From the NCBI GenBank assembly GCA_947631475.1, contig CANRLI010000004.1, forward strand, positions 1 through 41,372: a stretch of 41,372 nucleotides of DNA, written 5' to 3'. The notes under the pieces were generated by a model. That model was given only the letters and a program-made list of their open reading frames with translations, searched no databases and was not told the origin of the DNA. Origin of the DNA: an uncultured Bacilli bacterium. GTDB lineage: Bacteria; Bacillota_I; Bacilli_A; RF39; UBA660. Each line of letters begins with the position of its first letter. Position 1 is the first letter of the stretch. The position numbers and the translations under genes are program-made. This document shows, piece by piece, positions 1-41,372 of the stretch.

Positions 1-3
1 TGA

Positions 4-9
4 TATAAT
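4..9 (+). promoter_or_regulatory. extended -10 promoter for the 1138-residue gene
   Basis: TGATATAAT at 1-9 is a perfect extended -10 element (TG-n-TATAAT). The -35 region lies outside the window. Transcription should begin near position 16, which leaves a leader of under 20 nt before the ATG at 34. Confidence 0.7.
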
Positions 10-33
10 AATTTTTAGAATAGGGTGTTGTAC

Positions 34-3000
34 ATGGAAATGAATTATTTATTTGAATCTTTAAGTAAAAATAAAAATAATGAAAAGGTGGCTACTCAGC
101 TATTAGATAAAATTAATAATGAATTATTAAGTAATAATTGGTGTTTTAATAAAGATAATTTAGATAAAATATATCCTTATCTTTATGTATGTAATAAATA
201 TCAAATATTTGAATATTTAGAAAAAGAAATTAATAAGGAAGAATTTATTAATTTATTAGATTTGTCTGATATTGAAGGTTCAATGTTACTTTCTTTAACC
301 TCTAATTTACCTAAACCACGTAAAACACTTATTTTAAAATCAAATAAAATTAAAAAAAGTATATTAAATGGTGATCCTTTATTTTCATTAGAAGAAATAT
401 TAAAAGATTTAACTGTTGAAGAAATTAAACTACTACGTAAAAATACGGATATTGATAATTTATTAATTACTAAAGGTTTATGTTTTAATACTTTAAAGAA
501 TGTTACTAAAAAACGTATTTTAAAAGATGTTAATATTTTAAAATTATATAGTTTTCAATCAATTAATGAATTTGCTAGTAATTATGAATCTCCTGTAGAA
601 TTAGCTAATAATAAAGCTTTTTTAGATATATACTTTAGTAAAATGGATGATGATTATTCTTGTGATTGTAAGTTTATTAAAAGTTTATCTTATAAAATGG
701 TTTTATATATTCTTGCCAAATATCCCAAAGAAAATGTAATTTTACATTTATTAGTTAACACAGAAGGTTTAATCAAAAAAGAAATTTTAAAATATAAAGA
801 TATTGACAAAATAATTTTACGTCATAAAGTAGCAGATGTTCTTAATTGTTTACCTGCTTTCATGTTAAAAAATATTTTAGAACAAACAGATGGATTATTT
901 ATAGAACCAATTATTGATATATTGAAGACGATGTCTTTAGTTAAATTAAAAGAGATAGCTAAAAATAATAAAAATTATTATGATGAATTATTAAAACAAA
1001 TTACTAAAGCACGATTTGAAGCAACTATTTTTATTAATGCTTTACCTGATAATTTAATAAATGATCTTATAAAAAATAAATTAGAACAAATGAATTTAAA
1101 TGCGTTAAATAATTTGGTGAAAGCTTCTTCCATATTTAAAAAAGAGCTTTTAAAAAGACCGCATTTATGTTCTAAAATAATGGAAGAGATAACTTTAAAA
1201 AATTATCAACGAATTAATGATTTATTCATAAATGGTAAGTTTAGCGATGAGGAGAAAATTGTTTTTATTAGTAATATCAAAGAATTTAAAAATTCACAAA
1301 TATTAAATAAAATGATGGAAGGAATCCCTGTTTCAAGACGTAAATATTTTTATGATAATGACTTATTGAGAACGGAATTGTTAAATGAAGATACCTATCA
1401 ATTGGATGATTATGCCATTAGTTTTTATTTAAATAATATTGAAGAAGTTAATAATTTAAAAGCGCGAGTAATTCATGAATTATTAATCAAGACAGATTAT
1501 ACTTTTAATGAGAGAGTCTTGCAAAATGAGAAGGTTGTAGAAAAACTATTAATAGCAGCTAAAGAGGATCATAAAATTGTTACGGATATAATTAATGATA
1601 AAAATAGTTTAGTTAAATTTTTTAAGACAGCTAATACTTATAAATATTACGATAAAGAGTTATTAACAAAAATCTTAAAAGAATTAAATTATTCTGAAAA
1701 AAAAGAATTATGTACTAATGAATTAGTGGCTAATGTTTTAGAAGAAAAGTATTATGCACTTTATAAAAAAATGTTAAATAATAATGCTTTTTTAGTTAAT
1801 AATATTGATTTTAGAATTTTTGATAGTTATATTTTAGATATTAAACTAGCGATTATTAACTTTATTTGTAAATATCCTGATATGCAACAAAGTATTATTA
1901 GTATAGGTAAGGTTTATGATAAAGTTGCTGTATTAGTTAATGATTTGTATTATGCAACTAAAGATGTAAAGCAAAAGACAGTATTTAAAGATATCTTAAA
2001 ATTAATAGAAGAAGAATGTCTAAATAATAAAGGTAATATTTTGAAGTTACTTAAAGATATTAATTATGATAACAAGAAAGACTTTAATAGTTTAGTTACT
2101 TATTTTTTATATTGTATTCCACGTTTTTATCAAAATAATAATGAACCAGTAGCACGAATTAAGGTAATTAAAGAACCTTTAAATATCAAAGAGTTAATTA
2201 ATTATGAGAATAATTGTAATGAACAATTAACAAGCTTAATAAAAAGTGAAAATAGTGAAAAAGTCAAAGATTATTTCTTACAAAAACATTTTAAATTGAC
2301 AAGTGAGGAAGCATTAATAGTTATAAAAGGAATAAATATTGCTAAAATTGATTGTAATTTATATAATGAAGAATATGTTTTTTTAACTAATTTAAATAAT
2401 ATATTAAATACTGATTATATGGTTTTAAAAGAATTAGATGAAAATTATAAGGTAATCAGTATGAAAGATTCTTTTATAATAATGCATAATATTATGAAGA
2501 TGTTTGGTAAAATATATAATTATGAATTAAGAAGTAATAGTTTAAATAATGTGTCTTTATTAAAGTTTAAGGTTGATGAGGTTGATTTTTATCAAGCTAA
2601 GGATGAATTTTTATATTTAGTTACGAAGATAAATTTAGATGATTATTTATTAAAAAATAATAATTATATGCAAAGTTGGCATTATAAGATAAATGATGAT
2701 AAAACAAGTATTTTATGTCATTTAATTAGTAATGATCATATGATGTTTAATGATGATTATCTATTTGGGTTTAATGGTTTGAATGAAGATGGTTTAGATA
2801 AAATGGCGGTTTATAATAATGTGTCTTTATTAGATAATACCAAAGATTATTATGCTGTACCTAGTGAAGTTATTGATAGGACGAGAGATTATAATAATGC
2901 AATTTATTTAGATCCTTATGCTTTAAGAACTAATTTTAATGATGCTAATTTACCTAATATTGAACCTGATTATATTTTAGTTTCAGCTAAACGGTTAAGT

Positions 3001-3450
3001 GATAAAGTTTTTCTTCAAAAAATAGTTAAAATTAGTCTAGATTTTAAAACTAAGAAGCATAAAAATGGATTACCAGTAATAATAATTGATATAGAGAAAA
3101 ATTCACAAAAAGAACTTAACTATATTAATAAATTATTAATGAAATATAAATCTACTTGTGAGCCAATTTATTTAAGTAAGTTATTAACAATTTTAGAAAA
3201 TAATTATACAGCTTATCGTAATATAGATATAAGTGAAGCTAAGAAATATGATATTTATTTAATGTTAAATACGGTTATTCAAAGAATTTGTTATACTAAT
3301 TCGGCATATGAATTAAATGAAATATTAAAAATATTTGAAAATGAGTATAACAAATATAAAGATTTATCTAAAGAATATAAGTGTAATTTTGAATTAAATG
3401 TTATTAAAAAAGCTATTGAGACGAGACTTTATATTCTAAATAACTACTGA
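34..3450 (+). CDS. large conserved-type protein of unknown function (1138 aa)
   Basis: I do not recognise a named family. The protein is Asn/Lys/Leu/Ile-rich, with no signal peptide and no obvious membrane segment, so it is probably cytoplasmic. Residues from about 1 to 750 look like irregular helical repeats (short amphipathic helices with Leu/Ile every 3-4 residues). The last 350 residues look like a separate mixed alpha/beta domain: a SWHYKI segment, LFGFNGLN, then DRTRDYNNAIYLDPYALR and EPDYILVSA, followed by a hydrophobic VIIIDIE strand. From memory, similar C-terminal segments occur in large proteins of uncultured Bacillota, but I cannot attach a function. ATG 34 is chosen because AGGGTG at 22-27 is correctly spaced; GTG 25 sits inside that ribosome-binding site. 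It ends in TGA. No terminator separates it from the next gene, which has its own promoter. Confidence 0.8.
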   Translation: MEMNYLFESLSKNKNNEKVATQLLDKINNELLSNNWCFNKDNLDKIYPYLYVCNKYQIFEYLEKEINKEEFINLLDLSDIEGSMLLSLTSNLPKPRKTLILKSNKIKKSILNGDPLFSLEEILKDLTVEEIKLLRKNTDIDNLLITKGLCFNTLKNVTKKRILKDVNILKLYSFQSINEFASNYESPVELANNKAFLDIYFSKMDDDYSCDCKFIKSLSYKMVLYILAKYPKENVILHLLVNTEGLIKKEILKYKDIDKIILRHKVADVLNCLPAFMLKNILEQTDGLFIEPIIDILKTMSLVKLKEIAKNNKNYYDELLKQITKARFEATIFINALPDNLINDLIKNKLEQMNLNALNNLVKASSIFKKELLKRPHLCSKIMEEITLKNYQRINDLFINGKFSDEEKIVFISNIKEFKNSQILNKMMEGIPVSRRKYFYDNDLLRTELLNEDTYQLDDYAISFYLNNIEEVNNLKARVIHELLIKTDYTFNERVLQNEKVVEKLLIAAKEDHKIVTDIINDKNSLVKFFKTANTYKYYDKELLTKILKELNYSEKKELCTNELVANVLEEKYYALYKKMLNNNAFLVNNIDFRIFDSYILDIKLAIINFICKYPDMQQSIISIGKVYDKVAVLVNDLYYATKDVKQKTVFKDILKLIEEECLNNKGNILKLLKDINYDNKKDFNSLVTYFLYCIPRFYQNNNEPVARIKVIKEPLNIKELINYENNCNEQLTSLIKSENSEKVKDYFLQKHFKLTSEEALIVIKGINIAKIDCNLYNEEYVFLTNLNNILNTDYMVLKELDENYKVISMKDSFIIMHNIMKMFGKIYNYELRSNSLNNVSLLKFKVDEVDFYQAKDEFLYLVTKINLDDYLLKNNNYMQSWHYKINDDKTSILCHLISNDHMMFNDDYLFGFNGLNEDGLDKMAVYNNVSLLDNTKDYYAVPSEVIDRTRDYNNAIYLDPYALRTNFNDANLPNIEPDYILVSAKRLSDKVFLQKIVKISLDFKTKKHKNGLPVIIIDIEKNSQKELNYINKLLMKYKSTCEPIYLSKLLTILENNYTAYRNIDISEAKKYDIYLMLNTVIQRICYTNSAYELNEILKIFENEYNKYKDLSKEYKCNFELNVIKKAIETRLYILNNY

Positions 3451-3453
3451 AAA

Positions 3454-3482
3454 TTGCGCATATTTTATGAAGGTGTTATAAT
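3454..3482 (+). promoter_or_regulatory. promoter, TTGCGC / TGTTATAAT
   Basis: The -35 TTGCGC (3454-3459) and -10 TATAAT (3477-3482) are separated by 17 nt, with the extended TG at 3474-3475. Transcription would start near 3489, downstream of the ATG at 3487, so it fixes the start of the next gene at 3505. Confidence 0.7.
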
Positions 3483-3504
3483 CTAAATGATGTGGGGAAT
3501 AGGT

Positions 3505-4143
3505 ATGGCAAAAAGTAAGATGTCATTTTATGAAATGTTTTATACATTTTTAATAGGGTGTTTTTTTGGCTGGATTGTTGAAGGATTGTGGTCTTTAATT
3601 GCCAAACATGTATTGATTAATCATACTTCTTTAGTAATTGGACCTTTCGATTTAGTATATGGAATCGCCGCAGTTGTTTTAACAATGGTTTTATATCGCT
3701 TAAAAAATAAAAGTAATTTTGAGGTATTTTGTATTTCTTTTGCTACGGGTTCTATTTTAGAATATATTTTGAGCTATGTTATGGAAGTAACATTTGGTTT
3801 TGTAGCTTGGAATTATAAGATGAAACCATTTAATTTAAATGGACGTATTTGCTTAATGTATTCTATATTTTGGGGAATTCTTGGAGTAATATGGATTAAA
3901 TTAGTATACCCTAAAATAAAAAAATTAATTGATAAGATTCATGCAGCTGAAGGAACTATATTTATGAGATTGATGATTGTCTTTTTGATATTTGATGCTT
4001 TATTAACTTTAGGAGCAATTGAAAGAGGAAAAAAATATGAACAAGGTGTTCAACCTCAAAATAAAATTGAAGAGATAATTGATAAATACTTTGGGGTTGA
4101 ATATTTAAATAATATATTTAATAACCGATGGAATAAAAAATAA
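3505..4143 (+). CDS. PF06541-type integral membrane protein (putative ABC-transporter type IV / CmpB family)
   Basis: A 212-residue polytopic membrane protein with about five hydrophobic segments. It carries the features I associate with PF06541: FFGWIVEGLW near the N-terminus, LVIGPFDLVYG, GSILEYILSYVMEVTFGFVAWNY, and FNLNGRICL. The family is common in Bacillota and is named a putative ABC transporter permease, but its biochemical role is unproven. No ATPase partner is present here. The start at 3505 (RBS GGGG at 3494-3497) is preferred over ATG 3487, because the promoter places transcription initiation at about 3489. It is followed after 18 nt by an MFS transporter and is probably cotranscribed with it. 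Confidence 0.8.
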   Translation: MAKSKMSFYEMFYTFLIGCFFGWIVEGLWSLIAKHVLINHTSLVIGPFDLVYGIAAVVLTMVLYRLKNKSNFEVFCISFATGSILEYILSYVMEVTFGFVAWNYKMKPFNLNGRICLMYSIFWGILGVIWIKLVYPKIKKLIDKIHAAEGTIFMRLMIVFLIFDALLTLGAIERGKKYEQGVQPQNKIEEIIDKYFGVEYLNNIFNNRWNKK

Positions 4144-4161
4144 TTTTTATGAGGTGGGCAC

Positions 4162-5361
4162 GTGAAAGAAATTCAAAAAATAAATTTTACTACTAAAATA
4201 TTTCCTCTATTTAGTGGAATGTCAATGGATTTATTATTTTGGGCAGCTATTAATATGATTTTTTTAACAACTGTTAAAGGTCTTAATGCTTCACAAATAA
4301 GTGTAATGACATCAATTAGTTCGCTAGCAGCAATTGTTATTTATCCTGTAGCGGTGAAGATTATAAAAAAAATAGGAAATATTAATTCTGTTAGATTAGG
4401 AACAATACTTCTTTTGATTGGAGCTTCGTTATTAACTTTTTCTAAAGCTTTTTTATTAATTATATTTGGCAAAGTTGCATATGAAATATCTTTTATCTTT
4501 AAAAATATGGATAATGTTGTTTTAAGAAAAAATTTAAAGTATATGAATAAAACAGATGACTTTATCAAAATTCAAGGGAAGGCGACATTTTTCTATTCCT
4601 TTTTGACATTGATAATAGCATTTATATCAGGTTTTATATTTAATATTAACAATTATTTGCCAATGATTCTTTGTACAATTATTTGTGTTATTGATGTTAT
4701 TCTTTCTTTTTGTTTATATGAATGCCAGGGAGAAAATATAAAAGAAGAAAAAACTAAAAATAAAATGTCTATGTCTAAAATAATTATGTTGATTATTATC
4801 CTTTATGGTTTAACTTTTGCTGTTATTAATCTTGGACAGTCTAATAGTCAATTATTTATTCAATATGAATTGAATTCATATTTAAAGATTGATACAATTG
4901 CTATTATTTTATCGGTTATTTTAACTCTTTCACGATTGGTAAGATTTGCAAGTAATTTTCTTTTCAATAAATTCTATAATGTTAAAAATTCAAAATTATT
5001 GTATACTATTTCTTCCTTATTAGCTTTAGCCTATGTATTGTTAATTATGGGTGGTTTAATACCTGTAAAAATTTTAAATATAGTTTTAATGACGATAGGA
5101 TTTTGTATCTTTTTAGGAGTTAGAGATCCATTTCTTAATTATACGAAAACTTTTCTTTTAAATAATTGTCATGAAGAATATCACCAAAATGCAATGGCAT
5201 ATTTAACAACTTCACAGCAAATTGGTAATTTTGTGGTAAGTGGGATTATTGCATTAATTTTACTTAAAGCAAGTATTATGTATGTTATGATATTCTTGTT
5301 ATTAGTTGCTATATTTGATATCTTCCTAGTTAAAAAAATATATAGTTTGGTAGAAAAATAA
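4162..5361 (+). CDS. MFS-type transporter
   Basis: A 399-residue protein with about 12 hydrophobic segments. It has no long soluble domain, only a charged central loop near residues 190-205 (EGENIKEEKTKNK) that divides two six-helix halves, as expected for the major facilitator superfamily. The SGMSMDLLFW segment and the loop after helix 2 (KIIKKIGNINSVRLG) fit an MFS A-like position. Substrate cannot be deduced. It starts at GTG 4162 behind GAGGTGG, 18 nt after the PF06541 gene, and ends at a strong bidirectional terminator. Confidence 0.8.
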   Translation: MKEIQKINFTTKIFPLFSGMSMDLLFWAAINMIFLTTVKGLNASQISVMTSISSLAAIVIYPVAVKIIKKIGNINSVRLGTILLLIGASLLTFSKAFLLIIFGKVAYEISFIFKNMDNVVLRKNLKYMNKTDDFIKIQGKATFFYSFLTLIIAFISGFIFNINNYLPMILCTIICVIDVILSFCLYECQGENIKEEKTKNKMSMSKIIMLIIILYGLTFAVINLGQSNSQLFIQYELNSYLKIDTIAIILSVILTLSRLVRFASNFLFNKFYNVKNSKLLYTISSLLALAYVLLIMGGLIPVKILNIVLMTIGFCIFLGVRDPFLNYTKTFLLNNCHEEYHQNAMAYLTTSQQIGNFVVSGIIALILLKASIMYVMIFLLLVAIFDIFLVKKIYSLVEK

Positions 5362-5362
5362 T

Positions 5363-5396
5363 ATAAAAACATCTTTAAATATGAAGATGTTTTTAT
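5363..5396 (+). terminator. bidirectional intrinsic terminator after the MFS gene
   Basis: An inverted repeat of ATAAAAACATCTT and AAGATGTTTTTAT with an 8-nt loop. It has A-rich and T-rich flanks on the two sides and follows the MFS stop codon directly. Confidence 0.85.
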
Positions 5397-5515
5397 ATGG
5401 TTATTACTTAAAAAATGAGATATTTGATGATAGATTATTATTTTGTCATTGTTTAAACTCATTAATGTGTCTCGAAAAGTATTTTGAACACTAATATTTT
5501 TTTTACAAGCTTTTA
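5397..5515. other. short intergenic stretch with no gene
   Basis: An AT-rich stretch between the MFS terminator and the next promoter. I see no convincing ORF, RNA fold or operator in it. Confidence 0.6.
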
Positions 5516-5524
5516 TGATATAAT
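5516..5524 (+). promoter_or_regulatory. extended -10 promoter for the Nudix gene
   Basis: TGATATAAT is a perfect extended -10. No recognisable -35 hexamer lies 16-18 nt upstream. The start codon is 29 nt downstream. Confidence 0.7.
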
Positions 5525-5553
5525 GTGATTAGTTAAAGTATGGGTGTATTTGT

Positions 5554-6081
5554 ATGAAAGAAATATTATATAATTATGATAATTTAAAAGCCGAAGATAT
5601 TGATGAAGTTGTCATTAGAACAAAAGGTTTGATTATTAATAGTAGTAATGAAATAACTCTCGGTTATTCTCATAAAACTTATCAATTCCCAGGTGGTCAT
5701 TTAGAGAATGGCGAGAGTTTAGAAGAGTGTTTGTTAAGAGAGATAGAAGAAGAAACAGGGATTAAAATAAAAGATGCAATATTAAAACCATTTGAAAAAA
5801 TTACATATTATAGTAAAAATTATCATGGTTCTGGTAAAAATAGGGAAAATGATATATATTTTTATATTGTTAATACGGATGCTAAGTTTGATATGAATAA
5901 TTCTAAGTTAGATGAGTGGGAAAAAGAAGGTAATTTTATGGTTAAAACTTTGCCGATGGAAAACATTGAACAAGTATTAATAGATAGCTTATCTGATAAT
6001 CCAATTAACAAGGTTATTGTTGAGGAAATGTTGGAAATTATTAAGGAATATAAGAAAATAACTAATATAGATGTAGATTAA
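5554..6081 (+). CDS. Nudix hydrolase
   Basis: A 175-residue soluble protein with a complete Nudix box at about residues 49-71: G-HLENG-E-SLEECLL-REIEEE-TGI matches GX5EX7REUXEEXGU. Members hydrolyse nucleoside diphosphates linked to other moieties and use the box glutamates to bind Mg2+/Mn2+. The exact substrate cannot be read from the sequence; FPGGHLENGESLEEC is typical of MutT/ADP-ribose-type enzymes. ATG 5554 follows GGGTG in a short leader. The gene is monocistronic by its own promoter and downstream hairpin. Confidence 0.9.
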   Translation: MKEILYNYDNLKAEDIDEVVIRTKGLIINSSNEITLGYSHKTYQFPGGHLENGESLEECLLREIEEETGIKIKDAILKPFEKITYYSKNYHGSGKNRENDIYFYIVNTDAKFDMNNSKLDEWEKEGNFMVKTLPMENIEQVLIDSLSDNPINKVIVEEMLEIIKEYKKITNIDVD

Positions 6082-6152
6082 AATTCTATGCCAAAGAGGA
6101 TTGGTAGTTGATAAATTTAATAAATAAATTACTTTGTTATTGGTAATATTGA

Positions 6153-6190
6153 TATGAACTCTGTTTCTTGATATAGAAATGGGGTTTTTA
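6153..6190 (+). terminator. intrinsic terminator of the Nudix gene
   Basis: A hairpin of AACTC..TTTCT with AGAAA..GGGTT (two-base internal mismatch, loop TGATAT) followed by TTTTT. It lies upstream of the promoter of the next gene. Confidence 0.65.
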
Positions 6191-6215
6191 GATGATTAAT
6201 ATGATTGTTTATTTA

Positions 6216-6244
6216 TTGACTATTAGTGATTTCTACTATAAAAT
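6216..6244 (+). promoter_or_regulatory. promoter TTGACT-17-TAAAAT
   Basis: The -35 TTGACT (6216-6221) and -10 TAAAAT (6239-6244) are 17 nt apart. Predicted initiation near 6251 lies downstream of the ATG at 6192 and just upstream of GGGAGTG / GTG 6270. This supports the later start for the transporter gene. Confidence 0.7.
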
Positions 6245-6269
6245 TAAGTGGATTAAAGGGAGTGAGATT

Positions 6270-7121
6270 GTGAGAGAAATAATTGTTGAAACAACGTTAG
6301 ATAGTATAAAATTAATTCCTTTTTTGTTTTTGGCTTTTTTAGTCATTGAATATTTTGAACATAAGTTAAGTAGTAAAAGTAAAAAGATAGTAAGTAAAGC
6401 TGGTAAATTTTCCCCTTTAATTGGAAGTTTGTTGGGTTTGATACCCCAATGTGGTTTTTCTGTAGTAGCAACTAATTTATATATTACGAGAATTATTTCA
6501 TTAGGAACATTAGTTGCAATATACTTATCGACAAGTGATGAAATGTTACCAATAATGTTATCACAAAAGGTAGCTTTTAAAACAATTTTAAGTATTTTAT
6601 TAATAAAGTTTATAGTTGGTATGATTGTGGGGTATTTGATTGACTTTTGTTTACGTAAAAATAAAAAAGTCAATAATATATCTTATGAAATTTGTCATGA
6701 TGAACACTGTGGGTGTGAAAAAGGAGATAGTTTAATTAAGTCAAGTATAATTCATACCTTAAAAACTTTAGGTTATTTATATTTAATTACTTTTATTCTT
6801 AATTTGTTATTTAAGTATTTAGGATCTCAAGTATTAAATAAAGTATTTTTAGATAATACAATTTTTACACCATTTATTACTAGTTTAATAGGTTTAATAC
6901 CTAATTGTGGCTCAAGTATTATGATTACAGAGTTATATTTAAATAAGACGATTAATTATGCTAGTATGTTATCAGGATTGTTAACAGGATGTGGAGTGGC
7001 CTTGTTAGTGTTATTTAAAGCTAATAAAAATGTTAAAGAAAATATTAAAATATTAGGAATAATATATGGTATTGGTGCTTGTATTGGCGTTATTTTAGAA
7101 TTATTAGGTTACTTATTATAA
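6270..7121 (+). CDS. ArsP_2 / putative manganese transporter family membrane protein
   Basis: A 283-residue membrane protein built as two similar halves, each with a Cys signature: SLLGLIPQCGFSVV in the first and SLIGLIPNCGSSIM in the second. STSDEMLP, TELYL and LLTGCGVALLVLFK are also present. This arrangement matches the family annotated as putative manganese transporter (PF11449, ArsP_2). A loop between the halves, ICHDEHCGCEKGD, is rich in His and Cys and could bind metal. The start is taken as GTG 6270, with GGGAGTG in front and the promoter at 6216-6244; the in-frame ATG 6192 lies upstream of transcription initiation, and the extra residues look unlike the family. It sits directly before a cation P-type ATPase, consistent with a metal-homeostasis pair. 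Confidence 0.8.
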   Translation: MREIIVETTLDSIKLIPFLFLAFLVIEYFEHKLSSKSKKIVSKAGKFSPLIGSLLGLIPQCGFSVVATNLYITRIISLGTLVAIYLSTSDEMLPIMLSQKVAFKTILSILLIKFIVGMIVGYLIDFCLRKNKKVNNISYEICHDEHCGCEKGDSLIKSSIIHTLKTLGYLYLITFILNLLFKYLGSQVLNKVFLDNTIFTPFITSLIGLIPNCGSSIMITELYLNKTINYASMLSGLLTGCGVALLVLFKANKNVKENIKILGIIYGIGACIGVILELLGYLL

Positions 7122-7144
7122 ATATAGATTTTTATATTAAGGCA

Positions 7145-7153
7145 TGGTATAAT
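7145..7153 (+). promoter_or_regulatory. extended -10 promoter for the P-type ATPase leader
   Basis: TGGTATAAT (TG-n-TATAAT). It gives a predicted leader of about 115 nt, far longer than the roughly 20-nt leaders of most other units here. Confidence 0.6.
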
Positions 7154-7159
7154 TTATTT

Positions 7160-7274
7160 ATCAAGATAAGAATATATTTGATGTAATTGGTATGAATTAA
7201 ATATCTAGTTATAAATTAAGTAAGAGACTTGTCTGTCATGATACAGGAGTCTTTTTTTAGAAAGAGGATATTAA
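7160..7274 (+). promoter_or_regulatory. 5' leader with internal intrinsic terminator, possible metal-responsive attenuator
   Basis: Between the promoter at 7145-7153 and the ATPase ATG lies a hairpin at 7225-7252: AGACT pairs with AGTCT and CTGT with ACAG around a CATGAT loop, followed by seven Ts. Only 16 nt separate the T run from the ATG, with no room for another promoter, so ATPase expression from this promoter must pass the terminator. I could not match the upstream part to yybP-ykoY, M-box, NiCo or another riboswitch consensus. It may instead be simply the terminator of the upstream gene with leaky read-through. Confidence 0.4.
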
Positions 7275-9875
7275 ATGCAATATTATAGTGATAGTAGTGA
7301 TGATGTTTTAAAGCAATTGAATTCTAGTAAAAGAGGATTAACTGAAAAAAAAGTTAAGGATAATTTAGCTAAGTATGGGAAAAATGAACTGCCATCTGGG
7401 CAAAAGGATAGTTTGTTAAAACTTTTTTTGTCACAATTTACGAATCCAATTGAAATAATTTTAGTTATAACAGTTATTTTATCTTTCTTAGCTCATGAAG
7501 TGGTGGATGCTATAGCACTGGTTATTATTATTTTAGTTGATGTATCGTTAGGAACTTTTGAAGAGTGGCGTGCTCGTAAAGATGCTGAAAGTTTAATTAA
7601 TATGATTAAAGTAACCACCAAAGTAATACGTGATAATCGGGAAGTCATAATTAATTCTAAAGATGTTACCGTGGGAGATATTATGGTATTAGAAAGTGGT
7701 GATAAGATCAGTGCTGATGCGCGAATTATCGAGTGTCATAATTTTCAAGTTGATGAATCACCTTTAACGGGAGAAAGTATAGCAGTTATTAAAACTAGTG
7801 ACACTTTAATGAAAGATATCTCTTTATCAGAAAGAAAGAATATGGTATTTGCAGGAACTTCGGTAATAACAGGGCGAGCCCAAGTGATAGTCGTTAATGT
7901 TGGTCTAAATACAGAAATAGGGCATATTGCTGATAAAGTAACAAATACTAAGAAAGAAAAATCACCTTTAACAATTAGAACTGAAAAATTTTCAAAACAA
8001 ATAAGTATGATTATTTTATTGGTGGCGATAATTACAACTGTTGTATTAGTAGTCAAAGGCTATCCTTTAAATGAAATATTTTTGTCAGTTATTGCTTTAT
8101 CAGTTTCAGCAATGCCTGAGGGTTTGCCTTTAGCTTTAACTATGGCTTTAACGATATCTTCAAAAAGAATGGCTAAGAAAAAGGTTATTGTAAAAAATTT
8201 GAATGCTGTTGAATCTTTAGGTAGTTGTACGGTTATTGCTTCTGATAAAACAGGAACATTGACAGTTAACGAACAGACGGCTAAAGAAATTGTAATGGCC
8301 GATGGCGATACGTTTGATGTTACAGGAACAGGCTATAATGGTCTTGGGGAAGTTAAACCACGTGGAAAAGCTCTGATAAAAAAAGCGGAATATATTGCCT
8401 GGTTAGGTGCTATTAATAATGAGGCTCATTTTGAAAAGACTGGGGATAAATGGGAATCTTTTGGGGATTCAATAGATATTGCCTTTTTAAGTCTAGCAGA
8501 AAAGCTTAATATTGCTGAAAAACCAGAGATAATAGAAAGAATTCCTTATGAATCAGAAAATCAATATTCAGCTGTTTTTTATAAAAAAGGAAATGATACA
8601 TATTGTACAGTTAAAGGCTCTTTAGAAAAAGTAATGGCCTTTTCTGAAGAAAATCGAAAGTATTATCAACAAAATGAGGAGTTAACAGCGAAAGGCTACA
8701 GGGTTATTGCTTTAGCCGATGGTAAAGTTAAGGGAACAGATAAAAAAGATATTGTTAATTTACAATTTATCGGTTTAGTAGCTTTTATAGACCCAATTAG
8801 AGTTGAAGTAAAAGCTTCTATAAAGGAGTGCAAGAATGCAGGAATAAAAGTAATAATGATTACAGGAGACCATCCTTTAACAGCATATGCTATTGCCAGT
8901 GAACTCGGCTTGTGTAAAAATGCAAGTGAAGTAGCGACAGGCAAAGATATTAACGAATATCGTAATAAGGGCGAAGATGCTTTTGATGAATTTGTTGCAC
9001 GAATTAAAGTTTTTTCAAGAGTCACGCCAATTGATAAATTAGATATTGTCAATTCATTAAAAAGACAGGGTGAGTTTGTAGCTGTAACTGGTGATGGAGT
9101 AAATGATGCCCCAGCTATTAAATCCGCTAATATTGGGATTGCCATGGGAAGTGGAACAGATGTAGCTAAAGAAACGGCATCAATGATTGTGGCTGATGAT
9201 AATTTTACTTCGTTAGTTGCTGGAGTTAAAGAAGGAAGAACAGCTTATAATAATATTAGAAAAATAACATTATTTTTACTAAGTTGTGGTTTTGCTGAAG
9301 TTTGTTTTTTCTTATTATCGATTGGTTTTGGTTATGATATACCTTTGGTAGCTATTCAATTATTATGGTTAAATATAGTAACAGATGGTTTACAAGATAT
9401 AGCTTTATCTTTTGAAAAATCAGAAAAAGATATAATGAATGAACAACCACGAAATACTAAAGAATCTTTGTTTTCTAAAGATTTAATGTTGGAAGTAAGT
9501 ATATTAGGAATTACAATAAGTACAGTTATTTTCTTAGTTTGGAAAGTGTTAAGAGATAGAGGAACTGATCTTGTGGTATCACGAGCTATTATCATGATGC
9601 TAATGGTGTTTATTCAAAATGTTAATGTTTTAAATTGTCGTAGTGAAAAAATAACGCTTTTTAAAAAATCTCTTTTGGATAATCCGTTAGTAATTATAAC
9701 GGTTCTTGGATCAATTATGTTACAAATAATAATGTCAGAGATCCCTGTAACAGCGATGTTTTTAAAAGTAACACCATTACCATTATCTATCATTTTTAAT
9801 TTATTATTATTGTCATTAATCATAATTGTGGTATTTGAAATATATAAATTAGTGTATCGTTTAAAAAGGAGGTGA
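7275..9875 (+). CDS. P2-type cation-transporting ATPase (probably Ca2+)
   Basis: An 866-residue P-type ATPase of normal length. It has an N-terminal cation-ATPase domain, TGES at residues 165-168 (actuator), AMPEGLPLAL at about 280-288 (TM4 ion site), the phosphorylated aspartate D324 in SDKTGTLT, MITGDHPLTA, and VTGDGVNDAPAIKSA in the P domain. A C-terminal helix bundle follows with LWLNIVTDGLQDIALSFE. It couples ATP hydrolysis to cation export. PEGLP and NxxTD favour Ca2+, but DGLQDIALSFEKSEKDIM also resembles the K+-exchanging P2C group, so specificity is open; Mn2+ is conceivable given its neighbour. RBS GAGGA precedes ATG 7275. The stop codon lies inside the RBS of the next gene. Confidence 0.92.
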   Translation: MQYYSDSSDDVLKQLNSSKRGLTEKKVKDNLAKYGKNELPSGQKDSLLKLFLSQFTNPIEIILVITVILSFLAHEVVDAIALVIIILVDVSLGTFEEWRARKDAESLINMIKVTTKVIRDNREVIINSKDVTVGDIMVLESGDKISADARIIECHNFQVDESPLTGESIAVIKTSDTLMKDISLSERKNMVFAGTSVITGRAQVIVVNVGLNTEIGHIADKVTNTKKEKSPLTIRTEKFSKQISMIILLVAIITTVVLVVKGYPLNEIFLSVIALSVSAMPEGLPLALTMALTISSKRMAKKKVIVKNLNAVESLGSCTVIASDKTGTLTVNEQTAKEIVMADGDTFDVTGTGYNGLGEVKPRGKALIKKAEYIAWLGAINNEAHFEKTGDKWESFGDSIDIAFLSLAEKLNIAEKPEIIERIPYESENQYSAVFYKKGNDTYCTVKGSLEKVMAFSEENRKYYQQNEELTAKGYRVIALADGKVKGTDKKDIVNLQFIGLVAFIDPIRVEVKASIKECKNAGIKVIMITGDHPLTAYAIASELGLCKNASEVATGKDINEYRNKGEDAFDEFVARIKVFSRVTPIDKLDIVNSLKRQGEFVAVTGDGVNDAPAIKSANIGIAMGSGTDVAKETASMIVADDNFTSLVAGVKEGRTAYNNIRKITLFLLSCGFAEVCFFLLSIGFGYDIPLVAIQLLWLNIVTDGLQDIALSFEKSEKDIMNEQPRNTKESLFSKDLMLEVSILGITISTVIFLVWKVLRDRGTDLVVSRAIIMMLMVFIQNVNVLNCRSEKITLFKKSLLDNPLVIITVLGSIMLQIIMSEIPVTAMFLKVTPLPLSIIFNLLLLSLIIIVVFEIYKLVYRLKRR

Positions 9876-9880
9876 ATGAA

Positions 9881-10399
9881 GTGGAAAATAATAGTATTAT
9901 AGCTCTTGGAGCCATTTTGATTGGCTTAGTTTTATGCTTTAGTGGTTTTAAACTTCAGAAATTAGTTATTACTTTAGTATGGTTTATAATTGGTTTTGGT
10001 ATAGCTAGATATGTGTGTCCCTATTTTACTGATTCTTCTTCAATAAAATTGATAGTTGAGATTATTGCTGGTATTCTTTTGGGATCAATTGGTTTTAAAT
10101 TAGAAAAGTTGGCTTTAATGATTGCCGTAGCTTATTTAGTTTATAAATCTTTTGGTTCTTATATAAATGGTTTTGATCCTAATATTAATTTAATTATCAG
10201 AATTGTTGTATCTTTGGTAATAGGAGGATTAGCAACTTTATTTATCAAGCCAATTTTAATTGTTGTTAGTGCTTTAGGAGGAACAGCGCTAATTAAAGAA
10301 TATTTAACAGTTTTATTGAATGTATCTCCTTCAGTTATGGGGGTTATTTTAGTAGTTTTATTAATAGCTGGTATTGTGATGCAGTTTAAAACTAGTTAA
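9881..10399 (+). CDS. small polytopic membrane protein, TMEM198/DUF4203-like
   Basis: A 172-residue protein made almost entirely of about six or seven hydrophobic helices. It has repeated small motifs: LCFSGFKLQKL, then LLGSIGFKLEKL, then GGLATLFIKPILIV. The repeat of G-F-K-L-x-K-L suggests internal duplication, and the pattern resembles TMEM198/DUF4203-type membrane proteins, tentatively. The start is GTG 9881, because AAGGAGGTG at 9866-9874 is six nt upstream; GTG 9872 lies within that site. The RBS overlaps the ATPase stop, so translation is probably coupled to the ATPase. Function is unknown. Confidence 0.7.
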   Translation: MENNSIIALGAILIGLVLCFSGFKLQKLVITLVWFIIGFGIARYVCPYFTDSSSIKLIVEIIAGILLGSIGFKLEKLALMIAVAYLVYKSFGSYINGFDPNINLIIRIVVSLVIGGLATLFIKPILIVVSALGGTALIKEYLTVLLNVSPSVMGVILVVLLIAGIVMQFKTS

Positions 10400-10432
10400 A
10401 AATAAATTTATATATTTGAAAGGTAGTATAAT

Positions 10433-11167
10433 ATGTTGCGAGAATTTTTTGTAAATGAGCAACCTAAATTTTTGTTTAAACAATTTGGTTTAATTCATAA
10501 TCTTTTTATTATAGCGGTAATAGTGGGAATGATTATGATTTATATTAATCGTAATAGAATAGGAAAAATACCTAAAAAAATAAGTTTGAGAATACTTAAA
10601 GTAAGTGCTGTAATTTTATTAATTAATATGATAATTTTTACGATAGGTAATTTATATTATGGTAGTTTTGATTATACAAAGCATTTACCATTGCATCTAT
10701 GTTTTATTGCTAATTATATGTTTATGGTAGGAATTTTATTTAGTAAAGAAGGATTATTAAAGTATACAATATTTTTATGTTTTATTGGACCAATTCCAGC
10801 TATTTTATGGCCTGATTTGGTATCGACTATTGATAATTTTGACTTTTGGCAATATGTTATTTCTCATCATTTCTTTATTTTAATAAGTTTCTTTTCTTAT
10901 TATGCTTTAGCTTATAAAGTTAACTTTAAAGATTTTATAAATACTTTTGTATTGACTAATATTTTGATGATTGTCATGTATCCTTTTAATAAGATATTTA
11001 AAATGAATTATATTTTTTCAACTCAAATTCCTGATAATGTTTTATCTTTATATCCATGGCTTAAGTATTTTCCACCAATGTTAGTTTTAGAAATAACAGG
11101 ATTAGTAATTGCGGGTTCAATATATTATTTTATTATTAAAAAACGAAATGAAGAATTAACTAAGTAG
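10433..11167 (+). CDS. YwaF/TIGR02206-type integral membrane protein
   Basis: A 244-residue protein with about seven membrane helices. HLPLHLCFIANY near residue 84 and the SHHFFIL segment match my recollection of the YwaF-like family (TIGR02206), whose role is unknown. It starts at ATG 10433 behind GAAAGGT, 33 nt after the previous gene, with no convincing separate promoter. It therefore likely belongs to the ATPase transcription unit. The stop TAG lies in the loop of the terminator. Confidence 0.75.
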   Translation: MLREFFVNEQPKFLFKQFGLIHNLFIIAVIVGMIMIYINRNRIGKIPKKISLRILKVSAVILLINMIIFTIGNLYYGSFDYTKHLPLHLCFIANYMFMVGILFSKEGLLKYTIFLCFIGPIPAILWPDLVSTIDNFDFWQYVISHHFFILISFFSYYALAYKVNFKDFINTFVLTNILMIVMYPFNKIFKMNYIFSTQIPDNVLSLYPWLKYFPPMLVLEITGLVIAGSIYYFIIKKRNEELTK

Positions 11168-11183
11168 TTTAGTTAATTTTTTT
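11154..11183 (+). terminator. intrinsic terminator containing the stop codon
   Basis: A ten-bp stem, AATTAACTAA (11154-11163) with TTAGTTAATT (11169-11178), and a T run after it. The TAG stop of the preceding gene (11165-11167) is in the 5-nt loop. Confidence 0.85.
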
Positions 11184-11184
11184 A

Positions 11185-11229
11185 GATTAGTAAATGAATG
11201 AAGTTTTACACTTCATTCATTTACTAATC
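11185..11229. repeat. perfect 20-bp inverted repeat with 5-nt loop
   Basis: Positions 11185-11204 are the exact reverse complement of 11210-11229, with TTTAC between. There is no T run on either strand after the repeat, and a full terminator already lies just upstream. The right arm supplies the -35 region (TTACTA, 11221-11226) of the next promoter. It is an RNA hairpin, an operator, or a small mobile-repeat remnant. Confidence 0.9.
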
Positions 11230-11249
11230 AGTATAAGACGTGTTATAAT
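11221..11249 (+). promoter_or_regulatory. promoter with extended -10, TTACTA / TGTTATAAT
   Basis: TATAAT at 11244-11249 with TG at 11241-11242 and TTACTA 17 nt upstream inside the inverted repeat. The start codon is 21 nt downstream. Confidence 0.65.
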
Positions 11250-11270
11250 ACTAGATGAAAAGGTGAGGGT

Positions 11271-12560
11271 ATGGCACGTATATTAGATCTAGATAAAAAA
11301 TATAAATCAATAATATTTTTGTTATTAATTGTGTTCTTTTTAATAATATTTGTAGCTATTATCTTTAGCAAAGGGAAAGACTTATTTAGTGATAAAGGGA
11401 CTGTAGCGGTAGTTGTAAATGAAGGGGATTTAGTAATAAATTATATTGATGGTGAGACAATAAATTTTTTTGATAATAAGGAACATAATTATGGTATTTC
11501 AATTACTAATAATGGCCAAGAAAAAGTTTATTATTCTATATATTTAGAGGATGTAAATATAAGTAATGTTAAAATAGATGTTAAAGATGAAAAGGGAACG
11601 GTTATTAAAGATACTAGTAGTAATGTAGTAGATGAAAAGTTAGTTAATTTATATAGTTTAGATGCTCAAAAGACAGTTAGATTTCAAATTATAGTATCAC
11701 CTAAAGATACTGTTAATTTTAAAGGGAAGTTAAGAGTAGAAAATGAATCTATGTCTACTAATTCTTTTGATGATTTAATTCTTTTAAATAATTATATTGT
11801 GGCACCTCAAAGTAGGGTTGGTAATGAAATTGCCATTTTAGATGAAGGACTTATTCAAACTAATGATAATAAAGGAGTGTCTTATTATTTTAGAGGCAAT
11901 GTTCTTAATAATTATGTAAGTCTAGGTAATTTATTATTTAGAATTGTTAGAATAAATGGAGATCGAACAGTTAGATTAGTTTTAAATGATGTTTTAGAAA
12001 ACCAGTATGCTTATAATAATGTAGCTACAGGTGAAGAAGATAAAAATCCGGCGATTTTAAATAATTCGTCGTTAAGTGAAATATTAAATAATTGGGTTAA
12101 GGAAAACTTAAGTGATTATGATAGTTATTTAGCTATGGGTGATTATTGTACTGATACAACGTTTAATTATACTTTGAATAATAATAATTATTCTAAGACA
12201 TATGAAAGAGTGTTTGCAGATATGGCACCAGATTTATATTGTAATGGTGAACTATACAGTAGTAAAGTTGGTTTATTAAGCATCGATGAAGTTGTTTTAG
12301 CTGGAGCTTATAAAAATATGGTAAATGATAATTATTATTTATATAATAAAGATATATCGGGTAGTTATTTAACTACTAGTACATTTGCGATTAATGAAGC
12401 AGGGATAATATCAATGATGAATGTTATGTCTAATGGAGCTTTAGGAGATGGAATTTTTATTAATAATTTAAGTTATATAAGACCTGTTGTTAATATAAGT
12501 ATTAATGCGAAAGTGAAAGGAAAAGGGACAATTGATAATCCTTATATGATTGTTTCTTAA
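11271..12560 (+). CDS. membrane-anchored surface protein with a C-terminal domain shared by Bacillota surface proteins
   Basis: A 429-residue protein. Residues 1-35 are a short basic cytoplasmic tail and one hydrophobic helix (IIFLLLIVFFLIIFVAIIF) with no cleavage motif, so it is probably anchored with the rest outside. Residues about 45-165 look like a beta-sandwich (NNGQEKVYYSIYLED, VRFQIIVSP). Residues about 200-429 resemble a domain I recall in many surface proteins of uncultured Bacillota: YFRGNVLNNYVSLGNLLFRIVRINGDRTVRLV at the start, and YIRPVVNISINAKVKGKGTIDNPY at the end. It contains only two cysteines, close together (DYC...LYC). RBS AAGGTGAG precedes ATG 11271. No clear terminator follows. 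Function is probably envelope or adhesion, by inference only. Confidence 0.65.
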   Translation: MARILDLDKKYKSIIFLLLIVFFLIIFVAIIFSKGKDLFSDKGTVAVVVNEGDLVINYIDGETINFFDNKEHNYGISITNNGQEKVYYSIYLEDVNISNVKIDVKDEKGTVIKDTSSNVVDEKLVNLYSLDAQKTVRFQIIVSPKDTVNFKGKLRVENESMSTNSFDDLILLNNYIVAPQSRVGNEIAILDEGLIQTNDNKGVSYYFRGNVLNNYVSLGNLLFRIVRINGDRTVRLVLNDVLENQYAYNNVATGEEDKNPAILNNSSLSEILNNWVKENLSDYDSYLAMGDYCTDTTFNYTLNNNNYSKTYERVFADMAPDLYCNGELYSSKVGLLSIDEVVLAGAYKNMVNDNYYLYNKDISGSYLTTSTFAINEAGIISMMNVMSNGALGDGIFINNLSYIRPVVNISINAKVKGKGTIDNPYMIVS

Positions 12561-12624
12561 TGTTTAAGTAATAAGGTAAAATAAGTAATAGCTGTGAAGA
12601 AATATTTATTGTTAGAGATAATAA

Positions 12625-12633
12625 TGATAAAAT
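12625..12633 (+). promoter_or_regulatory. extended -10-like promoter TGATAAAAT
   Basis: TG-A-TAAAAT, with a weak TTTATT about 17 nt upstream. The start codon is 22 nt downstream, the usual distance in this genome. Confidence 0.5.
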
Positions 12634-12655
12634 ATTAGTGAAGGGAGTAATAAAG

Positions 12656-13132
12656 ATGTATTTAATAGACATTGTATTTGATAAATATTTTTTATACCTT
12701 TTAGCGATTATAATATTGGTCGTTTTAGCCACGACAATTTATCTTTTATACTCTCAAAATAAAACAATTAAAGATGAGATTAATAAACAGAAAATGCTTG
12801 ATTTAAATAAGGAAGAAAAGATTAGTGTTAATAATGATACGAGTGCTTTAAAACCAGAAATAAATACAGAAATGGAAGATTTACAAAGTCTTACTAGAGA
12901 GTTAGAAGCAATTCCTAAAGAACACAATATCAATATGACTCCTTATGAGTTGGAACAAGAAGAAAAAGCCATTATTAGTTATGAAGAATTAGTTAAAGAA
13001 AATAACGAAAATACAGATGCTAAGGTAGATATTTCTTTATGTAATAAAAATATTTTAGATGACGAGACAACTTATACTCATGAAGAAGAATATTTACAAG
13101 AGTTAAAAAATCTAAATAAAATATTAAATTAG
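12656..13132 (+). CDS. single-pass membrane protein with acidic cytoplasmic domain, unknown function
   Basis: A 158-residue protein. One N-terminal helix (YFLYLLAIIILVVLATTIYLL, residues about 11-31) is followed by a Glu/Asp/Asn-rich, probably helical and partly disordered tail. A distinctive segment, MTPYELEQEEKAIISYEELVKEN, lies about two thirds along, and the C-terminus EEYLQELKNLNKILN is a short coiled coil. The layout suggests a cytoplasmic adaptor or cell-division-type scaffold, but I recognise no family. AAGGGAG at 12640-12646 selects ATG 12656. Ten nt separate it from the zincin gene, so the two are cotranscribed. Confidence 0.7.
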   Translation: MYLIDIVFDKYFLYLLAIIILVVLATTIYLLYSQNKTIKDEINKQKMLDLNKEEKISVNNDTSALKPEINTEMEDLQSLTRELEAIPKEHNINMTPYELEQEEKAIISYEELVKENNENTDAKVDISLCNKNILDDETTYTHEEEYLQELKNLNKILN

Positions 13133-13142
13133 GAGTTTCTTT

Positions 13143-13883
13143 ATGAACAAACAGAATAAGGAAAAATTATATATATTTGATTATAATTTAATTTTTATCA
13201 ATGTTTTGTCAGTGGTTATTTTAATTATTACTGGTTATTTTACGTGGTGTTTAATAAGATTAAAGGGACTTGATATAAGAGGCTTTATTGATGATTTAAA
13301 AGTTTTTAAATTATTTTGGTATTTGATTATAATGGTGGCTTGGTTAGTTATTCATGAAATTATTCATGGTTTATTTTATATTATCAATGGAGCTAATAAA
13401 GAAAATATTACTTATGGTGTAGCTTTGGAAAAAGGAATATTTTATTGTAAATGTGGCGAATTTATAAATAAAAAAAATATTATTTTATCTGTAATTGCAC
13501 CATTTGTTATCATTGGAGTTATAACTTATGTAATTGGTTTTGTAATTAATTCTTGGTTATTAATTTTTCTCTCAGTAATTAATATTGTCGGCGCAGCTGG
13601 AGATTTGGCGATGTTTACTTTTTTCTTAAAACGTGATAAAAATCTAAAATTTAAGGAGTTAGGTGATTCGACAAGGTTTTGTTTACAAACAAAAGAAGAT
13701 TTAACTAATAAAAAATTTATTAGTGTTAAATTAAAAAAGATTGTTGAGGATGAAAGAGAAATTTTAGAAGAAAAGCAACAATTAATTAATATTAGTAAAG
13801 ATAGTAAATATATTTTAATATTTTTTGGGGGTCTTATCGCATTAAATCTGTTATTAAGTTTAATATTAATGTTCATAGATTAA
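13143..13883 (+). CDS. DUF3267-type putative membrane zinc metalloprotease
   Basis: A 246-residue protein with four or five hydrophobic helices and an HExxH-type motif in a membrane helix: VIHEIIHGLFY at about residues 75-85. This is the catalytic zinc motif of the DUF3267 putative zincins. A later GAAGDLAMFTFFLK segment could supply the third ligand through its aspartate, as in intramembrane metalloproteases. CKCGEF at about residues 100-105 lies between. The substrate is unknown; cotranscription with the acidic single-pass protein makes that protein one candidate partner. RBS GGAG precedes ATG 13143. Confidence 0.75.
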   Translation: MNKQNKEKLYIFDYNLIFINVLSVVILIITGYFTWCLIRLKGLDIRGFIDDLKVFKLFWYLIIMVAWLVIHEIIHGLFYIINGANKENITYGVALEKGIFYCKCGEFINKKNIILSVIAPFVIIGVITYVIGFVINSWLLIFLSVINIVGAAGDLAMFTFFLKRDKNLKFKELGDSTRFCLQTKEDLTNKKFISVKLKKIVEDEREILEEKQQLINISKDSKYILIFFGGLIALNLLLSLILMFID

Positions 13884-13910
13884 GGGTAATCTTTTTGATT
13901 ATCCTTTTTT
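13882..13910 (+). terminator. intrinsic terminator after the zincin gene
   Basis: AAGGGTAATC pairs with GATTATCCTT (one GU) around a T5 loop, then a T run. The TAA stop of the gene (13881-13883) is at the foot of the stem. Confidence 0.8.
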
Positions 13911-13911
13911 A

Positions 13912-13920
13912 TGATATAAT
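13912..13920 (+). promoter_or_regulatory. extended -10 promoter for mtaB
   Basis: A perfect TGATATAAT, immediately after the terminator T run and 20 nt before the ATG at 13941. Confidence 0.7.
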
Positions 13921-13940
13921 CTCTTGGTTAGGTGATGTTT

Positions 13941-15221
13941 ATGAAGTTTGCGATTATAACGTTTGGATGTAAAGTTAACTTGTATGAATCTGTTTTTATG
14001 AAAGAATTATTATTAAAGAATAACTATGTCTTTTGTGATGATTATAAAAAGAGTGATATTGTTATAGTTAATACTTGTAGTGTTACTAATACGGCAGATA
14101 ATAAATCAAAAAAGACGATACGTAATGTTAGAAAAAATAATCCCAAAGGTATTTTAGTAGTATGTGGTTGTACAGCTGAAAATAAACAAGAAGCATTAAA
14201 TGATATGGGTATTGATATTTTAATTGGTAATAAAGATAAGTCAAAAATAGTAGAGTTGATTGAAAAATATAAATTAAATAAAGAAAAGTATATTAAGTTT
14301 TATCATACACGTCATTTAGAATTTGAAAATATGGAAGTACAAAGATTTGATGAGTTAACAAGAGCTTTTATTAAAATAGAAGATGGTTGTAATAATTATT
14401 GCGCTTATTGTATTATTCCATATGTTAGAGGTAGTGTTAGAAGTAAACCAATAAATGAAGTTATAGAAGAAGCGAAAAATTTAGTAGCTAATGGGCATCA
14501 TGAAATTGTTTTAACAGGGATTAATACGGGCGCTTATGGTAAAGAAATTGGTCAATATGATTTAACTGATTTAATTAGAGAATTATCTAAAATAAAAGAG
14601 TTAGAACGAATCAGAGTTTCTAGTATTGAAATGACCGAAATAAATGATAAATTTATTTCGGAATTAAAAAATAATCATAAGTTATGTGGACATTTGCATA
14701 TTTCATTACAATCAGGAAGTGCTAGAATTTTAAAAATAATGAATCGTAAGTATACCAAAGAAGAATATCTTTTAAAAGTTAATAAAATTAGAGAAGCTCG
14801 ACCAAATGTTAATTTAACGACAGATGTTATAGTTGGTTTTCCTTCGGAGACAGAGGAAGAATTTTTAGAATGCATTGAGTTTTGTCGCAAAGTAGGCTTT
14901 AGTAAAATTCATGTTTTTCCTTATAGTATTAGAGAGGGAACTAAGGCAGCAACAATGAGTAATCAAATAGCTAATGCCATTAAAAAGCAAAGGGCTAGAG
15001 AGTTAATAAAAATAGATGAAAAATTGCAATATGATTACAATTGTCAATTTATTAATCAAACCCTTAATGTATTAATCGAAGAAGTTTCTGATGATATTTC
15101 GGTAGGTCATACAGAAAATTTCTTAAAAGTAGTTATTAAGCAAAAATTAGAACCTAATAAATGTTATGATGTAGTAATTAAAAAAGCTAATGTTTTAGAT
15201 GTGGAAGGGATATTGAAATAA
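13941..15221 (+). CDS. mtaB: tRNA t6A37 methylthiotransferase MtaB
   Basis: A 426-residue radical-SAM methylthiotransferase that converts t6A37 to ms2t6A in tRNAs reading ANN codons. The N-terminal UPF0004 domain carries C10 (TFGCKVN), C46 (VNTCSVTN) and C75/C77 (VVCGC), which bind the auxiliary [4Fe-4S] cluster. The radical-SAM motif C150-NNY-C154-AY-C157 binds the second cluster. The C-terminal part (about 360-426) is the TRAM-like RNA-binding domain. TFGCKVN and the short N-terminus favour MtaB over MiaB or RimO. The start is ATG 13941, behind TAGGTGAT; the in-frame GTG 13932 falls within the RBS. The promoter of the next gene overlaps its 3' end. Confidence 0.93.
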   Translation: MKFAIITFGCKVNLYESVFMKELLLKNNYVFCDDYKKSDIVIVNTCSVTNTADNKSKKTIRNVRKNNPKGILVVCGCTAENKQEALNDMGIDILIGNKDKSKIVELIEKYKLNKEKYIKFYHTRHLEFENMEVQRFDELTRAFIKIEDGCNNYCAYCIIPYVRGSVRSKPINEVIEEAKNLVANGHHEIVLTGINTGAYGKEIGQYDLTDLIRELSKIKELERIRVSSIEMTEINDKFISELKNNHKLCGHLHISLQSGSARILKIMNRKYTKEEYLLKVNKIREARPNVNLTTDVIVGFPSETEEEFLECIEFCRKVGFSKIHVFPYSIREGTKAATMSNQIANAIKKQRARELIKIDEKLQYDYNCQFINQTLNVLIEEVSDDISVGHTENFLKVVIKQKLEPNKCYDVVIKKANVLDVEGILK

Positions 15222-15241
15222 AGGAAAAAATATTATATAAT
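15213..15241 (+). promoter_or_regulatory. promoter TTGAAA-17-TATAAT overlapping the end of mtaB
   Basis: TTGAAA (15213-15218) ends just before the mtaB stop codon. TATAAT is at 15236-15241. It gives a leader of about 45 nt to ATG 15292. Confidence 0.6.
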
Positions 15242-15291
15242 TTGAATATAGTAAATAAGAATATCTTTATAAAACTAAGGGAAGTGTTTTG

Positions 15292-15957
15292 ATGATGAGT
15301 CAAAAATTTAAAAATCAAAAAACGCAAAATATAGGGGTTGCTTTAACTGATAAGGGCCGTGATGCTTTAAGAAAAATCGGCGCAATAAAAAATAGCAATC
15401 AGACAAAAGAAGAAGGATTAACTAAAACGATTAATGAAGCAAGTGATATTATTTTGGTTCATTGGGCTAATTATGTGATTAAACAAATTGAAAAGGATAA
15501 CTATTCAAAAAAATTAAATAGTCAGGATAAAGAAATATTTATGAATCATTTCTTACATATGATGATTAATTATTATAATTATCTTGATCAAATAGAGTCA
15601 GGATTACCTAAAAATCTTATTCAAAATAGTATTATGAATTATCACGAACAATTTAGAAAAGAAGCGTATCTTTTAAATGAAACTTTGAGGACTGCAGATT
15701 TGATGGATTTATCATATAATAAGACTCCATATCTAAATGCTATGATTTTTGATAAAAAAGGTATTAATTTAGTGGATAAAGGAATGTTGGGAGAGCAAGT
15801 TGATAGTGATGGTAAAATAGTTACTTTTAATTTATTTAAAAATAATTATACAGTTTATTTACAAGAAACAGAAAATGATAAAGCTGTCAATTATGGAAAG
15901 AAAGCAATTTTAATAAAAAATAAACCTTATATAAAAGAAGAGTATTTATGTGCTTAA
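15292..15957 (+). CDS. protein of unknown function (221 aa)
   Basis: A soluble, mostly helical protein with no membrane segment or signal peptide. The N-terminal 45 residues are basic and Gln/Asn-rich (KFKNQKTQNIGVALTDKGRDALRKIG). The middle is alpha-helical with many Tyr/Asn/His (NHFLHMMINYYNYLDQ). The C-terminus looks like beta strands (KIVTFNLFKNNYTVYLQE). I recognise no family. AGGGAAGTG at 15278-15285 supports ATG 15292; TTG 15289 and ATG 15295 are alternatives. It is a single gene between two promoters. Confidence 0.65.
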   Translation: MMSQKFKNQKTQNIGVALTDKGRDALRKIGAIKNSNQTKEEGLTKTINEASDIILVHWANYVIKQIEKDNYSKKLNSQDKEIFMNHFLHMMINYYNYLDQIESGLPKNLIQNSIMNYHEQFRKEAYLLNETLRTADLMDLSYNKTPYLNAMIFDKKGINLVDKGMLGEQVDSDGKIVTFNLFKNNYTVYLQETENDKAVNYGKKAILIKNKPYIKEEYLCA

Positions 15958-15993
15958 GATTGAATAAAACCTGTATAGTTGTGTAAAAGAGTT

Positions 15994-16022
15994 TTGACAC
16001 TAAAATTGAAGTGTAGTATATT
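15994..16022 (+). promoter_or_regulatory. consensus promoter TTGACA-17-TATATT
   Basis: A perfect -35 TTGACA (15994-15999) and -10 TATATT (16017-16022) with 17-nt spacing. It is the best SigA -35 match in the window. AGGAGAG and ATG 16048 follow. Confidence 0.8.
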
Positions 16023-16047
16023 ATAGTTATAATAGGAGAGTGGTATT

Positions 16048-16710
16048 ATGCCAAATGGAGATGTTGATGCTAAAGAAAATCGCGCTTTAGATAAAAGTTT
16101 AGATACTTCTGGTAAAGATATATATCGTAAAGGTTATAAAAAAGGACGCTCAAAAGGCTTTTGGGAAGGCTTTTGGAAAGGCTCTATAGGTGGTATATTG
16201 GCTACAGCAATGGTTACATTAGGAATTGCGGGAGCAACTCATTTAGTGGGAGGTATTATTGATAAGTTTAATAATAATACTAATGAGTATGTGGAAAGTG
16301 GTTATCATGCAGTTATCGATAGCACACATCCTGCAACTGACCCGGGAACATATTGGTATGATTATAAATCAATAGCTGATATTTATGACCCTGAAAGTAT
16401 GGATTTATATTCTTATATTTTTGGAGTTTATAAAAAAGTTGGTTGGGATAATGAAAGTGCAATTAATAGTATGAATCAAGTTATGCATTATCTTTGTGAA
16501 AAAGGATTAACGGACTGTGATGATTTTGGTAGCTTTTGCGATAAAATAGGGGCATGTACGGTAACGGATGGTAAAAAAGAAATAGATTTACGAGAATTCC
16601 AACGACGTATGGCAGAATATGTTAGTCGATATAATGATTTAAGTAATATGAAATCAGAAGTAGCTGCGAAAGAGGATGAACTTTCTTCTTCGTTTGGACA
16701 TAGTTTTTAG
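16048..16710 (+). CDS. membrane-anchored protein of unknown function (220 aa)
   Basis: I recognise no family. The N-terminus is charged and ends in a Gly/Phe/Trp repeat (KGYKKGRSKGFWEGFWKGSIGG, split here only for description). One hydrophobic helix, ILATAMVTLGIAGATHLVGGII, spans about residues 50-71, and a predicted extracytoplasmic domain of about 145 residues follows. That domain contains three or four cysteines (YLCEKGLTDCDDFG, DKIGACTV) that could form disulfides and ends in a short coiled coil. The strongest promoter of the window precedes it. The DUF1292 gene follows after 9 nt in the same unit. Confidence 0.7.
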   Translation: MPNGDVDAKENRALDKSLDTSGKDIYRKGYKKGRSKGFWEGFWKGSIGGILATAMVTLGIAGATHLVGGIIDKFNNNTNEYVESGYHAVIDSTHPATDPGTYWYDYKSIADIYDPESMDLYSYIFGVYKKVGWDNESAINSMNQVMHYLCEKGLTDCDDFGSFCDKIGACTVTDGKKEIDLREFQRRMAEYVSRYNDLSNMKSEVAAKEDELSSSFGHSF

Positions 16711-16719
16711 GGTGATTAG

Positions 16720-16965
16720 ATGGAAGAAATGAATGAATATATAACATTAGAAGATGGTATAGACTATTTTATTATTGATGAAATAGAAGAAAATGGCAAT
16801 ACTTATTTATATTTAACTAATGAAAATGATGTTGAAGATTTTTGTATTCGTAAAATGGCTGATAATAATAAAGTTGTAGCATTAGATAATGAAGAAGAGT
16901 TTAAGAAGGCATTACTTTATTTTACTAAAAAACATAAAGAAGAATTAAATACAGAAAACGAGTAA
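16720..16965 (+). CDS. DUF1292 (YrzB-like) protein
   Basis: An 81-residue acidic protein. ITLEDGIDYFIIDEIEENGNTYLYLTNE followed by DNEEEFKKALLYF fits the DUF1292 pattern (two beta hairpins and a C-terminal helix). The B. subtilis relative YrzB lies in the alaS neighbourhood, and here too recD2, AI-2E and alaS follow. Function is unknown. ATG 16720 has AGGGTGAT in front. The TAA stop lies in the loop of its own terminator. Confidence 0.8.
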   Translation: MEEMNEYITLEDGIDYFIIDEIEENGNTYLYLTNENDVEDFCIRKMADNNKVVALDNEEEFKKALLYFTKKHKEELNTENE

Positions 16966-16976
16966 TCGTTTTTTTA
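16955..16976 (+). terminator. intrinsic terminator containing the stop codon
   Basis: AAAACGA pairs with TCGTTTT around a GTAA loop and runs on into T. The loop holds the TAA stop of the DUF1292 gene (16963-16965). Confidence 0.8.
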
Positions 16977-16997
16977 TTTTAAAATAAATTTTACTTA

Positions 16998-17027
16998 TTG
17001 ACGAACAATTGTTTTTTGATATATAAT
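16998..17027 (+). promoter_or_regulatory. recD2 promoter TTGACG-18-TATAAT
   Basis: The -35 TTGACG (16998-17003) and -10 TATAAT (17022-17027). A candidate LexA operator fills most of the spacer. Confidence 0.7.
17002..17015. promoter_or_regulatory. candidate LexA (SOS) box at recD2
   Basis: CGAACAATTGTTTT matches 8 of the 10 defined bases of the Gram-positive box CGAACnnnnGTTCG. Its reverse complement shares the AAACAAwTGTT core with the operator upstream of lexA at the window edge. The site lies between -35 and -10, where bound LexA would block RNA polymerase. Confidence 0.6.
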
Positions 17028-17089
17028 AGCCAAAGAGAGTTAGGTAACTATTTTTAAATTTGGAAAATGGAAACGAAGGTAAAAAGCAA

Positions 17090-19303
17090 ATGGAGTATGT
17101 TAGAGGAAAATTTAAACAGATGATATTTGAATCAGAAAATGGCTATAAAGTTGGTTTATTTCGAGTTAAAGAAGCGTCTTTAGAAATGAGTGAATATGTA
17201 AATAAGACGATAACTTTTACTGGTTATTTTGCTGAATTAAATAGCGAAGATGTTTACAAATTATATGGACAATATGTTTTTAATGAACGATATGGTAATC
17301 AATTTCAAGTTTCATCTTATGAAAGGGAAGAACCTAAAGGCAAAGATGCCGTAATGGATTTTTTATCCAGCTCATTAGTTAAAGGTTGTGGTGAAAAAAC
17401 AGCCCAAGCTATTGTGGATACTTTAGGGGAAGATGCTTTAACCCTCATTAAACAAGATTATCTAGTTTTACTACATGTACCGGGTATTTCAGTAAATAAA
17501 GCTAAAAGAATTTATAATTCAATCGTTAAATATCAAAGTACGGATGAGATTATTGTTAATTTAAAAAAATTAGGGTTTACAATCAATGAGGCTTTAGCGA
17601 TTTTAAACAAATGGGGAGAAGCTTCATTAGAAATTGTGGAAACTAATATTTATAGTTTGATTGATATAATTGATTTTACGAAATTAGATAAGATTTTTTT
17701 AAGTATGAAAGCTTGTGATAGCTATGAACGTGTTTTAGCGTGTATTATTGAGTCATTTAAAAGATTAAGTTTTAAAAATGGTGATACGTATTGTTATAAA
17801 GAAGAATTGTTTAGTAATATTAGAAATGAGTTTAAAATATTTATTACAGAAGAACAATTAGATGAATATTTAGCTATTTTAAAGAAAAATAATGAAATAG
17901 TAGTTTTAAATAATGCTTTGTTTTTAAAAGAATATTATGATTATGAGGAAGAAATAGCTTTAAATTTAGAATTAATATGTCGTCATGGAAATAAAAAGTT
18001 ACAACATTTTGATGATTTAATAGCAGGTATTCAAAAAGAAAATAATGTTAAATATAATGTTGATCAAAAGAAAGCTATTAAAAATGCTTTAACGAATAGA
18101 ATTAGTATTATTACAGGTGGACCAGGTACAGGGAAAACAACAATTATCAATTCGATAGTTAAGCTATATATTAGAATTAATAATTTAAATTATAAAGATG
18201 TTATTAATGAAATAGCTTTATTGGCTCCTACGGGACGAGCTGCTAAAAAAATGAGTGATTCAACGGGATTGAGTGCGATGACAATTCATCGATATTTAAA
18301 GTGGAATAAGGAAAAAGATGAATTTCAAATAAATGAATATAATAAAAATCCTCATAAATTAATTATTGTAGATGAAACTAGTATGATAGATACTTATTTA
18401 TTTGCTTCTTTATTAAAAGGAATTGGTCATAATATAATGTTGGTGTTAGTTGGAGATGCTAATCAATTGCCATCAGTAGGACCAGGGTTAATATTAAATG
18501 ATTTAATAGATTCTGATATGTTTGTCCATACAACTTTAGAACAAATTTATCGTCAAAGTGAAAATTCATATATTCCTGTGTTGGCTAAAGAGATTAAGGA
18601 TCATAATTTACGAAGCGATTTTATGGCACAAACTGATGATTATAATTTTTTGCCGGCGAGAGGCTTAGCAATAAAAGAGATGATTAGAAAGATTTGTTTA
18701 ATGAGCAAGGAAAAAGGATTAACTGAAGAAGATATTCAAGTATTAGCTCCAATGTATAAAGGTGAAAATGGGATAGATAATTTAAATATTCTTTTACAAA
18801 GTATTTTTAATCCTCATGATAAGGATAAGAAGGAAGCCAAAGTGGGCGATGTTATTTATCGAGTTCATGATAAAGTTTTACAATTAGTAAATGATCCAGA
18901 TAATAACATATTTAATGGCGATATTGGATATATTAGTAGTATAGATACAATTATAAATCCTAAGAAAAAAGAAGTGTTTACAATTAATTTTGATGGTAAT
19001 GAAGTACTTTATGGAAGGGAAGACTTAATTAATATTAAACATGCTTATGCGATTACAATTCACAAAAGTCAAGGTTCAGAGTTTGCTCATGTTATAATGC
19101 CTATTTCCAAAGCTTATTACAAGATGTTATATAATAAACTCATTTATACAGGGGTATCACGAGCTAAAAAAAGTTTAATAATTATTGGGGAAGAAGAAAG
19201 TTTTCTTATGGGGACAAACAATGATTATTCAACACAAAGAAAGACTTACCTTAAAACACAGATAATGAATAAATTTTTAAATAATGACCATACTACAATA
19301 TAG
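17090..19303 (+). CDS. recD2: RecD2 (RecD-like) ATP-dependent DNA helicase
   Basis: A 737-residue SF1B helicase of the RecBC-independent RecD2 type, acting 5'-3' in DNA repair and replication-fork maintenance. The N-terminal OB-like region and helix-hairpin-helix repeats (GCGEKTAQAIVDTLG; VPGISVNKAKRIY) are typical of RecD2. Helicase motifs are intact: Walker A TGGPGTGKTT (K349), Walker B VDETS (D428, E429), VGDANQLPSVGPG, LEQIYRQ, AITIHKSQGSEF and YTGVSRAKK. The start is ATG 17090 with GAAGGT in front; TTG 17060 is possible but has no well-spaced RBS. A likely LexA box in the promoter places it under SOS control. Its stop overlaps the RBS of a 46-residue peptide gene. Confidence 0.93.
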   Translation: MEYVRGKFKQMIFESENGYKVGLFRVKEASLEMSEYVNKTITFTGYFAELNSEDVYKLYGQYVFNERYGNQFQVSSYEREEPKGKDAVMDFLSSSLVKGCGEKTAQAIVDTLGEDALTLIKQDYLVLLHVPGISVNKAKRIYNSIVKYQSTDEIIVNLKKLGFTINEALAILNKWGEASLEIVETNIYSLIDIIDFTKLDKIFLSMKACDSYERVLACIIESFKRLSFKNGDTYCYKEELFSNIRNEFKIFITEEQLDEYLAILKKNNEIVVLNNALFLKEYYDYEEEIALNLELICRHGNKKLQHFDDLIAGIQKENNVKYNVDQKKAIKNALTNRISIITGGPGTGKTTIINSIVKLYIRINNLNYKDVINEIALLAPTGRAAKKMSDSTGLSAMTIHRYLKWNKEKDEFQINEYNKNPHKLIIVDETSMIDTYLFASLLKGIGHNIMLVLVGDANQLPSVGPGLILNDLIDSDMFVHTTLEQIYRQSENSYIPVLAKEIKDHNLRSDFMAQTDDYNFLPARGLAIKEMIRKICLMSKEKGLTEEDIQVLAPMYKGENGIDNLNILLQSIFNPHDKDKKEAKVGDVIYRVHDKVLQLVNDPDNNIFNGDIGYISSIDTIINPKKKEVFTINFDGNEVLYGREDLINIKHAYAITIHKSQGSEFAHVIMPISKAYYKMLYNKLIYTGVSRAKKSLIIIGEEESFLMGTNNDYSTQRKTYLKTQIMNKFLNNDHTTI

Positions 19304-19315
19304 AGGTGAGTTTAA

Positions 19316-19456
19316 ATGAAAATGAGTAAAGATAAAATGAATTGGATGTTACTTATTGGGGGTTGCATGGTATCAATGGCAGCAGGATTGGTTGCCGGAT
19401 GTATGAAAGAAAAAATGAAAAAAATGGATTCATGTTGTATTATAGATGAATTGTAG
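19316..19456 (+). CDS. 46-residue Met/Cys-rich single-helix membrane peptide
   Basis: A small ORF with AGAGGTGAG beginning at the recD2 stop codon and ATG 19316. Nine of 46 residues are Met and four are Cys. One hydrophobic stretch (WMLLIGGCMVSMAAGLVAGCM, residues 10-30) is followed by a basic KEKMKKM patch and a C-terminal DSCCIIDEL. It is predicted to sit in the membrane, possibly binding soft metal ions; that is inference. It is translationally coupled to recD2 and ends in its own terminator, which supports a real gene. I recognise no family. Confidence 0.7.
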   Translation: MKMSKDKMNWMLLIGGCMVSMAAGLVAGCMKEKMKKMDSCCIIDEL

Positions 19457-19477
19457 GACCTAGAAAAGGTCCTTTTT
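19455..19477 (+). terminator. intrinsic terminator after the small peptide gene
   Basis: AGGACCT pairs with AGGTCCT around AGAAA, followed by T5. The TAG stop (19454-19456) forms the foot of the stem. The next gene begins 13 nt after the T run with no promoter in between. Confidence 0.85.
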
Positions 19478-19489
19478 CAAAGGTGAGAT

Positions 19490-20506
19490 ATGAAAACAGA
19501 TAAACTTAAAGAGTTTGTGTTATTGTTAATAGCTATTATCTTGGTTATATTTATTGTTAAATATTTAAATTTACTAAATTATATCGGCTTAATATTTAGT
19601 ATTTTAATACCTGTTTTTGTGGGATTTATTTATGCTTGGATTTTTAATCCTTTAATAAAAAAGTTAAGTGCTAAACATAAACGAAATTTTATTTGTATTG
19701 CTTTATTTTTGTTGATTATCATAATTATTTTCCTATTCTTTTCTTTATTAATACCAATCTTTTATAAGGAAATTGGTGAATTAAGTGATATTTTGCCCCC
19801 AATGTTTAAAATGGTAGCAAGTAAAGTTGATAATTGGGGATTAAAGAATTTTTTAGATAAGTTATTGTTGTTTTTTACGGATAATGTACCTTTATATTTA
19901 GTAAATGGCTTTAAAGTGTTATTTAAATACTTAGGTATTACTTTAGTAGGATTAATATTAGGATTATATATGAGTATGGATTATGAAAAAATAGTTAAAT
20001 TTATTTATGAGATAGTTCCTAAAAAATGGCAATGTATCTTTATTAATTTAACACAGGAAGTTAGTGAAGAAACAAGAAAGTGTGTTAATGGGACATTGTT
20101 TGTAGCTTTTTGTGTTTTGGTATTAGATAGCTTGTGTTTTTCTTTAATTGGTTTAGATGCTTCCTTATTATTAGGAGTATTATGTGGTATTACCGACTTA
20201 GTTCCCTATGTAGGACCATATATTGGAGGAGCGGTGGCCGTAATTGTTGGGTTTACGGAAAGTAAATGGTTGGGAATTATTACATTAATAATATGTGTAG
20301 TGGTCCAAAGTATAGAAAATTATATTTTGCAACCAATTGTTATGAGTCGTAGTATTAAAATAAGTCCAGTATTAATAATTATTGGTTTATTGGTATTTGG
20401 TAATTTCTTTGGTATAGCGGGGATGATTTTAGCAACACCAATAGTGGCAATGATTAAAGTAGTGGTCTCTCATATTAAAAGTGCAATTGATAAATGTAAA
20501 GAATAA
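19490..20506 (+). CDS. AI-2E family (PerM/YrrI-like) membrane protein
   Basis: A 338-residue polytopic protein of the AI-2E/PerM family. It has an N-terminal pair of helices, a soluble loop (residues about 95-145), the conserved GLILGLYMSMDYEKI segment, and a C-terminal helix cluster with GVLCGITDLVPYVGPYIGG and ILQPIVMSRSIKISPVLIIIGLLVFGNFFGIAGMILATP. Members are proposed exporters or permeases; the specific substrate is not determined by sequence. The gene lies before alaS, as yrrI does in B. subtilis. RBS AAAGGTGAG lies directly after the upstream terminator, so it depends on read-through from recD2 or on a promoter I cannot see. Confidence 0.88.
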   Translation: MKTDKLKEFVLLLIAIILVIFIVKYLNLLNYIGLIFSILIPVFVGFIYAWIFNPLIKKLSAKHKRNFICIALFLLIIIIIFLFFSLLIPIFYKEIGELSDILPPMFKMVASKVDNWGLKNFLDKLLLFFTDNVPLYLVNGFKVLFKYLGITLVGLILGLYMSMDYEKIVKFIYEIVPKKWQCIFINLTQEVSEETRKCVNGTLFVAFCVLVLDSLCFSLIGLDASLLLGVLCGITDLVPYVGPYIGGAVAVIVGFTESKWLGIITLIICVVVQSIENYILQPIVMSRSIKISPVLIIIGLLVFGNFFGIAGMILATPIVAMIKVVVSHIKSAIDKCKE

Positions 20507-20525
20507 GGGATATCTCAGTATAGAA

Positions 20526-20542
20526 AGTAAGTCTTTACTTTT
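20526..20542 (+). terminator. weak candidate terminator after the AI-2E gene
   Basis: AAAGTAA pairs with TTACTTT around a GTCT loop; the T run is short. It overlaps the -35 of the T-box promoter, so it is uncertain. Confidence 0.35.
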
Positions 20543-20562
20543 AATAAATATTTTTATATAAT
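20534..20562 (+). promoter_or_regulatory. promoter TTTACT-17-TATAAT of the alanine T-box operon
   Basis: The -35 TTTACT (20534-20539) and -10 TATAAT (20557-20562) with 17-nt spacing. Predicted initiation is near 20569, giving a 210-nt leader. Confidence 0.65.
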
Positions 20563-20568
20563 TTATTT

Positions 20569-20765
20569 GTTAATTAAATTTATTAGTCATTGATGAAGAA
20601 AAAGTAATTTAAAAAATTTAAAGAGAGCTAGTGGATGGTGGGAACTAGTAATGGCTTAAATGAAAGAGCTACCTTTGGAGACTAATCGGATAAACCGTTA
20701 TTATTAATTAAGTGAAAAAAAGGATGGTACCGCATTATTTGCTCCTTGGCAAGTAATGTTTTTTT
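20569..20765 (+). promoter_or_regulatory. T-box leader with alanine (GCU) specifier
   Basis: Stem I begins at AGAGAGCTAGTGG (20622-20634). A GCT codon at 20668-20670 (AGAGCTACC) is the likely specifier and matches alanine. The T-box AGGATGGTACCGC is at 20721-20733. The terminator is a 10-bp stem (20733-20742 with 20749-20758) followed by T7. Uncharged tRNA-Ala pairing with the specifier and T-box should favour the antiterminator and switch on the downstream kinase and alaS genes. Confidence 0.9.
20733..20765 (+). terminator. T-box-controlled terminator
   Basis: CATTATTTGC pairs with GCAAGTAATG (one GU) around TCCTTG and runs into seven Ts. Its 5' arm directly abuts the T-box, so it competes with the antiterminator. 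Confidence 0.85.
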
Positions 20766-20780
20766 ATGGAGGAGGCTTGT

Positions 20781-21299
20781 ATGAGAATATTTTTAATTGC
20801 TGGTAAAGCGGGTAGTGGCAAAAATGAAGTAGCTAAGATTATTAAAAATAATTTACAAAATTCTGTGATAACAGGATTTAGTAAGTATATTAAACTTTTT
20901 GCAAAGGAATTGCTTCCTTGGGACGGAAACGATAATGATAAACCCCGCGATTTTTTACAAAAAATGGGTGATACTTTACGAGGAATTGATGAAGATTTTT
21001 TAACTGAGCGTTTAAAACAAGATTTAGAAGTTTATCGTCTTATGGGAATAAATAATGTAATTATTAGTGATGTAAGATTAGTACATGAAATTGAATATTT
21101 TAAAAAGTTAAAAGATTATGACATAGTAACAATTCGTGTTAATACCGATTTTTCAAAAAGGGTTTTAACTGAAGAAGAGAAAAATCATCATACAGAAATA
21201 GAACTAGATAATTATCAAAATTTTGATTATATTATTAATAATGCTTTTGATTTAAGTTTATCTGAAGACATAAAGAAAATAGTAGAAGGAATGAAGTAA
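20781..21299 (+). CDS. deoxynucleoside monophosphate kinase-like P-loop protein
   Basis: A 172-residue soluble P-loop kinase. The Walker A motif is GKAGSGKN (residues 8-15), with Asn where most kinases have Ser or Thr; related phage-type dNMP kinases have Asp here. It continues with FSKYIKLFAKELLPWDGNDNDKPRDFLQKMGDTLR, whose W-D-G / K-P-R / L-Q-x-x-G-D pattern, and VIISDVRLVHEIEYFK, are typical of the dNMP kinase/gp1-like group. It probably phosphorylates dNMPs, but dephospho-CoA kinase-like activity cannot be excluded. ATG 20781 is chosen for GGAGGAGG at 20768-20775; ATG 20766 overlaps it. It is first in the Ala T-box operon, one nt before alaS. Confidence 0.75.
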   Translation: MRIFLIAGKAGSGKNEVAKIIKNNLQNSVITGFSKYIKLFAKELLPWDGNDNDKPRDFLQKMGDTLRGIDEDFLTERLKQDLEVYRLMGINNVIISDVRLVHEIEYFKKLKDYDIVTIRVNTDFSKRVLTEEEKNHHTEIELDNYQNFDYIINNAFDLSLSEDIKKIVEGMK

Positions 21300-21300
21300 A

Positions 21301-23043
21301 ATGAATTTAAAAGATTTATATATTAATTTTTTTATAGAAAAGGGGCATAAACAAATACCAAGTGCACCAGTTGTTCCTGAAAATGATCCATCAGTTTTAT
21401 TTAATACAGCAGGAATGCAACCATTAATCCCTTATTTGATGGGACAACCACATCCATATGGAACTAGATTAGTTGATTATCAAAAATGCGTTAGAACCAA
21501 TGATTTAGATGAAATAGGTGATGCTGTTCATCATACTTTTTTTGAAATGCTTGGTAACTGGAGTTTAGGTGATTATTTTAAAGAAGAAAGTATATCTTGG
21601 AGTTTTGAGTTTTTAACAACGAGGTTAAATATCCCTGTAGAAAGATTAGCTGTTACGGTATTTGCGGGAAATGAGGTTATTCCATTTGATGAAGTAAGTT
21701 ATAATAAGTGGTTAAGTTTGGGCATAGATAAAGATAAGATTGCTAAAACTGTCGATGATAACTTTTGGATAGCTGGAGAAACAGGACCTTGTGGTGGAGA
21801 TAGTGAAATCTTTTATTTTAGAAGTTCCGATGAAATTCCTAAAGTATTTGATCCTGAGGATACGAGATGGGTAGAGATTTGGAATAATGTCTTTATGCAA
21901 TATTATAAAGATGAAAAGGGGGTAGTTACTGAATTACCGAAAAAAAATGTTGATACAGGAATGGGTGTTGAAAGAACAACAGCTATTTTAGAAGGGGTTA
22001 ACGATAATTATTTATCTAGTATTTGGAAAGATGTTATTGATTTAATTAGTGAGATAGCCAATGTTCCATACCAAAATCATGAAAAAAGTATGCGTATTAT
22101 TGCTGATCATATAAGAACAGCTGTCTTTATATCAGCAGATCCAGCAGGAATTAAACCTTCTAATACTGATCAAGGCTATATTTTAAGAAGGTTAATTAGA
22201 AGAGCGATACGTCATGCTAAAACTTTAGGAATTGATATTAATAGTAATTGGGAAGAACAGATAGCAAGATTAATTTTGGATAAATATAAAGTTTATTATA
22301 AAGAGTTAGAAGATAATTATAATGTAGTTTTAGATGTTTTAAGAAATGAAAAAGTTAAATTTGGTCATACTTTAGAAAAAGGTTTAAGAGAATTTGAAAA
22401 AGTTACTAAAGATGGTCAAAATATTGATGGTAAAACTGCTTTTCATTTATTTGATACTTATGGATTTCCATTGGAATTAACTATTGAGTTAGCTAAGGAA
22501 CGTAATTTACAAGTAGATGTCGATGGATATAAGGCGATGTTTGAAGAACATCAAGAAAAATCACGTACAGCTTCCGCAGGTAAATTTAAAGGTGGATTAG
22601 CGGGAAATGGGGAAATTGAAACTAAATATCATACGGCAACACATTTATTAAATGCAGCATTAAAATTAGTAGTTGGACCTGATGTTCATCAAAAAGGTTC
22701 TAATATTACAGCGGAAAGAATGAGATTTGATTTTAGTTGTGATCACAAGTTAACTTTAGAAGAAAAAGAACGTACGGAAGCAATTGTCAATGAGTGGATT
22801 AGTGAAGGCTTACCAGTAACGGTTGAAGAAATGCCTAAAGAAGAAGCTATTAAATCAGGAGCTGAATGTATGTTTATTGAAAAATATCCCGATGTTGTAA
22901 CTGTTTATAAAATAGGGGATGTTTCTAAAGAGTTATGTGGTGGACCACATGTTAAAAATACCAGTGAATTAGGTCATTTTAGAATTATTAAAGAAGAAGC
23001 ATCTTCAGCAGGAGTTAGAAGAATTAAAGGAGTATTAGAATGA
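21301..23043 (+). CDS. alaS: alanyl-tRNA synthetase, short form lacking the C-Ala domain
   Basis: A 580-residue AlaRS that charges tRNA-Ala with alanine. The class II catalytic core (residues 1 to about 240: NTAGMQPLIPYLMG, HHTFFEMLGNWSLGDYFK, GMGVERTTAIL) and the tRNA-recognition helices are complete. The editing domain is present with both metal-ligand pairs, H444-TAT-H448 and C546-GGP-H550. It ends at AGVRRIKGVLE, where the usual roughly 875-residue enzyme continues into the C-Ala domain. TGA is followed at once by a strong terminator, and no C-Ala fragment follows in any frame, so this is a natural short form and not a frameshift. It is under a GCU T-box. Confidence 0.93.
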   Translation: MNLKDLYINFFIEKGHKQIPSAPVVPENDPSVLFNTAGMQPLIPYLMGQPHPYGTRLVDYQKCVRTNDLDEIGDAVHHTFFEMLGNWSLGDYFKEESISWSFEFLTTRLNIPVERLAVTVFAGNEVIPFDEVSYNKWLSLGIDKDKIAKTVDDNFWIAGETGPCGGDSEIFYFRSSDEIPKVFDPEDTRWVEIWNNVFMQYYKDEKGVVTELPKKNVDTGMGVERTTAILEGVNDNYLSSIWKDVIDLISEIANVPYQNHEKSMRIIADHIRTAVFISADPAGIKPSNTDQGYILRRLIRRAIRHAKTLGIDINSNWEEQIARLILDKYKVYYKELEDNYNVVLDVLRNEKVKFGHTLEKGLREFEKVTKDGQNIDGKTAFHLFDTYGFPLELTIELAKERNLQVDVDGYKAMFEEHQEKSRTASAGKFKGGLAGNGEIETKYHTATHLLNAALKLVVGPDVHQKGSNITAERMRFDFSCDHKLTLEEKERTEAIVNEWISEGLPVTVEEMPKEEAIKSGAECMFIEKYPDVVTVYKIGDVSKELCGGPHVKNTSELGHFRIIKEEASSAGVRRIKGVLE

Positions 23044-23047
23044 TATG

Positions 23048-23082
23048 AACCCCGTTTCTTGGACAAAGAAACGGGGGTTTTT
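23048..23082 (+). terminator. strong intrinsic terminator of the alaS operon
   Basis: ACCCCGTTTCTT pairs with AAGAAACGGGG around GGACA, followed by T5. It is the most GC-rich hairpin in the window. Confidence 0.93.
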
Positions 23083-23116
23083 ATATAAAAGACTTTTAAT
23101 TTGTTTAGTTTTATTT

Positions 23117-23122
23117 TATAAT
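23117..23122 (+). promoter_or_regulatory. -10 element of the two-HD gene
   Basis: TATAAT with no TG extension and a weak TTTTAA 17 nt upstream. Initiation near 23129 excludes the in-frame start at 23125. Confidence 0.45.
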
Positions 23123-23154
23123 ATTTGCATTATGTCAAAAAGGGGATGTCACCT

Positions 23155-25485
23155 ATGAAATTAACATTATATCGGCGAATGTGTTTAGAAGAAGCCAATA
23201 AAACTATAAAGGAAATGGCTTTTTTTAAGCCTGATAGTGAGATAGCTTTAACGAGAAAATGGTTTTCTACATCTTTATTTCGTTCGCATTATTTTAAAAG
23301 TCCATTTTATAATGGTGAGTCAGTTATATTAAAAGTTTTGGTAAATGATACTTATTTTAAAAAAATCTTTGAAGAAGGAACCTTTATTACTAAAGAACCT
23401 AATGGTTTTTATGCAAGTAATGATTTGCCAGATGATATTTTGTATGCTAAAGCGCATCGAACAATAAATAGTTTATATAATATTGGTATTTTAAATCTGA
23501 CGGAATTAAATCAAAATCATTTAGGGATTGAACTAGTTGAAGATTCAGCGTATTGTTCTTTGTTGGAAAAAGATTTATTAGGACAAAAAATAACATCTTT
23601 AATTAGCAATAAAAATATTGATAGTCCTTGGGAATTTTATTTTCAACTTCCTTTTGATACGGCTATTTTAGCTTTAAAATATCAGTGTTTTATGATTGAG
23701 GGAATTAACCCAATTATTAAAAAGTTACATTTGTCTAAGGATTTAAAAGAACTTCAACAAATTAATTTAAATAAATATCATGTTACTTTAAAAGTTTGTT
23801 TTCATCCTTCAATTAAACAGTGTTCAAAATTTAATGAATATAATATGGCTTTAAATCAAAGTGAAATTGTGAAATTTTTACCATTTATTTCCCAAATTAA
23901 GGTTGTCGATGTTAAAGAATTAAATGATAAAGAAGATACTAAGGATTTTATAAATATAACGGGTAATAATACTTATACTAAACATCAACAAGTATCTTAT
24001 CAATCATATCCTTATTTAGATTATCAATTATTTGAAGAAGGAACTTTAAAATTATGTAAATCTCATTTTAAATTAGATAGTTTAAAAGAGATAATTCCTA
24101 ATTTAAAAGACACGCAAAATATTAGTCAAGTTGATCCAAGACATATTGATATGTTAGATACGCATATTGAAAAAGTTATTAACATGAGTAATTTAGTCAT
24201 AAATTATTTTAAAGACCAGGGATTTATGATTGATAGTGAAATGTTAGTTTGGTTAAAATGGAGTCTTTTAATTCATGATTTAGGTAAACCATATTGTTCT
24301 TGTTTATTTATGACTTCGCGATATTCTCAATTTGGGGATAAAAGTATTTTTCTAAAGCAGATTATAGATGAATTATTAGCACCAGACATTTCTTTTTATA
24401 TTAAAACAATCTGTCGAATTGGGACTTATTCTTCGCAAACAGGATCTAAAAAATTAAGAAAATTAATTGCTGAATTATTAAAAGAAATTTTATCTGTTTT
24501 AAAAGTGACGGAAGAAGAAGCTTATGTAGTTTTAAATAAAATTTTATATACATCTTTATTATTTAAAGTTTCTCATAGTGCTTCTTTAAAACCACGTTCT
24601 TTTTGTGCTGCTTATGTAGATGATTTACAATTTTTTGATCGGATTAATGATATTCTTTTAGATAATTTAAAAAATGATTTTGTTTTTCCATATATGGACT
24701 TGTATTATGGAGTTATGGATGCTTATACGCGTATAGTAGAAGAATATTATAATAATTTTGCTTATAGTCCAGTTGAACAGGTACAGAAGATGTTAAAAAG
24801 TGATTATCAGGATTTATCTTTAGTTTATAATTGTAAAAATAAGTATGTTTTACATTTAGATGATTTAAAACAATATAATTATGATGAATTAATCTGTGCT
24901 TATTTTAAAGATAATAGTCCGTTGATAAAAGAATATTTATCGCAAAAAGAGGAAAAAAAGCAAGATAATCAACGTAATCATGGCAGTCTTCATTGTCAAA
25001 AAGTGGCAATTTTAAGTTATTTATTAGGTAAATTAAATAATCTAGATGATGAAGCAATCGAAATCCTTCTCTTAGCTAGTAAATACCATGATATAGGTCG
25101 TCAAGTTAGTGATGAAAATCATGGTTGGCAGAGTGTTAAAATGTTAAAAGATTCGGCTGTTATGACAAATTATCAAAAGTGCGAATATGTTTACTTTTTA
25201 ATTGAAGCTCATGAAGTTAAAGATGAAGATAATTTTAGTATTTTAGCAAAATATAATATTGATCATCAAAAGGCCTTATTTTTATTAAGTTTATTTAAGG
25301 ATGCGGATGCATTAGATCGAACTCGTTTTGATTCGTTAAGAAATTATGGTAGTTGTCTAAATATAAAATATTTAAGAAATAATAATAGTAAGTTGCTTAT
25401 TAAATTTAGTTATTTATTAAATGCACAATATAAACAAGATGGTAAAGAACTTAGCCCTTCAATTAAACATTTAGTTTTAAAATAG
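23155..25485 (+). CDS. protein with two HD-type phosphohydrolase domains, unknown function
   Basis: A 776-residue soluble protein I cannot assign to a named family. Residues 1 to about 320 have no recognisable domain. A first HD-like domain has SQVDPRHIDMLDTHIEKV, then LLIHDLGKP (H374-D375). A second, C-terminal one is more complete: H609-GSLH613, KYHDIGR (H645-D646), DENHGWQSV, EAHEV and KDADALDRTR (D716, D718). The second set matches the metal-binding pattern H...HD...H...D of HD phosphohydrolases, which act on nucleotides or cyclic nucleotides. GGGG at 23142-23145 supports ATG 23155. It is monocistronic, between the alaS terminator and dnaG. Confidence 0.75.
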   Translation: MKLTLYRRMCLEEANKTIKEMAFFKPDSEIALTRKWFSTSLFRSHYFKSPFYNGESVILKVLVNDTYFKKIFEEGTFITKEPNGFYASNDLPDDILYAKAHRTINSLYNIGILNLTELNQNHLGIELVEDSAYCSLLEKDLLGQKITSLISNKNIDSPWEFYFQLPFDTAILALKYQCFMIEGINPIIKKLHLSKDLKELQQINLNKYHVTLKVCFHPSIKQCSKFNEYNMALNQSEIVKFLPFISQIKVVDVKELNDKEDTKDFINITGNNTYTKHQQVSYQSYPYLDYQLFEEGTLKLCKSHFKLDSLKEIIPNLKDTQNISQVDPRHIDMLDTHIEKVINMSNLVINYFKDQGFMIDSEMLVWLKWSLLIHDLGKPYCSCLFMTSRYSQFGDKSIFLKQIIDELLAPDISFYIKTICRIGTYSSQTGSKKLRKLIAELLKEILSVLKVTEEEAYVVLNKILYTSLLFKVSHSASLKPRSFCAAYVDDLQFFDRINDILLDNLKNDFVFPYMDLYYGVMDAYTRIVEEYYNNFAYSPVEQVQKMLKSDYQDLSLVYNCKNKYVLHLDDLKQYNYDELICAYFKDNSPLIKEYLSQKEEKKQDNQRNHGSLHCQKVAILSYLLGKLNNLDDEAIEILLLASKYHDIGRQVSDENHGWQSVKMLKDSAVMTNYQKCEYVYFLIEAHEVKDEDNFSILAKYNIDHQKALFLLSLFKDADALDRTRFDSLRNYGSCLNIKYLRNNNSKLLIKFSYLLNAQYKQDGKELSPSIKHLVLK

Positions 25486-25515
25486 AACAAGTCTCTTCTA
25501 GGAGATTTGTTTTTT
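25486..25515 (+). terminator. intrinsic terminator after the two-HD gene
   Basis: AACAAGTCTC pairs with GAGATTTGTT (one GU) around TTCTAG, followed by a T run. Confidence 0.85.
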
Positions 25516-25547
25516 GACATTTTAATTTGTAAAAATTGAGTGAATAT

Positions 25548-25577
25548 TTGCTTTAAAGAGCAAAATTGTGGTAAAAT
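25548..25577 (+). promoter_or_regulatory. upstream dnaG promoter TTGCTT-18-TAAAAT with extended TG
   Basis: The -35 TTGCTT (25548-25553), then TGGTAAAAT (25569-25577). It gives a leader of about 90 nt that contains the inverted repeat at 25611-25635. Confidence 0.55.
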
Positions 25578-25610
25578 ATTCAAGAATTTTGAGTTTTTTG
25601 GTAGAAATTT

Positions 25611-25635
25611 TAGGTAAAAAAAAGGAAATTACCTA
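25611..25635. repeat. inverted repeat TAGGTAA-11-TTACCTA upstream of dnaG
   Basis: Perfect 7-bp arms with an 11-nt purine spacer. It lies in the -35 region of the proximal -10 element and inside the leader of the distal promoter. It could be an operator or a transcribed hairpin. Confidence 0.6.
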
Positions 25636-25641
25636 GTAAGC

Positions 25642-25647
25642 TATAAT
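25642..25647 (+). promoter_or_regulatory. proximal -10 element of dnaG
   Basis: TATAAT, 25 nt before ATG 25673 and without a recognisable -35 or TG extension. It may need an activator at the adjacent inverted repeat. Confidence 0.4.
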
Positions 25648-25672
25648 AATTATAAGTGAGGGGTGATTTTTT

Positions 25673-27424
25673 ATGGCTTTTGTTAGCAATGAAGAAATTA
25701 ACAATATTCGTGCTAATGCAGATATTGTCTCCATAATTGGTAGTTATCTCCCTCTTACGCAACGTGGTAAAAATTATGTATGTGTTTGTCCCTTTCATGA
25801 TGATCATTCTCCTAGTATGAGTGTTTCTAGTGAAAAACAAATATATAAATGTTTTGCTTGTGGCGCAACTGGTAATGTTTTTACGTTTGTTTCAGAATAT
25901 GAAAACGTTCCTTTTATAGAAGCAGTTGCGATTGTAGCCAATAAATGTGGTATGACATTATCAGAGCAGACGTATAAGAGTAATATTACGCAAAATTTTA
26001 AAGAAGAATATGAAATTATGCAATTGGCGCAAAAATTTTTTATGAATAATCTACGAACGGATGTTGGTCAAGAAGCTTTGGCATATTTAAAAAAACGTGG
26101 AATTAATGATGAAATTATTAAAGAATTTGGCATTGGGTTAAGTCTAGATAGTAATGATTCTTTATATTCATTATTAAGAAAAAAAGGTTATGATGAAAAA
26201 AGATTAAACGATTTAGGTTTAATAAATTTAAAAGATGATAAAGCGTTTGATATGTTTACAAGACGTATTACTTTTCCTTTATGGGATAAAGATGGTAATA
26301 TAGTTGGCTTTAGTGCTCGTGTTTATCGTAATGAAAAAGATGTAGCCAAGTACATGAATAGTCGTGAATCAAAAATATTTAAAAAAGGAGAAACACTTTA
26401 TAATTATCATAATGCTAAAGACGTAGCTAAAAGAGAAAAACAGATTATAGTTGTTGAAGGCTTCATGGATGCGATAAGGTTGTCTTCTGTAGGAATTAAA
26501 AACGTTGTAGCGTTACAGGGTACAGCCATGACTCAAGAGCAAATTAATCTTTTAAAAAAGTTACGTGTCAAAGTAATATTATGTTTAGATAATGATAATG
26601 CGGGTTTATTAGCGACGGTTAATAATGGTGAAGAGTTGATAAAGAACAATGTTTTAACTTATGTTATTAGAATTAATGGTGAAAAAGATCCTGATGAATA
26701 CATTATTGCCAATGGTAAAGAAGCATTTATGCAAAATCTACGTGAACCCTTAAAATTTTTTGATTTTAAAATGAATTATTTAAAACAAAATAAAGATTTA
26801 AATAATTTAAGTGACTTAACGACTTATATTAATGATGTAATAAAAGATTTAGCTAGTAATAATGATCCAATTTTAAGGGAGTTAACATTAGCTAAGTTAA
26901 GTGAAGAATATAATGTTTCTTTAGATATTCTAAAAAGTAAATTAAATGATTTAAATCCGGTTAAGATTGAAAAAGTTGTGGATAAAGCCCCTAAGGAAGT
27001 AATAAAAAAGGATAGTTATATAATTGGGGCGGAGAAAATTATTTATTTTATGCTGAATGGGGAAGAATATATAAGGGAATATCAAAAAAAATTAGGTTTT
27101 TTTACGGATAGTTTATATAGAGAAATTGCTAATGAAATTGTATATTTCTTTGAAAACAATCACCAAAAGATAACAGTGGCTGACTTTATAACTTATGTTA
27201 GTACTAAGGATAGTATAAGAGATAAAGTAATGGAAATTGTTAATGAATCTATTAATGATCCTATAGATTTAGAAACGATGGATGAGTATATAGTGGCGGT
27301 TTTAAAACAAATGACTAAAAATGAAATACAAAGGTTAAAAAAATTAATGAAAGAAGAACTAGATGTTGATAAAAAGATGAAATTGGCTATTCAAATAGCA
27401 GAATTAAAAAAAGAGGAAGTGTAG
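25673..27424 (+). CDS. dnaG: DNA primase DnaG
   Basis: A 583-residue primase that makes the RNA primers for replication. The CHC2 zinc finger is intact: C39-x2-H42 and C60-x2-C63 in [11 protein letters not shown]...YKCFACG. The TOPRIM catalytic core carries VVEGFMDA (E262) and CLDNDNAG. The C-terminal region (about 430-583) is the helicase-interaction domain. RBS GAGGGGTGAT precedes ATG. It heads the classic macromolecular-synthesis order dnaG-rpoD, with rpoD starting two nt after its stop, and is served by two possible promoters. Confidence 0.96.
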
Positions 27425-27426
27425 AT

Positions 27427-28524
27427 ATGATTGAAATTAAGAGTTTTGAAGAAAGAAAAAAAGAATTAGTAGAACTTGGACAAAAGAATAATAATATATT
27501 AACTTTTGAACAGCTAGCCGAAAGTTTAAAAGGCTTAGAAATTGATAATGATTCTTTGGATGACTTATATAATGTTTTAATGGAAAATGGCATAGAAGTT
27601 GTAGCTGAAGGCGATGATGGCGAGGTTCCTAAAATAGCTGATGTTGAAGAAGAGAATCTTGTCTTATCAGATGAGGAAATAACTAAAGATATTAATATAA
27701 ATGATCCAGTTAGAATGTATTTAAAAGAAATTGGTCGCATAAGCTTGTTAAGTTCCGAAGAAGAATTGGATTTGTCTGTAAGAATAGCTAATGGTGAAGA
27801 AGAAGCAAAGAATATTTTAGCTGAATCTAATTTACGTTTAGTTGTATCAATTGCTAAACGTTATGTAGGACGTGGTTTATTATTTTTAGATTTAATTCAA
27901 GAAGGTAATATTGGTCTTATGAAAGCAGTTGATAAATTTGACTATGGTAAAGGATACAAATTTAGTACTTATGCTACTTGGTGGATAAGACAAGCGATTA
28001 CTAGAGCATTAGCTGATCAAGCCAGAACAATTAGAGTACCTGTTCATATGGTTGAGACAATTAATAAGATGGCTAGAGTACAAAGACAAATGACTTTAGA
28101 GCTTAATAGAGAACCAAGTGAAGAAGAACTAGCAGATAAAATGGGTATTTCTGTTGAAAAAGTTAGAGAAGTAATGAAGATTAGTCAAGACCCTGTTTCA
28201 TTAGATACACCAATCGGGGAAGAAGATGATTCACATTTAGGCGATTTTATTAAAGATGAAAGAAGTATGAGTCCTGAAGAATATGCAACTAATGAAATAC
28301 TTAAAGAAGAAATAAAAAATGTTTTAATGACTTTACAAGAAAGAGAACAAGAAGTTTTGGAATTACGATTTGGGTTAGTTGATGGAACTAGTCATACTCT
28401 TGAAGAAGTAGGTAAAAAATTTAATGTTACAAGAGAAAGAATAAGACAAATAGAAGCTAAAGCTTTAAGAAAATTAAGACATCCTTCACGCGCTAAGAAA
28501 TTAAAAGATTTTTTAAGTGACTAA
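27427..28524 (+). CDS. rpoD: primary sigma factor SigA/RpoD
   Basis: A 365-residue housekeeping sigma-70 factor. It has a short region 1.1 (residues about 1-75), region 1.2 [16 protein letters not shown], region 2 with [14 protein letters not shown] and the -10 melting helix [15 protein letters not shown], region 3 [10 protein letters not shown], and region 4 [13 protein letters not shown] through [22 protein letters not shown] for -35 recognition. Length is normal for Bacilli. The many extended -10 promoters in the window imply heavy use of region 3.0 (HMVETINK). The stop overlaps the start of trmK by eight nt. Confidence 0.97.
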
Positions 28525-29161
28525 GTTAAGTAAACGATTAGAAAGTTTAGCAAAATTTGTTTTAAAAAATGATAGAGTAGTTGATGTAGGTTGTGATCAT
28601 GGTTATTTAAGTATTTTTTTAGTAGAAAATAATTTGGCTAAAAAAGTTGTAGCAAGTGATATAAATCCAAATGCTTTAAATATGGCAATAAATAATATAA
28701 AGAAAAGAAATTTAAAAATAGAAACTGTTTTAAGTGATGGGTTAAATAATATTGATATGCATGATATTAATACAATAATAATATCAGGCATGGGGACGGC
28801 AACTATTTTACATATTTTAGCTAATCATGAAAAAATGAAAAATGTCAATAAATTAATTATTCAATCTAATAACGATCATGAGCTTTTAAGAAAATCTATA
28901 AGTAAAATGGGATACTTCTTAACTGATGAAAAATATATAAAAGATAAAGATAAATGGTATATAACATCTTTATTTATAAAAAGTGATAAAGTAAATACTA
29001 AAAAAGAGTTGGAATGGGGTTTACTTAATAACGTTCAATATAATAAATATCTTATTGATAAAGAACAAAATATTTTGAAAAAAATACCTTTGGGACATTT
29101 CAAAATTAAACTTAGTAAATATTTTAAAATAAGAAAATTAAAAAAAGCTATTTCACGATGA
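28517..29161 (+). CDS. trmK: tRNA (adenine22-N1)-methyltransferase TrmK
   Basis: A 214-residue SAM-dependent methyltransferase predicted to make m1A22 in tRNA. The SAM-binding motif is [15 protein letters not shown] (about 21-35), then [10 protein letters not shown] and [14 protein letters not shown], the catalytic loop equivalent. A C-terminal helical arm follows. The GTG start at 28517 lies inside the end of rpoD (overlap of eight nt), so translation is coupled. The dnaG-rpoD-trmK order matches B. subtilis (yqfN). The stop TGA falls in the hairpin of the shared terminator. Confidence 0.88.
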
Positions 29162-29171
29162 AATAACTTTT
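29149..29171. terminator. intrinsic terminator at the trmK end
   Basis: AGCTATTTCA pairs with TGAAATAACT (one mismatch) around CGA, followed by T6. The TGA stop of trmK (29159-29161) begins the 3' arm. The convergent gene ends just downstream at 29172. Confidence 0.75.
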
Positions 29172-29423
29172 TTATTGAAAAAATGTTGGGGCATTAACGC
29201 TAGTTATTGATGGTTTAGGGTTTTGAATAGTTTGATTATTTTTATTTGTTACTTTATTTGGTTGAGTAAGGTTGGTTTTTATATTTTGTAAGTTGTTAAA
29301 TATTTTATTAGAATCAGTAAGTAGTGGTTTTACTTGTTTATATATAGGGATCATCTGATTAGCGATGTTAAGTGTTTTAGATATACCACCAATTATATTT
29401 AGAAGAGAAAAATTGTTGTACAT
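29172..29423 (-). CDS. small protein resembling YqfQ/VrrA-type spore proteins
   Basis: An 83-residue protein with an N-terminal hydrophobic/glycine segment, LLNIIGGISKTLNIANQMIPIYKQVKPLLTDSNKIF, and an Asn/Gln/Thr-rich C-terminal tail. The pattern of an N-terminal patch, then KxLxIANQ-x4-YxQxxPL, resembles the core of the YqfQ (VrrA-like) family of spore coat proteins. In B. subtilis yqfQ lies near sigA-trmK, so position agrees. The match is from memory and short. TGGTGAT is five nt before ATG at 29423. The -10-like CATATACTA upstream (29445-29437) is of a form used by sporulation sigma factors, though a SigA reading is possible. Confidence 0.5.
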   Translation of the reverse strand: MYNNFSLLNIIGGISKTLNIANQMIPIYKQVKPLLTDSNKIFNNLQNIKTNLTQPNKVTNKNNQTIQNPKPSITSVNAPTFFQ

Positions 29424-29472
29424 AATATCACCACTATAGTATATGAATAATGCTTACTTTTTATTAATATTA

Positions 29473-29481
29473 TGATATAAT
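29473..29481 (+). promoter_or_regulatory. extended -10 promoter for the prepilin peptidase
   Basis: A perfect TGATATAAT, 34 nt before ATG 29516, divergent from the small gene on the other strand. Confidence 0.7.
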
Positions 29482-29515
29482 TTTTAAGATAAAGGGGTTT
29501 AAAGAAGGTGATGGT

Positions 29516-30277
29516 ATGTTAATTGATATTTATATAATAACCTTATTGTTTATAGTAGGAATACTGATGGGTTATATAAATCGAATAATTGCTATAAAGA
29601 TGCCTTTGAAAGTAAAAGAATATGTTAATGGTTGTGATAAGTGTAATACTAAATATAAATGGTATCAATTAATACCATTATTATCCTTTATTTTACAAAA
29701 GGGGAAATGTCCTTATTGTAAGAAAAATATTTCTTTTATTTATCAAATTTTAGAAATTATTAGTGGTTTATTGTTTGCTTTATCATATATATTTTATGGT
29801 TTTAGTTATGAAATGATTGTTATGATAGTTTTAACTAATTTAGGTATACTAATTTATATTACAGATTTTAAATATTATATTATCTTAGATGAGCCATTAA
29901 TATTTTATAGTATCTTAATATTAATTTGTAAATTTATTTTTTTTGGATATAAAACATTTTTAATATCTGTCTGTAGTGGCTTATTGATTTTTGTGTTTAT
30001 GGTAGTTGTTCAATTTATTGGGAATCGCATCTTTAAGCAAGAGTCCATAGGTGGCGGAGATATTAAATTATCAATGTTTTTTGGCTTTTTATTAGGGGTA
30101 AGGTTAAGTATTGTTTCTTTAATTCTTGGTTCTTTTTTAGCATTTCCTTGTGCAGTTTATTATTCAATATCAGGAGTTAAAAGGGAGATTCCGTTTGGAC
30201 CTTTCTTGATAACCGGATTATACTTAGTATTTGTTTTTATGGAACCAATTAGAAATATTTTAACTATTTTATTTTAA
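29516..30277 (+). CDS. type IV prepilin peptidase (ComC/PilD family)
   Basis: A 253-residue polytopic aspartic protease that cleaves, and in many species N-methylates, type IV prepilins and pseudopilins. The cytoplasmic loop carries the tetracysteine zinc site C40-DK-C43 and C65-PY-C68. The catalytic aspartates are D117 (YITDFKYYII) and D182 (GGGDIKL). It is of normal length with about seven or eight helices. In B. subtilis comC lies by valS and folC, and valS is the next plus-strand gene here. GAAGGTGATGGT precedes ATG. The substrate pilins are not in this window. Confidence 0.9.
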   Translation: MLIDIYIITLLFIVGILMGYINRIIAIKMPLKVKEYVNGCDKCNTKYKWYQLIPLLSFILQKGKCPYCKKNISFIYQILEIISGLLFALSYIFYGFSYEMIVMIVLTNLGILIYITDFKYYIILDEPLIFYSILILICKFIFFGYKTFLISVCSGLLIFVFMVVVQFIGNRIFKQESIGGGDIKLSMFFGFLLGVRLSIVSLILGSFLAFPCAVYYSISGVKREIPFGPFLITGLYLVFVFMEPIRNILTILF

Positions 30278-30279
30278 AA

Positions 30280-30303
30280 AAAAGAACTTCAAAAGTTCTT
30301 TTA
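30280..30303. terminator. bidirectional terminator between prepilin peptidase and GspE-like gene
   Basis: AAAGAACTT pairs with AAGTTCTTT around a very short CA-type loop, with A and T runs on the two sides. The stop of the minus-strand gene (30301-30303) touches the hairpin, so both convergent genes end here. Confidence 0.85.
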
Positions 30304-31890
30304 AAAATTATTAATATATCCATCATCATAGTTAAAGTCATCATCATCGTCATCATTGTCAACATCGTTAGAAATAAGAAGAGTAGCTTTTTTATCTTTT
30401 TTAGGAGCATCTGTTGTAACTTCATCGTTAACATTCTTTTTCTTTTTATTAGATTCTTGATTTGATAAATCCTCTTTTGATATAGGTTTAGTATCTTCTT
30501 TTTTTTCACTAATCGTTTTTGTTGAGTTAGATGAATCTGCGTCTTTTGAATGATTATTTTTAGTAGAGGCATTATCTAGTAATTTTAAAGCTTCTTCTAT
30601 TATATTTGGTTCTTCGTTTGTGGTTATTTCGTCAACAGAAGAGATTTCATCTTTATCTTCGTTTCCTAGCAAGATTGCTTTTAATTCTTTGTCTTCATTA
30701 AAAAGATCGGTTTTGATATCAATAATTCGCATTAATTCTTCAAAGGAAGTTTCACCATCTTTAACTTTTTGGCAACAATCGATAATAATTGAGTTATTTT
30801 CTTCGTAAATAATTTTACGTATTAATTCAGGATCACGATTATTAGCAATGGCTTGTCTTAATTCTTCTGATATTTTAACAACTTCTGCGATAGGCATTTG
30901 ATCAATATAACCATCGTGGCATTCTTCACAACCATTGGGAATAAATATTTCGTTAATGTCTTCTTTTAAAACATATTTTAAAACTTTTTGTTCATATGAA
31001 GAAGCAGCTTTCTTTTTACGACATGAAGGACAAAGTCTTTTTACTAATCTTTGAGAAATAATGCCTATAAGGTTAGAACCTAATAAATAATTTTCTACTT
31101 CCATATTTAAAAGGGTTTTAATCGTTGTAAAAATTGTTTTGGTATTCATAGTGGAAATAACTAGACGACCAGTAACCGAAGCACGTAAAGCACTTCTAGT
31201 CGTTTCATCATTAATTAGTTCGTTAAGAGCAATGACATTGGGGTCGGATAGAAGAGCTGTTTTGATAATATTATGATAGGTTAAGCCTTTTTCAGGATTT
31301 ATTTGTACTTGATTAATATTATCTATTTTCATTTTGATAGGATCTTCAATAGATATAATATTTAATGGTTTTGTAGATAACTCTTTAAGAAGAGAGTACA
31401 TAGTAGTTGTTTTACCTGAGGCATTAGTTCCCGTGATAAGAATTATACCACTATTTTCTTTTAACATATCTTGTATTTTTTGTAAGTTTTCTTTAGTCAT
31501 CCCGAGACTTTTAAGATCTTTTAAATTAAGAGCATAATTTGATAGATGTACGACAATTTTTTCACCATCGATAACAGGAATGGTAGAAACACGCATACTA
31601 TGAGGTTTACCATTGTATTCAAATTTTATTGCTCCTATTTGAGGCATTACGGATTCAGTAATATTCATTCCAGCTAAGATTTTAATACGGGTTAAGATGT
31701 TGGTTTTGGCACTATCAGGAGCAGTCGTATATTCTGTTAAATCACCATTAATTCTAAATTTAACGGTAAGATTATGAGCATGGGGATCAAAATGGATATC
31801 AGAAGCTTTCATTTTGACAGCATTAACTAAAATGTCTTTTACAATACTTACGGTTGGTTCTTTTTCATAATTATATTCATGTATTGCCAT
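30301..31890 (-). CDS. divergent GspE/PilB-type secretion ATPase with acidic C-terminal tail
   Basis: A 529-residue ATPase of the type II secretion / type IV pilus family. The ASDIHFDPH and GHRVSTIP-like region (PHSMRVSTIP) are conserved, Walker A is GTNASGKTT (154-162), and the zinc motif is C287-PSC and C321-EEC. The usual Walker B / His-box sequence (GEIRD ... TGHLVLSTLHTN) is replaced by NELIN ... TGRLVISTMNTK, with only E224 kept. The last 110 residues are disordered and highly acidic, ending in a run of Asp. It lacks the long N-terminal domain of PilB. It starts at ATG 31890, with GGGATG in front; ATG 31899 has no proper RBS spacing. Promoter TTGAGT-17-TATAAT lies on the minus strand. 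Confidence 0.85.
   Translation of the reverse strand: MAIHEYNYEKEPTVSIVKDILVNAVKMKASDIHFDPHAHNLTVKFRINGDLTEYTTAPDSAKTNILTRIKILAGMNITESVMPQIGAIKFEYNGKPHSMRVSTIPVIDGEKIVVHLSNYALNLKDLKSLGMTKENLQKIQDMLKENSGIILITGTNASGKTTTMYSLLKELSTKPLNIISIEDPIKMKIDNINQVQINPEKGLTYHNIIKTALLSDPNVIALNELINDETTRSALRASVTGRLVISTMNTKTIFTTIKTLLNMEVENYLLGSNLIGIISQRLVKRLCPSCRKKKAASSYEQKVLKYVLKEDINEIFIPNGCEECHDGYIDQMPIAEVVKISEELRQAIANNRDPELIRKIIYEENNSIIIDCCQKVKDGETSFEELMRIIDIKTDLFNEDKELKAILLGNEDKDEISSVDEITTNEEPNIIEEALKLLDNASTKNNHSKDADSSNSTKTISEKKEDTKPISKEDLSNQESNKKKKNVNDEVTTDAPKKDKKATLLISNDVDNDDDDDDFNYDDGYINNF
30321..30368 (-). repeat. acidic-codon microsatellite in the GspE-like tail
   Basis: The plus strand shows repeated TCATCATC trinucleotides with CGT and GTC variants, which read as Asp codons on the minus strand (DNDDDDDDFNYDD). 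In-frame slippage could change tail length. Confidence 0.7.
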
Positions 31891-31919
31891 ATTAATCATC
31901 CCATCTTTATTCTTATTTA

Positions 31920-31948
31920 ATTATATCGTATTTATTTTTTTAACTCAA
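31920..31948 (-). promoter_or_regulatory. promoter of the GspE-like gene, TTGAGT-17-TATAAT
   Basis: Minus-strand -35 TTGAGT (31948-31943) and -10 TATAAT (31925-31920) with 17-nt spacing, about 30 nt upstream of ATG 31890. Confidence 0.6.
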
Positions 31949-31958
31949 TAAATTTTTA

Positions 31959-31987
31959 TTGCTTTTAATATTTTAATGATTTATAAT
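31959..31987 (+). promoter_or_regulatory. promoter TTGCTT-17-TATAAT of the valS T-box operon
   Basis: The -35 TTGCTT (31959-31964) and -10 TATAAT (31982-31987), separated by 17 nt. It is divergent from the GspE-like promoter. Confidence 0.65.
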
Positions 31988-31993
31988 ACTTTT

Positions 31994-32259
31994 AAGTACG
32001 TTGAACAAGAGGAGTATTCTATTGGATAATTATAGAGAGTTCTTGATTGGTGAAAAAGAATATTAAAAATAGAAGAAGGTTGCTTGGGAGTAAATCGTTA
32101 ATATGCGTTAAATATTTAAGAGTATAACGATAGTTATAAATTAAGGTGGTACCGCGGAAGTTATTTCGTCCTTAAGTTTATAACTTTTTTTATTTTTAGA
32201 AATATTAACTTAAAAATATGCTATTAAGTGATTTATTTTAGATGAAAGGGTTGAATTAA
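31994..32259 (+). promoter_or_regulatory. T-box leader with valine (GUU) specifier
   Basis: Stem I starts near AGAGAGTTC (32036). A GTT codon at 32079-32081 (GAAGGTTGC) sits where the Ala leader has GCT, so it is the likely valine specifier. The T-box AAGGTGGTACCGCGG is at 32143-32157, and the TCGTCCTT opposite it forms the antiterminator. The leader ends at valS. It fills the whole 360-nt gap between the divergent genes. Confidence 0.9.
32158..32191 (+). terminator. T-box-controlled terminator before valS
   Basis: AAGTTAT (32158-32164) pairs with ATAACTT (32180-32186), followed by a T run, with the antiterminator 3' strand in the loop. An alternative longer pairing uses AGTTATAAA upstream of the T-box. 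Confidence 0.75.
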
Positions 32260-34809
32260 ATGAAGGAATTAGCTTCTAAATATGCTCATGAAGAGGTTGA
32301 AGCAAATAAATATGATAAATGGTTAAGTGAGGGTTATTTTAAAGCTGGAGATGTTAGTAAAAAACCATATTGTATTGTTATTCCACCTCCTAATGTAACA
32401 GGTAAATTGCATTTAGGTCATGCTTATGATACAGCTTTACAGGATATTATAATCCGTTATAAAAGGATGCAAGGTTTTGATGCTTTATGGCTTCCCGGAA
32501 TGGATCATGCCGCAATTGCTACTGAAGCAAAAGTAGTTAAAAAGTTAAAAGATCAAGGAATAGATAAATATGAATATGGCCGTGAAAAGTTTCTTCAAGC
32601 CTGCTGGGATTGGACCCATGAATATAGTGACAACATACGTAGTCAGTGGGGTCGCTTAGGTTTATCTGTTGATTATTCAAGAGAAAGATTTACTTTAGAT
32701 GAAGGTTTAAATAATGCTGTCAAAAAAGTCTTTGTTGATTTTTATAACGAGGGTTTAATCTATCGTGGCGAAAAGATAATTAATTGGGATCCTGAAGCAC
32801 AGACGGCTTTATCAAATGAAGAAGTAATTTATAAGGATGTTCCAGGGGCATTTTATCATTTAAAATACTTTATAGAGGGCGAAGATGAATATTTAGATGT
32901 AGCTACTACTAGACCAGAAACTTTATTTGGTGATACGGCTGTGGCAGTTAATCCTAAGGATGAAAGATATCAAAAATATATTGGTAAAAAAGTTATATTG
33001 CCCGTTTTGCATAAAACAATTCCGATTATAGCTGATTTACATGCTGATCCTGAATTTGGAACAGGGGTAGTTAAAATAACCCCGGCTCATGATCCTAACG
33101 ATTTTGAAGTTGGTAATCGTCATAACTTAGAACGTATTGTGGTTATGAATCCTGATGGTACAATGAATGCAAATGCAGGCAAATATCAGGGTATGAGTAG
33201 AGAAATGTGTCGTGCAGAATTGTTAAAAGATTTGGAAGCAGATGGCATTTTAATTAGGATAGAAGAAATGGTTCATTCAGTAGGGCACTCAGAACGTACG
33301 GGGGTAATGGTAGAGCCTTATTTGTCAAAACAATGGTTTGTTAAACTTCGTCCGTTAGCTGATCGTGTTTTAGAAAATCAAAAAGATAAAGACAAAAAAG
33401 TTAATTTTATTCCATCTTATTATGAAAAAACGATGAATCATTGGATGGAAATAAGCTATGATTGGTGTATTTCAAGACAGCTATGGTGGGGACATCGAAT
33501 TCCGGCTTGGTATCGCGATGATGAAATATATGTAGGAATGGAAGCTCCGAAAGGTGATGGATGGGAACAGGATAAAGATGTTTTAGATACTTGGTTTAGT
33601 AGTGCGTTGTGGCCATTTAGTACTTTAGGTTGGCCTTTGAAAACCGAAGATATGGCAAGATTTTATCCTAATGATGCCTTAGTAACGGCATATGATATAA
33701 TTCCATTTTGGGTTAATCGAATGACTTTTCAAGGTTTAAAAATAAATAATGTTCGTCCATTTAAAGATTGTATAATTCATGGTTTAATAAGAGATAAAGA
33801 AGGCCGTAAGATGTCTAAATCATTGGGAAACGGCATTGACCCAATGGATATGTGTGATAAATATGGAGCTGATGCCCTAAGGTATTATTTAGCTACGGAT
33901 GTTGCTTTAGGTACTGATTTAAGATTTGATGAAACAAAAGTAGCTAGTACATGGAATTTTATAAATAAATTATGGAATGCAGCTAGATTTGTGTTAATGC
34001 ATATAGATTTCTTAGAAGAAGTTAGTTTCAATAATTTACGTAAAGAAGATAAATGGATTTTAACAAAATATGAAGAAACGATAAAGAGTAATATTAAACA
34101 TATGGATAAATACGAATTTAATTTATCAGGAGCATTATTGTACGATTTTATCTGGAATGATTTTTGTAGTAATTATATTGAATTTGCTAAATTTAATTTA
34201 GATAATAAAACGACTCAAAGTGTTTTATATACTGTTTTATTAGGTATTTTAAAAATGTTACATCCTTATATGCCTTTTGTAACAGAAGAAATTTATCAAA
34301 TGTTGCCAATTAAAGATAGTGAATCAATTATGATAAGTGCATATCCAGAGTATGATAAGAAATTAGTTTTTGTTAAAGCTAAAAAAGAAGTGGATTCAAT
34401 AATTGATTATATTTCTTACTTTAGAAATAAAAAAGCTGAAAATAATATTGGTAGTGATTTTGAAGTAATAACGGATATTACAGATGAACTTATTTTAAAG
34501 ATGCTTAAATTAACTGATAAAGTTGTGGTAAATAGTCAATTTTCAGGAACTTTAGATGTTTCTTTAGAGGATTATAAATTAACTATTTGTTATGATAATG
34601 CTAAACAAAATAGTGAAGAATTAGAAAACTTAATTAAAGAAAATAAAGCTTTAGTTTCTTCAATAGAACGTCGTAAGAAATTATTGGCCAATACTAATTA
34701 TGTTGCTAAAGCGCCAGCGAAGATAGTTGATCAAGAACGAGAAAATTTAGCGCGTGAAGAAGAAAAATTACAAAGTGTCTTAAAGAGATTAGAAGAATTA
34801 AATAATTAA
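32260..34809 (+). CDS. valS: valyl-tRNA synthetase
   Basis: An 849-residue class Ia synthetase that charges tRNA-Val. The HIGH-type motif is HLGH in [16 protein letters not shown], and KMSKS is in [11 protein letters not shown]. The CP1 editing domain contains the [17 protein letters not shown] sequence, and the anticodon-binding region follows. The C-terminal about 70 residues form a coiled coil ([11 protein letters not shown]...[16 protein letters not shown]), as usual for ValRS. RBS AAAGGG is about 9 nt before ATG 32260. Expression is controlled by the GUU T-box. No folC follows, unlike the B. subtilis order. Confidence 0.97.
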
Positions 34810-34812
34810 ATA

Positions 34813-34840
34813 ATAAAAAGTGGTTTGTGCCACTTTTTAT
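34813..34840 (+). terminator. bidirectional-looking terminator after valS
   Basis: ATAAAAAGTGG pairs with CCACTTTTTAT around TTTGTG. Confidence 0.9.
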
Positions 34841-34859
34841 TGTTTATAAAACTTTTGTT

Positions 34860-34868
34860 TGATATAAT
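34860..34868 (+). promoter_or_regulatory. extended -10 promoter for xseA-xseB
   Basis: TGATATAAT, 23 nt before ATG 34892. Initiation near 34875 argues against the in-frame GTG 34877. Confidence 0.7.
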
Positions 34869-34891
34869 ATAAATATGTGAATGGTGATTGT

Positions 34892-36220
34892 ATGGATATA
34901 AAATATTATACTATTACAGCTTTGAATCGTGCTATTAAGAATATGTTTGATAGTAAACCGGAACTTAATCGAGTATATATAAAGGGTGAAATTAGTAATT
35001 TTAAACATCATACTAGAGGGCATTTATATTTTACTTTAAAGGATGAAAATAGTCGTATAGCGGCGGTTATGTTTTCCTCAGCTGCTAGTAAAATGAATTT
35101 TGAACCAGAAGATGGCATGAAAGTTTTGGTTTGTGGTCGAGTTACCGTTTATGAAGCCACGGGAGGATACCAAATTTATGTTGAACAAATGGATATGGAC
35201 GGTATAGGTAATTTATATTTAGAATATGAAAAATTAAAAAAGAAACTTGAAGAACAGGGTTTATTTAAATTAGAACATAAAAGAAAAATTCCTAAATTTC
35301 CAAAGAAGATTGGAATAATTACAGCTCCTACAGGGGCAGCAATAAGAGATATTTTAAGTACAATAAAAAGAAGATATCCGATTTGTGAAACAATTTTATT
35401 TCCAGCCTTAGTTCAAGGAGTGGGTGCTAAAGAAAGTATTGTTGCCCAATTAAATAAAGCTCAAGAATTTGATTTAGATGTTATTATTTGTGGCCGTGGG
35501 GGAGGATCAATAGAAGATTTGTGGGCCTTTAATGAAGAAATAGTAGCTCAGGCAATTTATGATTCAAAAATTCCCGTAATCAGTGCGGTTGGTCATGAGA
35601 TTGATTTTACGATTGCTGATTTTGTAGCAGATTTACGAGCCCCAACCCCAACGGGAGCTGCCGAGATGGCTGTTCCTAATTTAGTAGATATAAAAACTTT
35701 GATAAATCAATATATAATTAGATTAAATGAAAATATTAAAACAATTATTAATTTTAATAGCAAAAGAATAGCTAATGTTAAAAATGCGTATGTTTTAAAA
35801 AATCCGTTAGCATTATATGAAGTTAAAGAACAAAAATTAGATAATTATATAGATAGCTTAAATAAGTTTGTAATTACTATCATTAAAAATTATCAGGCGC
35901 GAATAGATAACATTAATCATAGTTATATTTTAAAAAAGCCATTGGCAGCTTATGAAGTGAAAAAAGAACAAATAAGTGGTTATCAAGAAATATTAAAGAA
36001 AATAATTATAAATAAAATACAACAGTCCAAACATCAATATGATCTTTTTATTAATAAGTTAGAACTTTTAAATCCGTTAAATATTTTAAGTAAAGGATAT
36101 AGCTTAGTTACAATAAATGGAGCGACGATTAAAAGTGTTAAGAATTTAGCTGAAAATGATATGATAAAGATAAAAATGCACGATGGAAGTGTAAAGGCAA
36201 TAGTAAAGGAGATTATGTAA
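34892..36220 (+). CDS. xseA: exodeoxyribonuclease VII large subunit XseA
   Basis: A 442-residue large subunit of ExoVII, which degrades single-stranded DNA to oligonucleotides. The N-terminal OB-fold (residues about 1-100: VYIKGEISNFKHHTRGHLYFTLKDENSRI) binds DNA. The central catalytic region has IGIITAPTGAAIRDIL, GRGGGSIEDLWAFNEE and PVISAVGHEIDFTIADFVADLRAPTPTGAAE. Long coiled-coil helices follow, then a final NPLNILSKGYSLV strand region. GGTGAT precedes ATG 34892. It overlaps functionally with xseB, whose ATG is two nt after its stop. Confidence 0.96.
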   Translation: MDIKYYTITALNRAIKNMFDSKPELNRVYIKGEISNFKHHTRGHLYFTLKDENSRIAAVMFSSAASKMNFEPEDGMKVLVCGRVTVYEATGGYQIYVEQMDMDGIGNLYLEYEKLKKKLEEQGLFKLEHKRKIPKFPKKIGIITAPTGAAIRDILSTIKRRYPICETILFPALVQGVGAKESIVAQLNKAQEFDLDVIICGRGGGSIEDLWAFNEEIVAQAIYDSKIPVISAVGHEIDFTIADFVADLRAPTPTGAAEMAVPNLVDIKTLINQYIIRLNENIKTIINFNSKRIANVKNAYVLKNPLALYEVKEQKLDNYIDSLNKFVITIIKNYQARIDNINHSYILKKPLAAYEVKKEQISGYQEILKKIIINKIQQSKHQYDLFINKLELLNPLNILSKGYSLVTINGATIKSVKNLAENDMIKIKMHDGSVKAIVKEIM

Positions 36221-36221
36221 T

Positions 36222-36461
36222 ATGGCCAAAGAAAAAGAAGTAAAAGAAGAAAGAACATTTGAAGAAAACTTAGTAGAATTAGAAGGAATTGTTAAAGAGT
36301 TAGAAAACGGAAATGTTGATTTAGATCAGGCTATTAATAAGTATAGCGAAGCAATGAAATTAGCTAAGTTATGTAGTGATAAATTAAATAATGCAACGCT
36401 AAAAGTTAATCAAATATTAAAAGAAAATGGTGTCTTAGAAGATTTTGAAATTGAAGAATAA
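36222..36461 (+). CDS. xseB: exodeoxyribonuclease VII small subunit XseB
   Basis: A 79-residue helical protein. The family core is FEENLVELEGIVKELENGNVDLDQAINKYSEAMKLAKLCSDKLNNA, the helical hairpin that packs against XseA. It ends in an acidic tail, where the usual family ends soon after. Spacing to xseA is one nt, with AAAGGAG in the end of xseA as RBS. In B. subtilis xseB is followed by ispA, but here a WG-repeat-like gene follows. TAA lies in the hairpin loop of the terminator. Confidence 0.92.
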   Translation: MAKEKEVKEERTFEENLVELEGIVKELENGNVDLDQAINKYSEAMKLAKLCSDKLNNATLKVNQILKENGVLEDFEIEE

Positions 36462-36476
36462 ATCTTCTTTTTTTAT
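36438..36476 (+). terminator. intrinsic terminator overlapping the xseB end
   Basis: Either GAAGA / TCTTC (36453-36467) or GAAGATTT / AAATCTTC (36438-36467), followed by T7. The TAA stop (36459-36461) is in the loop in the first pairing. Confidence 0.65.
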
Positions 36477-36483
36477 TTTAGTA

Positions 36484-36492
36484 TGTTATAAT
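36484..36492 (+). promoter_or_regulatory. extended -10 promoter for the first WG-like gene
   Basis: TGTTATAAT, 22-25 nt before the start codon. Confidence 0.65.
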
Positions 36493-36517
36493 TTAGATAG
36501 ATAATAGAGGTGTTATG

Positions 36518-38116
36518 ATGGGTAGTAAAAATGAAGTTGATAAAGAAATAAAAAAAGAGAAGAAAAAACGTATATGGAGTGAAATAAAAGCATTTATAAT
36601 TTTGGCTGTAATTTGTGGTGGTTTATCATATGGCACTTGGTATTGGTATAAAAATATATACAGTGAGAGTAAAAATGATAAGGTAGAACAAAAGGCAAAA
36701 AATTATAAATATGTTAGTTATAAAGCTCTTGAAGACGAAATGATTAAAGTAATCGGTGATAAATATGTAGTAATCTATAATGATGATAATACTTTAGAAA
36801 AAGTGATGGATTTAGATTTAAATGTTATTTATGAAGATAATGGAACATATAGCGATTGTTTTTTAGGAGCTGATGGCAATTTATATTTTTATTATGGGGA
36901 AGAATATAATGATGAAATAAAAACTAATAGATTAGTTTTATATAAATATGAAGATGGCCAAATTAATGAAGTAAAAACTTTAGCAACAGATGGCTTATAT
37001 TATAAAACAATGTATCTTTTAAGTAGCGATAATGAGAGTTTAATATTAGGTTATACAGCAAGCGATGAATTTCTCGATGATGATGGTAAAGTTTTCCATC
37101 ACGAATATATTTATTTATTAAATGGCCTTGAATATGAATTAACAAATTATTATTTAGAAACTGATGATAAAACGTCAAAACAAGATGATGATTTGAAATT
37201 TTATTCAGATAAATATGTTGTTGTGAAAAATGGTAATAATAAATATGGGGTTTTAAATTTAATGGATAATAAAATTGTTGTTGAACCTTTATATGATGAA
37301 TTATATTCAACTATTAATGGGGATTATATAGCTGTTAAAGATAATAAAGCTGGAATAGTGGACTTAAATTTAAAGAAATTAGTTGATTTTAATTATGATT
37401 TTATTGTGGATAATGATCAGTTTTATGTTGTTTCACTTAATAATAAGTTAGCTATTATGGATAGCAATTATAATTTATTAACTGACTTTAATTTTAATTA
37501 TTATCCTAATAATCAACAGAATTCATTAATTAACTTAAGCAGTGATTTTGCTAAAACTTTTGAAGCCTATTTAGTAAAAGATAAAATACTGTTAATAAAT
37601 AATATGACAGGGGAAAATAAAGAAAATAAAGAAGCATATCTAATAAGTAAAGATGGTAGTTATGAAGTTTTAACTTATAATAAAATAGGTATTAATATAA
37701 ATAATGAAATAATATGGCTTTATAATGATGAAACAAAAGAATATACTTTTTATGATGGGGATTTTAAAGAAAAATTTAAATTAAATTTTGATAATTATGA
37801 TAATATAGATAACTTGATGTTTAGTTTTGCTTATGGGACTTTAACTGTATTCAATAAGGCGGTTCCATTATATTATGATTTAGAGACAGGTCAAAATATA
37901 GCTTATCCAAAAGACTTTGTATATCAAATGGATAATGTTGAATTAAAATATAATGGTCAAGATAATGTTGTAGAACTATCTATTGATAAAGAAAAAGTAT
38001 TAAGTAATACATACGAAAAAATGGATGATCAAACTTATTTATATAATGAATTAGTTAATAATAGTTTCTATTATTGTGATGGAAAAAACTACTTTATGGT
38101 AAAAGAAGATAATTAA
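36518..38116 (+). CDS. membrane-anchored WG-repeat-like protein (paralogue 1)
   Basis: A 532-residue protein. A very basic N-terminus and one helix (AFIILAVICGGLSYGTWYWY, residues about 27-46) anchor it, with the rest predicted outside. Residues about 238-324 contain repeats of the form KYGVLNLMDNKIVVEPLYDEL, KAGIVDLNLKKLVDFNYDFI and KLAIMDSNYNLLTDFNFNY, which resemble WG repeats (beta-propeller type) but lack the hallmark Trp. The rest is beta-rich with many Asp/Asn/Tyr. The downstream gene is similar in layout and content. AGAGGTG suits ATG 36518 better than 36515. Binding or sensing at the cell surface is inference. Confidence 0.7.
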   Translation: MGSKNEVDKEIKKEKKKRIWSEIKAFIILAVICGGLSYGTWYWYKNIYSESKNDKVEQKAKNYKYVSYKALEDEMIKVIGDKYVVIYNDDNTLEKVMDLDLNVIYEDNGTYSDCFLGADGNLYFYYGEEYNDEIKTNRLVLYKYEDGQINEVKTLATDGLYYKTMYLLSSDNESLILGYTASDEFLDDDGKVFHHEYIYLLNGLEYELTNYYLETDDKTSKQDDDLKFYSDKYVVVKNGNNKYGVLNLMDNKIVVEPLYDELYSTINGDYIAVKDNKAGIVDLNLKKLVDFNYDFIVDNDQFYVVSLNNKLAIMDSNYNLLTDFNFNYYPNNQQNSLINLSSDFAKTFEAYLVKDKILLINNMTGENKENKEAYLISKDGSYEVLTYNKIGININNEIIWLYNDETKEYTFYDGDFKEKFKLNFDNYDNIDNLMFSFAYGTLTVFNKAVPLYYDLETGQNIAYPKDFVYQMDNVELKYNGQDNVVELSIDKEKVLSNTYEKMDDQTYLYNELVNNSFYYCDGKNYFMVKEDN

Positions 38117-38130
38117 AATCTTCTTTTTTT
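38101..38130 (+). terminator. intrinsic terminator containing the stop codon
   Basis: Ten-bp stem AAAAGAAGAT with ATCTTCTTTT and a T run. The 7-nt loop holds the TAA stop (38114-38116). Confidence 0.85.
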
Positions 38131-38143
38131 TATCGCCTAAATG

Positions 38144-38152
38144 TGTTATCAT
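38144..38152 (+). promoter_or_regulatory. extended -10-like promoter TGTTATCAT
   Basis: One mismatch from TG-n-TATAAT, 18 nt before the start codon. Confidence 0.5.
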
Positions 38153-38170
38153 TTTTAAAGAAGTGATGGT

Positions 38171-39634
38171 ATGAATAGTGATAAGAAAACACAATATATA
38201 ATTATTACCGTTGTAAGTATTTTACTGTTAATAGTAGTAGCAATATTTTTATATTTTTTACTTAATAGAAATAATAATAATAAAGTTAATACTTTAAGTG
38301 TAGAATTAAATCAAATATATTCATCTGATTATGATCTTAAGTTTATGAATGGCTATTTTATAGGAATGTATGAACCTAATAATATAAATGTTATTATTAA
38401 TAATAAGGGGGAAGAAATTTATACTAGTAATAATAATCTTTATTTTGATAATATTTATTTATTAAAAGATGGAAATACGCTTATTTATAATAATAGAGAT
38501 AATAATTTAAATGTGTATATATTTGATGGTAAGAAAGTAAGTAATCTTTATACGATAAAGGGAGTTACTAATGTTAAACCTATCATATGTAATAATTCTT
38601 ATCAAGAATATATTGTAGGATTGGTTTCTACTAATAATGATGATACTTATATTTATAATGTTTTAACTGGTGAACGTTTAGATCTTAATGATACGATTAT
38701 AATGGCAGATAATATTATTAAGGATGTATATTATGTTAGAAATGATAAGTATTTAGTTGTTAAAAATAAGGATAATTTAATGGGAGTTATTAATTATGAA
38801 GGAAAAGTTATTATTGATTATAAATATGAAAATATAATTAATACATATAATGATTTATTTGTCGCCATTAATAATAAAGATAAGTATGGTATTATTTCAA
38901 GTTCGGAAGAGGAAATAATTGATTTTAAATATAAAGTTATTGATATTTATCCAGATTATTTATTAGTAGTTGATAATAATAATAAAATGGCTGTTTATGA
39001 TAAAAATTGTCAGAAAGTAACTGGATTTACATTGAAATATGATCCTTTATTAACATATGATTTAAGAAGTACGATGAATAGTATTAAATTATATTCAGCG
39101 GGTGGAAGAATCTTTGTTGTTAATAATTATATGGAAGATATAAATAAAACAGAGTATGATTTGCATAATTTATATATTATTAGTAATGGTAAAGTAACAA
39201 AGACAATGACGCAATTAGGTTTTGATATTAAGGGAATAATTTATATTTATGATAAAGATTATAACATAGAGATTTATGATACTGATTTTAATTTATTATT
39301 TAAAGTAAAATTAGAAAATGTTAAAAAAATAGAACAAATTACTTATGTATCAAATAGAAATATCTTGCTGCAGTATCTTGATACAAGTGATAAAATTAAT
39401 TCATTATATTATGATAATACAGGTAAGGAAGTAGAGTTTAATTATGGTGATTTAGTTTTTAAAAATGACGAATATCAAGCTTATGTAAAGAATTTGGAAG
39501 ACAATGCTACTTTAATAATATTAGATAATGATAATAAAGAATTAAGAAGAATATCAGGTAAAAAAATAGAAGTTTTTGGTAATTATGTTATTGTAGATAA
39601 TAGTATTTATGAAATGGTTAGAAAGGGAAGCTAA
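38171..39634 (+). CDS. membrane-anchored WG-repeat-like protein (paralogue 2)
   Basis: A 487-residue protein with one N-terminal helix (IIITVVSILLLIVVAIFLYFLL) and a beta-rich Asn/Asp/Tyr/Ile domain. Residues about 202-291 carry NLMGVINYEGKVIIDYKYENI, KYGIISSSEEEIIDFKYKVI and KMAVYDKNCQKVTGF, the same WG-like register as its upstream neighbour, again without Trp. The order and spacing of these repeats suggest gene duplication. It has its own weak promoter. Function is unknown; anchored ligand binding is a guess. Confidence 0.7.
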   Translation: MNSDKKTQYIIITVVSILLLIVVAIFLYFLLNRNNNNKVNTLSVELNQIYSSDYDLKFMNGYFIGMYEPNNINVIINNKGEEIYTSNNNLYFDNIYLLKDGNTLIYNNRDNNLNVYIFDGKKVSNLYTIKGVTNVKPIICNNSYQEYIVGLVSTNNDDTYIYNVLTGERLDLNDTIIMADNIIKDVYYVRNDKYLVVKNKDNLMGVINYEGKVIIDYKYENIINTYNDLFVAINNKDKYGIISSSEEEIIDFKYKVIDIYPDYLLVVDNNNKMAVYDKNCQKVTGFTLKYDPLLTYDLRSTMNSIKLYSAGGRIFVVNNYMEDINKTEYDLHNLYIISNGKVTKTMTQLGFDIKGIIYIYDKDYNIEIYDTDFNLLFKVKLENVKKIEQITYVSNRNILLQYLDTSDKINSLYYDNTGKEVEFNYGDLVFKNDEYQAYVKNLEDNATLIILDNDNKELRRISGKKIEVFGNYVIVDNSIYEMVRKGS

Positions 39635-39648
39635 AGGCTTCCTTTTGG
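39625..39648 (+). terminator. intrinsic terminator containing the stop codon
   Basis: GGAAGC pairs with GCTTCC around TAAAG, followed by TTTT. The loop holds the TAA stop (39632-39634) of the WG-like gene. Confidence 0.8.
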
Positions 39649-39659
39649 TATTAATTGGC

Positions 39660-39689
39660 TTCATATTTATGATAGGTAAACTCATAATA
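39660..39689 (+). promoter_or_regulatory. possible forespore sigma (SigF/SigG-type) promoter of spoIVB
   Basis: TTCATA (39660-39665), 17 nt, then CATAATA (39683-39689). CATAATA fits the SigG -10 consensus (CATAmTA), and TTCATA partly fits a G(H)ATA-type -35. The start codon is only 16 nt downstream, so the leader would be extremely short. A SigA reading of CATAAT is also possible. Confidence 0.4.
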
Positions 39690-39705
39690 ATATTAGGTGA
39701 GTTTT

Positions 39706-40674
39706 ATGAAAAAGTTATTATGGTTTTTAATATTACTTATCCCTTTTTATGTGTTTGCTTATAGTGATTATATTATTCCTGGAGGAGATACTTTAGGAAT
39801 TGAAGTAAGTAGTAAAGGGGTTATTATTGTTGGTTTTTATAAAGTAAATGGTGAATATATTAATCAAGATTTTGAAATTGGTGATAAGATTACATATGTG
39901 AGTGGTTATCAAGTAAATGGAACTGATGATTTGGTTAGACTAATTGATAAATATATGGCTGATAATAAAGTTGATGTAACTTATGAAAGAAAGAATAAAG
40001 AATATAAAGGCGAATTAGTTTTAAGTTTATTTAATGGAACTTATCGAACAGGGTTATATGTTAAGGGAAGTGTTTTAGGCATAGGAACTCTTACATATAT
40101 TGATCCGGAAACTAATGTTTATGGAGTTTTAGGACATAGTTTAAATGTTAGTAAGACTAATGAAAGAATTGAAATAAAAACAGGATATAGTTATGGGGCA
40201 GAAGTTATTAGTTTTACGAGAAGTATTGATGGTAATCCCGGTAGTAAAAATGCCAATATTATTAAGAACCAGGTTTTTGGTACTATCGAAAGAAATAGTA
40301 ATTATGGAATTTTTGGTAAAGTAAATGAGCAGAATAATAATAAAGATACTATGCGAGTAGGAATGCTTGATGAAGTATCTTTAGGTAAAGCTTATATTTA
40401 TACAACAAATAAAGATAATAAGATTGAAAAATTTGAAATTAAAATTTTAGAAATAGATAAAAACAATGAAGAAAAGAATATTTTATTTGAAATTATTGAT
40501 GAGGATATGATTAAGATGAGTGGGGGCATTGTTCAAGGAATGAGTGGTTCACCTATCATTCAAAATGATATGATTGTAGGAGCTGTAACAAGGGTCTTAG
40601 TTGATGATGTAACACAAGGATATGGTATAAGTATTGTAAAAATGTTAGAAGAAGGCGATAATTTAGCCAATTAA
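39706..40674 (+). CDS. spoIVB: SpoIVB sporulation serine peptidase
   Basis: A 322-residue protein. It has an N-terminal hydrophobic signal/anchor (LLWFLILLIPFYVFAYS, residues 4-20), then a PDZ domain (about 25-105), then an SA-chymotrypsin-like protease domain. The catalytic His is H144 in VLGHSLNV, and the catalytic Ser is in GMSGSPII (S280). In the spore, SpoIVB cleaves SpoIVFA to activate pro-SigK processing. GAVTRVLVDD replaces the usual GAVTHVFVND. It is shorter than the 426-residue B. subtilis protein, mainly in the N-terminal region. TTAGGTGAG precedes ATG 39706; GTG 39697 falls within this site. It is the main evidence that the host can, or once could, sporulate. Confidence 0.92.
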   Translation: MKKLLWFLILLIPFYVFAYSDYIIPGGDTLGIEVSSKGVIIVGFYKVNGEYINQDFEIGDKITYVSGYQVNGTDDLVRLIDKYMADNKVDVTYERKNKEYKGELVLSLFNGTYRTGLYVKGSVLGIGTLTYIDPETNVYGVLGHSLNVSKTNERIEIKTGYSYGAEVISFTRSIDGNPGSKNANIIKNQVFGTIERNSNYGIFGKVNEQNNNKDTMRVGMLDEVSLGKAYIYTTNKDNKIEKFEIKILEIDKNNEEKNILFEIIDEDMIKMSGGIVQGMSGSPIIQNDMIVGAVTRVLVDDVTQGYGISIVKMLEEGDNLAN

Positions 40675-40697
40675 AAAAGCACTTTTGTGCTTTTATA
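40673..40697. terminator. bidirectional terminator between spoIVB and lexA
   Basis: AAAAGCAC pairs with GTGCTTTT around TTTT. The TAA of spoIVB (40672-40674) and the TAA of lexA (40695-40693, minus strand) lie at the two feet. Confidence 0.9.
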
Positions 40698-41313
40698 AAG
40701 TTCTATATAGGGCAATGGCTTTGCCTAAAATAGTACAATTATCTAGGATGATGGGTTTCATAGTATCATTTTCTGGTTGAAGACGAATGTGATCCTTTTC
40801 TTTATAGAAAGTTTTTAATGTAACGTCTCCTTCAGGTGTCATAGCTACAACCATTTCACCATTACGGGCAACATTTTGCTTTTGAACTATAACAATATCG
40901 CCATCATAGATTCCTTTATTAATCATTGAATCGCCACTACATTGTAAAGTAAAGATAGTTTCTTTTTTGGGAATTAAACTAGCAGGTAATGTAAACCATT
41001 CGTCAGGGTTTTCAATAGCTTCAATGGGATTACCACAAGCCACTTTTCCTAGCAAAGGAACTTTTACTAATTCCTCATCTTTTTTAGCATATTCATTTTC
41101 ACCAACTATTTCAATTGTTCTAAATTTAGCATTAGTTTTACGAATACAACCAGCTTCTTCTAATTTTTTCAAATGAGTATGAACAGTGGCGGGAGAAGAT
41201 AAGCCTAATGCTGAGCCAATTTCTCTTGTAGATGGGGGAAATCCATGATCAACAACATATTTTTTGATATAATTAAGTACATCTTCTTGTCTTTTGGTAA
41301 TATTTTTGTCCAT
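40693..41313 (-). CDS. lexA: LexA repressor, with Cys-Gly cleavage site
   Basis: A 206-residue SOS repressor. The N-terminal winged helix-turn-helix (RQEDVLNYIKKYVVDHGFPPSTREIGSALGLSSPATVHTHLKKL) binds the SOS box. The linker leads to the S24 autocleavage domain with VPLLGKVACGNPIEA. The cleaved bond would be C93-G94, where most LexA proteins have Ala-Gly. The catalytic Ser is S129 (GDSM), and the general-base Lys is K167 (DVTLKTF). RecA-stimulated self-cleavage releases SOS genes. RBS GGAGGT precedes ATG 41313. A promoter and a likely operator lie upstream, and recD2 in this window carries a similar site. Confidence 0.95.
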   Translation of the reverse strand: MDKNITKRQEDVLNYIKKYVVDHGFPPSTREIGSALGLSSPATVHTHLKKLEEAGCIRKTNAKFRTIEIVGENEYAKKDEELVKVPLLGKVACGNPIEAIENPDEWFTLPASLIPKKETIFTLQCSGDSMINKGIYDGDIVIVQKQNVARNGEMVVAMTPEGDVTLKTFYKEKDHIRLQPENDTMKPIILDNCTILGKAIALYRTL

Positions 41314-41331
41314 ATTTTTACCTCCATTTTA

Positions 41332-41360
41332 ATAATAGCATAGCAAGTGTAAAAAGTCAA
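41332..41360 (-). promoter_or_regulatory. lexA promoter TTGACT-17-TATTAT
   Basis: Minus-strand -35 TTGACT (41360-41355) and -10 TATTAT (41337-41332) with exactly 17 nt between them. Confidence 0.8.
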
Positions 41361-41371
41361 ACAAATGTTTA
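41358..41371. promoter_or_regulatory. candidate LexA operator (autoregulation)
   Basis: CAAACAAATGTTTA, a partly symmetric AAAC-n4-GTTT site overlapping the -35 of lexA. Compared with CGAACnnnnGTTCG it keeps the central AAC/GTT. It shares the AAACAAwTGTT core with the recD2 site. Confidence 0.6.
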
Positions 41372-41372
41372 T

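What the first reader, a model, noticed from the sequence alone, without database searches (positions are those of the whole stretch)
23155..25485. 776-residue protein with two HD-type domains and an unassigned N-terminal third
The second HD set (H609, H645-D646, D716/D718) looks catalytically complete. The first (LLIHDLGKP) may be partial. Two HD domains in one soluble protein, plus a 320-residue N-terminal region with no recognised fold, do not fit the common HD families (GdpP, HD-GYP, RelA, Cas3). It could be a second-messenger or nucleotide hydrolase not yet described.
Basis: partly seen in the sequence, partly recalled or inferred. Interest (0 to 1): 0.65.

Follow-up and report, generated by a model that had tools for sequence, protein, structure and literature searches.

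The report
ADP-ribosyltransferase-like protein with two HD domains
This gene of an uncultured Bacilli bacterium encodes an accessory protein that probably joins an NAD-using (ADP-ribosyltransferase-like) front half to an inactive-looking tRNA-enzyme-type HD domain and an intact HD hydrolase, an undescribed layout of known parts that points to ADP-ribose or RNA-end chemistry rather than to a second-messenger enzyme.

Summary
The ORF is real: 776 aa, ATG 23155, its own terminator-bounded transcription unit. Counting itself, six full-length members are known, all from one family of uncultured Bacilli. Both HD regions exist. HD2 (609-760) is complete: H613, H645-D646, H656, H686 and D716 are invariant in 31 relatives. 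HD1 (about 321-500) is of the CCA-adding/poly(A) polymerase HD type but lacks most of its metal ligands.

The 'unassigned' N-terminal third most likely has an ADP-ribosyltransferase (ART) fold. Foldseek of AlphaFold models returns RhsP2, Tpt1/KptA, PARPs and other ARTs, and the conserved LYR...KWF[S/T]xS motif has ART order. The models are weak there and no sequence profile confirms it. The catalytic acid is Asp in the window protein and absent in two relatives.

Independent context supports an NAD/ADP-ribose role. HD2's relatives are repeatedly fused to ART domains: Pfam ADPrib_exo_Tox (E 1e-14) in giant proteins, R-S-ExE ARTs on Bacillota megaplasmids. Others sit in a Sir2-HD-nicotinate phosphoribosyltransferase operon.

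Best reading: an accessory ART-HD enzyme whose HD2 hydrolyses an ADP-ribose-linked or RNA-end phosphoester; substrate unknown.

The parts
23155..25485 (+). ART-like/HD/HD protein, 776 aa
   Evidence: ORF; full-length relatives
23155..23544 (+). ART-like region a (aa 1-130): invariant L5-Y6-R7, R34-K35-W36-F37, S40, F47, H101; acidic D93/D94 where an ART catalytic Glu would be expected
   Evidence: Foldseek of N-terminal model: RhsP2 E 3.8e-3 prob 1.00, Tpt1/KptA; viral DarT, ART and PARP; conservation. Model confidence is low in parts of 27-49 and 76-105. No sequence profile support. Which residues align in Foldseek is not printed; the placement at aa 1-130 is inferred from element order.
23626..23916 (+). 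alpha/beta region b (aa 158-254), high model confidence, element order parallel to region a; possibly a second degenerate ART lobe
   Evidence: secondary-structure order; sequence comparison with region a not significant
24115..24654 (+). HD1 (aa about 321-500), CCA/poly(A)-polymerase-type HD with incomplete ligand set (H337, H374, D375 kept; Asp position is His474, Asn in L003)
   Evidence: profile vs PDB poly(A)/CCA polymerase 3wfo E 4.9e-6; alignment with CCA enzymes and 190-aa HD proteins
24979..25434 (+). HD2 (aa 609-760), complete metal-site pattern H613, H645-D646, H656, H686, D716 and KDADALDRxR signature
   Evidence: Pfam HD E 5.5e-6; invariant in 31 relatives; profile vs HD-GYP 4mcw 3.6e-5 and YedJ 3gw7 2e-4
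23044..23154 (+). alaS terminator hairpin, promoter-like TATAAT region and ribosome-binding stretch before ATG 23155
   Evidence: sequence read by eye
25486..25520 (+). hairpin plus T-run after the stop, terminator-like
   Evidence: sequence read by eye

Best explanation
A cytosolic accessory enzyme of the ART-HD kind. The N-terminal half (aa 1-254) is an ART-superfamily region that binds NAD+ or an ADP-ribosylated ligand. HD1 is a CCA-enzyme-type HD kept mainly as a scaffold, perhaps for binding RNA ends. HD2 is the working metal-dependent phosphohydrolase and hydrolyses a phosphoester or phosphoanhydride on an ADP-ribose-linked or RNA-end product made or held by the ART half. Shown here: the gene, both HD regions, the complete HD2 site pattern, HD1's kinship to CCA enzymes, and the repeated association of HD2 relatives with ART domains and an NAD-salvage operon. 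Inferred: the ART fold (from models), NAD binding, the coupling of the two halves, and the substrate.
For: Foldseek of the N-terminal model gives ARTs as nearly all top PDB hits: RhsP2 toxin domain E 3.8e-3 prob 1.00, 18 Tpt1/KptA chains in the first 22 rows, PARP2, PARP16, exotoxin A domain III; the full-length model also hits Tpt1, and viral-library hits include DarT, RNA 2'-phosphotransferase, an ART and PARPs. The ART guess from the LYR...STS motif was written down before any structure result. Invariant R7 to the acidic position 93 spans 86 residues, as does RhsP2 R1490 to E1576 (PMC12340436). HD2 relatives are fused to ART domains: PF03496 E 1.2e-14 and 7.5e-16 next to the HD in L051 and L037; R-S-ExE domains before the HD in six plasmid proteins read here, and by tblastn coverage in Paenibacillus polymyxa pSC2. 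Stand-alone HD2 relatives lie beside Sir2 and NAPRT genes on two plasmids. HD2 ligands are invariant. HD1 resembles the CCA HD, a domain type with phosphatase activity in the M. tuberculosis CCA enzyme and 2',3'-cyclic phosphodiesterase activity in the E. coli enzyme (PMC10673834 and its reference 54).
Against: The N-terminal model has mean pLDDT about 72 and under 50 in the putative active-site loops; no Foldseek hit reaches E 1e-3. Profile searches do not link the N-terminal region to the plasmid or giant-protein ART domains, and PDB sequence search finds nothing. The catalytic acid is Asp in the window protein and Gly/Pro in L010 and L011, so transferase activity may be lost. There is no substrate evidence.
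Confidence: 0.5

Rival explanations
1. RNA-end healing enzyme: the ART half removes a 2'-phosphate with NAD+ as Tpt1/KptA does, HD1 descends from a CCA-type 2',3'-cyclic phosphodiesterase, and HD2 clears the resulting ADP-ribose cyclic phosphate.
For: Tpt1/KptA are recurrent Foldseek hits; HD1 is CCA-type and CCA HD domains clean tRNA 3' ends; [quoted passage not shown]
Against: No Tpt1 N-terminal winged-helix lobe or Arg-His-Arg-Arg tetrad is recognisable; Tpt1 alignments have poor TM-scores; HD1 lacks most ligands.
Confidence: 0.2
2. HD2 is the only enzyme: a nucleotide or second-messenger hydrolase with the N-terminal half and HD1 as inactive sensor domains.
For: HD2 is the most conserved part and the only domain with an intact site; its best solved relatives are an HD-GYP phosphodiesterase and YedJ; the acid is lost in the ART region of L010 and L011.
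Against: Does not explain the repeated ART and Sir2/NAPRT associations of HD2 relatives; no GYP motif or RelA/GdpP features.
Confidence: 0.2
3. Conflict gene (toxin, defence or counter-defence) that modifies or restores RNA or protein by ADP-ribosylation.
For: Patchy presence in a variable alaS-dnaG interval; only a 3' remnant left in G406 at the thiI-SASP-ftsW locus; relatives on megaplasmids and in giant multidomain proteins.
Against: No antitoxin-like neighbour, no export signal recognised, monocistronic; PADLOC hits are weak Cas3/Cas10d HD-motif matches.
Confidence: 0.1

Closest known systems
CCA-adding enzyme / poly(A) polymerase HD domain (e.g. PDB 3wfo)
   Same: HD1 shares the HxxD...H...LLxHDxGKP pattern, profile E 4.9e-6
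   Different: no nucleotidyltransferase head domain; most HD metal ligands beyond H-HD missing or replaced
ART superfamily (RhsP2 toxin domain, Tpt1/KptA, PARPs)
   Same: predicted fold and motif order of the N-terminal region
   Different: no sequence-profile match; catalytic Glu not conserved; fused to two HD domains
ART-HD proteins of Bacillota megaplasmids (e.g. WP_212382818, WP_272444146), annotated only as HD-domain or hypothetical proteins
   Same: HD2-type domain at the C-terminus after an ART-like domain
   Different: one HD only, R-S-ExE ART with intact acids, no detectable N-terminal homology to the window protein
SidE/Dup PDE-mART effectors (named from literature only; sequences not fetched)
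   Same: ART chemistry coupled to a phosphodiesterase domain
   Different: no PDB match of the HD2 profile to a SidE/Dup PDE at E up to 1; no deubiquitinase domain
HD-GYP phosphodiesterases and YedJ/YpgQ-like HD hydrolases
   Same: HD2 profile matches 4mcw (3.6e-5) and 3gw7 (2e-4)
   Different: no GYP motif; distinct KDADALDRxR signature

Membership tests
HD superfamily (HD2) | H...HD...D metal ligands | tested here: met
   H613, H645-D646, D716 invariant in 31 sequences; Pfam HD above cut-off
HD-GYP | GYP motif after the HD motif | tested here: not met
   no GYP in aa 609-776
Cas3 HD nuclease | full Cas3 HD domain, helicase and cas neighbourhood | tested here: not met
   only 45 residues of HD1 match, below cut-off; neighbours are alaS, dnaG, rpoD and trmK
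CCA/poly(A) polymerase HD (HD1) | sequence homology of the HD domain | tested here: met
   profile E 4.9e-6 to 3wfo
CCA/poly(A) polymerase HD (HD1) | complete ligand set incl. GHF..GH, YHD and LKxAD | tested here: not met
   alignment A5
CCA/poly(A) polymerase | PolyA_pol head domain | tested here: not met
   no Pfam match
ART superfamily (N-terminal region) | ART fold | tested here: inconclusive
   Foldseek E 3.8e-3 prob 1.00, model weak in loops
ART superfamily (N-terminal region) | catalytic Arg/His on beta1, Ser-Thr-Ser or Tyr, and Glu | tested here: inconclusive
   R7 invariant, STS in 4 of 6 (TES in 2), position 93 is D/E/E/E/G/G
Tpt1/KptA | winged-helix RNA lobe and Arg-His-Arg-Arg tetrad | tested here: inconclusive
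   not recognised by eye in the sequence; the tetrad was not mapped onto a structural superposition
SidE/Dup PDE | PDE-domain homology | tested here: not met
   no PDB hit of the HD2 profile at E up to 1; sequence-level test only
any family | NAD+ use or hydrolase activity | not testable with these tools
   needs biochemistry

The most novel reading that the evidence does not exclude
A bifunctional NAD-dependent enzyme family in Bacillota couples an ART-type domain to a dedicated HD phosphohydrolase, so that ADP-ribose is attached to (or a 2'-phosphate taken from) a target and the product is then processed by HD2 in the same chain; the window protein is its most elaborate form, with an extra CCA-type HD.
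Probability: 0.3. Interest if true: 0.75.

Novelty: new variant of a known kind. Interest (0 to 1): 0.5.

Why it matters
The two surveys searched here (PMC9503650 on NAD/ADP-ribose systems, PMC8177086 on HD proteins) do not connect HD domains with ADP-ribose processing in the passages found. The recurrent ART-HD fusions and the Sir2-HD-NAPRT gene row suggest an HD clade dedicated to NAD/ADP-ribose chemistry, which would give testable substrates to many proteins now annotated only as 'HD domain-containing'.

Tried and rejected
Sequence links between the N-terminal region and other ARTs: hhalign against plasmid ARTs P 0.12, against the DarT-like C-terminal domains P 0.09, and HMMER with a combined ART profile, all negative. 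Tandem ART duplication (region a vs b): same order of elements, but hhalign P 0.13, and a home-made profile test that aligned only 2 columns, so uninformative. N-terminal homologs elsewhere: none beyond the six in roughly 900 distinct genomes, none in viral contigs or phages; the weak hits inspected were unrelated proteins. Phosphoribosyl-ubiquitin (SidE) membership: no sequence support. Cas3: only the short HD motif matches. Pfam did not name the plasmid R-S-ExE domains, so their ART assignment rests on the motif; tblastn matches of that region to phage proteins are to unnamed products.

Full report
OBSERVATION. The ORF at 23155-25485 (+) is a 776-residue protein. Relatives share the start at M1, which favours ATG 23155 over the upstream TTG 23125. 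A terminator-like hairpin after alaS, a TATAAT-like stretch and purine-rich region before the ATG, and a hairpin with T-run after the stop suggest a monocistronic gene (by eye).

DISTRIBUTION. Full-length members were found in six genomes only: G000, G001, G008, G283 (43-48% identity) and G273, G170 (26-27%). Searches of family, order, class and phylum samples, phages and viral contigs gave no other N-terminal homologs. In the window's genus the alaS-dnaG interval is a variable cargo site: G004 has only a lipoprotein there, G003 and G006 a protein of about 500 residues, G001 the lipoprotein, this gene and more. In the other clade the gene lies upstream of and convergent with an FtsW-like gene, with a thiI-like gene on the other side; G406 keeps only a 3' remnant at that place. 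The gene is therefore accessory and can be lost.

HD2. Residues 609-760 carry H609-x3-H613, H645-D646-I-G-R, H656, H686 and K715-D-A-D-A-L-D-R-x-R724. All listed H and D metal-site positions are invariant among six full-length proteins and 31 relatives. Its profile matches an HD-GYP phosphodiesterase (4mcw, 3.6e-5) and YedJ (3gw7, 2e-4). It is the best-conserved part between the two clades, 33% against 16-30% elsewhere.

HD1. Residues about 321-500 match poly(A)/CCA polymerase structures (3wfo, E 4.9e-6), CCA enzymes and 190-residue HD proteins of the same bacterial family. H337 and H374-D375 are kept, but the GHF..GH, YHD and LKxAD ligands of those relatives are lost or changed. It is nearly as conserved as HD2 (30%), so it is under constraint, but probably not as a standard CCA-type phosphohydrolase.

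N-TERMINAL REGION. From the sequence I noted an ART-like order, LYR then STS then an acid, before any structure result. Models from a six-sequence alignment have mean pLDDT about 72, with much of residues 76-105 and parts of 27-49 below 50. Foldseek against PDB returns RhsP2 (E 3.8e-3, prob 1.00), then mostly Tpt1/KptA, PARP2, PARP16 and exotoxin A. The full-length model also finds Tpt1. The viral library includes DarT, RNA 2'-phosphotransferase, an ADP-ribosyltransferase and PARPs, mixed with unannotated proteins. R7 to position 93 spans 86 residues, as in RhsP2 R1490-E1576 (PMC12340436). Position 93 is D in the window protein, E in three relatives and G in two. The fold assignment is thus likely but unproven, and activity is uncertain. 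Residues 158-254 repeat the order of elements of residues 3-128; sequence tests do not establish a duplication.

CONTEXT OF HD2 RELATIVES. In the same bacterial family, 45 of 386 genomes have a match, nearly all to the HD2-type domain. Some are stand-alone proteins of about 210-260 residues; many are about 500 residues with a C-terminal domain that has a DarT-like SILxxGILS motif (best PDB match a macro-domain protein that I take to be a DarTG fusion, E 0.37, not significant). Two giant proteins have a Pfam ADPrib_exo_Tox domain (E 1.2e-14, 7.5e-16) just before the HD. Plasmid proteins of Alkaliphilus, Aneurinibacillus, Jeotgalibacillus, Pontibacillus, Brevibacillus and Paenibacillus have an R-S-ExE domain before the HD. 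Mesobacillus foraminis and Paenibacillus sp. 37 plasmids carry NAD-dependent deacetylase, Sir2, HD, NAPRT and isochorismatase genes in a row (Pfam confirmed Sir2 and NAPRT but not the first deacetylase). These independent associations make an NAD/ADP-ribose role for this HD clade the best-supported inference, whether or not the window protein's own ART region is active.

MECHANISM AND VERDICT. I commit to an ART-HD enzyme in which HD2 is the active phosphohydrolase and the ART-like half supplies or holds an ADP-ribose-linked or RNA-end substrate (0.5). An RNA-healing version (0.2), a lone HD2 nucleotidase (0.2) and a conflict gene (0.1) remain. No paper describing an ART-HD family was found in the library searched, which holds open-access papers only. 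Novelty: new variant of a known kind.

Noticed in passing
L157 4000-8008 and L158 1680-5626: NAD-dependent deacetylase, Sir2, HD and nicotinate phosphoribosyltransferase genes in a row on two different Bacillota megaplasmids, with an isochorismatase-family gene downstream; possibly an undescribed NAD-linked operon.
   Followed up: partly
L005, L012, L022, L028, L031 and others (alignment A6): About 500-residue proteins with an HD2-type domain plus a C-terminal domain with DarT-like SILxxGILS and DExYV motifs that matches no Pfam family convincingly.
   Followed up: partly
L051 2-9064, L037: Giant proteins (3021 residues or more in L051) with a Pfam ART domain followed by an HD2-type domain, a sub-threshold SMODS match and a HELGH peptidase-like motif.
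   Followed up: partly
window 23044-25672 and loci L139-L149: The interval between alaS and dnaG is a variable cargo site in this genus.
   Followed up: yes
window 21301-23043: Alanyl-tRNA synthetase is only 580 aa, ending after the tRNA_SAD domain, and is about this short throughout the genus.
   Followed up: no
L080 (G406 contig 82, 1254-1430): 3' remnant of the gene left next to the FtsW-like gene, evidence of gene loss.
   Followed up: partly
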